Source of the DNA: Bacteroidia bacterium
Lineage (GTDB): Bacteria; Bacteroidota; Bacteroidia; Chitinophagales; JAUHXS01
Direction of reading: 5' to 3'
Length of the DNA: 60,741 nt
Assembly: GCA_030426955.1 (NCBI GenBank)
Contig: JAUHXS010000014.1
Span: 1 to 60,741, forward strand
This document shows positions 1 through 60,741 of this stretch, in pieces. The translations under genes and the position numbers were made by a program. The stretch's first letter is position 1. Each line of letters opens with the position of its first letter. The notes under the pieces were generated by a model, which had not been told where the DNA came from, searched no databases, and was given only the letters and a program-made list of their open reading frames with translations.

Positions 1-125
1 ACCCGCGCCCCGTAACTGCGGCAAATCGCAACGGGAGAGCCGAAAATTCTTGCAAGAGCGTATGGAACAAAGAAAAGATAGACGAAAAAATCAAATTAAT
101 CTTGGAGGCGATTGCCGCAGTTACG
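1..125. repeat. Cassette-array repeat block, partial copy 0 (B arm)
   Basis: This is identical to the last 125 bp of the full blocks at 1117-1451 and 2255-2589, so the array continues beyond the left edge. The segment opens and closes with an inverted repeat: 11-29 (cgtaactgcggcaaatcgc) pairs with 108-125. That gives an 18-bp stem with one unpaired A at position 25. A long imperfect hairpin with an extrahelical base resembles the design of integron attC sites, although the conserved attC core sequences are not matched. Confidence 0.9.
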
Positions 126-251
126 GTCTCGGCTATGAGTAGTTGCGTGGGTTAGCACTTAACTTTGCAAGTACACACCAAGTTGGAAATTCCGCAGGAA
201 TTTCCAAAGTAGGCGAGACCAAGCAATTACTTATAGCCATTGTTGTAAGCA
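126..251. repeat. Structured element C1, 3' of the TIR cassette gene
   Basis: It lies between the repeat block and the stop codon of the TIR gene. On the + strand 131-146 pairs with 223-238 over 16 positions, with two G-T wobbles and no mismatch. Inside the loop, 183-193 and 197-207 form a perfect 11-bp hairpin around gca. The same fold with a different sequence recurs at 1452-1581. A third complementarity, 125-131 with 214-220, would form a pseudoknot with the main stem, but it is not clearly kept in the second copy. The element could be a recombination site folded as single-stranded DNA or a structured RNA; the sequence alone does not decide. Confidence 0.75.
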
Positions 252-252
252 G

Positions 253-1101
253 TTATTTATATTCCATTATTCTTTCGTGTAACTCTTCTCCGAGTTCGTA
301 GCTAATCAGAACTGGGTCATCAGCAGAGTTTTCCTTAAAAATCCGAATTGATAAATCACTACAATCTTCATTTGAAAATCGTTCAGCCCATTTAGTCAGT
401 TGTTCAGTTTCAGTATCGTCATACATTCTAAATTGATACATAGCATATTGACCAGACATTAATCTGTCTTTTTTCTCTGTTGTGGGTTCTAGTTTAAATG
501 AGTTTGATGGAAAAACGTGGACATTCAACCAAGGCATATCTTTATCTGTTCGATTAAATACTGTCAAATAGTAATCAGGTCTTTGTGTAATTCCATCTTC
601 TTTACAACCTGTCCACCAATGAGCAGTAATTCCTTGTTTTTGTCTTGGTCCGAGTTTTTTTATCGCTTGTTCAATTTCGAGACAAGCAGTTCCCATTGCA
701 GATTGAATTGTCCCTTTTACAGGTGGTTCAAATGTAGCAGGTGTAATTCCAGCTAAATCACTTGGTAATTTTAATTTTGCTTTTCTATCGATAACTATAA
801 ACGTTCTTTCAAGTCCTAATCCGCCAATAAATAAGCCTAATTCAAATATCACGTTATCTCTCGGACTTCCTTGTTCCTTATTCCGACTGATTGTAATATC
901 ATCTTCGGTAAGCATTAAAATTGCAAAATCAAATTTGTCCAATGATTTAACAAGCGTTTCCATTGTTCCAGTCGATAATCCGAATAGTCCTTGCGACCAA
1001 ATTTGACATTCACAAGAGTATTCAAGATTCGCTTGAACTCCTTTAGCTGATTCAAGTCCTTCTGCTGAAGAACCTATAAATACAAATGGTTTCTCGGTCA
1101 T
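253..1101 (-). CDS. TIR-like (CAP12/PF10137-type) domain protein, cassette cargo
   Basis: The protein has 282 aa. Residues about 5-110 match the predicted nucleotide-binding TIR-like fold found in bacterial immune effectors: it starts PFVFIGSSAEGLE and carries SPRDNVIFELGLFIGGLG, where Glu87 is the likely NADase catalytic residue. Residues 150-282 form a separate, probably beta-rich domain that I do not recognise. The frame stays open upstream to 1239, but that part translates the repeat block and the same residues precede the next cassette gene, so the Met at 1101 is the likely start. No transmembrane segment or signal peptide is visible. Bacterial TIR proteins of this type often cleave NAD in anti-phage defence. 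No sensor or nucleotide cyclase gene is adjacent, so a defence role here is inferred. Confidence 0.75.
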   Translation of the reverse strand: MTEKPFVFIGSSAEGLESAKGVQANLEYSCECQIWSQGLFGLSTGTMETLVKSLDKFDFAILMLTEDDITISRNKEQGSPRDNVIFELGLFIGGLGLERTFIVIDRKAKLKLPSDLAGITPATFEPPVKGTIQSAMGTACLEIEQAIKKLGPRQKQGITAHWWTGCKEDGITQRPDYYLTVFNRTDKDMPWLNVHVFPSNSFKLEPTTEKKDRLMSGQYAMYQFRMYDDTETEQLTKWAERFSNEDCSDLSIRIFKENSADDPVLISYELGEELHERIMEYK

Positions 1102-1116
1102 TTTTTTTAATTGCTT

Positions 1117-1451
1117 ACAACGGGGCGCGGGTAAAGCGCGTAGCGATTTGTCCGCGCACGTTGTTGGGGGGCAAGATAGTAAATATTGAGGATAAATCGA
1201 TATGCGCTTTATCCGATGTTCTGGGCTGTCGCCGAACAAGATTTCTGAATTACAGATTGTCTTGTATTCGTTTACAGATTCTTTATTTTAAAAATTAAAA
1301 ATCGTGGTGAGGCATATGGGAGGGTTACCCGCGCCCCGTAACTGCGGCAAATCGCAACGGGAGAGCCGAAAATTCTTGCAAGAGCGTATGGAACAAAGAA
1401 AAGATAGACGAAAAAATCAAATTAATCTTGGAGGCGATTGCCGCAGTTACG
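1117..1451. repeat. Cassette-array repeat block, copy 1 (335 bp)
   Basis: By eye this block is identical over all 335 bp to 2255-2589, and its last 125 bp equal positions 1-125. Two inverted-repeat units lie in series. Unit A has 14-bp perfect arms at 1121-1134 (cggggcgcgggtaa) and 1325-1338. Unit B has an 18-bp stem at 1337-1355 and 1434-1451 with one bulged A. Inside unit A, 1190-1196 and 1208-1214 form a 7-bp hairpin. No convincing gene is present; the reading frames through the block are the same in each copy only because the DNA is the same. The block fills the space between two cassette genes. Confidence 0.9.
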
Positions 1452-1581
1452 TGTTTGTGTATGGTTAGTTGCGTGGTTGAGCAACTAAGTTAGCAAACTT
1501 TTACGAACCCGAGAAAATTCCGCAGGAATTTTCGCAAGTAAGCACATAAAAAGCAATTAATTATACACGGTGTTGTGGTGC
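1452..1581. repeat. Structured element C2, 3' of the lipoprotein cassette gene
   Basis: This is the counterpart of 126-251. On the + strand 1457-1472 pairs with 1553-1568 over 16 positions, with three G-T wobbles and no mismatch. An inner 9-bp hairpin (1513-1521 with 1525-1533) carries the same gca loop. Compared with C1, three stem positions changed on both sides so that pairing is kept. The segment ends with gttgtggtgc at 1572-1581, the exact complement of 2250-2259 on the other side of the gene. Confidence 0.75.
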
Positions 1582-1594
1582 GTATTTTTTAAAT

Positions 1595-2233
1595 TTATTC
1601 TTTTGGCTTTGGTGGTGGACTAAAATAGTTTTCATCAATTAAAAATATTTTCAAATCCGTTTTGTTTGTAATTCGGTAATAGGTTTCTGTAAGTTGATTT
1701 AAGATGTTAGGCAGATTATTAAATTCACTTTTATCATCATACTGAACACATATCGTTAGCTTTTCAGAACTTTCACTTAAGTCTAAATTTTTCCCATTAT
1801 TATCAATATCTTTTTTTAAGACATTTTCTAAACTATCCAAAGGAATACCAGATTCGTTATTTTTACTAATCTTATCATTATAGATTGCAATTACATTTTT
1901 AGTTTTAATAATTCTAAAGGAATGTTCTTTTGAACAAGTGTTTCTGAAATAAATGGTTTTAATTTCGCTATCTGTTGTCAAAGTCATTTTTGGTAAACTA
2001 TCATTACAGACAATTTTTTCAATCCGATTGATTAAGTCAAACCAGTTTTCAAAATTATTAACATCTAAATCAACGCCAAGAATTTCATCTTTTGTTTTCC
2101 ATTTTCCAAACTCCATTTCAATCAAGGCTGTTTCTGTTTGTACTGACACTTTTTCTTTTTTGTCAATGTTCTGACATCCGATTATTGCTAAAATCAATAT
2201 AACAGCGACAAATATTTTAAATTTATTTTCCAT
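1595..2233 (-). CDS. Small lipoprotein of unknown function, cassette cargo
   Basis: The protein has 212 aa. An N-terminal hydrophobic segment ends in a lipobox (LAIIGC, Cys20), so it is probably a lipid-anchored envelope protein. The rest is Asn/Lys/Glu/Ile-rich with no motif I recognise. The start at 2233 is chosen because the frame upstream, to 2377, only translates the repeat block. It has the same orientation as the TIR gene and the recombinase. Its ends are bracketed by the complementary sequences 1572-1581 and 2250-2259, marking it as a discrete cassette. It is very AT-rich. Confidence 0.7.
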   Translation of the reverse strand: MENKFKIFVAVILILAIIGCQNIDKKEKVSVQTETALIEMEFGKWKTKDEILGVDLDVNNFENWFDLINRIEKIVCNDSLPKMTLTTDSEIKTIYFRNTCSKEHSFRIIKTKNVIAIYNDKISKNNESGIPLDSLENVLKKDIDNNGKNLDLSESSEKLTICVQYDDKSEFNNLPNILNQLTETYYRITNKTDLKIFLIDENYFSPPPKPKE

Positions 2234-2254
2234 TTCGTTTTGTTTATATGCACC

Positions 2255-2589
2255 ACAACGGGGCGCGGGTAAAGCGCGTAGCGATTTGTCCGCGCACGTT
2301 GTTGGGGGGCAAGATAGTAAATATTGAGGATAAATCGATATGCGCTTTATCCGATGTTCTGGGCTGTCGCCGAACAAGATTTCTGAATTACAGATTGTCT
2401 TGTATTCGTTTACAGATTCTTTATTTTAAAAATTAAAAATCGTGGTGAGGCATATGGGAGGGTTACCCGCGCCCCGTAACTGCGGCAAATCGCAACGGGA
2501 GAGCCGAAAATTCTTGCAAGAGCGTATGGAACAAAGAAAAGATAGACGAAAAAATCAAATTAATCTTGGAGGCGATTGCCGCAGTTACG
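2255..2589. repeat. Cassette-array repeat block, copy 2, next to the recombinase
   Basis: This is a second full 335-bp copy with the same two inverted-repeat units: arms at 2259-2272 and 2463-2476 for unit A, and 2475-2493 with 2572-2589 for unit B. It is the first block after the recombinase gene, reading in the direction of the cassette genes. Lack of any visible difference from 1117-1451 suggests recent duplication or strong homogenisation. Confidence 0.9.
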
Positions 2590-2591
2590 TC

Positions 2592-2618
2592 CGAATAAAA
2601 CACATTGTGTTTTATTCG
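2592..2618. repeat. 12-bp hairpin between array and recombinase
   Basis: A perfect inverted repeat, cgaataaaacac at 2592-2603 and its complement at 2607-2618 with a 3-nt loop, lies 10 bp past the recombinase stop codon. It takes the place occupied by the longer C elements elsewhere in the array. It may end transcription of the recombinase, but there is no clear T-run, or it may be the attachment-site side of the array. Confidence 0.55.
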
Positions 2619-2628
2619 CCGTATGTCG

Positions 2629-3744
2629 TTATTGAATTAATTGTTTGTAATTTAATATTTTATCTTCAAATAATCGATCTAAAGGGCTCTTTATTTTTGC
2701 AAGACGCTTGTTGCTAATATGGGTATATATTTCTGTCGTCTTACTAGAATTATGACCCAACAATGATTGAATATACCTAACATCTGTTCCTTGTTCTAGC
2801 AGATGTGTCGCAAAAGAATGCCTAAAGGTATGAGCGGAAACGGGCTTGTTAATATTGGCCATTTTACAATACTTTTTAATGACATTCCCAACACTTGTGC
2901 CGCTGTACTGTGTTCTCCCTGGGCCTTCAAATACCCAATAATTAGGTTTGTAATAAGTAATGAATTTTTTGAGCAGTATGCTTAAGCTCTCTGACAAAAT
3001 GGTAGTGCGATCTTTCTTCCCTTTTGCACCTCGAACGAAAATCATTTGTTTATTAAAATCAATATCTTGGATTCTTAAGTTAAGCAATTCACTCCTTCGC
3101 AGCCCAGAAGCATAAAGGAGAGAAATGATGCACTTGTGCTTCAGATTAGTGATCTGTTGCAGAATCAACCTTACTTCTTGTTCAGAAATTACTTTGGGAA
3201 GTTGCTTTTCTTTTCGAGGTCGCTCAATAAAATATACATGGCGTTTTCGTCCTAATACTTTTTCATAATAAAACTTAATTGCATTGATCATTTGATTTTG
3301 AACCGAAGCAGATACCTTTTGACGTTTTACCAAATACAGCAGATAATCTTTGATCTGTTGTTCAGTTATCTTATCAAGGTGGTAAGAACTAAAATATTGC
3401 ATGAATCTATTAAACATAGAGACATAGGTGCCTATGGTAGATGAGCTATATCTTAATACCTCAAGCTTGTCGGTATATGCTTTGGGAATAGAACATGTGT
3501 TTACTTGATTAACAAATGATAAATTCCTTTTAGGAAGCGCTTCGTTTTTTCGGTCATATAAAAACATCGTTTTTGCTCTAGCTTCAATTTCTTGAGTGTA
3601 TTTGATATACCAACCTCTTTTGGTGTTACTCCACTTACATCCTAGGGCTTTTGCCTTTTGAATCAATTCATTGTTATATTCAAAATACAGAAACAAACAC
3701 TTTTGACCTCTATGAGCCTCATTTACCATTTTTACTTTTGACAT
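2629..3744 (-). CDS. Tyrosine recombinase (XerC/D-like) of the cassette array
   Basis: The protein has 371 aa from the Met at 3744; a GTG at 3801 would add 19 residues. An N-terminal domain of about 60 residues (SNTKRGWYI motif) is followed by a SAM-like core-binding domain (YSSSTIGTYVSMFNRFMQYF) and the catalytic domain. All catalytic residues are visible: Arg in SGLRRSELL, Lys in GAKGKKDR, His and Arg in HTFRHSFATHLL, His in LLGH and Tyr in TEIYTH. The end, IKSPLDRL, resembles both Xer proteins and IntI. The extra helix region that defines integron integrases is absent; the chain runs directly from KPNYWVFEG to the HxxR motif. It lies beside the cassette repeats and probably moves the cassettes. 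Confidence 0.92.
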   Translation of the reverse strand: MSKVKMVNEAHRGQKCLFLYFEYNNELIQKAKALGCKWSNTKRGWYIKYTQEIEARAKTMFLYDRKNEALPKRNLSFVNQVNTCSIPKAYTDKLEVLRYSSSTIGTYVSMFNRFMQYFSSYHLDKITEQQIKDYLLYLVKRQKVSASVQNQMINAIKFYYEKVLGRKRHVYFIERPRKEKQLPKVISEQEVRLILQQITNLKHKCIISLLYASGLRRSELLNLRIQDIDFNKQMIFVRGAKGKKDRTTILSESLSILLKKFITYYKPNYWVFEGPGRTQYSGTSVGNVIKKYCKMANINKPVSAHTFRHSFATHLLEQGTDVRYIQSLLGHNSSKTTEIYTHISNKRLAKIKSPLDRLFEDKILNYKQLIQ

Positions 3745-3832
3745 TTCGAAAGAACTTTTCACTGTTAAACATACATAGCAGGAATAAACAAAATTGACCA
3801 CCCCTGCTACATATATTTTTAATAATTAGTGA

Positions 3833-4177
3833 CTATTCACTAACTTTTCCACCCAACATCAAGAAGTTATTCGCTACAATCTCCGTAGAGAAACGTTTGT
3901 TCCCTTCTTTGTCTTCGTAGCTTCTATTGGAGAGCTTTCCTTCTACCATTACTTTACTACCTTTTTTGAGATACTTCTCAGCAATTTCTGCAGACTTGCC
4001 CCACACAACGATACGATGCCATTGTGTGTCCTCTATTTTCTCGCCTGCCTTATTTTTATAAGAAGAAGAGGTGGCCAGCGAAAATTTAGCCATTGATTTT
4101 CCACTATCAAAGTTGACGACTTCTGGATTCATTCCTAGGTTACCTACTAACTGAACTTTGTTTACTAAAGCTTCCAT
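3833..4177 (-). CDS. ssb: Short single-stranded-DNA-binding protein without acidic tail
   Basis: The protein has 114 aa and consists of one OB-fold typical of bacterial SSB: it begins NKVQLVGNLG and contains WHRIVVWGKSAEIAEKYLKKG and VMVEGKLSNRSYEDKEGNKR. It ends shortly after the OB-fold at GGKVSE and lacks the Gly/Pro-rich linker and acidic tip (DDDIPF type) through which housekeeping SSB recruits partners. The recombinase follows on the same strand, 31 to 88 bp downstream depending on its start, so the two are probably co-transcribed. A paralogue specialised for the recombination module is an inference from this layout. Confidence 0.92.
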   Translation of the reverse strand: MEALVNKVQLVGNLGMNPEVVNFDSGKSMAKFSLATSSSYKNKAGEKIEDTQWHRIVVWGKSAEIAEKYLKKGSKVMVEGKLSNRSYEDKEGNKRFSTEIVANNFLMLGGKVSE

Positions 4178-4498
4178 AATTATTCAAATTTGTGTCACGC
4201 TATAACGTAACGGGTTAATTAAAAATAAAGTCAAAGTTGTTTACCTGACTGGCTACTGAAACAATTTGTAACAACAGCTGATGCAAATATGAGGTGGGTT
4301 GGATACAGGATTCGGTTATTAAGTATTTACTGTCGACAATAGTCGTTTGTAAACGTTTGAAAATGGATATGTTGTTTTAATGCAGATAGTTATAAATTAT
4401 ATTTTTAGTATTGCTATTTGAAGAAATAAATTTAAAAGTGTACTTTAGGTAAATGGTTGTAGACTAATTCTAAATAATATGATAAAATAATTTTTGAC
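4178..4498. other. Divergent intergenic region between ssb and dinD
   Basis: These 321 bp hold no gene. The region must contain the promoters of both divergent genes. Visible elements are the 8-bp palindrome tgtcgaca at 4331-4338 and the dyad cgtttgtaaacg at about 4344-4355, followed by a second cgtttg-like half. These could be operator sites, for example for a DNA-damage repressor, but I have no consensus for this group against which to test them. Confidence 0.4.
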
Positions 4499-5338
4499 GT
4501 GAAATCAGATATAATAAAATCACTTTCAAACAATTTTGAAGACCATTCTCAAACTACTGAAAATGGCATTGAATTTTGGTTTGCGAGAGATATGCAACAC
4601 TTATTGTGTTATTCTGAATGGAGAAATTTTCAGAAAGTGATAATTAAGGCTCGGACATCTTGTGAGGCTACAGGAAATAATATTTTAGACCATTTTGTTG
4701 ACATTAACAAAATGGTCAAGCTTGGTTCAGGAAGTGAAAGAGAGATTGAGGATATGATGCTGACAAGATACGCCTGTTATTTAATTGCACAAAATGGAGA
4801 TCCAAGAAAAGAGCCAATAGCATTTGCTCAGAATTATTTTGCTGTTCAAACTAGGAAGCTTGAGGTAATCGAAAAAAGAATAAACGATTGGGAGAGACTT
4901 CAAGCAAGGCAAAAGTTAACTTCGTCGGAAAAAGAACTATCTGAATTGATTTATGAAAAAACAGGGCATGATAAAAACTTTGGATTAATAAGAAGCAAAG
5001 GAGATCAAGCACTCTTTGGAAAGTCGACACAACAAATGAAAGATTTGTTAGGAGTACCCAAAGGAAGAGCCTTAGCAGACTTTTTGCCTACAATTACAAT
5101 TAAAGCAAAAGACTTTGCTACAGAAATAACCATATTCAATACAAAAGAAAAAAGTTTAAGATCAGAAAGACAAATTTCAGCTGAACACATTACTAATAAT
5201 AGAGGTGTGAGGGACATTTTGATGAAAAGAGGAATTAAGCCAGAAGAACTTCCCGCTGAGGAAGACATTAAAAAATTAGAAAGACGGGTAAGCTCTGAAC
5301 CTAAAAAGCTTGGAAAGAACCCAGATAAGCTAACCTAA
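4499..5338 (+). CDS. dinD: DNA damage-inducible protein D (DinD)
   Basis: The protein has 279 aa and resembles DinD along its whole length: an N-terminal BRO-N-like domain (GIEFWFARDMQHLLCYSEWRNF) and a conserved core (RYACYLIAQNGDPRKEPIAFAQNYFAVQTRKLE), then QQMKDLLGVPKGRALADFLP and a C-terminal NNRGVRDILMKRGIKPEELP. In E. coli DinD is SOS-induced and has been reported to inhibit RecA filaments. The start is a GTG at 4499. It is divergent from ssb and close to the recombinase, so a link of the module to DNA damage is possible but unproven. Confidence 0.88.
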   Translation: MKSDIIKSLSNNFEDHSQTTENGIEFWFARDMQHLLCYSEWRNFQKVIIKARTSCEATGNNILDHFVDINKMVKLGSGSEREIEDMMLTRYACYLIAQNGDPRKEPIAFAQNYFAVQTRKLEVIEKRINDWERLQARQKLTSSEKELSELIYEKTGHDKNFGLIRSKGDQALFGKSTQQMKDLLGVPKGRALADFLPTITIKAKDFATEITIFNTKEKSLRSERQISAEHITNNRGVRDILMKRGIKPEELPAEEDIKKLERRVSSEPKKLGKNPDKLT

Positions 5339-5451
5339 TAATAATCCTGATCGAAAGATATGGTTGAATAACAATGACGGCAGATGACTAAAGCATTCTT
5401 TAGTAACAAATAAATAGCTAAGAATGTAAATACTTTAATATTAGTATTAAT

Positions 5452-5820
5452 ATGGATCCAATAAGAGAAAAAAAGTGTTTAGAGTGTGGCGAAAAAATAT
5501 TCGGTAGAGTAGATAAAAAATTTTGTTCCGATCAATGTCGTAATAGCTATAATAACCGTTTGAATAGCGACAGCAATAGCTACATTAAAAATGTCAATAA
5601 TCTATTGCGGAAGAATAGAAGGGTATTGCTGGAGTTAAACCCAAAAGGAAAGTCAAAAACGACTAAAAAGAAACTAGAACAAAAAGGCTTTAATTTTCAG
5701 TACTTCACGAGTATCTATACGACAAAAGCAGGGGTTATCTATTATTTTTGCTATGAGCAAGGATATCTCCCTTTAGAAAATGACTACTACGCATTGGTTG
5801 TAAAACAAGGTTATAACTGA
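5452..5820 (+). CDS. Zinc-ribbon protein of unknown function
   Basis: The protein has 122 aa. Residues 9-30 hold two cysteine pairs, CLECG and CSDQC, spaced as in a small zinc ribbon. The rest is basic (RKNRRVLLELNPKGKSKTTKKK) and ends in an aromatic segment with IYYFCYEQGYLPL. It resembles short conserved proteins common in Bacteroidota with no assigned role. DNA or RNA binding is possible from the ribbon and the charge. It stands alone between dinD and idi. Confidence 0.7.
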   Translation: MDPIREKKCLECGEKIFGRVDKKFCSDQCRNSYNNRLNSDSNSYIKNVNNLLRKNRRVLLELNPKGKSKTTKKKLEQKGFNFQYFTSIYTTKAGVIYYFCYEQGYLPLENDYYALVVKQGYN

Positions 5821-5838
5821 TAGGAAAAAATAAAATTA

Positions 5839-5866
5839 GTCATTTCGACGATAGGAGAAATCTACC
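5839..5866. repeat. REP-like element, half copy
   Basis: The motif gtcatttcgacgataggaga followed by aatctacc resembles the short intergenic repeats common in Bacteroidota genomes. A related pair in inverted orientation is found at 60481-60564. Here it lies just upstream of idi with no evident partner arm. Confidence 0.5.
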
Positions 5867-5900
5867 TTTTCACTAACTTATATTTCCTATCTTTAAATCA

Positions 5901-6425
5901 ATGAAGGAAGAAGTCATATTAGTAGACGAGCAGGACAAAGAGTTAGGATTAATGGAGAAAATGGAGGCTCATGAAAAAGGGGTTTTACATCGGGCATTTT
6001 CTATTTTTGTTTTCAATTCAAAAAATGAGGTCATGTTACACCAAAGAGCATGGAGTAAGTATCACTCTGGTGGACTTTGGACAAACACCTGCTGTAGTCA
6101 TCCACGAGCAGGAGAAACAGTTGTAGAAGCAGCACACAGACGCTTACAGGAAGAGATGGGCTTTGATTGTGATTTAGAAGAGCAGTTTTCTTTCATTTAT
6201 AAAAAAGATTTAGATAATGAGTTGACCGAGCATGAGTTGGATCATGTAGTATTTGGGTTTACTGATCATCAGCCGGAAATCAATCCCGAAGAAGTAGCTG
6301 ATTGGAAGTATATGCAACTGGAAGATTTAAAACAGGATATAGTAGCAAACCCCAATCAGTATACAGAATGGTTTAAAATATGTCTGCCTGAGGTATTGGC
6401 ACATCTGGAGAAAGCTAAAAGCTAG
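5901..6425 (+). CDS. idi: Isopentenyl-diphosphate delta-isomerase, type 1
   Basis: The protein has 174 aa and a Nudix-like fold. It interconverts isopentenyl and dimethylallyl diphosphate, the building blocks of quinones, undecaprenol and carotenoids. Visible signatures are LWTNTCCSHPRAGE with the catalytic Cys, the Nudix-type AAHRRLQEEMGFDC, and NELTEHELDHVVFG with the catalytic and metal-binding Glu. Length is typical. A small membrane protein starts 5 bp after its stop, followed by a photolyase, suggesting one transcript. Confidence 0.95.
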   Translation: MKEEVILVDEQDKELGLMEKMEAHEKGVLHRAFSIFVFNSKNEVMLHQRAWSKYHSGGLWTNTCCSHPRAGETVVEAAHRRLQEEMGFDCDLEEQFSFIYKKDLDNELTEHELDHVVFGFTDHQPEINPEEVADWKYMQLEDLKQDIVANPNQYTEWFKICLPEVLAHLEKAKS

Positions 6426-6430
6426 TCGGT

Positions 6431-6832
6431 ATGCTAAAAAAACTGATTTCTAATCAGATCGCTTTATTCACACTTATTATACTCTTTTCCTGTTCTATCT
6501 TGTTTCATATGTTGGTTTTATCAGGTAACATACCTTATGAGGTTGTATGGGGAGGTCGTTTGAAAAGTACAAATGAAATGTATCAATTTGAAGCAGTGTC
6601 CATATTTGTCAATTTGATCTTATTGGTAATTTGTATTCTTCGAAAAGACTATGAAAAGTGGTCCATTCCTATGCGTTTTTATAACATTGCATTTGGTCTA
6701 ATAGCGGCTTTATTCATGTTGAATACAATTGGTAACCTTTTAGCAGAGACAATGGTAGAAAAATTTGTCTTTACACCCTTGACTTTATTATCGTCATTGT
6801 TGAGCTTTAGATTAGTGTTTAGTAAGAAATAG
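6431..6832 (+). CDS. Small integral membrane protein, unknown
   Basis: The protein has 133 aa with four predicted membrane helices, at about residues 10-30, 55-70, 85-105 and 112-130. No catalytic motif is visible. A middle VWGGRLKSTNEMYQFEAVSIFVNLILL segment and the helix layout resemble small conserved Bacteroidota membrane proteins of unknown role. It sits between idi and the photolyase gene, with 5 and 7 bp gaps, so it is very probably co-transcribed with them. Confidence 0.75.
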   Translation: MLKKLISNQIALFTLIILFSCSILFHMLVLSGNIPYEVVWGGRLKSTNEMYQFEAVSIFVNLILLVICILRKDYEKWSIPMRFYNIAFGLIAALFMLNTIGNLLAETMVEKFVFTPLTLLSSLLSFRLVFSKK

Positions 6833-6839
6833 CGTGTGT

Positions 6840-8141
6840 ATGAAAGATCCAGTCAACATTTTTTGGTTTAGGCGTGACTTAAGGTTAGAAGATAATGTAG
6901 CATTGTTTCATGCTTTAAAGGACGAATTACCGGTATTACCCATTTTTATCTTTGACACTAACATTTTAGATGATCTTGAAGATAGGGATGATGCTCGCGT
7001 TACATTTATACATCAACAACTCTTTAAAATCAATGAAAAGCTGAAGTCTCATGGTAGTCGCCTATGGATCTTCCATGGCAAGCCGGAAAAGATATGGGAA
7101 AAGCTAGTTAAGGAATATGATATCAAAAAACTCTATGCCAATAGAGATTATGAGCCTTATGCAAGAGAACGAGATAAAAAAGTCTATGAATTATTAGAAA
7201 AACAAGGCATTCCGTTTAAGTCCTTCAAAGATCATGTCATTTTTGAAAAGAACGAAGTGCTGAAAAAAGACGGTACGCCCTATGCGGTTTATACCCCTTA
7301 TAAGAATTTATGGAGAGAAAATTTTGATATCAAAGAACATGAGCCATTTGATTCCGAAAAAGTCCTGGATGATTTTTTAACATCACCATGGAAAGAAGTA
7401 CCTGAACTCGGTGAAATAGGCTTTGAAAAATCTTTAATTAATGTTCTGGATTATGATATATCAAAAAACATATTAAAAGATTATGCAGATAAAAGAGATT
7501 TCCCGTCAGAGTATGGAACAACCTTCTTGAGCACACATTTAAGATTTGGCACGGTTGGACTTCGGAAGCTCATTAAAGAGACCATCAGCTATAGCGATAC
7601 ATTTGTAAATGAACTAGTTTGGCGAGAGTTTTTTCAGATGATATTGTGGCACTATCCTAGAGTTATTGATGAGAATTATAATAAGAAGTACGATGCGGTG
7701 CCATGGCGAAACGATGAACAAGGGTTTGAAAAGTGGTGTAAAGGTCAGACAGGTTATCCTATTGTAGATGCGGGTATGAGGGAGCTAAATGAAACAGGCT
7801 TGATGCATAATCGTGTGAGAATGATTGTAGCTAGCTTTTTGACCAAACATTTATTAATCGACTGGCGTTGGGGAGAAGCCTATTTTGCTAAAAAGCTATT
7901 GGATTATGAACTGGCATCTAATAATGGGAATTGGCAATGGGCAGCCGGAACGGGTGTTGATGCACAACCTTATTTTAGAGTATTTAATCCTTATACCCAA
8001 GCGGATAAGTTTGATAAAGAAAGAAAATATATTTCAAAGTGGGTGCCAGAATATCAGAATCCCAGCTACGTTGATCCGATAATAGAGCATTCTTTTGCCA
8101 GACAAAGAGCTATTGATACTTATAAGAGGGCTCTGGGATAA
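6840..8141 (+). CDS. phrB: Deoxyribodipyrimidine photolyase
   Basis: The protein has 433 aa from the ATG at 6840; a GTG 6 bp earlier is possible. It repairs UV-induced cyclobutane dimers using light and FAD. The N-terminal antenna domain begins VNIFWFRRDLRLEDN. The FAD-binding domain shows TFLSTHLRFGTVGLRKL, ELVWREFFQMILWHYP, GQTGYPIVDAGMRELNETG and NNGNWQWAAGTGVDAQPYFRVFNP. The last signature, with Trp and Asn in place, fits a class I CPD photolyase rather than a cryptochrome. It is the last gene of the idi group. Confidence 0.95.
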   Translation: MKDPVNIFWFRRDLRLEDNVALFHALKDELPVLPIFIFDTNILDDLEDRDDARVTFIHQQLFKINEKLKSHGSRLWIFHGKPEKIWEKLVKEYDIKKLYANRDYEPYARERDKKVYELLEKQGIPFKSFKDHVIFEKNEVLKKDGTPYAVYTPYKNLWRENFDIKEHEPFDSEKVLDDFLTSPWKEVPELGEIGFEKSLINVLDYDISKNILKDYADKRDFPSEYGTTFLSTHLRFGTVGLRKLIKETISYSDTFVNELVWREFFQMILWHYPRVIDENYNKKYDAVPWRNDEQGFEKWCKGQTGYPIVDAGMRELNETGLMHNRVRMIVASFLTKHLLIDWRWGEAYFAKKLLDYELASNNGNWQWAAGTGVDAQPYFRVFNPYTQADKFDKERKYISKWVPEYQNPSYVDPIIEHSFARQRAIDTYKRALG

Positions 8142-8210
8142 GATGGCAAAAGAGCCTTAATATGGGATTAATTAAGAAGCAGCAAGATTTTGGTCGTAAG
8201 CATGAGTAAG

Positions 8211-10244
8211 TTACTTTAATATCTCAAACTCAGTTCTTCTGTTTAGCGCTCTTCCCTCCTCATTATCCGAGCCATCTTTGTTAGAGTTTGGAGCAATAGG
8301 TCGATCTGGGCCATACCCTTTAGCAGTCAATCGCTCTTTAGTAATTCCTTTGTCAACTAGATAATTGACTACAGTCTCAGCCCTTCTTTCAGATAGTTTT
8401 TTGTTGTAGTCTGCAGAGCCTTTGTTATCTGTATGCCCTGATATCTCTACGTTGATTTCAGGATTTTCTTTCAATAAGGCAAATACCCTATCTAATTCTG
8501 CAAAAGAGGTAGAATCTAAAGTTGCTTTAGCAAAATCAAAGAAGATATTATTTAAGACTATTTTTGCACCAACTTTCAACTTATTTAGAGCAATATCTTT
8601 TTGTAACTTCTGGAAGTTGGTGTTTTCGGCAATGTTGAAATTTTCTGAATGGAATAGATACCCTTTCTTGTTAACCGAAATGGCATAGTTTTTTCCAGAC
8701 GGAAGTGCAATAAGGTATTTTCCTGTTTTACTATTTGAGGTAATCTCACCAACTACTTCATTTTTGCCAATATCTTCGATGATTACCTTTGCTTCAAGTG
8801 TTTCGTTTGTTTCTGCATCTGTAATTACACCAGTTAAGAGGGTAAGTTTTTGTTCTTGCTCTTCTTTAGGAAAGATGATCTCATAAATATCTTGTTCTCC
8901 TTTACCTCCTTGTTTTGCAGAACTATAATAGCCCTTTTCCCCACTTGCGCCTAATACAAAATAAATATCGTCATCTGGTGTATTAATAGGATAGCCTAAA
9001 TTTACTGGGCTAGAGAATCTTCCTGAAGCGTCCATGGTAGTTTTATAAATGTCGAAACCACCCATGCCATCATGCCCTTTTGAACTAAAGTATAATGTTT
9101 TGCCATCTGGATGAAAGAACACCCCATCTTCATCAAAAGCAGTATTGACTTTTCTTCCTAAGTTCTTAGGTCTGTCCCAAGTACCATCTGCTTTTTTCTT
9201 GACCATGTAAATATCCGATCCACCAGCTCCTTTAGGTCTGTCACTTACAAAAAATAATGTTCTTTCATCAGCAGATAATGACGCAGATCTTTCATAAAAT
9301 TCTGTATTGATGCCTTCCTCCAGTCTTTTGGGCTTACCCCAAACATCTCCTTTAAGCTTTGAAATAAAGATATCGCCTTTATGTGCTTCGTCAACTTGGT
9401 AAAGAAACATCGTTTCTCCATTTGCTGATAAACCAATACATGAATTGTGCAACTCATCATTAATAGGCTTTCCTAGGTTTTCTGGAACAGTCCAAGTGTC
9501 TCTAATTTTAATAGATACATAGACATCTTCATAATATTTACCATCATACTCAGTTGTGTTGCCACCAGTTGAGTTATCTCTTCTTGAAGTAAAAAACATG
9601 ACTGCTTCATCGGCAGAAATAACAGGAGCATAATCGGGAAAAGCAGAATTAATACCAATTCCAATATTCTTAATTTCAACTTTCTTTGGTGATTCTAATA
9701 ACTTTTCGCCTTCTTTACATTCCTTCATTCGTTTGGCAACGACTTTGCCCATCCCTTCAATTGGTACTTGAGAGTCTAGGTCGACGCTTGTTGGTCGAAT
9801 ATCTCTGAACAAATTGGCAATCAAATAAGAAACCTTCTTTTCCTGATAATCCTTAGAGTCAAGAGTGGATTTGTATTTGCTGTAGTGTTTATAGGCTTTA
9901 TCAAACTCCTTGTTTAGGTGATAAGCCGTAGCTAAAAGGTACAATATCTCATCACTAATGTCTGGGTCTAGCTTATATGCAGCTTCTAGGTGAGGAATGG
10001 CCTTGGTTTTGTCTATTGTATTCAGATAGCAAACTCCAATGTTGTATTCTAAATCTGCATCTTGATCCTCTCCTAGTAAATCATGAGCTTTAAGATAGTT
10101 CTTTAGTGCAAATGAATACAACGGAGTAATTTCTCCTAATTGTTCGTTACCCTTATTGATTAGGCTTCTTACAACTTTATCTGCAGCAAGACTAGTCTGA
10201 AAAAAGATAAACAACGAAGCGAATAATAAAAAAAATGGTCTCAT
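8211..10244 (-). CDS. PorE-like OmpA-family protein (TPR, beta-propeller, CRD, OmpA domain), copy 1
   Basis: The protein has 677 aa with a signal peptide to about residue 20. Order of domains: TPR-like helices (25-140), WD40-like PD40 propeller repeats (about 200-470, with SADERTLFFVSDRPKG and HPDGKTLYFSS), a carboxypeptidase regulatory-like domain (475-560), and a C-terminal OmpA domain with EISGHTDNKGSADYNKKLSERRA and GYGPDRPIAPN for peptidoglycan binding. This is the architecture of PorE, which anchors type IX secretion parts to peptidoglycan in Porphyromonas. The protein has a plain signal peptide, not an obvious lipobox. A close paralogue lies 70 bp upstream. Confidence 0.85.
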   Translation of the reverse strand: MRPFFLLFASLFIFFQTSLAADKVVRSLINKGNEQLGEITPLYSFALKNYLKAHDLLGEDQDADLEYNIGVCYLNTIDKTKAIPHLEAAYKLDPDISDEILYLLATAYHLNKEFDKAYKHYSKYKSTLDSKDYQEKKVSYLIANLFRDIRPTSVDLDSQVPIEGMGKVVAKRMKECKEGEKLLESPKKVEIKNIGIGINSAFPDYAPVISADEAVMFFTSRRDNSTGGNTTEYDGKYYEDVYVSIKIRDTWTVPENLGKPINDELHNSCIGLSANGETMFLYQVDEAHKGDIFISKLKGDVWGKPKRLEEGINTEFYERSASLSADERTLFFVSDRPKGAGGSDIYMVKKKADGTWDRPKNLGRKVNTAFDEDGVFFHPDGKTLYFSSKGHDGMGGFDIYKTTMDASGRFSSPVNLGYPINTPDDDIYFVLGASGEKGYYSSAKQGGKGEQDIYEIIFPKEEQEQKLTLLTGVITDAETNETLEAKVIIEDIGKNEVVGEITSNSKTGKYLIALPSGKNYAISVNKKGYLFHSENFNIAENTNFQKLQKDIALNKLKVGAKIVLNNIFFDFAKATLDSTSFAELDRVFALLKENPEINVEISGHTDNKGSADYNKKLSERRAETVVNYLVDKGITKERLTAKGYGPDRPIAPNSNKDGSDNEEGRALNRRTEFEILK

Positions 10245-10314
10245 AATATCTGAATATACTTGATGTAAGTCTAATATAAGGCTAAAGTATTAATAGCAAA
10301 AATTATACCAAAAC

Positions 10315-12369
10315 CTATTTCGATAGGATTTCAAACTCAGTTCGTCTGTTTAACGCTCTACCTTCTTCATTATCAGTTCCGTCTTCATTGCTGTTTTTAG
10401 CTATTGGTCGTGTTTCTCCATACCCCTTAGCCTGAAGTCGGTCTTTGTCAACTCCCTTCTCTATAAGGTAGTTAACAACAGATTGTGCTCTGGCTTCAGA
10501 AAGTCTTTGGTTGTAGCTAGGATTTCCTTTGTTATCTGTATGCCCCGATATTTCAACAACCATAGTAGGGTTATCTTCTAATATGTTAAGTAACGTTTCT
10601 AATTCTGGCTCAGATTCTCTTCTAATAGTGGCTCTGTCGAAGTCAAAAAAGATATTTCTCAAAACAACCTTCGAACCAACATCTAGTCTAGCAAGTTCTA
10701 TATCTTTCCTAATCTCCTGGTAAGCTGTTGCTTTTGGTATGTCGAAATTTTCTGAATGGAACAGGTACCCTTCTTTTCTGACACTGATTCCATAATTTTT
10801 TCCCGATGGCAAGGATACCAAATATTTTCCCGTTTTACTGTTTGATCTGAAATATCCAATAACTTGATGAGAATTATTATCTACCAGTTGGATAGATGCC
10901 TTTAAGGGTTCTTTTGTTTCTTGATCTGTGATAAAGCCAGTTAAGATAGTAACAAACTTTTTCGGCTGCTCTTTTTCGTATTCAATTACATAAATGTCTT
11001 TTTCTCCGACACCCTTGTCCTTTGCAGAGCTATAATAACCTCTTGTTCCCTTGGAATTTAGAACAAAATAAATATCATCATCAGGTGTGTTGAGCGGATA
11101 GCCCATGTTTTCAGGTTTTCCCCAATTTCCAAGGGAATCCCTAGAGACTTTGAAAATATCATATCCTCCCATCGAATTATGCCCCTGAGAGCTAAAATAT
11201 AACGTTGTGCCATCTGGATGAAAGAATATACCTCTTTCATCATATTTGGTATTTATTTCCGATCCTAGGTTCACTAAGTCCGACCATTTATCTTCTGAGT
11301 TTTTAGTTGTAATATAAATATCATCTTTGCCATATCCTCCTGGCCTGTCACTTACGACAAATAGTGTCCGTTCATCGCCTGATAAAGCAACAGCTCTTTC
11401 TGAGTAGTCGCTATTTACAGGGGCGGGCATTCTTTGTAAATCTCCCCACTTTTCTCCTTCTAGTGAACTCATGAATATATCACCATTATCCGTTACCTTA
11501 TCTCTGTCGTCTTTAAATACAAACATGGTTTGCCCATCAGCGGATAGTGCGAGCGCAGACTCATGAAACCTTGAGTTGACTGGTTTGCCGATGTTTTCTG
11601 GTGGAGACCAACGAGAACCAGCTCGTTTTGATTTATAAATATCTTCGTAGTATTGGTTGTCTAGATCATCTTTATTTCCTCCCGTAGACTCTTCTCTTCT
11701 GGATGTGAAGTACATGACGGATTCATCTGCATTAATAACTGGAGCAAAATCAGCCGCGTCAGAGTTTAATGTATTGCCAACTCCCCGAATGTTTAGCTCC
11801 TGAGGGCTTTCAGTCAACTTTATGCCATTTTCACATTCTTGTATTCTTCTATCGATTATTTCTCCTAAATTATATATTGTTCTAAACGTAGAAAGTGAAC
11901 TTCCTCTCTCTCTGGTAATGATATTATAAGTTAGTCTAGAAACTTTCTTCTTTTGGAGCTCTTCTTCTGAAAGACCTGATTTGTATTGGTTGAAGTAGTC
12001 GATTGCTTTTTCAAACCGTTCATTAAGATGATAAGCAATTCCTAATAACATTAACACCTCAGGATCTATGTTTTGATCATCGCGATAGGCAAACTCAAGA
12101 AAGCGAATGGCGTTTGCTCTTTGAGTTCCGTTTAAATAGCAAAGAGCAATTCTAAAGTCTAAGGTCGCATGCTTGAGGTTCTTGCTTTTAGCCTCTAAGT
12201 AAAGTGCTAAAGCTTCTTGATATTGCGGAGTGGGTTCATTGATTAGCCGATCTGCTTTTTTGATAATCTTTTTAGTAGAGGCATCAAAGAAAGTAGCATT
12301 TTGCGAAAAGCTAATATTGATGCTAATCAATAAGCAAGCAAGAAATAATATGTAGACTTTATTCATCAT
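10315..12369 (-). CDS. PorE-like OmpA-family protein, copy 2
   Basis: The protein has 684 aa with the same four-domain order as 8211-10244: signal peptide to about residue 22, TPR helices, PD40 propeller (SGDERTLFVVSDRPGGYGKDD region, HPDGTTLYFSSQGHNSMGG), regulatory-like domain (LTGFITDQETKEPLKAS) and OmpA domain (EISGHTDNKGNPSYNQRLSEARA). Whole blocks such as NEEGRALNRRTEFEIL are identical between the two, so they arose by tandem duplication and then diverged. It is first in the pair and probably co-transcribed with copy 1. A second Met directly follows the first, so the start may be 3 bp later. Confidence 0.85.
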   Translation of the reverse strand: MMNKVYILFLACLLISINISFSQNATFFDASTKKIIKKADRLINEPTPQYQEALALYLEAKSKNLKHATLDFRIALCYLNGTQRANAIRFLEFAYRDDQNIDPEVLMLLGIAYHLNERFEKAIDYFNQYKSGLSEEELQKKKVSRLTYNIITRERGSSLSTFRTIYNLGEIIDRRIQECENGIKLTESPQELNIRGVGNTLNSDAADFAPVINADESVMYFTSRREESTGGNKDDLDNQYYEDIYKSKRAGSRWSPPENIGKPVNSRFHESALALSADGQTMFVFKDDRDKVTDNGDIFMSSLEGEKWGDLQRMPAPVNSDYSERAVALSGDERTLFVVSDRPGGYGKDDIYITTKNSEDKWSDLVNLGSEINTKYDERGIFFHPDGTTLYFSSQGHNSMGGYDIFKVSRDSLGNWGKPENMGYPLNTPDDDIYFVLNSKGTRGYYSSAKDKGVGEKDIYVIEYEKEQPKKFVTILTGFITDQETKEPLKASIQLVDNNSHQVIGYFRSNSKTGKYLVSLPSGKNYGISVRKEGYLFHSENFDIPKATAYQEIRKDIELARLDVGSKVVLRNIFFDFDRATIRRESEPELETLLNILEDNPTMVVEISGHTDNKGNPSYNQRLSEARAQSVVNYLIEKGVDKDRLQAKGYGETRPIAKNSNEDGTDNEEGRALNRRTEFEILSK

Positions 12370-12444
12370 GCTAATAAGAAATAATGAAGATTTTTCATCA
12401 CTATACTTCTTATTAACGCTTATTAAGTCCTTCTTATTTTAAGC

Positions 12445-13725
12445 TTAAACTAAAAGCCTAACAGGATCTTCTAAAAAGCTTTTTAAGGTTTGCAAGAACT
12501 GTGCTCCAGTTGCCCCATCGACAACCCTATGATCGCATGATAATGTAAGCTTCATGATATTGCCAATCTTCATCTCCCCGTTTTCAACAATTGGAGTTTC
12601 TTTAATCTTTCCTACTGCAAGAATACAAGCATCAGGTGGATTGATAATAGCTGTAAATTCATCAATGTCAAACATCCCTAGATTTGAAATGGTAAACGTA
12701 TTACCTTCCCAATCACTCGGCTGAAGTTTTTTGTTTTTTGCTTTTTCAGCAAACTGCTTCGTTTCTACAGATATTTGAGATAATGTTTTGTTGTCTGTAA
12801 ATCGGATCACAGGAACTAATAGTCCTTCTTCAACTGCTACCGCTATGCCAACATGGACATGTTTGTTGTGTCTAATTTTATCTTCCATCCAAGCGGCATT
12901 GACTTTTGGGTGTTGTCTGAGCGCCAATGCGGATGCCTTTACGACTAAATCATTGAAGGAAATTTTTACAGGAGCAATTTCATTGATACTTTTTCTAGCT
13001 TCTATAGCTTTACTCATATTTACCTCCATATTAAGGTAGAAGTGAGGAGCTGAGAATTTGCTTTCTGCTAATCTTTTGGCAATCGTTTTTCTCATTTGAG
13101 AAACTGTAACATCTTCGTAGCTTTCTTCCCCGACAACTTGAGGTAACTGAATGGACATAATATCTGTGTTGCCTGATAGAGTAGTACCAGAGCTTACAGA
13201 TGCATTCTCTAAGTCTCTTTTGACAATTCTACCATTGTCGCCACTGCCTTGAATATTAGCAAGATCAATACCTTTGTCTTGAGCTATCTTCTTAGCTAAT
13301 GGGGATGCTTTTATTCTACCATTTTTATTAGATGATAGTTGTTCATTAGATACTGGTTTGCTTTCTAAAGTAGATGGTACAACATTGGCAACAGGTTCTG
13401 CTGCTTTTTCAGCAGGAGCTTCTTTTTTCTCTTCCACTTCTGGCTTAGCTTTTTCTTGGTTTGCTAAAACCTCTTTATAATCTTCTCCTTTTTCGCCAAT
13501 TACAGCTATGATGGAGTCTACAGGAACTGCGTTGCCTTTTTCAACTCCGATGTGCAGTAAAACACCTTCCTGATAACTTTCTAATTCCATAGTGGCTTTG
13601 TCAGTTTCCACTTCTGCCATCACTTCTCCTGGTTCTACATTGTCACCTACTTTTTTATGCCATTCTACGATTACGCCTTCCGTCATCGTGTCACTCATTC
13701 TCGGCATTTTAATTACTTCCGCCAT
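12445..13725 (-). CDS. pdhC: Pyruvate dehydrogenase E2 (dihydrolipoamide acetyltransferase)
   Basis: The protein has 426 aa. One lipoyl domain (residues 1-77) shows ETDKATMELES with the lipoyl-lysine. A charged Ala/Pro/Glu linker follows, then a peripheral subunit-binding domain (KASPLAKKIAQDKGIDLANI, then GSGDNGRIVKRDLE) and the acyltransferase core ending with LSCDHRVVDGATGAQFL, which holds the HxxxDG catalytic motif. E1 and E3 genes are not adjacent. A branched-chain or 2-oxoglutarate E2 is less likely from the one-lipoyl layout and MPRMSDTMTEG start, but substrate cannot be fixed by eye. Confidence 0.9.
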   Translation of the reverse strand: MAEVIKMPRMSDTMTEGVIVEWHKKVGDNVEPGEVMAEVETDKATMELESYQEGVLLHIGVEKGNAVPVDSIIAVIGEKGEDYKEVLANQEKAKPEVEEKKEAPAEKAAEPVANVVPSTLESKPVSNEQLSSNKNGRIKASPLAKKIAQDKGIDLANIQGSGDNGRIVKRDLENASVSSGTTLSGNTDIMSIQLPQVVGEESYEDVTVSQMRKTIAKRLAESKFSAPHFYLNMEVNMSKAIEARKSINEIAPVKISFNDLVVKASALALRQHPKVNAAWMEDKIRHNKHVHVGIAVAVEEGLLVPVIRFTDNKTLSQISVETKQFAEKAKNKKLQPSDWEGNTFTISNLGMFDIDEFTAIINPPDACILAVGKIKETPIVENGEMKIGNIMKLTLSCDHRVVDGATGAQFLQTLKSFLEDPVRLLV

Positions 13726-13787
13726 AGCTTACTTTTTTTGGTATATCGAAATTAGAAAATTTAGAGAACAATCCGCAATATATGGGA

Positions 13788-15716
13788 CTAATATTCTAGG
13801 TTGAGGTCAAGACGATTTTTTAATTCTAAAAGATTGGGGTTTTTTTCCGCCATTCTCTTGAATTTATCACTCGCCGTGTAAAGTTTCTTTTCCTGCTGAG
13901 GTCGATCAGTTTTGTCAACTGTAACTATTAACTCGACCTTTGGTAACTGCATTTCAGTTGCTAAATACTCTACCAGATTCGTTCTTTCGCTATCTAGTTG
14001 ATCTGCCTGTAGTTGATTATATACCTTTATTTCTGCTATGGATTCATCTTTTACTCCAATTTTGGACTGTGAAAAGGAAGCATATAAGCTTATTTTGTCC
14101 TCTTCTTGAAGCTGTTGTAAATACTTTTTCCAAGCTAAGTTCAGCTTATCATTATCTATGATGATCTTTTCGGTTTGAGATTCAGCTGCTAGAGTCTTCC
14201 TTTTTTCTTCTTCCTCTTCCTCAACGGATTTTGATAGATTTTCTAAAGATTGCAATTTTAGTGATCCTAGTTCAGGAAGTTTCATATCTTCCGTTTCTTC
14301 TTGACTTGTTTTTTTCGGAATTTCTTCCGGCTCAGCAACTTCTTTTTTATTAGGTCTGACTTCTTCCTGAGGATTTTCGATTTTTTCTTCAGCAGCCGAC
14401 TCAGTCATTTGAGTTGGTTCTTGAGTTTCTTTGACTTGAGGTTCCTCGGCAACTTGAGGTGGTGCTTTAGCTTCTTCCTTTTGTATATAAGGTTCCTCCT
14501 TTTTAGCAGTTGAAATATCTTCTGTATCTATCTCTGACTTGGAATCTAGACTTGAGTTTGCTAAAATATCGTCTGATTTCGCTTCTACAGGTTTTTGTAA
14601 ACTAGTGTTTTTTTTTGAAGGCACTTCAGAATTGCCTATTGAATCACTTGAATCTAGCCGAGCATTAATGAAGCAAATTTTAATTAGTGCTAATTCGACA
14701 TGAAGCCTTTTGTTTTTGCTGAGCTTGTAGTTTACTTCGCAATCGTTGATGATATTTAAAGCACTTAGCAAAAAAGAGTCGTTAGAAATTGTTGCCTGTT
14801 GCTTGTAACGTTCTTTCAAGTTTTCCCCTGCTTCAATTAAGTTGATAGTTTGTTTGTCTTTAGCAACTAGTAAATTTCTTAAATGCTCTCCAAGGCCATT
14901 GATAAACATATCACCATCAAAACCACTTTTTAAAACATCTTCAAATATTAATAGGAGAGCGGAAATATCTTCCTTCAAAATAGCATCAGTTGCCTTGAAA
15001 TAATAATCGTAATCAAGAACGTTGAGAATGTCTGCTGTTGCTTTTAGTGAGATGTTCTTTTGAGCAAAAGAAGCGATTCTATCAAACATAGATAGTGCGT
15101 CACGTAATGCACCATCTGCTTTTTGAGCAATGAGGTGCAACGCATCAATGTCATACTGAATGCTTTCATTTTGTGCTATTTTTTCAAGATATCCTGAAAT
15201 ATCAATTGGTTGTATTCTTTTAAAATCAAAGATTTGGCAACGAGAAAGTATAGTTGGAATGATCTTGTGCTTTTCAGTTGTTGCTAGAATAAAAATAGCA
15301 TAGGAGGGAGGCTCTTCGAGCGTTTTTAAAAAGGCATTGAATGCACTTTGGGACAACATATGTACCTCGTCGATGATGTATACCTTATATTTCCCCTGTT
15401 GTGGTGCGTATCGGACTTGATCAATTAGGTTTCGAATGTCTTCAACCGAGTTGTTTGAAGCTGCATCTAATTCGTAAATATTGAAATCATTTGGAACTTC
15501 CTCGTCACTTGAAGTATTGCTTTCGTTGATGTATTTAGCCAAAATTCTAGCACAAGTTGTTTTACCCACTCCACGTGGTCCACAGAATAGAAAAGATTGC
15601 GCTAGCGTATTTGTTTTTATGGCGTTTTCAAGCGTATCCGTAATATGCGATTGACCAATAACGTCTTCAAACTTTTTTGGTCTATATTTTCTCGCAGATA
15701 CTATAAATTGTTCCAT
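13788..15716 (-). CDS. dnaX: DNA polymerase III subunit gamma/tau
   Basis: The protein has 642 aa and is the clamp-loader ATPase. Walker A is GPRGVGKTT, Walker B is IIDEVHML, sensor 1 is LATTEKHKIIPTILSRCQ with the SRC arginine finger. The region between the ATPase motifs reads NESNTSSDEEVPNDFNIYELD, without the four-cysteine zinc module of most DnaX proteins; this is also the form known in Flavobacteria. A long Glu/Lys/Pro-rich linker (about 355-520) precedes the tau-like C-terminal domain. No slippery A/T run for frameshifting was searched rigorously. Confidence 0.95.
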   Translation of the reverse strand: MEQFIVSARKYRPKKFEDVIGQSHITDTLENAIKTNTLAQSFLFCGPRGVGKTTCARILAKYINESNTSSDEEVPNDFNIYELDAASNNSVEDIRNLIDQVRYAPQQGKYKVYIIDEVHMLSQSAFNAFLKTLEEPPSYAIFILATTEKHKIIPTILSRCQIFDFKRIQPIDISGYLEKIAQNESIQYDIDALHLIAQKADGALRDALSMFDRIASFAQKNISLKATADILNVLDYDYYFKATDAILKEDISALLLIFEDVLKSGFDGDMFINGLGEHLRNLLVAKDKQTINLIEAGENLKERYKQQATISNDSFLLSALNIINDCEVNYKLSKNKRLHVELALIKICFINARLDSSDSIGNSEVPSKKNTSLQKPVEAKSDDILANSSLDSKSEIDTEDISTAKKEEPYIQKEEAKAPPQVAEEPQVKETQEPTQMTESAAEEKIENPQEEVRPNKKEVAEPEEIPKKTSQEETEDMKLPELGSLKLQSLENLSKSVEEEEEEKRKTLAAESQTEKIIIDNDKLNLAWKKYLQQLQEEDKISLYASFSQSKIGVKDESIAEIKVYNQLQADQLDSERTNLVEYLATEMQLPKVELIVTVDKTDRPQQEKKLYTASDKFKRMAEKNPNLLELKNRLDLNLEY

Positions 15717-15799
15717 CGAACGGATACCTTTAGGTTATTCCAAAATTACTAACATCTCCACTGGAATCAAATAATTTTGAAAAATAAAACCAAAACAAG

Positions 15800-15827
15800 T
15801 TGATTTAAAGGATTTTTTATATCTTTG
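15800..15827 (+). promoter_or_regulatory. Bacteroidota-type promoter of the rpsF operon
   Basis: TTG at 15800-15802 and TATCTTTG at 15820-15827 match the Bacteroidota primary sigma consensus TTG / TAnnTTTG, with 17 nt between them. Transcription would begin near 15833, about 25 nt before the rpsF ATG. Confidence 0.75.
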
Positions 15828-15857
15828 CAGTCCGTTTTTTCAATCTAAATATTGAAG

Positions 15858-16238
15858 ATGCAACAACAATATGAACTAGTATACATCGTAACTCCTGTCT
15901 TATCAGAGGCAGACTTGAAAAAAAATATCAAGAAATACATCGACCTAATCAAAAGTGAAAAAGGTGAGGTGATTCATGAGGAAAACTGGGGCGTTAAGCA
16001 ATTGGCTTACCCAATTCAAAAGAAAACAACAGGATATTATTATCTAGTTGAGTTTACAGCTAACACTGATATTGTAGCTAAATTAGAAACGCTTTTTCAA
16101 AGAGATGAAAACATTTTACGTTTCATGATTACTAGACTTGACAAATATGCAAAAGAGTATAGTGAGAAAAGACGTAAAGGTGAGATAGGAAAAAAGAAGC
16201 AGAAACCTAAGGCTGATAAAGTAGAACAAGAAGCATAA
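15858..16238 (+). CDS. rpsF: 30S ribosomal protein S6
   Basis: The protein has 126 aa. It starts MQQQYELVYIVTPVLSEADL and carries EENWGVKQLAYPIQKKTTGYYYLVEF and DENILRFMITRL, the S6 signatures. The C-terminal Lys-rich tail (RRKGEIGKKKQKPKADK) is longer than in E. coli. A TTG 6 bp upstream is in frame, but the ATG at 15858 is preferred. It is the first gene of the S6-S18-L9 operon; S6 binds 16S rRNA together with S18, encoded 3 bp downstream. Confidence 0.97.
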   Translation: MQQQYELVYIVTPVLSEADLKKNIKKYIDLIKSEKGEVIHEENWGVKQLAYPIQKKTTGYYYLVEFTANTDIVAKLETLFQRDENILRFMITRLDKYAKEYSEKRRKGEIGKKKQKPKADKVEQEA

Positions 16239-16241
16239 AAT

Positions 16242-16508
16242 ATGGCAGCAAACGATAATATCAGATTTTTAACAACTCCTCAATTTGCTAATAGAGGGAA
16301 AAAATACTGTCGCTTTGAAAAAAGTGGCATTAAGTACATTGATTACAAAGATCCTGATTTCTTGATGAAATTTTTAAATGAGCAAGGTAAATTACTTCCT
16401 AGAAGAATTACCGGAAATTCTGTGAAATTTCAGAGAAAAGTAGCTCAGGCTGTGAAAAAAGCTAGACAATTAGCTTTATTACCATATGTAGCGGATTTAA
16501 TGAAATAA
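16242..16508 (+). CDS. rpsR: 30S ribosomal protein S18
   Basis: The protein has 88 aa with the S18 core: [29 protein letters not shown] and [15 protein letters not shown]18 forms a heterodimer with S6 on the platform of the small subunit. It sits 3 bp after rpsF and 6 bp before rplI, the usual order. Confidence 0.97.
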
Positions 16509-16514
16509 ATTACG

Positions 16515-16961
16515 ATGGAAGTCATACTATTAGATAAAGTAGAAAACCTTGGCGAAAAACACGAGTTAGTATCTGTGAAGTCTGGTTACGGAAGAAATTT
16601 TCTTATTCCCCAAAAGAAGGCAATTGTTGCGAATGAAACCAATAAGAAAATTTTAGATCATAGAATTAAGCAAGCTAAGATCAAGGAAGAAGAGCTTAAA
16701 GCTGAAATGAAAGCAATCTCTGAAAGGCTTACAAGCGAGGTTGTTAAAGTTGGAGCGAAAGTTGGTAAAGAAGATAAGATTTTTGGTACGATAACTACTC
16801 TGCAACTTTCAGAGGCTATTAATGAGCAACTTGGTGTAGAAGTAGATAGAAGAAAGATTTCATTCCCTGAGGAAGTAAAGAAACTAGGAAACTTTAAGGC
16901 AAACTTAGCGCTTCATAAAGAAGTAAATGTTCAAATTACATTTGAAGTTATAGCTGAGTAG
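16515..16961 (+). CDS. rplI: 50S ribosomal protein L9
   Basis: The protein has 148 aa. The N-terminal rRNA-binding domain contains ILLDKVENLGEKHELVSVKSGYGRNFLIPQKKA, the L9 signature. A long helix (HRIKQAKIKEEELKAEMKAI) links to the C-terminal domain with KIFGTITTLQLSEAI. It is the last gene of the operon and is followed by a strong terminator. Confidence 0.97.
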   Translation: MEVILLDKVENLGEKHELVSVKSGYGRNFLIPQKKAIVANETNKKILDHRIKQAKIKEEELKAEMKAISERLTSEVVKVGAKVGKEDKIFGTITTLQLSEAINEQLGVEVDRRKISFPEEVKKLGNFKANLALHKEVNVQITFEVIAE

Positions 16962-16980
16962 CATTTTCATTTTATAAATT

Positions 16981-17018
16981 AAAAAAGCCCGTGACTTAAT
17001 AAAGTCATGGGCTTTTTT
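16981..17018 (+). terminator. Rho-independent terminator after rplI
   Basis: A 17-bp stem (16981-16997 with 17002-17018, one G-T wobble, 4-nt loop) has an A-run before and a T-run after it, so it can stop transcription from both sides. It lies between rplI and the convergent gene at 17036. Confidence 0.9.
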
Positions 17019-17035
17019 ATTGGATAAAGTTTTAA

Positions 17036-17704
17036 TTAGAACCACCCAGCCTTAAGTCCTAGCCCAACAGATAACCCATTTAAGTCAGGGCTTTTTACAA
17101 ATCCATAGTCAAAGGCTTGAACTAATCGGTAGCTTCCATGGATATTAAAACGTAAATGCCTGGTAAGGTTTAATTCTACATCAATTCCAGGTTCTAAAAC
17201 CAATATCACATCGTTTTCATAATAATAATCGTCCCAACTATTGAATTCATCAAAGTCGAAAGCTCTATAGCCAATACCACCAACACCGAATAAGGTAGGC
17301 AAAGTAATATGAACTGGAAGTTTGGAACCAATAATAGGCTCTAAGTAAAGACCACCATATCCACCATCAATCTGTATTTGCTTGTTTGATATTATTGTAC
17401 CATTAAATACATCGGTTGTGAAACCATATCCTCCAAATCCAATTGCAAAATTATGGTTGACTACCCAGCTCAGTCTTGAACCTAAAAAAATAGCACTAGT
17501 TCCCTTATCTATTTCAGCATAGTTTCCAGAAAAGCCTACATAGATACCATTACTCTTGTGCTGCGGCTTAAATATTGTTTGTATCTCATAGTCATCTCTT
17601 TCATTATTAGAAAAGGAAATTCTTTCTTTTAAAGTATCAAGCAGTCCTTGTCCATTAGTAGTCATAACAAATCCAAGGCATACGAATAGTATTAAGTTTT
17701 TCAT
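17036..17704 (-). CDS. Predicted outer membrane beta-barrel protein
   Basis: The protein has 222 aa with a short signal peptide (to about residue 18). The mature part alternates hydrophobic and polar residues, with aromatic-rich strands such as NFAIGFGGYGFTTDVFNG and HLRFNIHGSYRLVQAFDYGF and a C-terminal GLGLKAGWF, typical of an 8- to 10-stranded barrel. No specific family is recognised. It ends the ECF sigma gene set, has its own copy of the motif found upstream of the sigma gene, and is therefore probably a target of that sigma factor. Confidence 0.7.
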   Translation of the reverse strand: MKNLILFVCLGFVMTTNGQGLLDTLKERISFSNNERDDYEIQTIFKPQHKSNGIYVGFSGNYAEIDKGTSAIFLGSRLSWVVNHNFAIGFGGYGFTTDVFNGTIISNKQIQIDGGYGGLYLEPIIGSKLPVHITLPTLFGVGGIGYRAFDFDEFNSWDDYYYENDVILVLEPGIDVELNLTRHLRFNIHGSYRLVQAFDYGFVKSPDLNGLSVGLGLKAGWF

Positions 17705-17741
17705 TTAGGTTGAAATTTCTACTATAAAAAGTAGCTTCTAT

Positions 17742-17773
17742 TATTAAAGACAAGTTTAAATATGAAGGGTTGC
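17742..17773 (-). promoter_or_regulatory. Putative ECF-sigma promoter, copy before the barrel gene
   Basis: On the minus strand GCAACC and GTCTTTAATA are separated by 16 nt. Exactly the same two blocks with the same spacing stand upstream of the sigma gene (19982-20013). An AAC-containing -35 and a GTC-containing -10 are usual for ECF sigma factors. The motif lies between the stop of the DUF4097-like gene and the barrel gene. Confidence 0.65.
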
Positions 17774-17775
17774 TC

Positions 17776-18879
17776 TTAGCGTGCCCAAATATTTAAATCT
17801 GATTGATCAAGGTGAAGCATGATGTTGGCGATATTGCTGTTTGGGTTGCCAATTTTACCGATGAGCTTTTTGAAGTCTTCATTTTCACCACTTATGTTTT
17901 CACTGATCTTTTCAAAGCTTGAAGGATATCTAATAATGCCATTGTTATAAGTCGTTTCAACTAATAAGTTACTCTCATTAGGGATACTTATAGAAACTGA
18001 TTCATATTCAGATCGAATATTCACAAACTTGATTTCCTTTGCTATATTCTCTATTTTTAATGTGCTATATCTACAGTCTGTATTCAAGCTAAGCAAGACT
18101 TTATCTATTTGAATATCGGAAAAAGAACCATTAATATCTCCAATATTCATTGTCTTAATAAAAACGTTATCTCTCTTTGAGTCTAGCCTAATATCTGATA
18201 CTTCTTCTATTCTAATGTTATCGGAAGATTTGCTATTTATAATTAAACGTTGCGCTTCAGTGATGTTAATATCAGCATACTCTAGGTTCATATTGCCATT
18301 TTGAATAGCTCTGATACGGGCTTTCCCAAATTTTAGATTCAGTTTTAAATCATTACTGAATTGGGCTGCTCTGAGATCTCCGTGCGATAAGTCGATGTTT
18401 GCTCTTCCGTTAATATCCTCTATGTAAATATCTCCAAATCTATTTTCAATGTTTAGTTTAGCCGAATGAGGTACTTTAACATAATAGTCAATAATCATCT
18501 CATTATCTGATGGTAACAATCCTTCTGTAATGCTGCTTAAACCAGACTTGATATCTCTGTTGTTGGTCAGTAAAGTTTTAGCTGTTACAAAGTACTTGTT
18601 AGAAGCAAAGTCAAAGTCAATACCATCCAATGCTTTAGCAAGTTTATCCTCGTTCTTTTCTTTGACGAAAAGCTCTACTCTTATTTCCACTTTAGATTGA
18701 TTCCAACCCGATACGTGTACTAGCCCATATTTGTTTTTGATATCAATACTTACAGTTGTGTCTACATCAAATGCTCGTTCAACGATCTTTGTATCTTCTA
18801 CTTGTGCAGTTGTAACAAAATGTTGTCCAATTAGAACACTTAAGCAAAGGCTAATCTTAAATAATATATTCTTCTTCAT
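17776..18879 (-). CDS. Secreted DUF4097-like beta-helical protein
   Basis: The protein has 367 aa with a signal peptide to about residue 25. The body consists of short repeating beta segments (YVKVPHSAKLNIENRFGDIYIEDINGRANIDLSHGDLRA) typical of putative adhesin/DUF4097 beta-helix proteins. These are often encoded with ECF sigma and anti-sigma genes in Bacteroidota and may act at the cell envelope, but their function is unknown. It overlaps the anti-sigma gene by 23 bp, so translation is probably coupled. Confidence 0.75.
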   Translation of the reverse strand: MKKNILFKISLCLSVLIGQHFVTTAQVEDTKIVERAFDVDTTVSIDIKNKYGLVHVSGWNQSKVEIRVELFVKEKNEDKLAKALDGIDFDFASNKYFVTAKTLLTNNRDIKSGLSSITEGLLPSDNEMIIDYYVKVPHSAKLNIENRFGDIYIEDINGRANIDLSHGDLRAAQFSNDLKLNLKFGKARIRAIQNGNMNLEYADINITEAQRLIINSKSSDNIRIEEVSDIRLDSKRDNVFIKTMNIGDINGSFSDIQIDKVLLSLNTDCRYSTLKIENIAKEIKFVNIRSEYESVSISIPNESNLLVETTYNNGIIRYPSSFEKISENISGENEDFKKLIGKIGNPNSNIANIMLHLDQSDLNIWAR

Positions 18880-19420
18880 CTTTATCTTGTTTTTCTGTTT
18901 TTTCTAATCTAGTAAGGATGTCTTCTAAAATTTTTAGCTTGAGTCGGTGTGATTGAATCATTGCCTCAATTACCTCTTCATTGGCTATGTCATCTTTAAG
19001 GTCTCTCTTTAGCTCAGCACAAACACTATCTAGTTCGGCTAAATCATATCTCACCTCTTGTTCAATTTCAGGGAATTGGTCTGAGTACTTCTCAAGCACA
19101 ACGAGCTTCTTATTCATTTGAAGATTATAGTAATCTTCCACTTCTTGTAGCTCAGGTATAATGATTTCTTGATTTGTCGCAACTGTCGTGTTTTTCCGAT
19201 CAAGGCTATCACTTTGATTGATAAAAAAGAATATTCCAATCAAAAAGGCAACAGATGCTGCAATGCCAACGGCATATCTGACTCTGTATAAGCTTACAAC
19301 TTTCTTTGAACTGTTAGCTTTCGCAATATGCTCCCAAACCTTATCGGAAGGTTCGTAAATATCAAGCTGGTCCTTATTGCTTCTTATAAAATCTTCTAAA
19401 TTATCTTTAGGCTGCTTCAT
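18857..19420 (-). CDS. Membrane-anchored anti-sigma factor-like protein
   Basis: The protein has 187 aa. An N-terminal cytoplasmic part of about 45 residues (LEDFIRSNKDQLDIYEPSDKVWEHI) is followed by one membrane helix (about 49-68) and a periplasmic Glu-rich helical region. This layout and its place between a sigma gene and an envelope protein fit an anti-sigma factor that holds the ECF sigma at the membrane. No zinc-binding anti-sigma motif (HxxxCxxC) is present. It overlaps the sigma gene by 14 bp. Confidence 0.75.
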   Translation of the reverse strand: MKQPKDNLEDFIRSNKDQLDIYEPSDKVWEHIAKANSSKKVVSLYRVRYAVGIAASVAFLIGIFFFINQSDSLDRKNTTVATNQEIIIPELQEVEDYYNLQMNKKLVVLEKYSDQFPEIEQEVRYDLAELDSVCAELKRDLKDDIANEEVIEAMIQSHRLKLKILEDILTRLEKTEKQDKDEEEYII

Positions 19421-19970
19421 ATTGCTCGGTTTTAATAATTTCTTTCAACTTACTTTTTGCTCTCATATATTGAGATTTAGAAGTAGATTCTTTGATTGAC
19501 AGGATTTCTGCTATTTCCCTATGATCATAGCCTTCAATCAGGTACAAGGATAGCACAATTCTATATCCTTCTGGAAGCTTTTGTATAGCACTGGTAACAC
19601 TACCAATATTCATTTCATTGTCTTTTAATTCGTTTGAATCTTCTGAGGCAATTTGTGGAGCTTCTTCTGGGAATGTCAGCTCAAGCTTCCTTTTCTTGAT
19701 TCTATTAATACATCTATTGACAACTATTTGCTTTAACCATGCTCCAAATGTAGATTCAAATCTAAATTGATCTAGCTTTGAGAATGCCTCTACAAATATC
19801 TCTTGTAGTAAGTCCTCTGCCTCCTCAAAATTATTTAACATTCTATAGCAAATACTAAACATAGCTTTATTATACAATTGGTATAGTTGATAGCACGCTT
19901 GCTGATCACCCAATCTGCTTTTTTCTATTATATCTTTATGTAGACTTTTGTAATCTACCTTCAATTCCAA
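19407..19970 (-). CDS. ECF-type RNA polymerase sigma factor
   Basis: The protein has 187 aa. Region 2 is visible as LYNKAMFSICYRMLNNFEEAEDLLQEIF and WLKQIVVNRCINRIKKRK, and region 4 as LPEGYRIVLSLYLIEGYDHREIAEIL with a helix-turn-helix. The sequence is that of a Bacteroidota ECF sigma. It leads a four-gene set with coupled overlaps. A motif shared with the barrel gene of the set lies 12-43 bp upstream, suggesting autoregulation. Confidence 0.92.
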   Translation of the reverse strand: MELKVDYKSLHKDIIEKSRLGDQQACYQLYQLYNKAMFSICYRMLNNFEEAEDLLQEIFVEAFSKLDQFRFESTFGAWLKQIVVNRCINRIKKRKLELTFPEEAPQIASEDSNELKDNEMNIGSVTSAIQKLPEGYRIVLSLYLIEGYDHREIAEILSIKESTSKSQYMRAKSKLKEIIKTEQYEAA

Positions 19971-19981
19971 TCAGTTTTCAA

Positions 19982-20013
19982 TATTAAAGACAAAGTAAAA
20001 ATAAAAGGGTTGC
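19982..20013 (-). promoter_or_regulatory. Putative ECF-sigma autoregulatory promoter
   Basis: On the minus strand GCAACC and GTCTTTAATA are separated by 16 nt, directly upstream of the sigma gene. The arrangement repeats at 17742-17773 with the same spacer length but a different spacer sequence, which argues for a selected site. Confidence 0.65.
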
Positions 20014-20080
20014 ATATTAATTACAAATTAAAGGTTTTAAGCTATAAGATTAGTAAATTCAGACTCTATCAGCAATAATC

Positions 20081-21202
20081 ATGTTTCAAGTTTTAATCAT
20101 AGAACCCTTCTTTGCAGGATCTCATAAAAATTGGATTGAAGGCTTACAGAAGAATAGTGGTTTTAAAATTGAGGTGCTTAGTTTAAGCGGGCGTCATTGG
20201 AAATGGCGGATGCATGGCGCTGCTGTTACACTTGCAAAAAAATATGAGGAATTAGGATATAGCCCTGATTTGATTATCGCATCCGATATGCTGGATGTTA
20301 CTACCTTTCAAGCTTTAACTAGAAGCAAGACATACGATATCCCTTTTGTCCTTTATTTTCACGAAAATCAACTAACCTATCCTTGGTCACCAAGCGATGA
20401 AGATAAAGCTTTACAAAGGGATAATCATTATAGCTTTATTAACTACACCTCCGCTTTATCAGTAGATAGCGTTCTCTTTAATTCAAACTATCACAAAACA
20501 TCTTTTTTAAATGCCTTACCTAAATTTCTTAAGTCATTTCCAGATTATAATAATTTAGATACGATAAAAGAGATTGAGAAAAAAAGCAAAGTACTACATC
20601 TTGGCTTAGACTTGCGATCATTTGATCAATATAGAGAGAATAAAAACCTAGATCAATTACCAACAATTTTATGGAATCATCGTTGGGAGTACGATAAAAA
20701 TCCAAGAGATTTTTTTGATGTTCTAAAAATGGTTAAAGAGAAAGGGTGCTCTTTTAATCTAATCGTTTTAGGAGAACAGTATAGTAAAGTGCCTTATGAG
20801 TTTGAAAAAGCTAAACAAGAATTTAAAGATGAAATTATTCATTGGGGATATGTTGAGCGATTTGAAGATTACGCTAATTGGCTCTGGCGGACAGACATAT
20901 TACCAGTAACCTCAAATCAAGACTTTTTCGGAATTAGTGTTGTAGAAGCTATTTATTGTAATACTTATCCAATACTGCCCAATCGACTGTCTTATTTAGA
21001 ACATTTGCCGGAAGCGGACCAAACTATATATGTTTATTCAACAAAATATGAGTTAGAAGAGAAGCTCATTCAAGCAATAAAAAACATTGAGCTTACAAGG
21101 TCTTTTAATTTGCAAAGCTTCATTCGAAAGTACGATTGGAGCGATATAATAAAAGAGTATGACCGTTGCTTTGCTGAGATTATTGAGCAATATCAGCCTT
21201 AG
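20081..21202 (+). CDS. GTDC1/QTMAN-like glycosyltransferase (DUF3524)
   Basis: The protein has 373 aa. The N-terminal DUF3524 domain begins LIIEPFFAGSHKNWIEGLQ and holds LYFHENQLTYPW and FNSNYHKTSFLNALPKFLK, segments closely matching vertebrate GTDC1, the tRNA-queuosine mannosyltransferase QTMAN. The C-terminal part is a GT-B glycosyltransferase domain (ILWNHRWEYDKNPRDFFDVL, then FGISVVEAIYCNTYPILP). Bacterial members are known as sequences, but their substrate is not established to my knowledge. Its 3' end overlaps the convergent thioesterase gene by 23 bp. Confidence 0.85.
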   Translation: MFQVLIIEPFFAGSHKNWIEGLQKNSGFKIEVLSLSGRHWKWRMHGAAVTLAKKYEELGYSPDLIIASDMLDVTTFQALTRSKTYDIPFVLYFHENQLTYPWSPSDEDKALQRDNHYSFINYTSALSVDSVLFNSNYHKTSFLNALPKFLKSFPDYNNLDTIKEIEKKSKVLHLGLDLRSFDQYRENKNLDQLPTILWNHRWEYDKNPRDFFDVLKMVKEKGCSFNLIVLGEQYSKVPYEFEKAKQEFKDEIIHWGYVERFEDYANWLWRTDILPVTSNQDFFGISVVEAIYCNTYPILPNRLSYLEHLPEADQTIYVYSTKYELEEKLIQAIKNIELTRSFNLQSFIRKYDWSDIIKEYDRCFAEIIEQYQP

Positions 21203-21614
21203 GGACTACAGCCATTGTTATTCTGCTAATACAAACTAGCTTACCTTGTTCATTGGTGAGTATCATTTCCCAAATATGTGTTCTTCGACCAATATGTAGT
21301 GGAGTTGTTTTGCCATATACACAGCCATTATGCACCGACCTAACGTGATTAGCATTTACTTCCATACCAACGGTATCATATTTTTCAGGATCAACACACA
21401 TCCATGCGGCTAAGCTTCCTAAAGATTCTGCGAGAACAACAGATGCGCCGCCATGCAATATTCCTCCTGGTCGATGAGTCTTTTCATTAACGGGCATTCT
21501 CCCTTCAAGATAGTCCTCCCCAATTTTAGTCAACTCAATTCCTAAGTGCTCTAAAATTGTATTTTTTGAATATTCTTGAAGCGCCTCAACTGTATATTCT
21601 TTAAACCAAAGCAT
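21180..21614 (-). CDS. Hotdog-fold acyl-CoA thioesterase
   Basis: The protein has 144 aa. The core RPGGILHGGASVVLAESLGSLAAW is the PaaI/MenI-type hotdog signature with the catalytic Glu; VGMEVNANHVRSV follows as the second conserved strand. The family hydrolyses aromatic or medium-chain acyl-CoAs; MenI acts on 1,4-dihydroxy-2-naphthoyl-CoA in menaquinone synthesis, a plausible role here, but no men gene is adjacent. Length is normal. Confidence 0.85.
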   Translation of the reverse strand: MLWFKEYTVEALQEYSKNTILEHLGIELTKIGEDYLEGRMPVNEKTHRPGGILHGGASVVLAESLGSLAAWMCVDPEKYDTVGMEVNANHVRSVHNGCVYGKTTPLHIGRRTHIWEMILTNEQGKLVCISRITMAVVPKADIAQ

Positions 21615-21660
21615 TTTTAAGTTTGGAGTTTGTAATTATGAATCTTGAGTTATAAAAGTA

Positions 21661-24516
21661 TTATTTCAGTAAAGCATCTGCCTTTTGCTTTGCAGTTGAG
21701 ACTATATTATTAGCTTGCTTGTTTGCTTCCTGCTCGGTTTTATTAGCTTTATCATTAGCTTCTTTTCTTAGCTTGTCAGCGGCAATTTCAGCAGCCTTCT
21801 TTTTAAGTGGGTTGCTTCCTGCTTCTTTTATAAGTTTTTGAGCATTGGCTTCTCCTTCTTTTCTTATTTGGTCTGCAGTAGACTTTCCTTGTGCTCTTAC
21901 CTTGGCCGCTTGTGCCTCCGCATCTTTTATGATCTTATCCGCCTTCGCTTGTGCTTCCGCTCTAGCTTTTGCCTCTGCCTCGGCTTTCTTTTTTGCAGCC
22001 TCGTCTTTTACTTTATTCTTCACTTCATCAACTTTCTCTTTCACTTGGTCTTTTATATCATCTTTGATATTGTTTGCCATATCTTTAACGCCAAGCGAGA
22101 TTGTTGGATCTGTAACCGTACCACCAACCTTAATATCTAAGTCAACCGTTTCCCCAATTTTGATTTTATCACCACCTTTAATAGAAGATAGTAAACCAGA
22201 TACTGCCTGATTCGCCTCGCTTCCTAATTTATCTCTTGGTACTGAGGTATTAATGGTATAGTCCATCGTTTCATCGATGCCATTAGAACCAACGACTTCC
22301 ATGTTCATTTGTCCAGCTTTGAACTTAAATGGATCGAAGAAAATTCGTCCATCTTTGATTTCGTATGATATATTCACATTGTCAGACTTGAATCGCTTAA
22401 TGTCTTCATAGTTGAGCTTATCTCCGATTTTATCTGTTAACGGAAATCCTTTGATAATCATATCAACTACTTGCATAGTTCCTTTCCCTGTTATTTGATC
22501 ATATAATGGCATCATTTCGTTATCTAAGTTTCCTTTAATGTTTAGCTTAGTAGAAAACATGCCCTCAGATGATTTTGCTACTGGAGCAAATTTCTCGACG
22601 GTATTGAATGTGGTGGCACTCTTTTGTATATCCATGTTTAACAATTCCATGTCAAAGTCAAAGGATGGATTTTTCTTCTCAGCGGGAGTTTGAGTGCTAT
22701 AAAAACCACTCATCAAGACATTGCCCCCCAGTATTTTCATGCCAACGCCATTCATAACTACTTTTTCATTTTTTACAACTAGATTACCTTTTGCATTGGT
22801 GATCTCCATATTGTCATAGAGTATCTTATTCATGCTTGTATTCATTACAAAGTCAATTCCAGCGGGTACTTCAAAAACTTCTAAGCTCGATGTATCTTCT
22901 GTAGTGCTTTCAGCATTGCTCGTTTCCTCTGTTGTTTCGCTTTCTTCCAACCATTCATTAGCATTGAATAGGGTAGATGTCATGTTTAGCGAACCTTTAA
23001 GAGTAGAATCTGCTAAGGCATATGCTACAAAGTTGTTTAACGAACCATTCATTTGAAGGTCGCTTGAACCGAGTTTCATGTTCAAATTTCTAAGTGTTAC
23101 ATTCTTCGGGTTGAAACTCATGAGCATATTAACGATATCAACAGGTTGTCCGATATCTTTACTATTGTAGTGCATATTTTGTATGCCTAAATCTCCACTA
23201 AGTTTGAAGTCTTCATAGCGCTCTTGTTCAATCGTGGAGTAATTTCCTTTTGCTTCTAAGTTAGTAGTAATGAGCCCTGAAAGACCTTCTAGTTCTTCTA
23301 GCGGCATAGCTTCTTGTAGGCGTTTTAAGTCAACTTTACCTTTAGCCATGAAATCTATGTATGGGTCAGATATCGGTGTTTTTGAGAACAATTTCATGTC
23401 AAACGGCTCTTGACCCATTTTGAAATGAAGCTTTGGCATTTCAACTATTGTATGGTCTAATTCTCCATCAGGATTATTAACAAGCAATGTTAGTTGAATA
23501 TCATTAATGGCAGATGGTACATCTGGATATTTTACCATAGCATCTTCGATGAACATATTAAGTCCAAATGCAGGGTAAGAATTATCGTTAAAAACACCTT
23601 TTGCATATCCTGCTATGCCTAATTGTCCTTTTGATTCGATATTTGCGAAGTCTGCTGTGTAAACGCCAGGTACAAGCGATAATATTTCAGCAAAGGTTGG
23701 ACTATTGGTTTCAAAGTTGACGTCCATTGCGATATCTTCTTCAGGCATCAATACCCATCCACCAAACTTTAGTTTCAAAGCATTCATGACAAACTCATTT
23801 TCTTCGAACGTGTATTTAGAGCTATCTAAGTCAATTTTCATCTTAGCATCAAATGAAGTATTGACCTCTTTTAAATACTTGATCCCATCAAAATCAAGTG
23901 AAATGGCATCAATAGCCAATAGGTTCTCTATTTCAAAAACACTTTGTGTAAAATCACCTTTAAGATCATAATTAAGATTATTGATTGAGGTACTGAGATT
24001 CATTGAAGCATCGTCATAGTTGATATTCGCCTCTTGGATAGTAAATTGCTTTAATCCTATTTCAAACTGAGCAGGAGCATCATCGGTCTCTTTAATTTCT
24101 TCCTCAACTTCTTCAGAAGGCTTTGCTATGTCCCAGTTCGCAGTGCCATCCTCTAAAACTTTTACATCAATATTGGGTTGAATAATATTAATTCCTACAA
24201 TCTCTATTTGTTCACCGTTAATAACACTCATTAGATCAACAGTCAAGTTCAGATTTTTAATTTCTGCTAGCGTCATTCCATCAAAAGGAGACTTATTATT
24301 GACTCTAATATCATTTAATTCAAAATATAAATCGGGAAAGCTGGAAAACAGGGAAAGCTCCAAGTCTCCGAAATCTACTTCTGCATTTAAGCTTTTATTT
24401 GCTTCTTTTTTAACGAAAGCGAGAATGTCATCCTTGAAGATAATTGGAATGACAACTGCTGATGCCAATAAAATAATAATGAGTCCTATTAAAATGAATG
24501 CAAGTTTTTTTAACAT
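21661..24516 (-). CDS. AsmA-family envelope protein with a long helical tail
   Basis: The protein has 951 aa. One N-terminal membrane helix (about 5-27) is followed by the AsmA N-domain (NAEVDFGDLELSLFSSFPDLYFELNDI) and a long repeating-beta-groove region. The AsmA C-terminal signature is visible near 660-790 (TGKGTMQVVDMIIKGFPLTDKIG). AsmA-like proteins of the bridge type are thought to carry lipids between membranes. Residues about 815-951 are an Ala/Lys/Glu-rich coiled coil (KAEAEAKARAEAQAKADKII), an unusual addition. It is a single gene, divergent from trmH. Confidence 0.85.
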   Translation of the reverse strand: MLKKLAFILIGLIIILLASAVVIPIIFKDDILAFVKKEANKSLNAEVDFGDLELSLFSSFPDLYFELNDIRVNNKSPFDGMTLAEIKNLNLTVDLMSVINGEQIEIVGINIIQPNIDVKVLEDGTANWDIAKPSEEVEEEIKETDDAPAQFEIGLKQFTIQEANINYDDASMNLSTSINNLNYDLKGDFTQSVFEIENLLAIDAISLDFDGIKYLKEVNTSFDAKMKIDLDSSKYTFEENEFVMNALKLKFGGWVLMPEEDIAMDVNFETNSPTFAEILSLVPGVYTADFANIESKGQLGIAGYAKGVFNDNSYPAFGLNMFIEDAMVKYPDVPSAINDIQLTLLVNNPDGELDHTIVEMPKLHFKMGQEPFDMKLFSKTPISDPYIDFMAKGKVDLKRLQEAMPLEELEGLSGLITTNLEAKGNYSTIEQERYEDFKLSGDLGIQNMHYNSKDIGQPVDIVNMLMSFNPKNVTLRNLNMKLGSSDLQMNGSLNNFVAYALADSTLKGSLNMTSTLFNANEWLEESETTEETSNAESTTEDTSSLEVFEVPAGIDFVMNTSMNKILYDNMEITNAKGNLVVKNEKVVMNGVGMKILGGNVLMSGFYSTQTPAEKKNPSFDFDMELLNMDIQKSATTFNTVEKFAPVAKSSEGMFSTKLNIKGNLDNEMMPLYDQITGKGTMQVVDMIIKGFPLTDKIGDKLNYEDIKRFKSDNVNISYEIKDGRIFFDPFKFKAGQMNMEVVGSNGIDETMDYTINTSVPRDKLGSEANQAVSGLLSSIKGGDKIKIGETVDLDIKVGGTVTDPTISLGVKDMANNIKDDIKDQVKEKVDEVKNKVKDEAAKKKAEAEAKARAEAQAKADKIIKDAEAQAAKVRAQGKSTADQIRKEGEANAQKLIKEAGSNPLKKKAAEIAADKLRKEANDKANKTEQEANKQANNIVSTAKQKADALLK

Positions 24517-24591
24517 ACTGTTTGTATTTTATACTTTTACGAAGTATTTAATCTCATGTTAAATTAAAGCTTTTCTCAGCAATATTAAAAT

Positions 24592-25176
24592 ATGACTCCT
24601 GAAAGAAAAGAGAAATTCATAAAAGTTTTACGTAAAAGACAACCAGACTTAACGGTAGTGATGGAAAATGTGCATGATCCTCACAATATCTCTGCTGTTA
24701 TGCGGAGTTGTGATGCCGTTGGCGTAAATGAAATTTATATTTTAAATACCAATAAAAGAATTGAAGAAAAAAATCTGGGAGCAAGGAGCTCAGCTAGTGC
24801 AAAAAAATGGATTGATACACACACTTTTGATGATTACGATGAGTGTTTTGAAAAAGTCAGCAATAAGTATGAAAATATCTATGCAACACACTTAGGAGTG
24901 GAGTCGAAAGGTTTATATAATACTAGTTTAACAGAGTCAACGGCTATTGTCCTCGGAAATGAAAAAGAAGGCGTATCAGAAGAAGCGCTGAATTATTGCA
25001 CTGGAAACATAATCATTCCTCAGGTCGGTATGATTCAAAGTTTAAATATATCTGTAGCATGTGCTGTTATCTTATTTGAAGCATTTAGGCAAAGAGAGCA
25101 GCTTGGTATGTATAATACCTCTAGATATGATGAGATTTATTTAGATAAAAAGCTGGAGGAGTGGTCAACGAGGTAA
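24592..25176 (+). CDS. trmH: tRNA (guanosine-2'-O-)-methyltransferase TrmH
   Basis: The protein has 194 aa, SPOUT class. The N-terminus RKRQPDLTVVMENVHDPHNISAVMRSCDAVGVNEIY matches TrmH closely. Motif 2 (IVLGNEKEGVSEEAL) and motif 3 (IPQVGMIQSLNISVACAVILFEA) build the knot that binds S-adenosylmethionine. TrmH methylates G18 in tRNA. Other SpoU-family targets cannot be excluded, but the N-terminal match favours TrmH. Confidence 0.9.
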   Translation: MTPERKEKFIKVLRKRQPDLTVVMENVHDPHNISAVMRSCDAVGVNEIYILNTNKRIEEKNLGARSSASAKKWIDTHTFDDYDECFEKVSNKYENIYATHLGVESKGLYNTSLTESTAIVLGNEKEGVSEEALNYCTGNIIIPQVGMIQSLNISVACAVILFEAFRQREQLGMYNTSRYDEIYLDKKLEEWSTR

Positions 25177-25220
25177 GCTGAATAATATTCTTTATTTTTG
25201 AATTTAAACACAATTAAGAT

Positions 25221-25595
25221 ATGTCAGATCAAACAACGGATTTAAAGAGCTTAATGCAAGAGCTAGACAAAGCATTTGGAAAAGATTTTTCTAAGAATAA
25301 TCCAGAATTGGTAATTAAGCACTATAAATCAAAGGCGATTGAAAATGCAGCTGCTACAATTTCTTCTAGTGTAGATAGTTTGGCTATGAAAATGGAGCTA
25401 TCTAATATCCGAGGTGCAGGAGGAATGGGCGGTATGGGTATGGGACTCGGAGATATGGGCATGGGTGGAGGATTAGGTATGATGGGTATGGGTCGAGGAA
25501 TGGGAGATATGATGGATGGTCAGCTTGATGAAGACTTTGACTTTGGGGAAGAAGGGCTAGGGGATGAAGAGGGTATGGATGAGGGGGAGAAATAG
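25221..25595 (+). CDS. Met/Gly-rich acidic-tailed protein, unknown
   Basis: The protein has 124 aa. Residues 1-70 are helical and of mixed composition (LKSLMQELDKAFGKDFSKNNPEL). Residues about 71-100 are nearly all Gly and Met with a few Asp/Arg, a low-complexity stretch. The last 25 residues are strongly acidic (DEDFDFGEEGLGDEEG). There is no signal peptide. I do not recognise a family. It starts 44 bp after trmH on the same strand. The codon pattern and clean start support a real gene. Confidence 0.65.
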   Translation: MSDQTTDLKSLMQELDKAFGKDFSKNNPELVIKHYKSKAIENAAATISSSVDSLAMKMELSNIRGAGGMGGMGMGLGDMGMGGGLGMMGMGRGMGDMMDGQLDEDFDFGEEGLGDEEGMDEGEK

Positions 25596-25697
25596 AAATA
25601 GTTAAAATCTGTTTAGGTCGGTTGAAACCTAATTTCTGAAGATATCTGATGTGTGGTTTTAATAAGAGAATACTAGTTTTATATATAAAGTAACTTT

Positions 25698-26132
25698 ATG
25701 TATAAAGCTTCCTCGGTCTTAATATTACTTTTTTTTAGTTTAATAGCTCACGCACAAGTAGCCTTAATATCGTATCCAGAAGAAGAAGATACAGTTACCT
25801 GCTCTTCGTTTGTTTACTTCTTATTCGAAGATTCGGAGGGAGATGAAATGTATGTTGATTTTGGAGATGGAGAGGATGAAACATTGGATATTGATGATGA
25901 AGAGGTTGAGCATGATTTTCCTGGAAATGGTTACTATGAAGTAATGTTTGTTGCTTCAGATGGCGGACAAACAGATACGACTTGGCGTTATCTGCACATC
26001 ATCGATCGGCCTGATGCAGATTTTATATTTAATTATATAAATGACTCCTGTTATAAACTAACTGGAACGGATGTAGAGTTTACTAACGTATCTACTCCTG
26101 ATCCGTTAATTAGCGATGTTTACTATATATGA
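25698..26132 (+). pseudogene. T9SS-type PKD protein, 5' part up to an in-frame TGA
   Basis: It encodes 144 aa: a signal peptide to about residue 19 and a PKD-like fold. The frame stops at TGA 26130-26132 and then continues without a shift to 28220. The context YYI-stop-NYGD fits the PKD motif in which a Trp precedes the xxGD element, so one TGG-to-TGA change explains the break. TGA ends other genes here (for example at 5818 and 57656), so recoding of the whole genome is unlikely. It may be a real nonsense mutation or a sequencing error. Confidence 0.75.
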
Positions 26133-28220
26133 AATTATGGAGATGTCTCTAAGCAAGATACCATATTTGAAAATACCCATAAATACAATTCCTTGCCTAA
26201 TGAATATAATGTGAGGTTATACTTGAAAACCAGCTATCCTAATTGTCAAGCTAATACTTCAAAACCGGTAGAGATTTATGATGATATAACTTTGGATACT
26301 ACTGATACGGTATCTTTTGACTGGCAAGTAGGATGTCCGTGTAATAAGATAGAGTTTTCTCAGCAGTTTAATAGTGCTAAAAACTGGTATTGGAATTTTG
26401 GTTCTGGAGATTCAGCGATTGGAATCAACCCTAGTTACGAGTTTTCAGGTGCAGGGCCCCATATCGTTACTCTACTAGCAGAAAATCCCATTACTGGTTG
26501 TATCCAAACCATAAAAAAGCAAATTGCCGTTTGTGAAGATGATATTAAGACTTTAGAAAGTAAATCTTCAAACCATTGGTACTTTGGGGACTCGGTTGGG
26601 CTTAGCTTTCAACAGGATAGTCTTGAGGTAAAGACAGATGGACAGGTTACTGCACTAGAAGGTATTAGCACTATCAGCGATCCTTTTACAGGAGAATTCT
26701 TGTTTTATGTAAGTAGCGGAGAAGTTCGAAATAGTAATCATCAGGTTGTTAAAAACGGTTTAGGGTTAAAAGCAAACTTCTCAGCTTCCCAAGGTTTGCT
26801 TGTTGTTCCACTTCCAGGTGACCACAACAAATATTATATCTTTCATTCCCAATACGGCACCATAGACTCTGCTGGATATTACTATTCTGTAATTGATATT
26901 GAAGTAGATAGTATTATCTCAAAAAACAATTTGCTATACAACTCAATATGTTACTCGGGTAGCAATCAGGCAGCTTCTGCCCTGGAGACTTTCTCTGGTA
27001 CGACGAAGCAGCATGAATCTTGTAATGAAAATGCGGAATATTGGGTTGTACATACATCATGTGAAGGCTTTCATACCTATTTGATAAATGATGAAGGGAT
27101 ATCATCTCCGATTGTTTCCTCTTTTGATAGATACTCTACTTCAACATTTCAGGGTAAATTTTCTGCCACTGGCAATTTATTTGCTCTCGGGTCAACCAGC
27201 GATGTAGAGCTTTATGAGTTTGATAAAGTAAACGGTAAATTTTATAATAAGTATAGCTTCAAAGAGCATATAGGAAACATTCCTCAGACCGCTAATAATA
27301 CTTTTACTAACCATTACGGTATTGAATTCTCCCCCAATGAACGTTATCTATATGTTGGTGCTACAGTTGGTACTAGAAGAATAAGACAGTATGATCTATT
27401 AGCCGCTAATCCTGCGAGCTCTGAAGTTATTATCTATGATCCAAGTTTGCCTCAATCGATGTCTTTAGAATTGGGGATAGACGGTAAAATATATGTTGCC
27501 TATTTTAATTATGATTACTTAGGAGTTATTCATAAACCCAATGAAGCAGGTCTGAATTGTGATTTCGAGTTAGATGCCATTTATTTAAAAGGAAAAAAAT
27601 CGAGAGGAGGGTTACAAAATATTATTCCGTTGGAACCATTTATATCTGAAATACATGATTCCAAGGCTGACTTTGTAATTACAGAAGGAGATAACTGTTA
27701 TTCATTTAATTTGGAGGATGATTCTCAGTTCTTAGTAACAGAAGTTGATTCATGTTCTTTATATTACTTAGCCTCAAAGTGGACAACTAAATGGCTTTAT
27801 AATGATATGGAAATATTAAATGAATCAGCACTTGTTTTAAATGACTTAAAACCTGCTAATGAGTTACAAGTAAGCCGAATTATTTATAATGATGCTAATT
27901 GTTTTTCTGATACAGCAACTCAGTTTATTTATACCCCTCCTAGTAATGAAATATTCATTCCTAATGCCATTTCAACAAATGAGGATGGCTTGAATGAGTC
28001 GATAACCTTAGCACTTGATAGTTGGCTTGATGCAACATTTTTAATTTGTGATCGCTTTGGTAAAGTAGTTTATAATAGTAACAATAGCGTTGTCAATTGG
28101 TCTGTGGACTGGAAGTCCAAAAAACTTTCAAAAGGTACTTATACTTATTACATCACAGGAAAAAGTAATAGCTGTGAAGGTTATATGGAAAAAGTTGGAA
28201 CAATAACGGTATTAAGGTAG
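26133..28220 (+). pseudogene. T9SS type B PKD protein, 3' part after the TGA
   Basis: The frame continues from 25698 after the TGA; the first ATG is at 26193 (675 aa). It holds a second PKD-like unit (NWYWNFGSGDSAIGINPSY), a region of WD40/YVTN-like beta repeats (IEFSPNERYLYVGATVG), and a C-terminal gliding-motility/T9SS type B sorting domain (IFIPNAISTNEDGLNESITL ... WKSKKLSKGTYTYYITGK). Without the first 144 residues there is no signal peptide, so this part could not be exported alone. Its 3' end overlaps the convergent wbqC gene by 9 bp. Confidence 0.75.
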
Positions 28221-28853
28221 CTGTAAAAAGCTTACTGCATTAGACCCTTCGTTAAAAAGCAAGTCTACAATACTTAAATCTTTAATAAAGCCGTTTTTGT
28301 TCTCAAATACCTGATTATACTTTATATCATTCTTTTCTATGTTATGTTCTTCCCGGCTTGCTGTTCGTAAGTCGATGGTGCCATGGATAACTTCTTTTGA
28401 AAAAGAACTTGTATAATCTTGATTTGAATCCATTTCCAGCAATCTAGTAATAAATTGGTGAAGTTCAGTATTGAAATCCCAAAGGAACTTAAATTTCTTG
28501 TCATAAAATACAGCAAAGTCATCTTCATAAAATTCAAAATAGGGTGATGACCTATATGCAGAGCAAAGGCTTTGCCAATGTAGCTTTCTCCAATTATAGT
28601 CATTTGCAATTTCAACTTCTTTGATTAAAGTTCGCTCATTCCTCCCTCGCACTAGAGGTATAGATAAACGTAAGTTACCATTTGCACCTGCAATGTAACA
28701 CCTGTTTCTAAATGTCGCCTTTTGAAAATGCTCATTAGCTTCTATCGTTGTATTTGAAGCATTAAATATTGCTGCATAATAACTGATAGGACCTAAGTAG
28801 TAATTAGGAATTAGTATTTTTTTTCCTTGAATGTCTCTTATAGATTTTTTCAC
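28212..28853 (-). CDS. WbqC-like family protein
   Basis: The protein has 213 aa. ILIPNYYLGPISYYAAIF at the start, FQKATFRNRCYIAGANGNLRLSIPLV and DYNWRKLHWQSLCSAYRSSPYFEFYEDDF are WbqC family hallmarks. The family is linked to O-antigen or surface polysaccharide loci in other bacteria, but in Bacteroidota it is often found near lepB without a known function. Here lepB is in the same window but distant (59082). Confidence 0.85.
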   Translation of the reverse strand: MKKSIRDIQGKKILIPNYYLGPISYYAAIFNASNTTIEANEHFQKATFRNRCYIAGANGNLRLSIPLVRGRNERTLIKEVEIANDYNWRKLHWQSLCSAYRSSPYFEFYEDDFAVFYDKKFKFLWDFNTELHQFITRLLEMDSNQDYTSSFSKEVIHGTIDLRTASREEHNIEKNDIKYNQVFENKNGFIKDLSIVDLLFNEGSNAVSFLQLP

Positions 28854-28905
28854 ACCTTGGCATTATTGTAATTCAAAAATCTTTAATTATTCTTAATTTT
28901 AATAA

Positions 28906-30339
28906 ATGTTACTAAGAAAACTTCTTCCACTGTTTTTATTATTTCATGGCAATACATTTGCTATTGGAGTATTAATTGATCAGTGTGTTTTTCGAAACCC
29001 AGACGGGCAGCCTTATATTGAGGTTTATATTTCTGTTAATCAAAATACAATTAACAATAAGTCTGTAAATAAAGGAGTAAATGTAAATATACTAGTTCAT
29101 CAAGATAGCTCTGTTGTTGCTTTTGATAAGTATACCCTAAACGTTCCTGAGGTTACAGACTCTCTTCTACCCAATTTTATGTCTCAACGAAGGTTTAGCA
29201 TTGAGCCTCAAAGTGCAGAAGTGGAAATATATATTGCCGATATTAATGATACAGCCAATTTTGTACATCTGATAAAAGCAATAACAATTTCAGATTTGCC
29301 AGACAATCAGGTTGACATTTCAGATATTATGTTAGTTGAATCCTATATAAAGTCAACTACAAAAAACCAGTTGTCAAAATCAGGATATGATATGGTTTCC
29401 TATCCAGTCAATTTTTATCCCACGGAACAGAAACAACTTATTTTTTATGCCGAGATATATAATATTAAACGAACTGTTGATGAAGATGTATTAGTGCAAT
29501 ATTCACTTAAAAAAAACGGAACAGATAAAGTTATTGGTGGGCTTAGCGGCTTTAATAAACAAAAACCCAATGATGTAAATGTTGTTTTTTCAAAATTTGA
29601 TCTTAGTGAGATTCCTTCGGGTAATTACGAACTCAATATTGAAGTGATAAGCAAACGTAATGAGTTGCTGGCAAATAAGAAGATGCTAATTCAGCGAAGT
29701 AATAAACTCATGGGAGAATTAGATGTTTTGGACCTCGAAGTCGAATTGTCATTTGTAAGTAGAATGGAGTATGATAGTATATTATATTATATGAAGACTT
29801 TAAAGCCTACTGCAAGCGATGTCGAAAAAAGTAAAATTGACCTTCTTCTATTTAATCAAGATCAAATTCCAGTTAAGAGGTTCTTTTTGTCTTTTTGGGC
29901 GGAAAGATCACCAACAAGTCCTGAAAGAGCATGGTTGGAATACAAGAAAAAGGTGGACTATGTAAATGTTGAATATAAAACCCAAATTAATGAGGGCTAT
30001 AAGACAGATAGGGGAAAGGTATATCTAAAATATGGCAAACCTGATTTTAAGTTTGAATCAACTTGGGATAATAGAGTGCGACCATATGAAATATGGATTT
30101 ATAATTATGTTGAAGTCACTGGACAGAATAACATCAAGCTTGTTTTTTCCAGCACGAATAGTGTTACCAATATTTACGATCAGGTATATTCAGAGATTAT
30201 AGGTGAGAATAATGATGCTGGTTGGTATAATCATATTCAGAAAATTAAGGGAAGAGACAATTCTGATAATGCAGATGGGCTGATAACTCATTCCCCATAT
30301 CCTATTGATCGTAGGTTTGCCGAAATTATGAACAGGTAA
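28906..30339 (+). CDS. GWxTD domain-containing secreted protein
   Basis: The protein has 477 aa with a signal peptide to about residue 20. The C-terminal half has the GWxTD-domain features: FFLSFWAERSPTSPERAWLEYKKKVDYVN and GYKTDRGKVYLKYGKPD, then PYEIWIYNY. The N-terminal half is beta-rich. Function is unknown; the family is common in Bacteroidota and Acidobacteriota and is thought to act in the envelope. It is divergent from wbqC and convergent with dsbD. Confidence 0.85.
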   Translation: MLLRKLLPLFLLFHGNTFAIGVLIDQCVFRNPDGQPYIEVYISVNQNTINNKSVNKGVNVNILVHQDSSVVAFDKYTLNVPEVTDSLLPNFMSQRRFSIEPQSAEVEIYIADINDTANFVHLIKAITISDLPDNQVDISDIMLVESYIKSTTKNQLSKSGYDMVSYPVNFYPTEQKQLIFYAEIYNIKRTVDEDVLVQYSLKKNGTDKVIGGLSGFNKQKPNDVNVVFSKFDLSEIPSGNYELNIEVISKRNELLANKKMLIQRSNKLMGELDVLDLEVELSFVSRMEYDSILYYMKTLKPTASDVEKSKIDLLLFNQDQIPVKRFFLSFWAERSPTSPERAWLEYKKKVDYVNVEYKTQINEGYKTDRGKVYLKYGKPDFKFESTWDNRVRPYEIWIYNYVEVTGQNNIKLVFSSTNSVTNIYDQVYSEIIGENNDAGWYNHIQKIKGRDNSDNADGLITHSPYPIDRRFAEIMNR

Positions 30340-30346
30340 TAATTGC

Positions 30347-32251
30347 CTATTGCTTGCTTAACCCGCTTTCCAAAAAAGCTTTGTAATCTTCTATGGCAGG
30401 AGTGTACCCTTGTGGTTCTACCAATAGATTCTCGTTATGATCTTGGAGCACATACCAAGGTTGAGAGTTATTACCAAATCTAGAAGTTTGAAGATAGCTC
30501 CACTTATTACCTACCGTTTTTATCTTTTTCGTTTTTCCACCGATTTCTACCTCCACTTGTTCTGCTTCAGGAAGTTCTTCTTTTTCATCGACATATAGAG
30601 AGATAAGCACATACTCGTTTTGCAATATCTTTAATATCTCTGGATCGGACCATACATTTTCTTCCATTTTCCGACAATTAACACAGGCCCATCCAGTAAA
30701 GTCAATCATTACGGGCTTGTCTTCTTTTTTTGCATAAGCCATACCTTCATCGTAATCATGAAAGCAGTTTAAGTTATGAGGGCAATGTTCGTTTGTTTCA
30801 GCAATGGCAGCACTATGTCCAATGGACGCAGTGCCTCCTCCTTGAGGCCACTCCGTATAAAACATAGGTGGTGGAAATCCACTAATCAGTTTTAATGGCG
30901 CACCCCAAAGACCAGGAACTAAATACATAGTAAACGCAAAGGATAAAATAGCCGTAAATAGTCTGGGCACAGAAACATATTTTATTTCGCTATCATGAGA
31001 AAACTTAATAAACCCTAATAGATAAAGCCCAAGGAGGGCAAAAATGATAATCCATAATGCGAGAAATAGTTCACGAGTCAGTATCCATGATTGTGTAACC
31101 AAGTCTGCGTTGGATAAAAACTTAAGCGCAGCTGCCAATTCCAAAAAACCTAGTGTTACTTTGACTGAGTTTAACCAACCACCTGATTTAGGTAGTGAGT
31201 TTAGCCAGCCAGGAAAGGCTGCAAATAGGGCGAAAGGTAATGCTAGAGCCGATGAAAACCCTGCCATTCCTATAACTGGACCAATAACTCCTCCATTTAC
31301 CGCTGCTTCTACTAATAAGGTGCCGATGATAGGACCAGTGCAAGAAAACGAGACTAATGTAAGCGTTAATGCCATAAAAAATATACCAATTAATCCCCCC
31401 TTATCTGACGCGGCATCTGTTTTACTAATCCATGAGTTGGGTAGTGTAATTTCAAATGCACCAAAAAATGATACAGCAAATACGACAAATATGATAAAGA
31501 AAAATAAGTTGAGCCATACATTTGTAGAAAAAGCATTTAAGGCATCTGCGCCAAAAATTTTAGTTACAATAAAGCCTAATAATACATAAATTACGATAAT
31601 CGATATGCCATAAATAATGGCATTGCTAATGCCTTTGGCCTTGTTTTCGCTTTGTTTTGTGAAAAAGCTTACCGTAAGTGGAATCATAGGAAAAACACAA
31701 GGAGTTAATAGAGCTAATAATCCACCACCAAAGCCAAGAATAAATATCGTCCATAAAGAGGAGCCTTTATCATTTTCTTCAATGCCAATTTCTTCTGTTA
31801 CCAAAAGAATCTCAAAGTCATAATCAGAAGGAGGCAGGCATCTTGAATCATCACAAGTCATGTAGTTGATATAGCCTTTGACATTTGCTTGTTCACCTAC
31901 CATTTTTACTTTTTGCACAAAGCTAGCTTCATTCTCGAACCACTTTAGGTCCATTTCAAACATGGGTTCAAACTTTTCATGGGCCTCGCCAGATTCATTT
32001 GTCTTGCCAATTAGCTTATATTCAGCGGACTCATCAAAGTTAATTGTGGTTGGAATTGGACCTCCATCCTTTATATGTTGAGAGTATAGATGCCACTTTT
32101 TGTCAATTTTTGCAGTGAATGTAATTTCAAATTCACCTTGAGCAACTTCTTTTGCAGAGGTCTCCCACTTTATCGGTTCAAGGATTTCTGCAGCAATAAA
32201 ATTGCTATAAAGCAACCCTAAGGCTAGAAAAATATTTATAAATAGCTTCAT
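30347..32251 (-). CDS. dsbD: Thiol:disulfide interchange protein DsbD
   Basis: The protein has 634 aa with a signal peptide. The N-terminal periplasmic domain holds the Cys pair in YMTCDDSRCLPP. A multi-helix membrane domain (TPCVFPMIPLTVSFF, then SFSCTGPIIGTLLVEAA) provides the membrane Cys pair. The C-terminal thioredoxin domain has DFTGWACVNCRKMEENVW. It passes electrons from cytoplasmic thioredoxin to the periplasm. All three Cys pairs are present, so the protein should be functional. Confidence 0.93.
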   Translation of the reverse strand: MKLFINIFLALGLLYSNFIAAEILEPIKWETSAKEVAQGEFEITFTAKIDKKWHLYSQHIKDGGPIPTTINFDESAEYKLIGKTNESGEAHEKFEPMFEMDLKWFENEASFVQKVKMVGEQANVKGYINYMTCDDSRCLPPSDYDFEILLVTEEIGIEENDKGSSLWTIFILGFGGGLLALLTPCVFPMIPLTVSFFTKQSENKAKGISNAIIYGISIIVIYVLLGFIVTKIFGADALNAFSTNVWLNLFFFIIFVVFAVSFFGAFEITLPNSWISKTDAASDKGGLIGIFFMALTLTLVSFSCTGPIIGTLLVEAAVNGGVIGPVIGMAGFSSALALPFALFAAFPGWLNSLPKSGGWLNSVKVTLGFLELAAALKFLSNADLVTQSWILTRELFLALWIIIFALLGLYLLGFIKFSHDSEIKYVSVPRLFTAILSFAFTMYLVPGLWGAPLKLISGFPPPMFYTEWPQGGGTASIGHSAAIAETNEHCPHNLNCFHDYDEGMAYAKKEDKPVMIDFTGWACVNCRKMEENVWSDPEILKILQNEYVLISLYVDEKEELPEAEQVEVEIGGKTKKIKTVGNKWSYLQTSRFGNNSQPWYVLQDHNENLLVEPQGYTPAIEDYKAFLESGLSKQ

Positions 32252-32315
32252 CGTATATATTTATGACAAGTTTAAAATAAGAAACTCAAATTATCTCAAA
32301 AAGGTTCTTTGCAAC

Positions 32316-33017
32316 TTAAGCGGTTACTAGACCTAAGATCGATTCAAACAAATGTTTCCCATCATCATTACCCAAAACACTTTCCGCTGCCCTCTCTGGA
32401 TGTGGCATCATTCCAAAGACATTTCTATTCTCATTGCATATACCAGCTATACTGTCCCTAGAGCCGTTTATATTAGCTTCTTTACTTACTGTACCTGAAA
32501 TATCACAATATTTAAATAAGATTTGGTCTTTATCGTTTAGCTCTTTAATTGTACTGTCGTCGGCATAAAACCTTCCTTCCGCATGGGCGATAGGTATTTT
32601 TAAAAGTTTATCTTGAGAAATTCCTTGTGTAATGAGACTATTTGTTGTAGTTGTTTTTAAATAAACATTTTTACATATAAATCTTTGTTCTTTGTTCCTT
32701 AACAAGGCTCCAGGAAGTAAACCTGTCTCACATAGAATTTGAAAACCATTGCAAATACCCCATACTTTCCCACCACCATTTGCAAAGTCAATAACTTCTT
32801 TCATAATAGGCGAAAACTTGGCAATAGCTCCTGATCGTAAGTAATCTCCGTAAGAAAATCCTCCAGGTAACATGATGCAATCCTCTTTACTAAGCTCAGG
32901 TAGGCTGGTCTCTTTATGCCATACAGAAATTACTTCCTGTTGCATTACATTTTTTAACACATGGATAATATCATTATCGCAGTTAGATCCTGGGAATATA
33001 ATTACGGCAAATTTCAT
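32316..33017 (-). CDS. purQ: Phosphoribosylformylglycinamidine synthase subunit PurQ
   Basis: The protein has 233 aa, a class I glutamine amidotransferase. It supplies ammonia for the fourth step of purine synthesis. It starts KFAVIIFPGSNCD; GGKVWGICNGFQILCETGLLPGAL holds the catalytic Cys, and FGMMPHPERA the catalytic His/Glu pair. The stand-alone size means it needs separate PurL and PurS partners; these are not in the window. The gene is close to the membrane protein gene upstream (24 bp). Confidence 0.93.
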   Translation of the reverse strand: MKFAVIIFPGSNCDNDIIHVLKNVMQQEVISVWHKETSLPELSKEDCIMLPGGFSYGDYLRSGAIAKFSPIMKEVIDFANGGGKVWGICNGFQILCETGLLPGALLRNKEQRFICKNVYLKTTTTNSLITQGISQDKLLKIPIAHAEGRFYADDSTIKELNDKDQILFKYCDISGTVSKEANINGSRDSIAGICNENRNVFGMMPHPERAAESVLGNDDGKHLFESILGLVTA

Positions 33018-33041
33018 ATGCTATATTTTAAAGGCAACTTG

Positions 33042-34019
33042 TTATAGTTTAAACCACAAATCAATGCCAATTATTGTCAAAAATACAAGAACAATTAATT
33101 CTCTTGCAATACTTTTTCTCACTACTGTGAATAAGTGTCCTAAAAAAATGGATAATGGAACAACTAAATAAAAGTAATGCTTAAAATCAGATATTCCCAG
33201 CGCTAGGTCTGATAACAAAAGAGCAATTGTTATGAGAATTGTTATTTGCAGTAGTTTTCTAGTTTCAATAGTGTGTTTAAACCTATTAAGATTGGCACTA
33301 ATCATACCAGCTAAGATCAAAGTCAAAATAGCTATTATCTTAGCTTCGTTTAACCAGTTGCTGTCTGGTGATCCACGTTCAATTTCTGGAGTCATTAAGC
33401 TTAACATCAGGTTTGTTTCCTCAATCCAAAAGTAATACGATGTAATCATTATAACTGGTGATATTATACCTAGTCCTACAGTGAGTAACTCTTTCAGGTC
33501 AAATGGTCTCATGATAAAAAAGCCAATGAAAGGAACAAGAATAAGTGGTAACAGATTAGGATTGATTAAAATACATAAAACTGAAAACAGACCAATATCA
33601 AAAATGTGGTTGAAACACCTTTTGTTCTTATACATTGCCATTAAACGAGCAAAAACTGTCGTGATAAGGGATAGTAGTAGTACATCGGAAGATATGTAGA
33701 TAGAGCTAGAAAATAAAGAGATCAATATAATATAGCTAAACCCAATTATATAATTTATTCCTCCAGTAAACCGATATTGATTACCAACAAAATTTATATG
33801 TATGGCTTGGAAGAAGATTACGATGATGTAAATTATAAGACTAACAACCTTGTTGAGCTGCGAAAATAGGTTGTCGATAATCATAGCCAATGGTCCATGA
33901 GACATAGGTTGAAAGGCACTTATCGGTTCTGAAAATATAAATCCTATTTTTAAAAAAATGATAAGACTCAGTAAGATAATGAGTATTATAGGTTGGCTTG
34001 ATTTAAATATGGAAACCAA
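33042..34019 (-). CDS. Polytopic membrane protein, DUF6427-like
   Basis: The protein has 325 aa with about eight to ten membrane helices and short loops. The segment IGFFIMRPFDLKELLTVGLGIISPV resembles the RPF motif of the Bacteroidota DUF6427 family. No transport or catalytic motif is visible. The likely start is a TTG at 34019 that directly abuts the stop codon of the preceding gene, indicating coupled translation with it. Confidence 0.6.
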   Translation of the reverse strand: MVSIFKSSQPIILIILLSLIIFLKIGFIFSEPISAFQPMSHGPLAMIIDNLFSQLNKVVSLIIYIIVIFFQAIHINFVGNQYRFTGGINYIIGFSYIILISLFSSSIYISSDVLLLSLITTVFARLMAMYKNKRCFNHIFDIGLFSVLCILINPNLLPLILVPFIGFFIMRPFDLKELLTVGLGIISPVIMITSYYFWIEETNLMLSLMTPEIERGSPDSNWLNEAKIIAILTLILAGMISANLNRFKHTIETRKLLQITILITIALLLSDLALGISDFKHYFYLVVPLSIFLGHLFTVVRKSIARELIVLVFLTIIGIDLWFKL

Positions 34020-35426
34020 TTAAAAACTAAATTTTACAAGCTTAAAATAATTTCTGTGGATACTAGGAATGAGTACCTCGTGATCGGAAATTTGTTTTCC
34101 CTTAGAGGGGGCTAGCATGATCTCTCTTCTCGCTGTATTCATGATATCGCCATTGGAGAGTGTATTATCGGCTTCAATTATTACATTGGATATATCAGTA
34201 CTTGAAGAAATCCTATCATTAAATATCAAGTTTAGATTTTTGCCTGAGTTTGCAACAATAAACGATGAATAATAGCCTTCATCTTTTTCTGAAACTTGCT
34301 CTTTGGGTATTCGCTTATGCCATTTATAAAATCCATTGGGGTTAAGTGCTACAAAGTAAGCATCTCTGTAGTAATAGTAAGTTGTAGTGGTGGTAGAGTA
34401 GTATCCATATAAGTTAGGTACTGTTGTTGTTTTTGATTCAATATCAATATTTTCTAATAAAACATTAATGCTTCCATCGTAGCTTAGGATAACATCCTGT
34501 ATTGATATATCATTATTGATACGCTGATTAATGGTTTTCTCATAAGTATTGTAAACAGGACTTAAGGTATAACCCTTTTGCGCATTAAATTGCATGGTAA
34601 ATATGCCTTTTTTATTCTTTAACCCATTTTCGCTATAAATTCCAGCTATCACTAGCTTTTTATTAGCATTATCAAACGTGATCTTTTCTTCAGTAGCATT
34701 CAAGTCGGGTTCCATTAAAAAACTGTAAGGTTTAAATATTTTGTCTGTCAAAGCAAAAACGGTATAACTTCCAATTTCGTTTTCCTTACTGGGAGATTGC
34801 TTGTATGTTAGCAGCACCTTTCCCTCATTGGTAATAGTAGTTGCCCTTTGCATAAAGTATTTTATACCATACTCAAGCCTAGCTGCTTGACTTTTTTGCT
34901 TGCCGATACCTAGTTCATTTGTAATAGTAAATTTGTATTCCAGCTTTTTATTATCTGCAATGTAAGTTTGGTAGCAAAGAATATGTGATTTGTCTTGAGA
35001 AGTGGTGACATGGAACTGTGTAAAGTCAGAAGCAGTTCTATAAAAAATAGTATCAATGCTCAATGCTTCAGTCTCTGGTTTGGAAAGGTCAATATTTAAT
35101 TTTTGAACTTTTAAAACCTCAAAGTCTCTATCCTCATCTACAAAAAAAACAAGTAGGTGATTAGGGTATGATATAATATTTTCAATGTAATCATAGTTGA
35201 GTGGAATAGGCTTTACCCATCTTAGTTGAAGATCATTTCCATACAGCTCTATTATTTCATTAGACCGCCCATACTTGTAAACAAAAATACCATTTGCATT
35301 TTTTCCTAAGATTTTAAAATAGGGTGTTTTATTGTTGATTTTTTGTGCAATAGAAGTCTTGATAGACTGGGACTTTGAGCCTAAAGTAAGGATTAATGTA
35401 ATAAAATAAATTAGTAGATAGCGCAC
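34020..35426 (-). CDS. Secreted protein of unknown function, propeller-like
   Basis: The protein has 468 aa. A signal peptide ends near residue 19. The mature part is all beta with recurring short strands (NGIFVYKYGRSNEIIELYG, KLVIAGIYSENGLKNKKGIF), suggesting a beta-propeller. No lipobox or T9SS sorting domain is seen. It lies 32 bp downstream of the OppC gene on the same strand and touches the membrane protein gene downstream, so the three may share a transcript. Confidence 0.6.
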   Translation of the reverse strand: MRYLLIYFITLILTLGSKSQSIKTSIAQKINNKTPYFKILGKNANGIFVYKYGRSNEIIELYGNDLQLRWVKPIPLNYDYIENIISYPNHLLVFFVDEDRDFEVLKVQKLNIDLSKPETEALSIDTIFYRTASDFTQFHVTTSQDKSHILCYQTYIADNKKLEYKFTITNELGIGKQKSQAARLEYGIKYFMQRATTITNEGKVLLTYKQSPSKENEIGSYTVFALTDKIFKPYSFLMEPDLNATEEKITFDNANKKLVIAGIYSENGLKNKKGIFTMQFNAQKGYTLSPVYNTYEKTINQRINNDISIQDVILSYDGSINVLLENIDIESKTTTVPNLYGYYSTTTTTYYYYRDAYFVALNPNGFYKWHKRIPKEQVSEKDEGYYSSFIVANSGKNLNLIFNDRISSSTDISNVIIEADNTLSNGDIMNTARREIMLAPSKGKQISDHEVLIPSIHRNYFKLVKFSF

Positions 35427-35458
35427 AAATTAAAGATAATGAACTTTGAGAAGTTCTA

Positions 35459-36784
35459 CTATCTTTTCTTTCTAGGATCTAGTGCATCTGTTAGCCCCTC
35501 TCCAACAAGGTTAAAAACAGTAACTGTTATAAAAATGGCAAAACCTGGAAATACAGCTAGCCACCAAGCTTGAGCAGATCGACGTGCGGCTGATAAAAGC
35601 GAGCCCCATGTTACAGTATCTGCTGGCACCCCAATTCCTAAAAAAGATAGGATGGATTCAACCAAAATGGAGCTGGCGATACCAAATGCAATGGCAATAA
35701 GTACTGGAGATAATGCATTTGGGATGGCATGACGCATTAAAATTCTAAAATTATTAAATCCTAATGCAGTTGCCGCTTCTATATATTCCAAGTTTCTTAC
35801 CCTTAAAAGTTCAGCACGAATAAATCTAGCTATTCCCGTCCATGAAGTAGCACCAATAACAGTCATTACCAAGAATATTGATGGTTTTGCAATAGCAACA
35901 ATAGATATGATTAAAAAGAGGCTAGGAACGGAAACTATAATTTCAATCGTTCTGGATATAATCATATCCACGGGCAAATTACGTTTTTCTCCTAAGTAAG
36001 GTATTTTCTTTAATGGTCTTACCAATACGTTAAAAATGAACATGATCAGTGCAAAAATTAATAAACTGATAAATAGCTCAACTAAAAGGCTTCCAAAAGA
36101 TTGAGCAATGGCGTCAGCAAGAATATAACTTCTCGCTCCAAATGCATAAAAAGAACCTAAGAAGATACCTAAAATACACATGAGTATCCTTGCTCTGGAA
36201 ATCTTTATCCTGTCATCACCCAGAAAGCCAGCTAAAGCACCAAGAATAATACCTATAAAGGATGCAATTCCCATTGATATAACACCTACCAGTAGTGCGA
36301 TCCTTGTTCCATGAATCATGCCTGAAAGAATATCCCTTCCCAGTTCATCCGTACCTAACCAATGTCTCCAGTGTAAGGATTTAATCCTTTGCTCGTCAAA
36401 TGGACCAACTGATTGAGCATTACTAAAGTCAAGGTTTTGAGGTAAGTAGGGAACAGGTGGCCATATTGCAAAATCATAATCTAGCTCAGCCCACTCTATA
36501 TTTTGCAAGTCACTAGGCCACTCACTTAATCCTAAGTCGACCGTATATTCTCTGAAAACAGGAAAGTAAACGTTATCCTTGTATTTGGCTACCAACGGTT
36601 TCTCATTTGCAATAAAGTCTGCAAATAGTGCAATGGCAATAAGTGCGAATATAAAATACAAAGAAACTAATGCAATTTTATTTTTTTTGTATTGCCTTAT
36701 TACATAAGCCTTAAAACCTTGCTGCTTATCAACTTCATTGTTTGAAGTAGTGTTCTTTATTTCTATTGTATCTTCAGCACTCAT
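35459..36784 (-). CDS. oppC: Oligopeptide ABC transporter permease OppC-like
   Basis: The protein has 441 aa, longer than the usual 300. The permease signature is EAATALGFNNFRILMRHAIPNALSPVLI, with GTDELGRDILSGMIHGTRIALLVG before it. Extra material lies in the first periplasmic loop and after FLGDDRIKISRARILM, where about 90 residues with extra membrane helices are inserted. It pairs with OppB, encoded 9 bp upstream. The import substrate is probably a peptide. Confidence 0.88.
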   Translation of the reverse strand: MSAEDTIEIKNTTSNNEVDKQQGFKAYVIRQYKKNKIALVSLYFIFALIAIALFADFIANEKPLVAKYKDNVYFPVFREYTVDLGLSEWPSDLQNIEWAELDYDFAIWPPVPYLPQNLDFSNAQSVGPFDEQRIKSLHWRHWLGTDELGRDILSGMIHGTRIALLVGVISMGIASFIGIILGALAGFLGDDRIKISRARILMCILGIFLGSFYAFGARSYILADAIAQSFGSLLVELFISLLIFALIMFIFNVLVRPLKKIPYLGEKRNLPVDMIISRTIEIIVSVPSLFLIISIVAIAKPSIFLVMTVIGATSWTGIARFIRAELLRVRNLEYIEAATALGFNNFRILMRHAIPNALSPVLIAIAFGIASSILVESILSFLGIGVPADTVTWGSLLSAARRSAQAWWLAVFPGFAIFITVTVFNLVGEGLTDALDPRKKR

Positions 36785-36793
36785 TCTGAATAA

Positions 36794-38293
36794 CTAAGCT
36801 TTTTTGTTGCCATAAGAGATCCGAGGATCTACAAATGCATATAATATATCTGCAACTAAATAACCTACTAATGTCAATATCGCTGAAAACATAACAACTG
36901 TAAATACAATAGGGTAGTTTCTTGCAAATATAGCTTCAAAAGCAACCTTGCCCATACCAGGTATTGAAAAAATAATTTCTAGTACAACTGACCCAGCTAT
37001 AGCGTGTGGAAATACATTGGCAAATAGTGTAATGATAGGAAGTAATGCATTTCTGAATGAATGTTTCCAAATAACAGTATTGTCAGCAAGACCTTTTGCT
37101 CTAGCCGTTCTTATATAATCTTGATTTAGTACGTTTAGCATACCACCTCTAGATTGTCTGGATAAAAATGCAAAAGTCGGATAGGTCAGGCAAATTAAAG
37201 GCAAAACCAAATGATATGCTGTTTCAAAGAAACGTTCAATCCATGGATCTTCGGGACCCAAGTCTCCCAAGCCATAAGGAGGAAAGACATCATAAAAATC
37301 ACCTCCACCAAAAAACATAACCAACATCGTTGCAATCCAAAAAGTTGGTAGTGAATAGAGTATGAATAATGATGTCGTCACAATTTGATCTCTTTTGCTT
37401 CCCTTGTGAACTGCAGAGTTTACACCTAACGGGACTGCGATTAAATAAGTAATCAAAATAGCAATCATGCTAATCATTAAGGTCCAACGCAATGCATCCC
37501 ATATTACTGTTGAAACTTCCCTTTTATCTTGATAAGATATACCAAAATCACCTTGTACAAACTTGGATATCCAATTGTGATATTGATTGTTTAGTCCGTA
37601 AAAGTTCATCACGGGAATGTAATTTTTCCACCGCGTAGCATTGTTTTTCATGCTAGAGTAAGCATCATCAATTTCTTGTAAAATAGCATTACACTCAATC
37701 AATTCGGGAGAAGAGGAAAGCATTAAGTCTATATTTTTTCGAGATTGAGTAATACGATAACTCTGTTCTTGAGAGCTATTAAAGGCATTGAATATACTTT
37801 TGAGCTCATCAAGAGTTAATCTTATTCTAGTGTCTGAATAAATGGTAAAAAGCTGACTAGAAAGCCCTCTGACCTTAATTAGTGCTTCCGCATTTGTTGA
37901 ATCTTTATTTACCTGTAGTAGCTTGTATTCAAATCTTCTTAGTGATGAGTAATACTTTGAGATATGATCCCAATTACCATAAATGTATAACAGCCTTTCT
38001 AGCGTTTTGCGGTGCTCTGACTTTTCAATTTTGTATAAAGAATCTGGAGTAGCATAGTTAGAGAACGAAAAGTAGAATATCGGCAAATCTAAACCTAACT
38101 CCTTTCTTTTTTCTCTATAAGCCTGTTCTCCTGCAAGCTTATTAGAAAGTTGCCCCTCCCCCTGCTGGCCACCAGACAACATATTCTCGACTGGATCACC
38201 TGGAGCGTTTAAGCTTAGTAAAAATGTCAAAAGGGATATGGCTATGATAGTCGGTATAAATACCAGAATACGTTTTGCGATATATTTTAACAT
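36794..38293 (-). CDS. oppB: Oligopeptide ABC transporter permease OppB-like with inserted domain
   Basis: The protein has 499 aa against about 310 to 340 in most OppB proteins. The first helix and TFLLSLNAPGDPV at the N-terminus, FVQGDFGISYQDKREVSTVI, and the EAA-loop RTARAKGLADNTVIWKHSFRNALLPI are standard. Residues about 80-240 are an inserted, highly charged, helical periplasmic domain with no motif I know. The gene lies between oppA and oppC in one operon. Confidence 0.88.
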   Translation of the reverse strand: MLKYIAKRILVFIPTIIAISLLTFLLSLNAPGDPVENMLSGGQQGEGQLSNKLAGEQAYREKRKELGLDLPIFYFSFSNYATPDSLYKIEKSEHRKTLERLLYIYGNWDHISKYYSSLRRFEYKLLQVNKDSTNAEALIKVRGLSSQLFTIYSDTRIRLTLDELKSIFNAFNSSQEQSYRITQSRKNIDLMLSSSPELIECNAILQEIDDAYSSMKNNATRWKNYIPVMNFYGLNNQYHNWISKFVQGDFGISYQDKREVSTVIWDALRWTLMISMIAILITYLIAVPLGVNSAVHKGSKRDQIVTTSLFILYSLPTFWIATMLVMFFGGGDFYDVFPPYGLGDLGPEDPWIERFFETAYHLVLPLICLTYPTFAFLSRQSRGGMLNVLNQDYIRTARAKGLADNTVIWKHSFRNALLPIITLFANVFPHAIAGSVVLEIIFSIPGMGKVAFEAIFARNYPIVFTVVMFSAILTLVGYLVADILYAFVDPRISYGNKKA

Positions 38294-38338
38294 ACCCTCT
38301 TTGCCTGCCTTACTTTAATACTATGTTGAAATGAAGTT

Positions 38339-40096
38339 TTACTCAGCCTGTGAACTAGCAACTTTTAATCCAGATTCCCAGTAGCCTGGCCTCATAACAT
38401 AGGCGTCAGCATTTTCAAATCTATTGTGAATGGCGATCCTCTCTTTTGGAGCAAACATATAAATGTAAGCTGCTTCATCATGCAAAATTTCTTGAAATTC
38501 TTTTTCCAGTTCATTTCTTTTTGCTTCATCTAATTCACTTCTCATCTCTTCAATCAAAGCATCTGTTTCAGCATTTCCAAAACCAACATAGTTAGAACCT
38601 CCGTTGTAAGAATCTGTATGGTAGATTTGTTTATGGTCATTTGGAAATGGAGAACCTACCCACGCACCGTAATACATTTCAAATCGATGATTTTTGGTGT
38701 TTTCAAGGAATACAGACCATTCTTGTGGCGTAACGGTTACATCAATGCCCACTTTTCTGCATTCTTCTTGAAAAATGAGCCCCGTAGCTTTGCGTCTATC
38801 ATTTCCTGAGTTGTATATATATTGGATAGTAAATTCAACTAATTCACCATCAATCATTTTATCCAAAGTGCCATTGCCATTAGAATCTTCCCATCCTGCT
38901 TCTGCCAATAGACTTTTTGCTTTATCTATATTGTAATCCCTTGGTTTAATATCCTTATTGTAGCCACTTTTTACAGGATGAACAGGGCCGATTACCCTTT
39001 GTGCCAATCCGTATTCAATAGTTTTGATGATTTTATCTACATCTACTAAGTGTGCAAGTGCATGTCTTACTTTTTTGTCTGAAAACTTAGGTAACTTGGT
39101 ATTGATTCCTAAATATGCATATACCATTGCCATTGGGGAATAAGAATTAAAGTTCTTGTTAAATTTTTCAGATTGAGGTAATTCTGTGAAATATTTGGGT
39201 GGTATCGCTCTCATTATATCAATTTTTTGAGCTTTTAGTGCAGTAATAGCCGTTGCATGGTCATTAATTGTTTCATAGATTAATTTTTGTGGATACGCTT
39301 CGAAACGAACGTTTTCACTCGTTAATGCATCTCCCCACCAATTTTTCTTTCTGATTAATGTAATTCTCTGACCAGTTTGCCATTCAACAAATTCATACGG
39401 ACCAGAACCTACTATAAACCCTTTTTCTCTTTGAAACTTAGGCGAGTTATATTCATTGGCAAACTCAACAATTGCTGGGTTTGCTGATAATTCGTTTCCT
39501 TCTCTGTTTAAGTCAGAAATTGAAAACTGCTCCATAAGACCTTTCGGATCATAAATATGTTTAGGCAATACAGTAAAATCACCAGTCTCAACTTCTGCAA
39601 GGATGTACTTTTCCTTACATAAAAAAGTAAACTTCATCGGATCATCATAAAATATCATACTATCTATGAATTCAAAATATGGACGTATTCTATGGCAATC
39701 TACTTTAGGATTTTTGATAACTTTTAAAGAAAATTCCATATCCTTAGCTGTTATGGGCTGACCATTATCCCATTTTGCTTCAGGTCTGATTTCATAAGTA
39801 ATTAGTAGTTGCCCTTCATCAGTTTCTTCAATTTGAGGTCTTGATTTTGCCAATACAGGTATAATATCCAATGTTTTAAAATCAACGCTCAAAAGTGTTT
39901 GGTGAATTTTTGAAAAAAGATATGCACCACTAGCACTTTGGTAGTTGGTAGGATTTAGCATATCAACATCAGAAAGCTCGTGTACTATTACCTGATTTTT
40001 AGCAGCTTTTTTCTTTTTAGAACCTCCACAACTGAAGATGAATAAGCTTAAAGTTATCAAAAGGAGTGTGTTGATTTTTGAACTCAATGCAGTCAT
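38339..40096 (-). CDS. oppA: Oligopeptide ABC transporter substrate-binding lipoprotein
   Basis: The protein has 585 aa with a lipobox (LFIFSCGG, Cys23). It is of the SBP_bac_5 family: PEAKWDNGQPITAKDMEFSLKVIKNP, GSGPYEFVEWQTGQRITLIR and KVRHALAHLVDVDKII are typical. A Lys run (GGSKKKKAAK) follows the lipid-anchored Cys. It leads the oppABC operon. No ATPase (oppD/oppF) gene is adjacent. Confidence 0.92.
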   Translation of the reverse strand: MTALSSKINTLLLITLSLFIFSCGGSKKKKAAKNQVIVHELSDVDMLNPTNYQSASGAYLFSKIHQTLLSVDFKTLDIIPVLAKSRPQIEETDEGQLLITYEIRPEAKWDNGQPITAKDMEFSLKVIKNPKVDCHRIRPYFEFIDSMIFYDDPMKFTFLCKEKYILAEVETGDFTVLPKHIYDPKGLMEQFSISDLNREGNELSANPAIVEFANEYNSPKFQREKGFIVGSGPYEFVEWQTGQRITLIRKKNWWGDALTSENVRFEAYPQKLIYETINDHATAITALKAQKIDIMRAIPPKYFTELPQSEKFNKNFNSYSPMAMVYAYLGINTKLPKFSDKKVRHALAHLVDVDKIIKTIEYGLAQRVIGPVHPVKSGYNKDIKPRDYNIDKAKSLLAEAGWEDSNGNGTLDKMIDGELVEFTIQYIYNSGNDRRKATGLIFQEECRKVGIDVTVTPQEWSVFLENTKNHRFEMYYGAWVGSPFPNDHKQIYHTDSYNGGSNYVGFGNAETDALIEEMRSELDEAKRNELEKEFQEILHDEAAYIYMFAPKERIAIHNRFENADAYVMRPGYWESGLKVASSQAE

Positions 40097-40141
40097 TTTG
40101 CTATTTTTCTTAGTGTTATATTTATGTGAATTTTAGGATAG

Positions 40142-40149
40142 CAAATATA
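40142..40149 (-). promoter_or_regulatory. Putative -7 element for oppA
   Basis: On the minus strand TATATTTG fits TAnnTTTG, the Bacteroidota -7 consensus. It lies about 46 bp upstream of the oppA start. The matching -33 element is weak, so the site is tentative. Confidence 0.45.
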
Positions 40150-40188
40150 GCATTATTAATATAAACTGGTTAATAAAATTTGAACAAC

Positions 40189-41088
40189 ATGGCTTCTATC
40201 TTGATATCTGGTGGTAGTGGTTTAGTCGGGAATAAATTAACATCCTTATTGGGCCAATCTGACTATGGTGTTGCTCATCTTAGCCGTCATAAACAAAGTC
40301 AGCGAGCAGTTGAGACCTTTCAATGGGATATCAAAAAGGGGTATCTTCCTCAAGAGGCACTCGATGGTGTCAAAACAATTATTCATCTCGCTGGAGCAGG
40401 AATTGCAGACAAAAGATGGACGGAAAAGCGAAAAGAAATAATAAGGAATAGTAGAGTTGAATCTTCAAAGTTAATCTACAAGACTCTAGAACAGTATGAA
40501 AATAATGTCGATACCGTTATCTCTGCCTCAGCTGTAGGGTATTATGGCGATACAGGAGACGGATTAGTAAGAGAAGTCGATCCAAGTGGGAATGATTTCT
40601 TAGGAGAAACTTGTAAAGCGTGGGAGAAAGAAGTTTTAGAAATTGAAAAATTAGGGAAGCGGGTGGTTATCATTCGGATAGGTATTGTGCTCTCTAAAGA
40701 TGGTGGAGCTTTACCTCAAATGGCATTTCCATTAAAGTTTAAAGTAGGTGTTTATATGGGAAGCGGAGAACAATATATGTCATGGATTCATCTTGATGAT
40801 TTATGTGGAATATTTCTAAAAGCGGTAAAAGATGATAATATGCAGGGCATATATAATGCAGTTGCTCCACGTCCAGAAACCAATAAGCAGTTTGCCCATC
40901 AATTAAGTAAAACCTTAGGTGGCTTTTTTAGTCTTCCAGCGCCCTCTTGGGGCTTGAAATTGCTAATGGGAGAAATGTCAAAAATTGTCTTGAATAGTAA
41001 TAAAGTGTCTTCTGATAAAATTCTAGAAAGTGGATATGCATTTAAATATCCAACACTTAAAAGTGCATTAACTGAAATATATGGCTAA
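40189..41088 (+). CDS. TIGR01777-family NAD-dependent epimerase
   Basis: The protein has 299 aa from the ATG at 40189; a TTG 9 bp earlier is less likely. A Rossmann motif opens the chain (ILISGGSGLVGNKL). The family signatures HLAGAGIADKRWTEKRKEII, SASAVGYYGDTGD and MSWIHLDDLCGIF are all present, and the C-terminal domain ends SSDKILESGYAFKYPTLKSAL. This is the YfcH/SulA-like group of unknown substrate. The next gene may start within its last codons. Confidence 0.9.
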   Translation: MASILISGGSGLVGNKLTSLLGQSDYGVAHLSRHKQSQRAVETFQWDIKKGYLPQEALDGVKTIIHLAGAGIADKRWTEKRKEIIRNSRVESSKLIYKTLEQYENNVDTVISASAVGYYGDTGDGLVREVDPSGNDFLGETCKAWEKEVLEIEKLGKRVVIIRIGIVLSKDGGALPQMAFPLKFKVGVYMGSGEQYMSWIHLDDLCGIFLKAVKDDNMQGIYNAVAPRPETNKQFAHQLSKTLGGFFSLPAPSWGLKLLMGEMSKIVLNSNKVSSDKILESGYAFKYPTLKSALTEIYG

Positions 41089-41110
41089 CTTTAGCCGTTG
41101 TATATATAAT

Positions 41111-41761
41111 ATGCGCCTAAACTATATCTGTATATTTATATTCCTTTGTTTCTCGGGCAATCTCTTGTCCCAATCAAAGATTTCTGCAGGCTTGTATGGA
41201 GCAGTAATGCATGCACGTAACTCTTACACAAGTGATGTAGAGCCGCCTAATAATTTTAAGGTAACACAAACAAAGGTGAAGCAGGATGGAAGTCGTTATA
41301 AAATCATTAATAAAAGTTATACCTTCTCTATGGGAGGGAGAGGTCGGTATGACTTAACGGATGATTTAATGTTACAAGGCGGGCTTTACGTCAGAAATTT
41401 CTTAAGTAATCAGTTATTTCCTTCCTTTATATCAATACCCATTTTAGCTAGATACTATGTATATGATATGCTGCCTATTCGATACTATGTTGAGGGGGGA
41501 GGAGCACTGAATCTTCGTAATCCTTTGTCTTCAAGGTCTAATGTTTCTGGAATACCAGGAATGGGAACTTTAAGTTTAGGAGGCTCCTATAAGCTTTCCA
41601 CTACGTTAATACTGGACGTAGCAGCTAGCGCCAATTATTATTTTACAAGAGAGATATTGCCCGACTTTAAACAAAGAGACTTGGGCGTTGAGATCGGATT
41701 GAATTACTACTTCCATTCTTACCACTATATCAAACAAAACTGTCCGAAAGTATACCATTAA
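41111..41761 (+). CDS. Predicted outer membrane protein, unknown
   Basis: The protein has 216 aa from the Met at 41111, chosen because a signal peptide begins there (MRLNYICIFIFLCFSGNLLS); an ATG at 41081 overlapping the epimerase gene is also in frame. The mature part has alternating strands and Gly/Tyr-rich turns of a small porin-like barrel (GGRGRYDLTDDLMLQGGLYVRN, LGVEIGLNYYFHSYHY). No family is recognised. Confidence 0.65.
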   Translation: MRLNYICIFIFLCFSGNLLSQSKISAGLYGAVMHARNSYTSDVEPPNNFKVTQTKVKQDGSRYKIINKSYTFSMGGRGRYDLTDDLMLQGGLYVRNFLSNQLFPSFISIPILARYYVYDMLPIRYYVEGGGALNLRNPLSSRSNVSGIPGMGTLSLGGSYKLSTTLILDVAASANYYFTREILPDFKQRDLGVEIGLNYYFHSYHYIKQNCPKVYH

Positions 41762-41777
41762 AGTTACGTTACTAGTA

Positions 41778-43865
41778 TTATTTTATAACAGATATCTTTT
41801 CAACCTTGGTGATAACGTTGTCTGTCTTTAAGTAAATAAAATATATACCTGCATCGATATCATTTGTTTCGAAACGATAGTGAGATATTCCTGGTAGTGC
41901 ATCTTTTTTAGATAAAATGGGCTTGATCTTCCTGCCTAGTTGATCATGCAGGTCAATGGAAATACTAGCTGATTTTTTTAAAGCTACAATTAGCTCACCT
42001 CTTTCTTGTATCGGATTTGGATATAAACTTAAGCCAACCTCATCTTGATTAAACGCCTTGGTATAAGGATTAATTACAGAATCTGAATCTTTGACAATGA
42101 TCATTTTTTGAGCAACAGCATTTAAAATACTTCTTTTTGAAAAATCCCCTAGCTCAGCTTCTTGAACAGTTGCAATAAGATGTATCTTGCTTTCATCCCA
42201 TGTAGGTGGTATGGTAATGGTATATTCAATACTAAAACTATCACCATTATTTATGGTTGTCGGCAAGGGGTTGACAGGTATTGTTGTGAAACCCCATGGA
42301 CCTCCTAGCATAAACCTAACAACATCTCGATGAACAAAGCTCGATATTAAACTATCCTTATTCTCATAAGGGTGACCTGGCTGACCATTTCTAAAGTTAT
42401 TTTGATCATAACCATTGCCTGAACCAATAACACTATCTTCTATTACATAGCAATTAAATCTGTGTTGTCCATTGAGTGGTGCAAAAAAGCGAGCATTAAC
42501 TTGAATGCTTAGCTCTCTAGATGAATCTTGCATTTCATTGCTCATGGTTAGCTCAACAGGTGCAATGGCGTTTGATTGTTCGATTATTTTATTTTCCCAT
42601 AATATATCTTGGTAATTAAATAAAGGAACCTCTACAAATCCCTGATCGCTATACCGTTTCCTATCGATTAATGCTCTGACTTCATTTGGATGGTCGTCAT
42701 ACTGTTCTGCTACAGTAATGCCATCTGGTATAGACATGGCATCAGTTGCGTGAATATTGGCTACAAATACATTTGAATATTCGTTTCTTATGTTGCTGTC
42801 AATCATTATATGAGCATCTACACAAAAGCCACAACTTGCATCAGTAATGTTTTCTAAAACGATGTTTTTTTGTGGGAACTTGCTCATGGCATAGGTCGTT
42901 ATCGTTAATGTATCATCCAGCATATTGCTGTCTGTTAATCCTCCGTTAAAGTTGTCGGCCCATATGGAAATGGTATAGTAGCCTGTATCAGTAGGTTGCC
43001 AATTAGTAGTATGTGAATAATTATAAGTTGACTGATAAGGGATGCTTACCCCTGATATGTTATCAGAGTTGATGATTCCACCATTTACGCTCCAGTTTAA
43101 GTCGAAAGATTCAATGGTATCTATACCGTTATTCTTGAATAACCCTTGAAGACTATATGATTCGTTGACTTTTGTATAATCGTCAATATTTGTAGTCATA
43201 ATGCTTCCATCGATATTATATACTTCGAATAATTCAATATCATCTATCCATAATACGTCTGCCTCTCTGTTTCCTAGACCAATTATTGTTTCAGTGCTAT
43301 GTTTAAATGCTATGTATATGGTATCATTTTGGTATCCAAAGTCCCTTAATAGTATTTCATGCGTTTTCCAACTACCTCCTCCTGAATCTGGGTTGGCAGT
43401 AAATACCGGAGGATCGATAAAGTCTGTTGTTGTATCTCCTTTGTTTGACGATATGTAAACTTCGTAACGGAGGGGAGATACTTGGTAATTATATGAAAAG
43501 CTTTCCCAGCGTAAAAAAGTATTTTTACCAATAATAATGCTATCCGTGATAAGCCAATCACTTATTTTTTCTCCGTCATATGAAGTGTCAAAGGTGTCTG
43601 CAATCGAAACACATGAACTGGCAATGGCGGAATCTCCTTCAACGAAAGGTTTGTAGGATACCACCCAGCTCAATGATGAAAAATCTATGAAGTAGGTTTC
43701 CATTGATGTAGGATAAGGTATCAAAGTATCCTCATTAAACACTTTGTAGTTGTTAGGAAAACCATTGCTAAAATCCTCATAATAAATCTGAACTTGGGCA
43801 ATAGAGCTGCTAATTGATAGTATCATCAATGTTTTTAGAAGTAGTATGTGACAAATTTTGTGCAT
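41778..43865 (-). CDS. Omp28-like secreted protein with T9SS type A sorting domain
   Basis: The protein has 695 aa with a signal peptide to about residue 23. The N-terminal part (25-215) resembles choice-of-anchor J domains. An Ig-like unit follows. The thioredoxin-like Omp28 region starts near KNIVLENITDASCGFCVDAH with a CGFC motif. The C-terminal domain LSLYPNPIQERGELIVAL ... YLKTDNVITKVEKISVIK is a T9SS type A sorting signal, so the protein is probably exported across the outer membrane and surface-anchored. Redox activity of the CGFC pair is possible. Confidence 0.85.
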   Translation of the reverse strand: MHKICHILLLKTLMILSISSSIAQVQIYYEDFSNGFPNNYKVFNEDTLIPYPTSMETYFIDFSSLSWVVSYKPFVEGDSAIASSCVSIADTFDTSYDGEKISDWLITDSIIIGKNTFLRWESFSYNYQVSPLRYEVYISSNKGDTTTDFIDPPVFTANPDSGGGSWKTHEILLRDFGYQNDTIYIAFKHSTETIIGLGNREADVLWIDDIELFEVYNIDGSIMTTNIDDYTKVNESYSLQGLFKNNGIDTIESFDLNWSVNGGIINSDNISGVSIPYQSTYNYSHTTNWQPTDTGYYTISIWADNFNGGLTDSNMLDDTLTITTYAMSKFPQKNIVLENITDASCGFCVDAHIMIDSNIRNEYSNVFVANIHATDAMSIPDGITVAEQYDDHPNEVRALIDRKRYSDQGFVEVPLFNYQDILWENKIIEQSNAIAPVELTMSNEMQDSSRELSIQVNARFFAPLNGQHRFNCYVIEDSVIGSGNGYDQNNFRNGQPGHPYENKDSLISSFVHRDVVRFMLGGPWGFTTIPVNPLPTTINNGDSFSIEYTITIPPTWDESKIHLIATVQEAELGDFSKRSILNAVAQKMIIVKDSDSVINPYTKAFNQDEVGLSLYPNPIQERGELIVALKKSASISIDLHDQLGRKIKPILSKKDALPGISHYRFETNDIDAGIYFIYLKTDNVITKVEKISVIK

Positions 43866-43982
43866 TTTGATCAGAATATAATCTTCAAACTAGATTTTTA
43901 AATATTATTTTAAAGGTAAAATAAATAAAATCGTCTGGTATTTGTAACTAAACACAAATGTTGTACGTAATATTTAGATGTA

Positions 43983-46865
43983 ATGTTACGCAAAGCGCTA
44001 TTTTTATTAGTTTCTATCGTTTTTTTCTCTCTCCATAGCCGTGCAACACACGTAATGGGAGGGGAGCTTTCTTATAGATATTTGGGTGCTGGAAACTATG
44101 AGTTTACCTTGAAGCTATACAGAAATTGCTCTCCAGGAGCATACACTGCGCCCAATAGCGCTCGGATAAGGATTAAAGATTCTATAAATACAATTTTCAA
44201 CCCACTATTGCCTAGAATATCAGTTGTAAATATAACTGATAGTACCAATGATGATCCCTGCTTAATTGTACCACCAGATGTATGTGTAGAGGAATATACT
44301 TATCAAGATGTTTTTAATTTGCCCAATATTCCTGAGGATGGACTACACGTTACCTATTCGTTGAGAAATAGAAACTGGAGTATAGCCAATGTTGTAACTC
44401 CAGGAGATATTAATATGATACTATACGAACGCATACCAGATACAAGCATTGCAATTGATAACAATACGCCTGTTTTTGATAATTTTCCACCCACCTTTAT
44501 TTGTGTAAACGAGCAGTTAAACTTTGATCATTCTGCAACAGATCCCGATGGTGATTCACTTTATTATGAATTGTATCATCCGTATGGTGCCGCTGATGGG
44601 AACTATGGCAATAGCGATAACTTTGACCCAACTGTTACAGCTGGAACACCAGCACTACCCCTAATACCGTGGAATGCGCCATATGGAACGAATGATCCTA
44701 TGGGAGGAGTGCCGTTAACAATTGACCAAAATGGCATTTTGAAAGCAATCCCCAACTTAGTTGGGCAATATGTGGTAGGTATTATGGTTTCTGAATACAG
44801 GAATGGTGTTTTAATTGGTCGACACTTAAAAGACTTTCAGTTTAATGTAACAGATTGTGAGCGAGTTAAAGCAAGAATAAAGACTGGCTTTGGAGCGCTA
44901 ATAGGATGTGGAAATACCGTTACTTTTCCAAATAAAAGTTTAGGAGCCTCAGATTTTTTATGGGATTTTGGAGATCCCTTAAATCCAAATGATACCTCAT
45001 CTGAAATTAGCCCGACATATACCTACTCAGATACTGGAAGCTATGAAGTATTATTAGTTGCAGACCCAGGGTCTGTCTGTGCAGATAGTATAACTGTTAA
45101 CGTGACACTCAATCCTCCAATGCAGCCAGCTTTTTCTGCAAATGATGTTTGTGATGGATACCCCGTTCAATTCAGTGATAATACAGTTGCTGGGAGTGGT
45201 AGTTTTATAGTGTTAAGGCAATGGGATTTTGGAGATGGCAGTTATTCAACGTCAGCCAACCCCTCTCACCTTTATGCTGATTCAGGAGTATATACAATTA
45301 GACTTATTGTAACTTCAAATCTAGGTTGTGTAGATTCCATATCTAAAACAATAAATGTTAAATCTGCACCGACTGCAGAATTCTATGTTGATACAACGGC
45401 GGGATGTGACCCCTTGACAATAAACTTTACAGATAGCTCTAAAAATGGAGACAATTACAGGTGGGATCTAGGTGATGGGACTATTTGGGATACGATGGCT
45501 GCAAATTTTTCTTTTGTGTATACATATAATGGTGGTGAGGCTTATTTAGCACAATTAATAGTAGCTAATTTGTCAACAGGGTGTTTGGATACCGCGAGTG
45601 TATTGATCAATAACTATCCCAATCCCAAAGCGGAGTTTAATACCCTGAATCCAGTAGGCTGTAATCCGCTTGACGTTGATTTTAGTAATATCTCAGAACG
45701 AGCATCAAACTATCATTGGGATTTTGGTTGGGATTTAGGCAATGGAGACACATCTACTGATAGTGTGCCACCTCCAGTGCGATATACTAATACAGGTTCT
45801 GTAGATTCTATATACATCGTTACGTTAATCGTGACATCGTCTTTTGGCTGTGCTGCGGATACCACTTATGATACCATCACCGTAAAGCCTGTTCCTACTG
45901 CCCAAACACTTCAAGATGATTCCATTTGTGAAGGAGAAGTCGTAAATATAACAGCGCTTGATGAAGAGGAAGGTGCAATTTATCAGTGGATTCCTAGTGA
46001 CTATCTAGATAATGATACCATTGCAAACCCTAGTTCAAAGCCTGATACGACAGTGTCATATATTGTACTAAAGATGACCCACTTTAACTGTGTCGATACA
46101 ACGTATAAGACAATTGTTGTGCAACCCAGTCCTGAGCTATCTGTCATGAATGATACTAGTATTTGTAAAGGGGAGACCCTCCAATTGCTAACTTCTGTGG
46201 ATGCTGGAGCATACTTTTGGGAGCCAGAAGAATTACTAGAAGATGCCTTTGTAGAAGATCCAGTAACAATTCCTCTGAGCGAAAAGATAAATAACTTTAT
46301 TGTAACAGTGACTGGTAGTAATGGATGTGAAAGTGTTGATACAATTGTAGTTGAAGTGAACTTCCCAGTTGTCGATGCAGGAGAAGAAAAGGTTATTTTA
46401 AGGGGCGAATCCGTTAAGCTACTTGCAGTTTCTGAGCCAGGTGTGACTTATGAATGGGAGCCAGATAAATATCTAAATAACATTAATATTCCTGATCCTA
46501 TTGCGACACCACCTCAAACAATCATGTATTATGTACAAGTAGAGAAAGGTGGTTGTTTTAATACTGATTCGGTATTAGTTAGGGTTATTGATATGGTTTT
46601 AGATGTTCCGAATGCCTTTTCTCCTGATGGTGATGGTGTAAACGATTTTATTTATGCAGAAGGACGAGATGTTGTGTCATTTGACTTTAGGATTTTTGAT
46701 CGATGGGGAAATTTGGTTTTTCAAACTCACAATCTAGAACAAGGATGGGATGGCCGGTATAACGGCAGATTAATGGATATGGATACCTATGCTTTCTATG
46801 CCATTGCAAAGAGTGAGTTGGATACAAAAATTGTGAAGAAGGGAAATATAAGCTTGTTGAGGTAA
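43983..46865 (+). CDS. Large PKD-repeat protein with T9SS type B sorting domain
   Basis: The protein has 960 aa with a signal peptide to about residue 21. At least four PKD units are visible by their WDFGDG-type motifs (FLWDFGDP, RQWDFGDGSYS, YRWDLGDGT, YHWDFGWDLGNGD), followed by Ig-like repeats (YQWIPSDYLDND, YFWEPEELLED, YEWEPDKYLNN). The C-terminal NAFSPDGDGVNDFIYAEG ... WDGRYNGRLMDMDTYAFYAI is the gliding-motility/CHU_C type B signal. It is probably a surface adhesin. A PorP/SprF gene follows 16 bp downstream, the usual partner arrangement. Confidence 0.9.
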   Translation: MLRKALFLLVSIVFFSLHSRATHVMGGELSYRYLGAGNYEFTLKLYRNCSPGAYTAPNSARIRIKDSINTIFNPLLPRISVVNITDSTNDDPCLIVPPDVCVEEYTYQDVFNLPNIPEDGLHVTYSLRNRNWSIANVVTPGDINMILYERIPDTSIAIDNNTPVFDNFPPTFICVNEQLNFDHSATDPDGDSLYYELYHPYGAADGNYGNSDNFDPTVTAGTPALPLIPWNAPYGTNDPMGGVPLTIDQNGILKAIPNLVGQYVVGIMVSEYRNGVLIGRHLKDFQFNVTDCERVKARIKTGFGALIGCGNTVTFPNKSLGASDFLWDFGDPLNPNDTSSEISPTYTYSDTGSYEVLLVADPGSVCADSITVNVTLNPPMQPAFSANDVCDGYPVQFSDNTVAGSGSFIVLRQWDFGDGSYSTSANPSHLYADSGVYTIRLIVTSNLGCVDSISKTINVKSAPTAEFYVDTTAGCDPLTINFTDSSKNGDNYRWDLGDGTIWDTMAANFSFVYTYNGGEAYLAQLIVANLSTGCLDTASVLINNYPNPKAEFNTLNPVGCNPLDVDFSNISERASNYHWDFGWDLGNGDTSTDSVPPPVRYTNTGSVDSIYIVTLIVTSSFGCAADTTYDTITVKPVPTAQTLQDDSICEGEVVNITALDEEEGAIYQWIPSDYLDNDTIANPSSKPDTTVSYIVLKMTHFNCVDTTYKTIVVQPSPELSVMNDTSICKGETLQLLTSVDAGAYFWEPEELLEDAFVEDPVTIPLSEKINNFIVTVTGSNGCESVDTIVVEVNFPVVDAGEEKVILRGESVKLLAVSEPGVTYEWEPDKYLNNINIPDPIATPPQTIMYYVQVEKGGCFNTDSVLVRVIDMVLDVPNAFSPDGDGVNDFIYAEGRDVVSFDFRIFDRWGNLVFQTHNLEQGWDGRYNGRLMDMDTYAFYAIAKSELDTKIVKKGNISLLR

Positions 46866-46881
46866 TGTTAAATTATAAATT

Positions 46882-47961
46882 TTGAATATTGGATTCAAAT
46901 ATGGTTCTGGTAAGCAGCTTTTCAAAATAACATTAATAGTATTTTGTTTTTGGAATAGTATGGTCTATTCTCAAAATATGCGTTTTTCTTCCTACGAAAT
47001 GGCTCCGATGATGGTCAATCCCTCTTTGACTGGAAATATTGAAACATTGTTCAGAGCTAGCGCAAGCTACAGAAGTCAATGGGCTGTTGCTTTAAGTCCA
47101 TTCACGACAGGCCAAGTTGCATTTGATGGTAATATTAGACCTAACATATTAACAACTGACGAAATAGGTATTGGAGGATATTTAGCATATGATAAATCCG
47201 GAGATGGGAACTTATCAGTGATTCGCTTTATGCCTTCTACTGCATTTCATAAGTCGTTTGATGAGATGGGGAAATATAGTCTAGGAGTAGGAGTACAAGC
47301 AGGTTTTATTCAAAAAAGTATTGATTTTGAAAATTTAATTTTTCCAGACCAGTATAATGGAACTTCCTTTGATAAAGAAATTCAAACACAGCAAGTTTAT
47401 CAAGTATCTTCCTTTTGGAATTTTGATGCTGGAGTTGGAGTGGTATGGCAGTATAAAGAAAAGGGCAAATCATTATCAAAAATTCAATATGTGCCTCCTC
47501 TTGGAGAAATAATAGAAGCTCAAGTTGGATTTGCCGTTAACCAAATCAATAGGTCTTATGAAACCTTCTTGTTTAACCATGGAAATCGATTGAGATCAAG
47601 AACGGTCATACATGGTCATATGGTCTACAAGCACACTTCTCCTATAAGCTTTATTCCAAGTATATTACTAATGAAGCAATATAATGTTTGGGAGGTTCAA
47701 ATAGGAGGAGATGTCGAATATGGTTTTATTAACCATATTGGTGAGATAGCATTAACTTCAGGGGTGCGCTATCGTCATAGAGATGCATTTCTATTGCGAT
47801 TCGGGATGCGCTATAATGACTACACGATGCAATTAGGCTATGATTTGAATCATTCCTCACTGATTAGGGCAACAAAAAGCGTTGGAGCTATAGAGCTACA
47901 TGTAAAGCGAGAATGGCCTAAGAGGGGTAAGGTGAATTGCCCTAAGTTCCACAAGAATTAG
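46882..47961 (+). CDS. PorP/SprF-family T9SS membrane protein
   Basis: The protein has 359 aa. After the signal peptide the motif MRFSSYEMAPMMVNPSLTG and ASYRSQWAVALSPFTT is the PorP/SprF hallmark; the rest is a 14-strand-type barrel with IGIGGYLAYDKSGDGNL and LRFGMRYNDYTMQLGYDLNHSSL. Members attach or hold type B-signal adhesins at the surface. The start is a TTG at 46882. It is coupled to the large PKD protein upstream and converges with the next gene 2 bp away. Confidence 0.9.
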   Translation: MNIGFKYGSGKQLFKITLIVFCFWNSMVYSQNMRFSSYEMAPMMVNPSLTGNIETLFRASASYRSQWAVALSPFTTGQVAFDGNIRPNILTTDEIGIGGYLAYDKSGDGNLSVIRFMPSTAFHKSFDEMGKYSLGVGVQAGFIQKSIDFENLIFPDQYNGTSFDKEIQTQQVYQVSSFWNFDAGVGVVWQYKEKGKSLSKIQYVPPLGEIIEAQVGFAVNQINRSYETFLFNHGNRLRSRTVIHGHMVYKHTSPISFIPSILLMKQYNVWEVQIGGDVEYGFINHIGEIALTSGVRYRHRDAFLLRFGMRYNDYTMQLGYDLNHSSLIRATKSVGAIELHVKREWPKRGKVNCPKFHKN

Positions 47962-47963
47962 TA

Positions 47964-50087
47964 TTACCTTATTAACTCTAATACCCCTTCTTGCCTCAGT
48001 ATTTCGCCGTCAAATGCTTTAACAGAGGCATATACAAAATAAGTGCCAATTTCGGCATCAACTTTTCCTCTATGGGTTCCATCCCAGGTATCAGTAATGT
48101 TTTCCCCTAAAAAAACTCGCTTTCCCCATCTGTTGAATATCTCATATTGTATTAACTCAGTCGAAGCTTCTGTTGTAATTAAGAAGAAGACGTCATTATC
48201 TCCGTCACCATTTGGTGTAAAAGCAGAGGGTATTTCAAGATACTTCTCGCATACTGTTATAGATATATTATCGTCTGTATAGCATCCCGTAGCAGGATCA
48301 GTAGCTCGGACAAAAACATCAAAGTTCTCTGTTGGGGTAGACTGAGGGCTTGGGCATAAGAAGCAGCTTAATTGTGGGATGTCTTGCCATTCATAAGTGA
48401 CACCGCCAACAGGAGGGTCGTTTAATGTAATAGAAGTTCCCAATAGGAGGCAACTTGGGTCTTCTAGGTCAAATTCAGGTCTAGGTATGACAAATATGCT
48501 TGTTGTTAAGCTATCTTTATTTCCGCATTCATCGATTACGATCATTTTATAAGTAGTATTTGTATCTGGTCTTACAAAATATCCATCATTGGTGCTATCT
48601 ATAAAACCGTCAGGAAACCACTGGTATTTATATGGGGGTACTCCGTAAATGCCCTCTGCAAATAATGTGTCTTCTTCTATTTGATGACAAATAGCGTTTG
48701 ATGGTGTAATGCTGAGAGCTTCTACTGTCAATCCTCTCATAATCATTATCCAAGGCTCATCAATTATTTGAATACAAGATGGGTTACATGTTCCAGGCTG
48801 ACCATCGGTTCTTCTAAGAAAGAGTGTGTATGTGATTTCATAAGGTTCGCAGGCAGGGGCAGGCACACAGGTTCCCAATTGTGCAAATATTGAGGTAGGT
48901 ACTGTTGTTGTACATCTTCCTTGACTATCTGGAGGAAATGGTGGGCCAGTTGGCTGTTGGCAAATAAAGTTTGCATTGCATCCTATGCCTCCAGTAGTTA
49001 AGTTGAAACCAAACTCAGCATCAGTGAATGTGCAGGGAGTGTCTATGTTTATTGTTACGTCAAATAGAATGTCCGTTATCGTTACTTCTGCAGGGGTGAG
49101 CATAGTGAAAGTATGTGGGCATCCAGCGCTACGAGATGAAAAAAGAGTCGTATCTACTATTGTATCTCTTGATTCTACCAATGGGTCAATGTAGATAGGG
49201 TATGATGTTTCTTCTGCATTTAGCCACTCTATCGGTATGAGCATTTGTAATGTATTTTCATCTGCTATTCTATAACTGATAGGAATACTGTTGAAGTTAT
49301 TGTCGTAAGCAAAGGCTTCATGTATTTTAAATACTTCTTTATCATCTTGGTCATGAATGATGATGTCATCAATAAAAGGAGTGGATGAAACAATATGGTT
49401 TATTTCTAGCGTGCTAGGAATGCTTATGTTGTCCTCGATAATAAGGTAGCCACTACCTGACAGTTCCATTTTGTTCTTTATAACAAAATTAGTCTTTGCT
49501 TTGCCATGACCGAAGTTAGTACGCATATCTATATGATCGAAAATATTTCTAACAACTAAACGTTTTTCAGCCATTTCGTGCCTTTTCCATTTTGCTGGAG
49601 CAATTTCTGTTGCTTGTTGACCGAAAGGTTGATGTAAGAGCCTTAAATTGTTGTTAAACTTTAATTCATCTTGACTGGTCAATGATATAAATCCTTTACC
49701 TAAGTCTATTTTAGATTTGATTTTGGTATTTTTAGAGGTATAAATATCTGGGTTTGCTGACTGTTCTAGTTTAGTGTCGATTGTTCGCCACCAACCATTC
49801 TCGTCTTTGTAATGTAGAGCACCCTTGGCTTGTTGTTTTATAAAACCTCGACCATCTGTACCAATCTCTATGTAGTATCTACTATCAACAGTACGTTTTG
49901 ATAGGTCTTCGACGCAGTCAAAACATCCGGTGTTATGAGGTAATACGCCAAACTCGGGATGATTGTAATATTCAGGTAGGTTGTATTGCTTTGCCAAGGC
50001 TAGGTATTCAGCAGATACAGTATTGGAAGCCTTGCCAATACTGAACGCAATAAGTATAAAAATGGAGATTATAAATGACTTTATCAT
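47964..50087 (-). CDS. Secreted protein with T9SS type B sorting domain
   Basis: The protein has 707 aa with a signal peptide to about residue 20. The N-terminal 280 residues form a beta-rich domain with CFDCVEDLSKRTVDSRYYIEI. A Cys-rich middle part (TPCTFTDAEFGFNLTTGGIGC) and an Ig-like unit follow. The C-terminus EIPSAFTPNGDGDNDVFFLIT ... WDGTHRGKVDAEIGTYFVYAS is the type B sorting signal. It is probably a surface-attached protein; target unknown. Confidence 0.85.
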   Translation of the reverse strand: MIKSFIISIFILIAFSIGKASNTVSAEYLALAKQYNLPEYYNHPEFGVLPHNTGCFDCVEDLSKRTVDSRYYIEIGTDGRGFIKQQAKGALHYKDENGWWRTIDTKLEQSANPDIYTSKNTKIKSKIDLGKGFISLTSQDELKFNNNLRLLHQPFGQQATEIAPAKWKRHEMAEKRLVVRNIFDHIDMRTNFGHGKAKTNFVIKNKMELSGSGYLIIEDNISIPSTLEINHIVSSTPFIDDIIIHDQDDKEVFKIHEAFAYDNNFNSIPISYRIADENTLQMLIPIEWLNAEETSYPIYIDPLVESRDTIVDTTLFSSRSAGCPHTFTMLTPAEVTITDILFDVTINIDTPCTFTDAEFGFNLTTGGIGCNANFICQQPTGPPFPPDSQGRCTTTVPTSIFAQLGTCVPAPACEPYEITYTLFLRRTDGQPGTCNPSCIQIIDEPWIMIMRGLTVEALSITPSNAICHQIEEDTLFAEGIYGVPPYKYQWFPDGFIDSTNDGYFVRPDTNTTYKMIVIDECGNKDSLTTSIFVIPRPEFDLEDPSCLLLGTSITLNDPPVGGVTYEWQDIPQLSCFLCPSPQSTPTENFDVFVRATDPATGCYTDDNISITVCEKYLEIPSAFTPNGDGDNDVFFLITTEASTELIQYEIFNRWGKRVFLGENITDTWDGTHRGKVDAEIGTYFVYASVKAFDGEILRQEGVLELIR

Positions 50088-50287
50088 AAGGTAAAATTAA
50101 CATAAATTTAAAGCAAAATCAAAAAAAGCCAACCTAACTGAGAATAAAAAATAGCGTATTATTACATTTTAATCAGCGATGAAAATTGTTTTTTGTATCT
50201 TAAAGTAGACACTCTTTCCTTTTTTTATTAGATGTTAAAAACAAGTTGTTCTAACTTAAGGATTTTGTTACTAGATTTAGAATTACT

Positions 50288-51175
50288 ATGAGCAAATTAT
50301 ATGTATTAGCAATAGTGCTTTTTTTAAGCTGTTCACTTGTAGCTCAAGTTGATTCAGTCCAAAGCAATGATGTAAGCCAAGACACAATTAGTAACGCTCC
50401 GTCTGATGAGTTGCCTCAAGCTACAGGAGTGTCTGTTTCTCCTGCACATATTCATTTTTCGATTGAGCCAGGGGAAAGAGATGTGCGATATGTTACAATT
50501 AAGAATGCAACAGATAAAACCAATAAGTTTACTGTGAAGTTTAATGATTTTGATATGAATGGTAAAGGAAAAACGCCTTTTATAGAAGCAGGAGAAGGTG
50601 ACCATAGCCTTTCTCGGTGGATTAGTGTTAGTCCTACATTTATGGAGTTGGCTCCAGGAGAAAGCCAGAAAATCATGTTGACGCTTGACATACCTGATGA
50701 TAGCTTGGGTAGAAGAGCTGCATGGAGCATTATGATGATTGAGCAAGCTGAAGAGAAAAAGAAGCTTGATCCAGGAAGAGGAGGTGGTAATACAATGGCT
50801 TTTGGTATTGTCCCAACATTCGCTTTTGGTGTGTACTTATATCAAAACCCTCCTAATGTAGAGATCAATAAAGTCGAAATAATTGATTTTAAGTACTTAA
50901 AAGAAGATGATAAGAATCTTTTAACGATAGATGCAGAGAATGTGGGGGATGGCATATCATATTGCACACTTTATATAGAATTGACAAACTTAAGTACGGG
51001 AAAACAAGATAAACTTTTAGTAAAGCGTTTTACTATATTGCCAGAATTAATAAGAGATTTTTCCTTTCAAATTCCTGAGGAGTTTGGAATTGGAAAGTAT
51101 TCTGCGGTTGGGGTATTAGATTACGGTAGCTCGGAAGAGCTTCAGGCCGCAGAATTAGAGTTTGAAATAGAGTGA
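50288..51175 (+). CDS. PapD-like periplasmic chaperone of a fibre system
   Basis: The protein has 295 aa with a signal peptide to about residue 20. Residues 48-155 form an Ig-like domain with VSVSPAHIHFSIEPGERDV, RYVTIKNATDKTNKFTVKF and SPTFMELAPGESQKIMLTL, the strand pattern of fimbrial chaperones (COG3121); DDSLGRRAAWSIMMIEQ is like the RaaW region of PapD. A second Ig-like domain ends the chain. It leads a cluster with two secreted subunits and a large barrel, which supports the chaperone role. Confidence 0.65.
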   Translation: MSKLYVLAIVLFLSCSLVAQVDSVQSNDVSQDTISNAPSDELPQATGVSVSPAHIHFSIEPGERDVRYVTIKNATDKTNKFTVKFNDFDMNGKGKTPFIEAGEGDHSLSRWISVSPTFMELAPGESQKIMLTLDIPDDSLGRRAAWSIMMIEQAEEKKKLDPGRGGGNTMAFGIVPTFAFGVYLYQNPPNVEINKVEIIDFKYLKEDDKNLLTIDAENVGDGISYCTLYIELTNLSTGKQDKLLVKRFTILPELIRDFSFQIPEEFGIGKYSAVGVLDYGSSEELQAAELEFEIE

Positions 51176-51248
51176 CATAATTACGTGTAACAATGTTTCA
51201 GCTAGTCCGTATAACAACGGATAACTATTATTTAACTAAACTATAAAT

Positions 51249-52025
51249 ATGAAAAAGTTAAGTTTATCTTTTATAGTTGGAGTAGGTATGTTTGCAACTT
51301 CTTATGCACAATTGCAGGATGAGAAGGATGTAACTATAACTATGGACTTGCAACCTGTTTTACAGTTAGATATGTCCACCTCCAACCAACTGGAATTTGT
51401 ATTTGATGATATATCTGAGTACTATTCTGGGATTACACATTATGCAGCGACTATCCTTAAAATCAGTTCTACTGTAAGTTGGGATTTATATGCTGTGGGT
51501 CGTTCAAATGGAACCACTGCTGCTGGTATGTGGGATCAACAATTAGATTATGGAAGTAATAATCCTAATGCTATTGATCAAATTCCATTAAGTGCCGTAG
51601 AGTTAAGACAGTCTCAGGCTAATTCTGGAGATGGTGCTGCTGCTGGTGCTTTTTCTGATTACAGCCAAGCTTTTGCTACTACAGGTGCTGCCAATGCTGG
51701 AAATAGCTTATACGTTAATGGTGGTGCTATTACACCTCCATCTACTAACGATAAGTATATTGCAGGTCATGCAGGAACTTCTGGTACAGCTGGTCAGGAT
51801 TTTATTGCTGGTGGTAGTTATTTAACTCAAACTGGAACAACCAGTGATTACTACTATGCAATTGACTATAGAATTTTGCCTGATCTTCCGGCTATTTTTC
51901 CAAATGCAGCTAACGCAGCGGGTACTGCTTTTGTAGATATCGTAACTGCTAATGCAGCTGGAAACTATGCTGAACCTGGTGTTTACACTATGTATGTTCA
52001 GTATGTATTATTGGAAGACCAATAG
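51249..52025 (+). CDS. Secreted fibre-subunit-like protein 1
   Basis: The protein has 258 aa with a signal peptide cut near YAQ. Mature start KDVTITMDLQPVLQLDMSTSNQLEFVFDDISEYYSGI and end EPGVYTMYVQYVLLEDQ recall pilin/spore-coat-U type domains, whose last strand has GxY. The middle is Ala/Gly/Ser/Thr-rich. It shares its strand plan with the protein encoded at 52087, with which it is probably a paralogue. The perfect hairpin just after the gene would favour a high level of this subunit over the genes downstream. Confidence 0.55.
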   Translation: MKKLSLSFIVGVGMFATSYAQLQDEKDVTITMDLQPVLQLDMSTSNQLEFVFDDISEYYSGITHYAATILKISSTVSWDLYAVGRSNGTTAAGMWDQQLDYGSNNPNAIDQIPLSAVELRQSQANSGDGAAAGAFSDYSQAFATTGAANAGNSLYVNGGAITPPSTNDKYIAGHAGTSGTAGQDFIAGGSYLTQTGTTSDYYYAIDYRILPDLPAIFPNAANAAGTAFVDIVTANAAGNYAEPGVYTMYVQYVLLEDQ

Positions 52026-52041
52026 TATTGATTAAGATAAT

Positions 52042-52069
52042 ATATGAGATGGTAAACACCATCTCATAT
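52042..52069 (+). terminator. Intercistronic hairpin (attenuator or mRNA stabiliser)
   Basis: A perfect 12-bp inverted repeat (52042-52053 with 52058-52069, loop aaac) lies between the first subunit gene and the next. There is only a short T-run after it, so partial termination or protection of the upstream mRNA is likely rather than a full stop. Confidence 0.65.
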
Positions 52070-52086
52070 TTATCGATTTAATAGAG

Positions 52087-52737
52087 GTGCATAAGAATAA
52101 GTTTATTTTCTACACAAGAAATATTTCAAAATTGAAATTTCATCTCTTATTTTCTTTCTTTATTATTATCCCTTCTCTCTTAAAAGCCCAAATTCATTGT
52201 GGTACAGTAGAGTTTATACCTAACTCTCCGTTAACTCAAGATTTTACCTTTGATTCCTTTAATCAGTACTTAGGCGGAATAACATTCAACAATATTGGAC
52301 AATTAAGAATAAACGTTGAGGATAAAGCCATTGTTGACCCTGATTGCAGATGGTTTCTTACCATGGAAATTAGTAATTCTGGAGGAGGAACTCCAGCTGG
52401 AGAATGGGAGACCTTGGTTGTTTATGGAGGAGGTGCTGCAACCACCCCGCCAATTGATTTGCTTCAAATAAGACTTAGAAACGGATGTCAAACGTCTCCA
52501 ATTGACGGTCTATTTCAAACTTTTACAAACCATGGAGATGTTACCAATATTATAGCAGATGGCTTGGCAAGAAATGATGCTGGTAATTGCAACTTAAATG
52601 TAAATGGTCCTGGCGACTATCTAACAAATTATAACGAATATACCTTTACTATAGATGTTAGAATAAAGCCAAATTTTACGCTGAAGCCAGGCATCTATCA
52701 GCTAAGCGTTAAATTTCACTTAGAAGAACAAATGTAA
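52087..52737 (+). CDS. Secreted fibre-subunit-like protein 2
   Basis: The protein has 216 aa from a GTG at 52087, preceded by an AGAGG-like site; the signal peptide ends near KAQ (residue 35). TFDSFNQYLGGITFNNIGQLRINVED and YTFTIDVRIKPNFTLKPGIYQLSVKFHLEEQ align with the ends of the protein at 51249. Cysteines are present (HCGTVEF, CRWFL, GCQTS, GNC). The stop codon directly abuts the ATG of the usher-like gene, so the two are translationally coupled. Confidence 0.55.
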   Translation: MHKNKFIFYTRNISKLKFHLLFSFFIIIPSLLKAQIHCGTVEFIPNSPLTQDFTFDSFNQYLGGITFNNIGQLRINVEDKAIVDPDCRWFLTMEISNSGGGTPAGEWETLVVYGGGAATTPPIDLLQIRLRNGCQTSPIDGLFQTFTNHGDVTNIIADGLARNDAGNCNLNVNGPGDYLTNYNEYTFTIDVRIKPNFTLKPGIYQLSVKFHLEEQM

Positions 52738-55737
52738 ATGAATATTAAGTTTCAAAATATACATTTGATTCTTTGGTTATTGTTATTTATCAATGCCTCA
52801 AATATTTTTGCTCAGGCAGACTCCATAAGTGTTGATTCCGCTAATGTAAAACCTCAGCTTCGTTTTGACCCGTCACAGTCTGATACCCTGTTGTTTTATT
52901 TTAGAGAGTATGAGAAGGAAATAGGAAAAGGAGAGATCGCTTCTAATTTATTAGTAATTAAAAACTATAAATCAATCACCATTGATTTTACCATTAGTAT
53001 TGGTTCTCCTGCAAAATGGAAAAGTTTATATAACTCATCAAGAGAGTATTCTCTTGAACCTGAGGACTCTATTTTTATTCCTGTTCGATTAGTACCCAAT
53101 AGATTGCTCAATGCAAATATAAGATATGCTGTTAATGCACTACTCAAATCAACAGATGGTTCACTAGCTTACAATACAACTTTTTTTGGTACAACAAAGA
53201 AGGCAATCAAGTGGGAAGTAACACCCCTTGATGGAAATAGAATATATTTTAAAAATAATGAGACAGAAAAAGATTTTGCTGTAAATGTATTAAATACAGG
53301 AAACTTTGATCAGAAGATATTGATGGATGTCAACTCTTCTCAAGGAGATGCCATTTTATCAGATACCAATAATTCCATTTTAAAAGGAAAGCCAGCAGAG
53401 CTTTTCCTAAAACCCAATGAAGATACCACGCTCAATTATAAAGTAAAACTTACAAGGCAAATACGAAACTTTCGTACAGTTTCTATTGTGAATCATAAAC
53501 CTTTTTCAGCGCTAGAAGAGAGACGGTATAGCGTTTTTGTCAACTCCCATGAGGCGAATGGAGATCCTATTGGTAGAACCAGTAGAGGAACAAAAATTGA
53601 TTTCATTAAGCTTGCTAATGAACGAAAGTATAATCCTTATAGCGGTCCCACATTGCCGCTTATCGTACAAGCAAATGCGCAGAATTTACTGAGTAATTCC
53701 GTTTTTATGTCTGTTAATATGAGAGGTATCAAACGATTTGAAGATAATTCATCATTGAGGTATTTCTCTCAAATGAATTACAGCTCTTTATTTTATAATG
53801 GACAACAGGTAAATAACCTGCCTTGGTATGTTGGCTATTTTACAAAGAAGTATGAAATACAAGCTGGTCAGGTGAATGGGGGAGGAATAGGGGCTCAGTC
53901 GACAGGAAAAGGCTTAAGAGCAGACTATTATATTACACCATTAATGAAGTTTGGTGGGTTTTATCTTCGCAATCCAAGATTGTTTGGTCCGTTGTCTAGT
54001 GAGACCTTTGGTATTAACTATGAATGGGAATACCTAGAAAGTAGAAAGCTGTTTTTTAATGCTAGTAGGAATATAAATATTGGAACTAGGATTAACTCCA
54101 ATGTGCTAAGTGCGAGAACAAATATTAGAGTATTAAAAAAACATAACTTAAGTTTAATCGGAGCATTTAGTAATAGAGATAATAGAGCCTCTGGTACCAG
54201 TGTAATTCAAAATGGATTTTTAGCTGGGGTAAACTACTCTAGTCAATTCTTAGATAATGATTTGAGAACTAACCTTACTGCAAATTATAACTCAAGGTAT
54301 TTTAGTGGTGCTTCTAACGAGCGAATTTTAATTAATCATCGGACGAGTTACATCATTTCTGAAGCATGGCAGGTATTTATGGTCAACAATTACTTAGAAA
54401 ACCATAGATACCCCAATGATGTAAACTCAAGTCAAGCACCAAGCCTTTCGTATAATTATTTTAACAGATTGGTATTTACTAAGTCTACCCAATCAGGAGG
54501 AACCATTCAGCCAGGATTGTTTTATGATGTCGTTTATTTCTTTAATAATAATTTACACACAAGGGGACTGGTATTCCGATATAATAATTATGACTTTGCT
54601 AAAAATACCCTATTCAGCTTAGGAACAAGAACAGGGTATGGAAGATCCTATACTTATCCTGAACTGGGAGAGTTCTTTATCTTTGAGCTGACAACATTAT
54701 CTAGGTATAGAACTTTTACACTTAATACCAGATATTTGTATGGTCCAAACTCCAGTAGTTCTTTAATAACAGCTGTTGAAACTGGAACGACTCCACAAAC
54801 TTTGAGATTAGCGTTACAGAATCAATATTTATTTAAAAATACTAAATACCTTTTACAGACATCTGCAAACTATACCTTTAATAATAGATTCAATAACCAT
54901 ACTTTTAATATTATACCAGATTTATACTATTTCACTCCTTCAGGGTGGAGGTTTAACGTAAATATTAACTATGGTGTGTCATCCAATAATTTTAGAGCAG
55001 CAACAGAGAGTTTGAACTTCTTGCGACCAGCACCAACGGAAGAAACAGGGCCAACCATATATCATACATTTAACATTGGAGCTGGAGTAAGGAAGGAGTT
55101 TGGTATTCCTATTCCATTTGTAGAGCAATCAACACTCGATGTTAGTTTTGTCGCTTTCTATGATGAAAATGGTAATAAGAAAAAAGATCGTGATGAAACA
55201 GTAATTGAAAATGTTATTATTAAACTAGATGATTATGAAATTATTACAAATGAGCGAGGAGTTGCTACATTCTTAAACGTTCCTTTTGGAAAGCATGCCG
55301 CACTTATTGTGCCACTAGATGATATTGTTTCTGGATGGTTTCCTGATTTGCCAGATAGCATTGACATAACGAAGAAGGGGGACTTTCTTATTCCTTTTAC
55401 AAGAGGGATTAAGATTTTTGGAAATGTTTCGATAGACCGTGAAGAACTAGCAGCAGATGCTGATCAACCTTTTGATCTGAGTAATATCAAGATAACAGCA
55501 ACCAATGGTAAGGAGTATAAGACATTAACAGGCTTTGATGGAAGTTTTGAACTATATGTTCCAAACGGAACATATACTTTGACATTAGATGAAAATCTTG
55601 TAAACGACCGATTCCAGATAGCTCAAAATAACTTCAAAGTAGAGCTTTCAAATGATTTAGAAAGTATCTATGTCTCTTTTATGATTATTGAAAAAAGAAG
55701 AAAGGTTAATGTGAAAAAGTTTAGAAGTAAGTATTAA
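52738..55737 (+). CDS. Usher-like outer membrane barrel with Ig-like ends
   Basis: The protein has 999 aa with a signal peptide to about residue 26. Residues 30-270 are Ig-like (LRFDPSQSDTLLFYFREYEKE). Residues about 300-820 show regular amphipathic strands of a large beta-barrel (SSLRYFSQMNYSSLFYNGQ ... FNNHTFNIIPDLYYF). The end holds two carboxypeptidase-regulatory or SdrD-like domains (VSFVAFYDENGNKKKDRDE, then GFDGSFELYVPNGTYTLTL). The order resembles a chaperone-usher pore with N- and C-terminal domains, although direct sequence identity to PapC is not visible. It is encoded directly after two subunit genes and a chaperone gene. Confidence 0.55.
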   Translation: MNIKFQNIHLILWLLLFINASNIFAQADSISVDSANVKPQLRFDPSQSDTLLFYFREYEKEIGKGEIASNLLVIKNYKSITIDFTISIGSPAKWKSLYNSSREYSLEPEDSIFIPVRLVPNRLLNANIRYAVNALLKSTDGSLAYNTTFFGTTKKAIKWEVTPLDGNRIYFKNNETEKDFAVNVLNTGNFDQKILMDVNSSQGDAILSDTNNSILKGKPAELFLKPNEDTTLNYKVKLTRQIRNFRTVSIVNHKPFSALEERRYSVFVNSHEANGDPIGRTSRGTKIDFIKLANERKYNPYSGPTLPLIVQANAQNLLSNSVFMSVNMRGIKRFEDNSSLRYFSQMNYSSLFYNGQQVNNLPWYVGYFTKKYEIQAGQVNGGGIGAQSTGKGLRADYYITPLMKFGGFYLRNPRLFGPLSSETFGINYEWEYLESRKLFFNASRNINIGTRINSNVLSARTNIRVLKKHNLSLIGAFSNRDNRASGTSVIQNGFLAGVNYSSQFLDNDLRTNLTANYNSRYFSGASNERILINHRTSYIISEAWQVFMVNNYLENHRYPNDVNSSQAPSLSYNYFNRLVFTKSTQSGGTIQPGLFYDVVYFFNNNLHTRGLVFRYNNYDFAKNTLFSLGTRTGYGRSYTYPELGEFFIFELTTLSRYRTFTLNTRYLYGPNSSSSLITAVETGTTPQTLRLALQNQYLFKNTKYLLQTSANYTFNNRFNNHTFNIIPDLYYFTPSGWRFNVNINYGVSSNNFRAATESLNFLRPAPTEETGPTIYHTFNIGAGVRKEFGIPIPFVEQSTLDVSFVAFYDENGNKKKDRDETVIENVIIKLDDYEIITNERGVATFLNVPFGKHAALIVPLDDIVSGWFPDLPDSIDITKKGDFLIPFTRGIKIFGNVSIDREELAADADQPFDLSNIKITATNGKEYKTLTGFDGSFELYVPNGTYTLTLDENLVNDRFQIAQNNFKVELSNDLESIYVSFMIIEKRRKVNVKKFRSKY

Positions 55738-55875
55738 CTTCACTAAGGTTATTTAAAACTAAACTTTGAAGACTAATTTGAATTTCTCCAAGTTCTTACA
55801 AACATTGCAAGAAATAAGCCTGCCTTGTTTCAATTTACTTAAGAATGGGTATGATTTTAAATAAAAAGTAAGCCG

Positions 55876-56397
55876 ATGAAAAACTCAAAACCAATACATA
55901 CGTTAGTACTTATTTTAGCTATTACCTTGTTACTAAATCCTATTGCCTTAATGGCACAAGAAGCTATTTCATATAAAGAGTTGCAAAAATACTTGTCGGA
56001 TAATATTAGTGGTTTTGTTGCAGCGAGTGAGCCAGATGGTAACCAAATGAGCATGGGAACAATGTCTATGTCAAATGCTTCTAGAAGCTATAAGAAAGGG
56101 GATGTAGAATTAAATATTAGCATTGTTGACTATAAACAAGCAGCAATGATGTATATGTCTGCTACCGCTGTTTGGAACAATAGTATGTCAGTTGAAAATG
56201 ATGAGGAAAAAGCGGGAACAACGGAGTTAGATGGTATGAAAGGTTGGGAAGTATATCACAAAAAAGATAATAGGGCTGAATTAATGTTAGGTATTCATGA
56301 TCGATATTTTGCCACCTTTGAGTTGTCAGAAGGAAATATTGATCAACTCAAATCTATTGCTAAGTCTCTGAACTTAACATCCTTGCCAAAGGAATAG
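55876..56397 (+). CDS. Small secreted protein of unknown function
   Basis: The protein has 173 aa with a signal peptide (to about residue 27, LMAQEA). The body shows alternating beta strands and a Met/Ser-rich stretch (GNQMSMGTMSMSNASRSY). The Trp in GMKGWEVYHKKDNRAELML lies in a typical lipocalin- or transport-domain-like strand, but no family is recognised. It is 138 bp from the usher-like gene and 13 bp from the transporter gene, so it probably belongs to the latter. Confidence 0.6.
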   Translation: MKNSKPIHTLVLILAITLLLNPIALMAQEAISYKELQKYLSDNISGFVAASEPDGNQMSMGTMSMSNASRSYKKGDVELNISIVDYKQAAMMYMSATAVWNNSMSVENDEEKAGTTELDGMKGWEVYHKKDNRAELMLGIHDRYFATFELSEGNIDQLKSIAKSLNLTSLPKE

Positions 56398-56410
56398 CCG
56401 TAACGCTATT

Positions 56411-57658
56411 TTGATTTCTTCTGTCAAAAACATTTTTAAAATACTTGGTCCTGGACTATTATATGCTGGTGCGGCAATAGGAGTCTCTCACTTAATCCAA
56501 TCAACCAGAGCAGGTGGTGAATATGGGTTCTCTCTCATGTGGGCTGTCATTATCGCTAATGTGCTTAAATATCCTTTTTTTAGCTTTGGACCAAGGTATG
56601 CTGTTGCAACAGGAGAAAGCTTGATAGAAGGTTATCAAAAACTAGGAAAGTGGATAGTAGGACTATTTTTGCTCGTTACTTTTTTAACCATGTTTACAAT
56701 TCAAGGAGCAGTAACAATAGTAACGGCAGGTATTGCATCAAATGTGTTTCATCACTTGGGTTGGAGTCCGCTAGTTTGGTCTTGTATTATTCTTGGAATA
56801 TGTTTGATTGTTTTAGGTATTGGTAAATACAGCACGCTGGACAATCTAATGAAAGTTATTATTGTTATTTTAAGCGTATCTACTATTCTCGCTGTTTTAA
56901 TGGCTTTTGGACAGTATGATGTTAATGTGCTGAATAATGGAAAAATTTTTGACTGGACAGTTTCAATAGATAAAAGGTTTTTAATTGCGCTGATGGGCTG
57001 GATGCCCGCACCGTTAGATATTGCTGTTTGGCATTCTTTGTGGACGTTGGCTAAAGCTAAAAATTCGGAGAGTAAGATCTCCATGTATCAGTCAAGGTTA
57101 GATTTTAACATAGGGTATTGGGGAACAGCATTATTAGCTATGGCATTTTTGTCTTTGGGAGCCCTTGTTTTATATGGTAATGGCGATGTGCTAGCACTTA
57201 GTGGGGTGGACTTTGCAAAGCAATTGATGAATGCATATACAAAGTCACTTGGCAATTGGGCTTATCCGATCATAGCAGCCGCTGCGTTAACTACTATGTT
57301 TAGCACTACATTGACATGCTTAGACGCTTTTCCAAGGGTTTTGGTCAAAATAACCGAAGTGTTTAGGATAACAAGTACTAGCTCTAAAAAACTTTATTGG
57401 ATTTTCATATCATTTGTTGTTACAGGAACAATCATTTTATTATTTTTCTTTATCTCTAGTATGAAAGCAATGGTAGAAGTTGCTACGATATTATCATTCT
57501 TGACCGCACCTGTTTTAGCTATAATTACTTATAAGTTGATTCGAAGCAAGTATATGCCACAAGAGTTTAAGCTTAGTCGTTTGATGAATAGCTGGAGTAT
57601 TTTAGGAATTGTTTTTTTAATTGGGTTTAGTTTATTTTATTTATTTTCAATAGTTTGA
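56411..57658 (+). CDS. Nramp-related membrane transporter without DPGN motif
   Basis: The protein has 415 aa with about eleven helices and a TTG start. It begins LGPGLLYAGAAIGVSHLIQSTRAG, aligned with Nramp helix 1 (GPGFL...DPGN), but the metal-binding DPGN is replaced by IGVSH. Helix 6 keeps Met-Pro in GWMPAPLDIAVWHSLW, and TTMFSTTLTCLDAFPRV matches the Nramp core. It is thus an Nramp relative with an altered ion site; it may carry another metal or another substrate. Confidence 0.8.
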   Translation: MISSVKNIFKILGPGLLYAGAAIGVSHLIQSTRAGGEYGFSLMWAVIIANVLKYPFFSFGPRYAVATGESLIEGYQKLGKWIVGLFLLVTFLTMFTIQGAVTIVTAGIASNVFHHLGWSPLVWSCIILGICLIVLGIGKYSTLDNLMKVIIVILSVSTILAVLMAFGQYDVNVLNNGKIFDWTVSIDKRFLIALMGWMPAPLDIAVWHSLWTLAKAKNSESKISMYQSRLDFNIGYWGTALLAMAFLSLGALVLYGNGDVLALSGVDFAKQLMNAYTKSLGNWAYPIIAAAALTTMFSTTLTCLDAFPRVLVKITEVFRITSTSSKKLYWIFISFVVTGTIILLFFFISSMKAMVEVATILSFLTAPVLAIITYKLIRSKYMPQEFKLSRLMNSWSILGIVFLIGFSLFYLFSIV

Positions 57659-57660
57659 TC

Positions 57661-58137
57661 ATGGCAACAGCTTTAAAAAATCTCTCGGATTACAATAGTA
57701 ATGAAGTCCCAGATGCATCAAAGATGACATTTGGAATAGTCACTGCTGAGTGGAATGATAATGTGACTTTTGCATTGCGAGATGGCTGCATCAATACACT
57801 ACTTCAGCACGGTGCAAAGGAAGAGAATATAAGTTTGACTATGGTGCCGGGTGCTTATGAATTACCATTGGGGGCACAAATATTATATGAACAAAAAAAG
57901 CCAGATGCTATTATTTGTATTGGCTGTGTGATTCAAGGTGAAACCAAGCACAATGATTATATCAATACAGCTGTTGCTAATGGATTAATGGACTTAAACC
58001 TAAAATATAACATGCCTTTCGTTTTTGGTGTGTTAACGCCTAATACACTTGAGCAGGCCTTAGATAGGGCAGGAGGTAAACACGGGAATAAGGGAGTAGA
58101 AGCTGCTATTACTGCAATTAAGATGGCTAACCTTTAA
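57661..58137 (+). CDS. ribH: 6,7-Dimethyl-8-ribityllumazine synthase
   Basis: The protein has 158 aa from the ATG at 57661. TFGIVTAEWNDNVTFALRDG at the start, SLTMVPGAYELPLGAQ with the substrate-binding Pro-Gly, and CIGCVIQGETKHNDYI with the catalytic His are RibH signatures. It condenses the pyrimidine and butanone phosphate in riboflavin synthesis and builds 60-mer or pentamer shells. No FMN riboswitch is seen. It follows the transporter stop by 2 bp. Confidence 0.95.
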   Translation: MATALKNLSDYNSNEVPDASKMTFGIVTAEWNDNVTFALRDGCINTLLQHGAKEENISLTMVPGAYELPLGAQILYEQKKPDAIICIGCVIQGETKHNDYINTAVANGLMDLNLKYNMPFVFGVLTPNTLEQALDRAGGKHGNKGVEAAITAIKMANL

Positions 58138-58146
58138 AATAGACAC

Positions 58147-59076
58147 ATGAGAAATATTCTGTACTTATTATTAGTTGTATTTATTCAGGCTGGCTATTCA
58201 CAGCAATATGATAATGCAGCAGACTATTATAATGCTATATCTAAGCAGATTAATGGAATAGCACAAAAAAGTGTTAACTATTCTGTACTATCAGCTAATA
58301 GTGATAACGAAAATGAAGTTAGGGCTTCCAGAATTGATTTGATAAAGCAAATTAACCTATCTAAGAAGAATATTGAGGATATCTCACCTTATAAGGGGAG
58401 TAGTAAGCTAAAGAATGAAGTCTTAGATGTTTTAAGCATATATAAGGATGCTTTCATTACTGATTATGAAAATGCAAGTAAGTTAAAACAGGGTAGTAGT
58501 GAATCTTTCGAAGCTATGGAAGCATATCTTAAAAATCTTGAAAAAGCTGAAAATAAACTTGGTAGAGCATCTGAGCAGATGCCTAAAGCTCAAAGACAAT
58601 TTGCGGAAAAGCACAATTTGATGTTGCAGTCTGAAACAGACTTAAGTCAAAAAATGAAAAGCATCAGTGCGGTCAATCAATATAGCAGACATTTGTTTTT
58701 AATATACTTTAAAGTGGGCAAGCAAAATAGCTATTACGTTGAGGCGCTTCAAAATAAGGACGCTAAGAATATGGAAAAGAATAGGCATGAGTTGAGGTTA
58801 CAGAGTGATGGTGCCATAAAAGAATTAAAAAAGATAGGAGCTTTTGAAAAAGATAAAAAATACCTTGCTGCAACAAATGATCTTGTAAAACACTACTTTG
58901 ATCTGGCAACAGGCGATTATGTAACCTTAAAGGATATTATGGAAAACCATACAAGCCTGACTCAGAAAGATGTTGATACTTTTACAAAAGTGGTAAATAA
59001 AGCAAATGCAAACCAACAAGATCTGATTGAAAAATACCAAAAAGCCAATAAAGAGTTTTTAAGAAAGCATATTTAA
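58147..59076 (+). CDS. Secreted helical protein, unknown
   Basis: The protein has 309 aa with a signal peptide (to about residue 18). The mature chain is nearly all helical, rich in Lys/Asn/Gln/Glu, without Cys or membrane segments (YYNAISKQINGIAQKS; ENASKLKQGSSESFEAMEAYLKNLEKAENKLG). It recalls the LIC11966-type surface protein family, but I am not certain. It is 9 bp downstream of ribH on the same strand. Confidence 0.6.
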   Translation: MRNILYLLLVVFIQAGYSQQYDNAADYYNAISKQINGIAQKSVNYSVLSANSDNENEVRASRIDLIKQINLSKKNIEDISPYKGSSKLKNEVLDVLSIYKDAFITDYENASKLKQGSSESFEAMEAYLKNLEKAENKLGRASEQMPKAQRQFAEKHNLMLQSETDLSQKMKSISAVNQYSRHLFLIYFKVGKQNSYYVEALQNKDAKNMEKNRHELRLQSDGAIKELKKIGAFEKDKKYLAATNDLVKHYFDLATGDYVTLKDIMENHTSLTQKDVDTFTKVVNKANANQQDLIEKYQKANKEFLRKHI

Positions 59077-59081
59077 TATGA

Positions 59082-60347
59082 TTAATTAATCATATTAAAC
59101 AACCTACTCCACCTAATTTTATCTAGTAGCTTGCCATGCTTTTCCCATGACATCCAAATCATCCAGGCTTTACCTACAATGTGATCTTCAGGTACAAATC
59201 CCCAATATCTTGAATCAAGGGAATTATGTCTATTGTCACCCATCATAAAGTAGTAATCCATCTTAAAAGTATAGTTAGTAGCAAGTTCCCCATTGATATA
59301 AATGCCATCTTCTCTTACTTTGAGATCATTATCCTCATATAACTCAATAATTCTTTTATAGGTAGTTAGGTTGTCTAAATTGATATCAACTGTCGTACCT
59401 TTTTTCGGAACGATAATAGGGCCATAGTTATCCAAGCTCCAACCTTTGGTTTGCCCTTCTGGGAACAACCGTTCGTAAAATAGAGGATTATTATGTCCTT
59501 TAGGAATATTTGCAGGTTCGATATAAGTTACATTGCTAAACCCTTTTACTGATTCGGCTGCTTCACTTGTTAAAAAATATCGATATTGGTTAGTTCCGGG
59601 TTTTCTGCCTCCTTCTTCCACCGTGACATGTAGTTTTCTTAATGATTTTGGGTTAATGTTGCTTCCATCTGTAGCAATATTATAGGCAAATTGCATATTC
59701 TCTGGATTTTCCGATGGTGCTCCATTGATCATCAACTGTCGATCAACTATTGTAATTTCATCACCAGGGATGGCAATACATCTTTTAATGTAGTTCTCTC
59801 TTTTATCTGGTGGTCTAAAGTCTTCCATGGGATAATTAAAAACAACAATGTCATCTCTTTCAATATCTTCAAATCCAGGGATTCTTAGGTAAGGAATTTT
59901 AATCCATTCTAAGTATGATTTGCCACCAATTAATGGTAAGGTGTGGTGTGCAAATGGAAATGCTAAAGGTGTCATAGGTACTCTTGGTCCATAATGCATT
60001 TTGCTTACAAACAAAAAGTCGCCAACAAGCAGAGTCTTTTCCATCGACGAAGTAGGTATAGTATAAGCTTCGACCATGAATGTTCGGATTAGGGTAGCTG
60101 CGACAACGGCAAATACAATTGCATCAACCCATTCTTTTGTTTTTGATTTCTTTTCTCCTTTCTTTTTTGAGGTAATAAAAAGGGCAAATATTAGAATTTC
60201 AAAAATGACAATTAAAGTAGCGGCACTTCCTAAAGTTAGATTCTCTGACATCATTAATGCTAATAGCATTAGTAACAAGAAAATGCCTGATATGATTAAA
60301 AACCAGCGTTTTTGTTTGGCTGTAAGTGCGTTGATTAATTTATTCAT
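59082..60347 (-). CDS. lepB: Signal peptidase I
   Basis: The protein has 421 aa. Two membrane helices at the N-terminus (about 15-35, 40-58) and one near 72-90 are followed by the catalytic domain. AYTIPTSSMEKTLLVGDFLFV holds the catalytic Ser, RENYIKRCIAIPGDEI the catalytic Lys, and MMGDNRHNSLDSRYWGFVPEDHIVGKAW the box E signature. The 421-aa length, with an inserted domain, is usual for Bacteroidota. It cleaves signal peptides of the many secreted proteins encoded here. Confidence 0.95.
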   Translation of the reverse strand: MNKLINALTAKQKRWFLIISGIFLLLMLLALMMSENLTLGSAATLIVIFEILIFALFITSKKKGEKKSKTKEWVDAIVFAVVAATLIRTFMVEAYTIPTSSMEKTLLVGDFLFVSKMHYGPRVPMTPLAFPFAHHTLPLIGGKSYLEWIKIPYLRIPGFEDIERDDIVVFNYPMEDFRPPDKRENYIKRCIAIPGDEITIVDRQLMINGAPSENPENMQFAYNIATDGSNINPKSLRKLHVTVEEGGRKPGTNQYRYFLTSEAAESVKGFSNVTYIEPANIPKGHNNPLFYERLFPEGQTKGWSLDNYGPIIVPKKGTTVDINLDNLTTYKRIIELYEDNDLKVREDGIYINGELATNYTFKMDYYFMMGDNRHNSLDSRYWGFVPEDHIVGKAWMIWMSWEKHGKLLDKIRWSRLFNMIN

Positions 60348-60480
60348 TGAAATAGCTTCTATTAGTATAACAAAGAAAATAAAAGTATATTATAAAAGGT
60401 ATTGGTTTTTAACTTTTGTTAACAATCAGCTTGTTTGAAGCTGAATTATTATCGTATATCAAAATCCTTTTAAAGCTCCT

Positions 60481-60564
60481 GTCATTCCGATTCCGCCAGA
60501 AGCGGGAGAGGAATCTAACTTAATCATGTGTTAAAGGTAGATTTTTCACTTCGTTCAAAATGAC
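60481..60564. repeat. REP-like inverted repeat
   Basis: gtcattccgattccgccaga at 60481 and the following gaatct face a second arm at 60539-60564 that ends in aaaatgac. The outer 6 to 8 bases are complementary and the inner parts differ, giving an imperfect hairpin. A half copy of the same type lies at 5839-5866. This kind of short repeat is common in Bacteroidota genomes. Confidence 0.55.
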
Positions 60565-60718
60565 ATATTTATTGGTTTTAAAAGATTTTTAGTCATATTA
60601 ACTTTAGACAAAGTTAATTAATTCAAGTTGCTAGTTAAAAAAAGGGATTAAATAAAATAGGGAAAGCGGCAAGAGATATAGACTTTTGAGGAGTCAAAAC
60701 CTTAAACTCTATAATCCT

Positions 60719-60741
60719 ATGCAACTTTCCCAAGACAAAAT
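60719..60741 (+). CDS. Truncated ORF start at the right edge, possible transposase
   Basis: An ATG at 60719 begins MQLSQDK before the window ends. Bacteroidota IS982-type transposases often begin in a similar way (M..L..DKIIEI), so this could be the left end of an insertion sequence, but seven codons are far too few to be sure. Confidence 0.2.

Follow-up and report, generated by a model that had tools for sequence, protein, structure and literature searches.

A probable divergent chaperone-usher-type assembly locus in a Bacteroidia bacterium

The stretch of DNA analysed here (the window, 60,741 nucleotides from a Bacteroidia bacterium) carries four adjacent genes at positions 50288-55737, which we read as follows:

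50288-51175, + strand: gene 1, chaperone (295 aa ORF)
51249-52025, + strand: gene 2, secreted subunit 1 (258 aa ORF)
52087-52737, + strand: gene 3, secreted subunit 2 (216 aa ORF, GTG start)
52738-55737, + strand: gene 4, usher-like outer-membrane barrel (999 aa ORF)

An earlier note, made from the letters alone, had proposed a chaperone-usher-like fibre locus of four genes in a row, the last two fused stop to start. This arrangement is confirmed: all four genes lie on the + strand, and the TAA of gene 3 (52735-52737) abuts the ATG of gene 4 at 52738. None of the four proteins reached the cut-off in a Pfam and NCBIfam scan, which gave weak family matches to WxLIP_PGBD in the chaperone and to SpaA in the barrel tail. 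Scans of the source genome found no PF00577 usher, no second chaperone copy and no further subunit copy. The genes neighbouring the locus belong to T9SS biology (CHU_C and PorP/SprF).

The first protein consists of a signal peptide and two Ig-like domains (about residues 46-190 and 194-295). Its structure model, built from 29 relatives (pLDDT 82.4, pTM 0.72), has a low-confidence, disordered F1-G1 loop at about 154-178 followed by a strand at 179-186, and it ends in another beta-strand (286-294) with no transmembrane helix. A long F1-G1 loop leading into a G1 strand is the anatomy of a free PapD-type chaperone, and hhalign aligns the strand at 179-186, the candidate for donation to a subunit, with the G1 of FimC. 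The best Foldseek match is the WxL-interacting protein (WxLIP) of Enterococcus faecium (9i1y and 9i25, about 1e-11), after which come CfaA (1e-9) and Caf1M, FimC and CsuC (about 1e-8). The corresponding Z-scores in VIA are 15.9 for WxLIP, 14.0 for CfaA and 13.5 for FimC, the last at 3.9 A over 186 residues. Both domains align with FimC, CfaA, CsuC and Caf1M in the PapD arrangement, and PapD itself is also resembled.

When the chaperone family was compared by hhalign with ten E. coli K-12 chaperones, the alignment was collinear (96%, E 2.9e-9) and scored 67.8, whereas the reversed profile gave 13.8, 60 column shuffles no more than 24.8 and 60 block shuffles no more than 42.4. The comparison with Enterococcus WxLIP scored 79.8 (97%; controls at most 41.2). 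The two-domain fold in Foldseek and VIA and the K-12 profile score thus bear out the PapD-like chaperone of the earlier note. In PapD-like chaperones, the carboxylate of the subunit is anchored by a cationic pair, R8 and K112. The position of PapD R8 is occupied by R in 27 of 29 relatives and by H in the chaperone of this locus, and that of PapD K112 by H (20), Q (5) or K (3) among the relatives and by Y here. The Pfam family PapD_N has no match in this chaperone; sub-threshold matches, at best 0.01, occur in 3 of the 29 relatives and, at best 8.8e-4, in 8 of 14 members of f44, a branch from other Bacteroidota that is discussed below. A scan of genome contigs with the single chaperone sequence as query returned no matches.

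The fourth protein was modelled from 27 sequences (pLDDT 69.8, pTM 0.45), and the predicted 999-aa barrel with Ig-like N- and C-terminal domains was recovered. Two Ig-like domains (about 51-155 and 158-290) precede 26 long strands at 313-788, and two beta-sandwiches follow (about 800-900 and 915-986), so that a periplasmic N-terminal domain and two C-terminal domains of usher type are present in the model. FimD (3rfz, 4.7e-13) is the first Foldseek match and PapC (7lhg) scores 4.3e-11, both ahead of all other barrels, with TonB receptors appearing later, from 7.8e-7; the FimD and PapC alignments cover 805-863 columns, with TM-scores that are low throughout. The usher layout put forward in the earlier note is upheld by this coverage, but not in every respect: no plug insertion was found in the model, whose inter-strand loops are of 22 residues or fewer, the model shows 26 strands (at pLDDT 69.8) where ushers have 24, and no usher profile matches significantly. 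The earlier note had counted a plug-less barrel against its own reading, and the model is such a barrel, though the alignment of the f44 barrels with ushers does span the plug. A plug-less barrel might be kept closed by the second of the N-terminal Ig domains, which is a candidate for this role.

In VIA, the 26-strand MtrB comes first (Z 21.3 over 423 residues), with PapC at 17.4, FimD at 17.1 and TonB receptors near FimD; no plug-less usher is among the VIA matches listed, an absence that proves nothing. On the Foldseek and VIA comparisons, we describe the model as a large barrel with usher layout and not as an exact 24-strand usher. These VIA scores, like the T9SS-related neighbours of the locus, would suit another reading, in which the barrel is a large, unrelated exporter (MtrB-like, TonB-receptor-like or a T9SS accessory) and lies beside Ig-fold proteins by accident. 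However, ushers are the only Foldseek matches that cover the whole layout, from the N-terminal Ig domains through the barrel to the two C-terminal sandwiches. The profile search that had been suggested gave a divided outcome, in which the chaperone exceeded its controls against K-12 chaperones but the locus-type barrels compared with K-12 ushers by hhalign were not significant. The comparison with EcpC was not significant either, and the barrels are assigned by profile neither to classical ushers nor to EcpC.

The earlier note had also made its reading depend on the genes staying together in relatives, and they do: the gene set recurs, in order or nearly so, in distant families and in Deinococcus, and this recurrence is more than chance. 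The two nearest relatives differ: one keeps all four genes (L016), and the other has subunit 1 and the barrel, ORF picking having found no intact chaperone or subunit 2 frame there (L015). A named scan yielded 75 loci, mostly from Chryseobacterium, the other genera being Flavobacterium, Arenibacter, Bizionia, Aequorivita, Pedobacter, Mucilaginibacter, Chitinophaga and Membranihabitans. The barrel lies beside the chaperone in 73 of these loci, and the remaining two are short contigs. The usual order in relatives is one to five subunits, chaperone, barrel and a large tip-like protein, often with a sensor kinase and regulator next. Two Deinococcus plasmids carry the order subunit-chaperone-subunit-barrel, all annotated as hypothetical, with E-values of 7e-32 and 9e-17 to two profiles.

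Of 395 Bacteroidota genomes sampled, 82 contain chaperone homologues, a few of them doubtful, namely stretches of about 40 residues in frames of 1,300-2,300 aa (G318, G396, G404) that are probably other Ig domains. Barrel matches across the phylum (153/395) were not counted as members, since they are mostly to C-terminal SdrD_B-like domains. No PF00577 match exceeded the cut-off in any of the 395 genomes, in agreement with the earlier statement that classical systems are rare in this phylum. Likewise, the groups with ushers in a survey of outer-membrane pores from 2016 are Proteobacteria, Spirochaetae, Cyanobacteria and Deinococcus/Thermus, and Bacteroidetes are not listed among them (PMC4827864).

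The f44 branch, known from 14 loci, has the same gene order with longer barrels. Its chaperones adjoin the barrel in all 14, with subunits beside them in nearly all, and match the locus-type chaperones over their full length (99.4%, E 2.2e-21). Against K-12 ushers, the f44 barrels scored 64.8 (89%; controls no higher than 40.3), the aligned part being the first strands of the barrel together with the plug region; the plug segment taken alone was too short to score. With the locus-type barrels they align over the last 250 columns, at a score of 95.7 (controls no higher than 37.5). Only four sub-threshold traces of PF00577 occur in the 395 genomes, and by coordinates all lie inside chaperone-linked f44 barrels. 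Gly at -14 and Tyr at -2 are found together in 26 of 28 f44 subunits, as in K-12 pilins, and one f44 subunit matches DUF4402 above the cut-off. This bridge indicates that the system at 50288-55737 is a far branch of the chaperone-usher kind and not a chance look-alike. An exporter placed by accident beside Ig-fold proteins is very improbable, given that f44 matches both K-12 ushers and, below threshold, PF00577, and that chaperone and barrel stay paired in distant families and in another phylum.

The two secreted proteins are related to each other, as had been proposed (hhalign 99%, score 120.5; 30 block shuffles at most 60.5). They are also homologous to the small subunits that distant loci encode, with a score of 91.9 (98%; controls no higher than 31.1). 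Subunit 1 is 64-68% identical to its counterparts in the two nearest relatives. Pilin-like ends with GxY in the last strand had been claimed for both, and the GxY is real, because the subunits end in PGVYTMYVQYVLLEDQ (subunit 1) and PGIYQLSVKFHLEEQM (subunit 2); the pilin motif in the strict sense is not present, however: the Gly stands at -15 and position -2 is not Tyr, whereas the K-12 pilin controls have Gly at -14 in 12/12 and Tyr at -2 in 11/12. Homology of the subunits to K-12 pilins or to WxL proteins was considered and set aside, since neither comparison by hhalign rose above controls. The likeness of the last strands, YTxTLTYTLT and YTGxINWNLS, remains a resemblance.

The subunits differ at their N-termini. 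Subunit 1 has 36 mature residues ahead of a conserved Y..G motif, including an alternating hydrophobic segment, DVTITMDLQ, and subunit 2 has 25 residues and no such segment. The orthologues of subunit 2 in L016 and L089 have 21-25 residues at this place, the pairs there showing the same difference, and the first subunit class ranges across loci from 30 to 43 residues, the second from 17 to 25. From the sequence, the extra segment of subunit 1 is a candidate donor strand. Subunit 1 is likely to be the polymerising subunit and subunit 2 likely the tip or initiating subunit, and the missing N-terminal segment of subunit 2 fits what is expected of a tip that donates no strand. Many relatives carry instead a large protein (about 320-515 aa) in which the small-subunit domain makes up the C-terminal 140 residues (score 195.9; controls no higher than 109), the build of a two-domain tip adhesin.

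Alternatively, the chaperone might assist display without polymerisation, as in the WxL/WxLIP clusters of Gram-positive bacteria, with the barrel exporting or anchoring one or two subunits that form a small complex at the surface and no fibre. WxLIP is the closest chaperone fold in both Foldseek and VIA and a clear profile homologue, and the two subunit genes of the locus are the only ones that were found in the genome. In addition, AlphaFold2 predicts that a hairpin strand of WxLIP completes the WxL sandwich, in a paper that does not use the word chaperone (PMC10599100). Yet the chaperone of this locus ends in a beta-strand and has no transmembrane helix, and the subunits lack a WxL profile match. 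Moreover, relatives have up to five tandem near-identical subunits and the large tip-like protein, an arrangement that suits a polymer, and the N-terminal segment of subunit 1 is missing from subunit 2. We regard a display complex without a polymer as the main rival, though an unlikely one.

We favour, with a probability of roughly 0.8, a divergent chaperone-usher-type assembly system that would build a thin surface fibre or a short display structure. This reading, the one first proposed, is supported by the fold, by profile comparison with controls, by conserved synteny and by f44 with its PF00577 traces. The want of an usher profile match, the plug-less model, the first place of MtrB in VIA and the low Foldseek TM-scores speak against it, as do the want of a K-12 pilin profile match and the H and Y at the R8 and K112 positions. 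The gene set, the folds, the barrel layout, the homology, the synteny and the N-terminal difference between the subunits are demonstrated computationally.

The pathway that we infer would begin with entry of both secreted subunits into the periplasm through Sec. There, the G1 strand of the PapD/WxLIP-like chaperone would complete the open sandwich of each subunit, and the chaperone would carry its subunit to the outer-membrane barrel, where the N-terminal Ig-like domains would take up the complex. The subunit would then pass through the barrel pore while the N-terminal segment of a neighbour displaces the chaperone strand. Subunit 1 would polymerise in this way, and subunit 2, or the large protein in relatives, would cap the tip of the resulting thin fibre or short display structure.

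Searches of open-licence papers (Bacteroidota, Chryseobacterium and Deinococcus ushers; DUF4402; WxL/PapD) found no description of this system. Standard family models miss it completely, and Bacteroidota genomes are consequently read as lacking chaperone-usher pili: 82 of 395 have chaperone homologues, in contrast to none with a PF00577 usher above cut-off. The gene set recurs both in Bacteroidota and in Deinococcus, in which pilus systems of this kind have barely been recognised so far. If correct, our reading would place one more surface fibre pathway alongside FimA/Mfa1 pili and T9SS, provide a plug-less usher in which pore gating can be studied, and connect PapD-type chaperones with WxLIP proteins from Gram-positive bacteria.

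Among known systems, type V (FimA/Mfa1) pili are surface fibres of Bacteroidota with lipoprotein subunits that are processed by a protease and with no chaperone or usher; family scans of the 50288-55737 locus showed none of their features. The WxL/WxLIP clusters of Bacillota (DUF916-DUF3324) provide the best structural match to the chaperone (9i1y, 9i25), which is also a profile relative, and their small secreted partners resemble the subunits here in the last strand. Unlike this locus, they have no outer-membrane barrel and their WxLIP is membrane-anchored, whereas the chaperone here has no helix and the subunits have neither a WxL motif nor a profile match. A broader and tentative proposal, to which we give somewhat less than even odds, is that there is a phylum-wide class of plug-less ushers working with a chaperone intermediate between PapD and the WxLIP of Gram-positive bacteria. 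Diderm pili and monoderm WxL complexes would then share one homologous system of donor-strand chaperoning, to which the outer-membrane usher is an add-on.

CS1/CFA-type (class 5) and alternative systems (CfaA, CooC, EcpC) are similar in that CfaA is the closest Gram-negative chaperone fold and the barrel of a distant relative (L098) has a sub-threshold CooC_C match, but the locus-type barrels lack an EcpC profile match and the EcpB match is weak. Classical chaperone-usher pili (FimC/FimD, PapD/PapC; PF00345, PF00577) differ from the locus in the barrel, which here has 26 modelled strands, two N-terminal Ig domains, no plug and no Pfam match at cut-off, as well as in the K112 position, which is not conserved in these chaperones, and in the penultimate Tyr, which is missing from the locus subunits. 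Nevertheless, the locus shares with them a two-domain PapD-fold chaperone encoded by an adjacent gene, subunits that end in an amphipathic strand headed by Gly (-15 here, -14 in K-12), and a barrel flanked by N-terminal and two C-terminal beta-sandwich domains.

The locus in the window is directly preceded by two genes:

46882-47961, forward strand, PorP/SprF protein
47964-50087, reverse strand, T9SS cargo protein, CHU_C-type

Positions 43983-50087 form a typical T9SS neighbourhood, and this setting (CHU_C, PorP/SprF) is absent beside the distant chaperone-barrel loci. Downstream of the barrel in many Flavobacteriia loci (L086, L088, L153-L170), the tip-like gene, whose large product ends in a small-subunit domain, is followed by three further ORFs:

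~915-930 aa, kinase-sized large ORF
244 aa, kinase-like ORF
211-215 aa, response-regulator-like ORF

Perhaps these three ORFs control the tip-like gene. Chryseobacterium loci (L113, L121, L133, L149) carry up to five tandem subunit genes (180-181 aa) 5′ of the chaperone, which may make subunit variation possible. In branch f44, a distant Bacteroidota branch, 10 of the 14 usher-like barrels give matches to the peptidoglycan-binding Pfam family SPOR (best 5.5e-23; alignment A12, L202-L213), an unusual extra for an usher.

The four-part set of chaperone, two subunits and barrel also occurs on Deinococcus plasmids, annotated throughout as hypothetical proteins:

L192, 4898-10644
L193, 4978-10580

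The WxL-interacting protein of WxL clusters on Enterococcus plasmids (L191, L194-L197) is related by profile to the chaperones of these outer-membrane systems, scoring 79.8 where controls reached no more than 41.2. The last strand of WxL proteins in these Gram-positive clusters, GDYTGKINWNLSTTP, resembles the subunits' C-terminal strand. It seems plausible that WxL clusters and these chaperone systems share a donor-strand ancestry.
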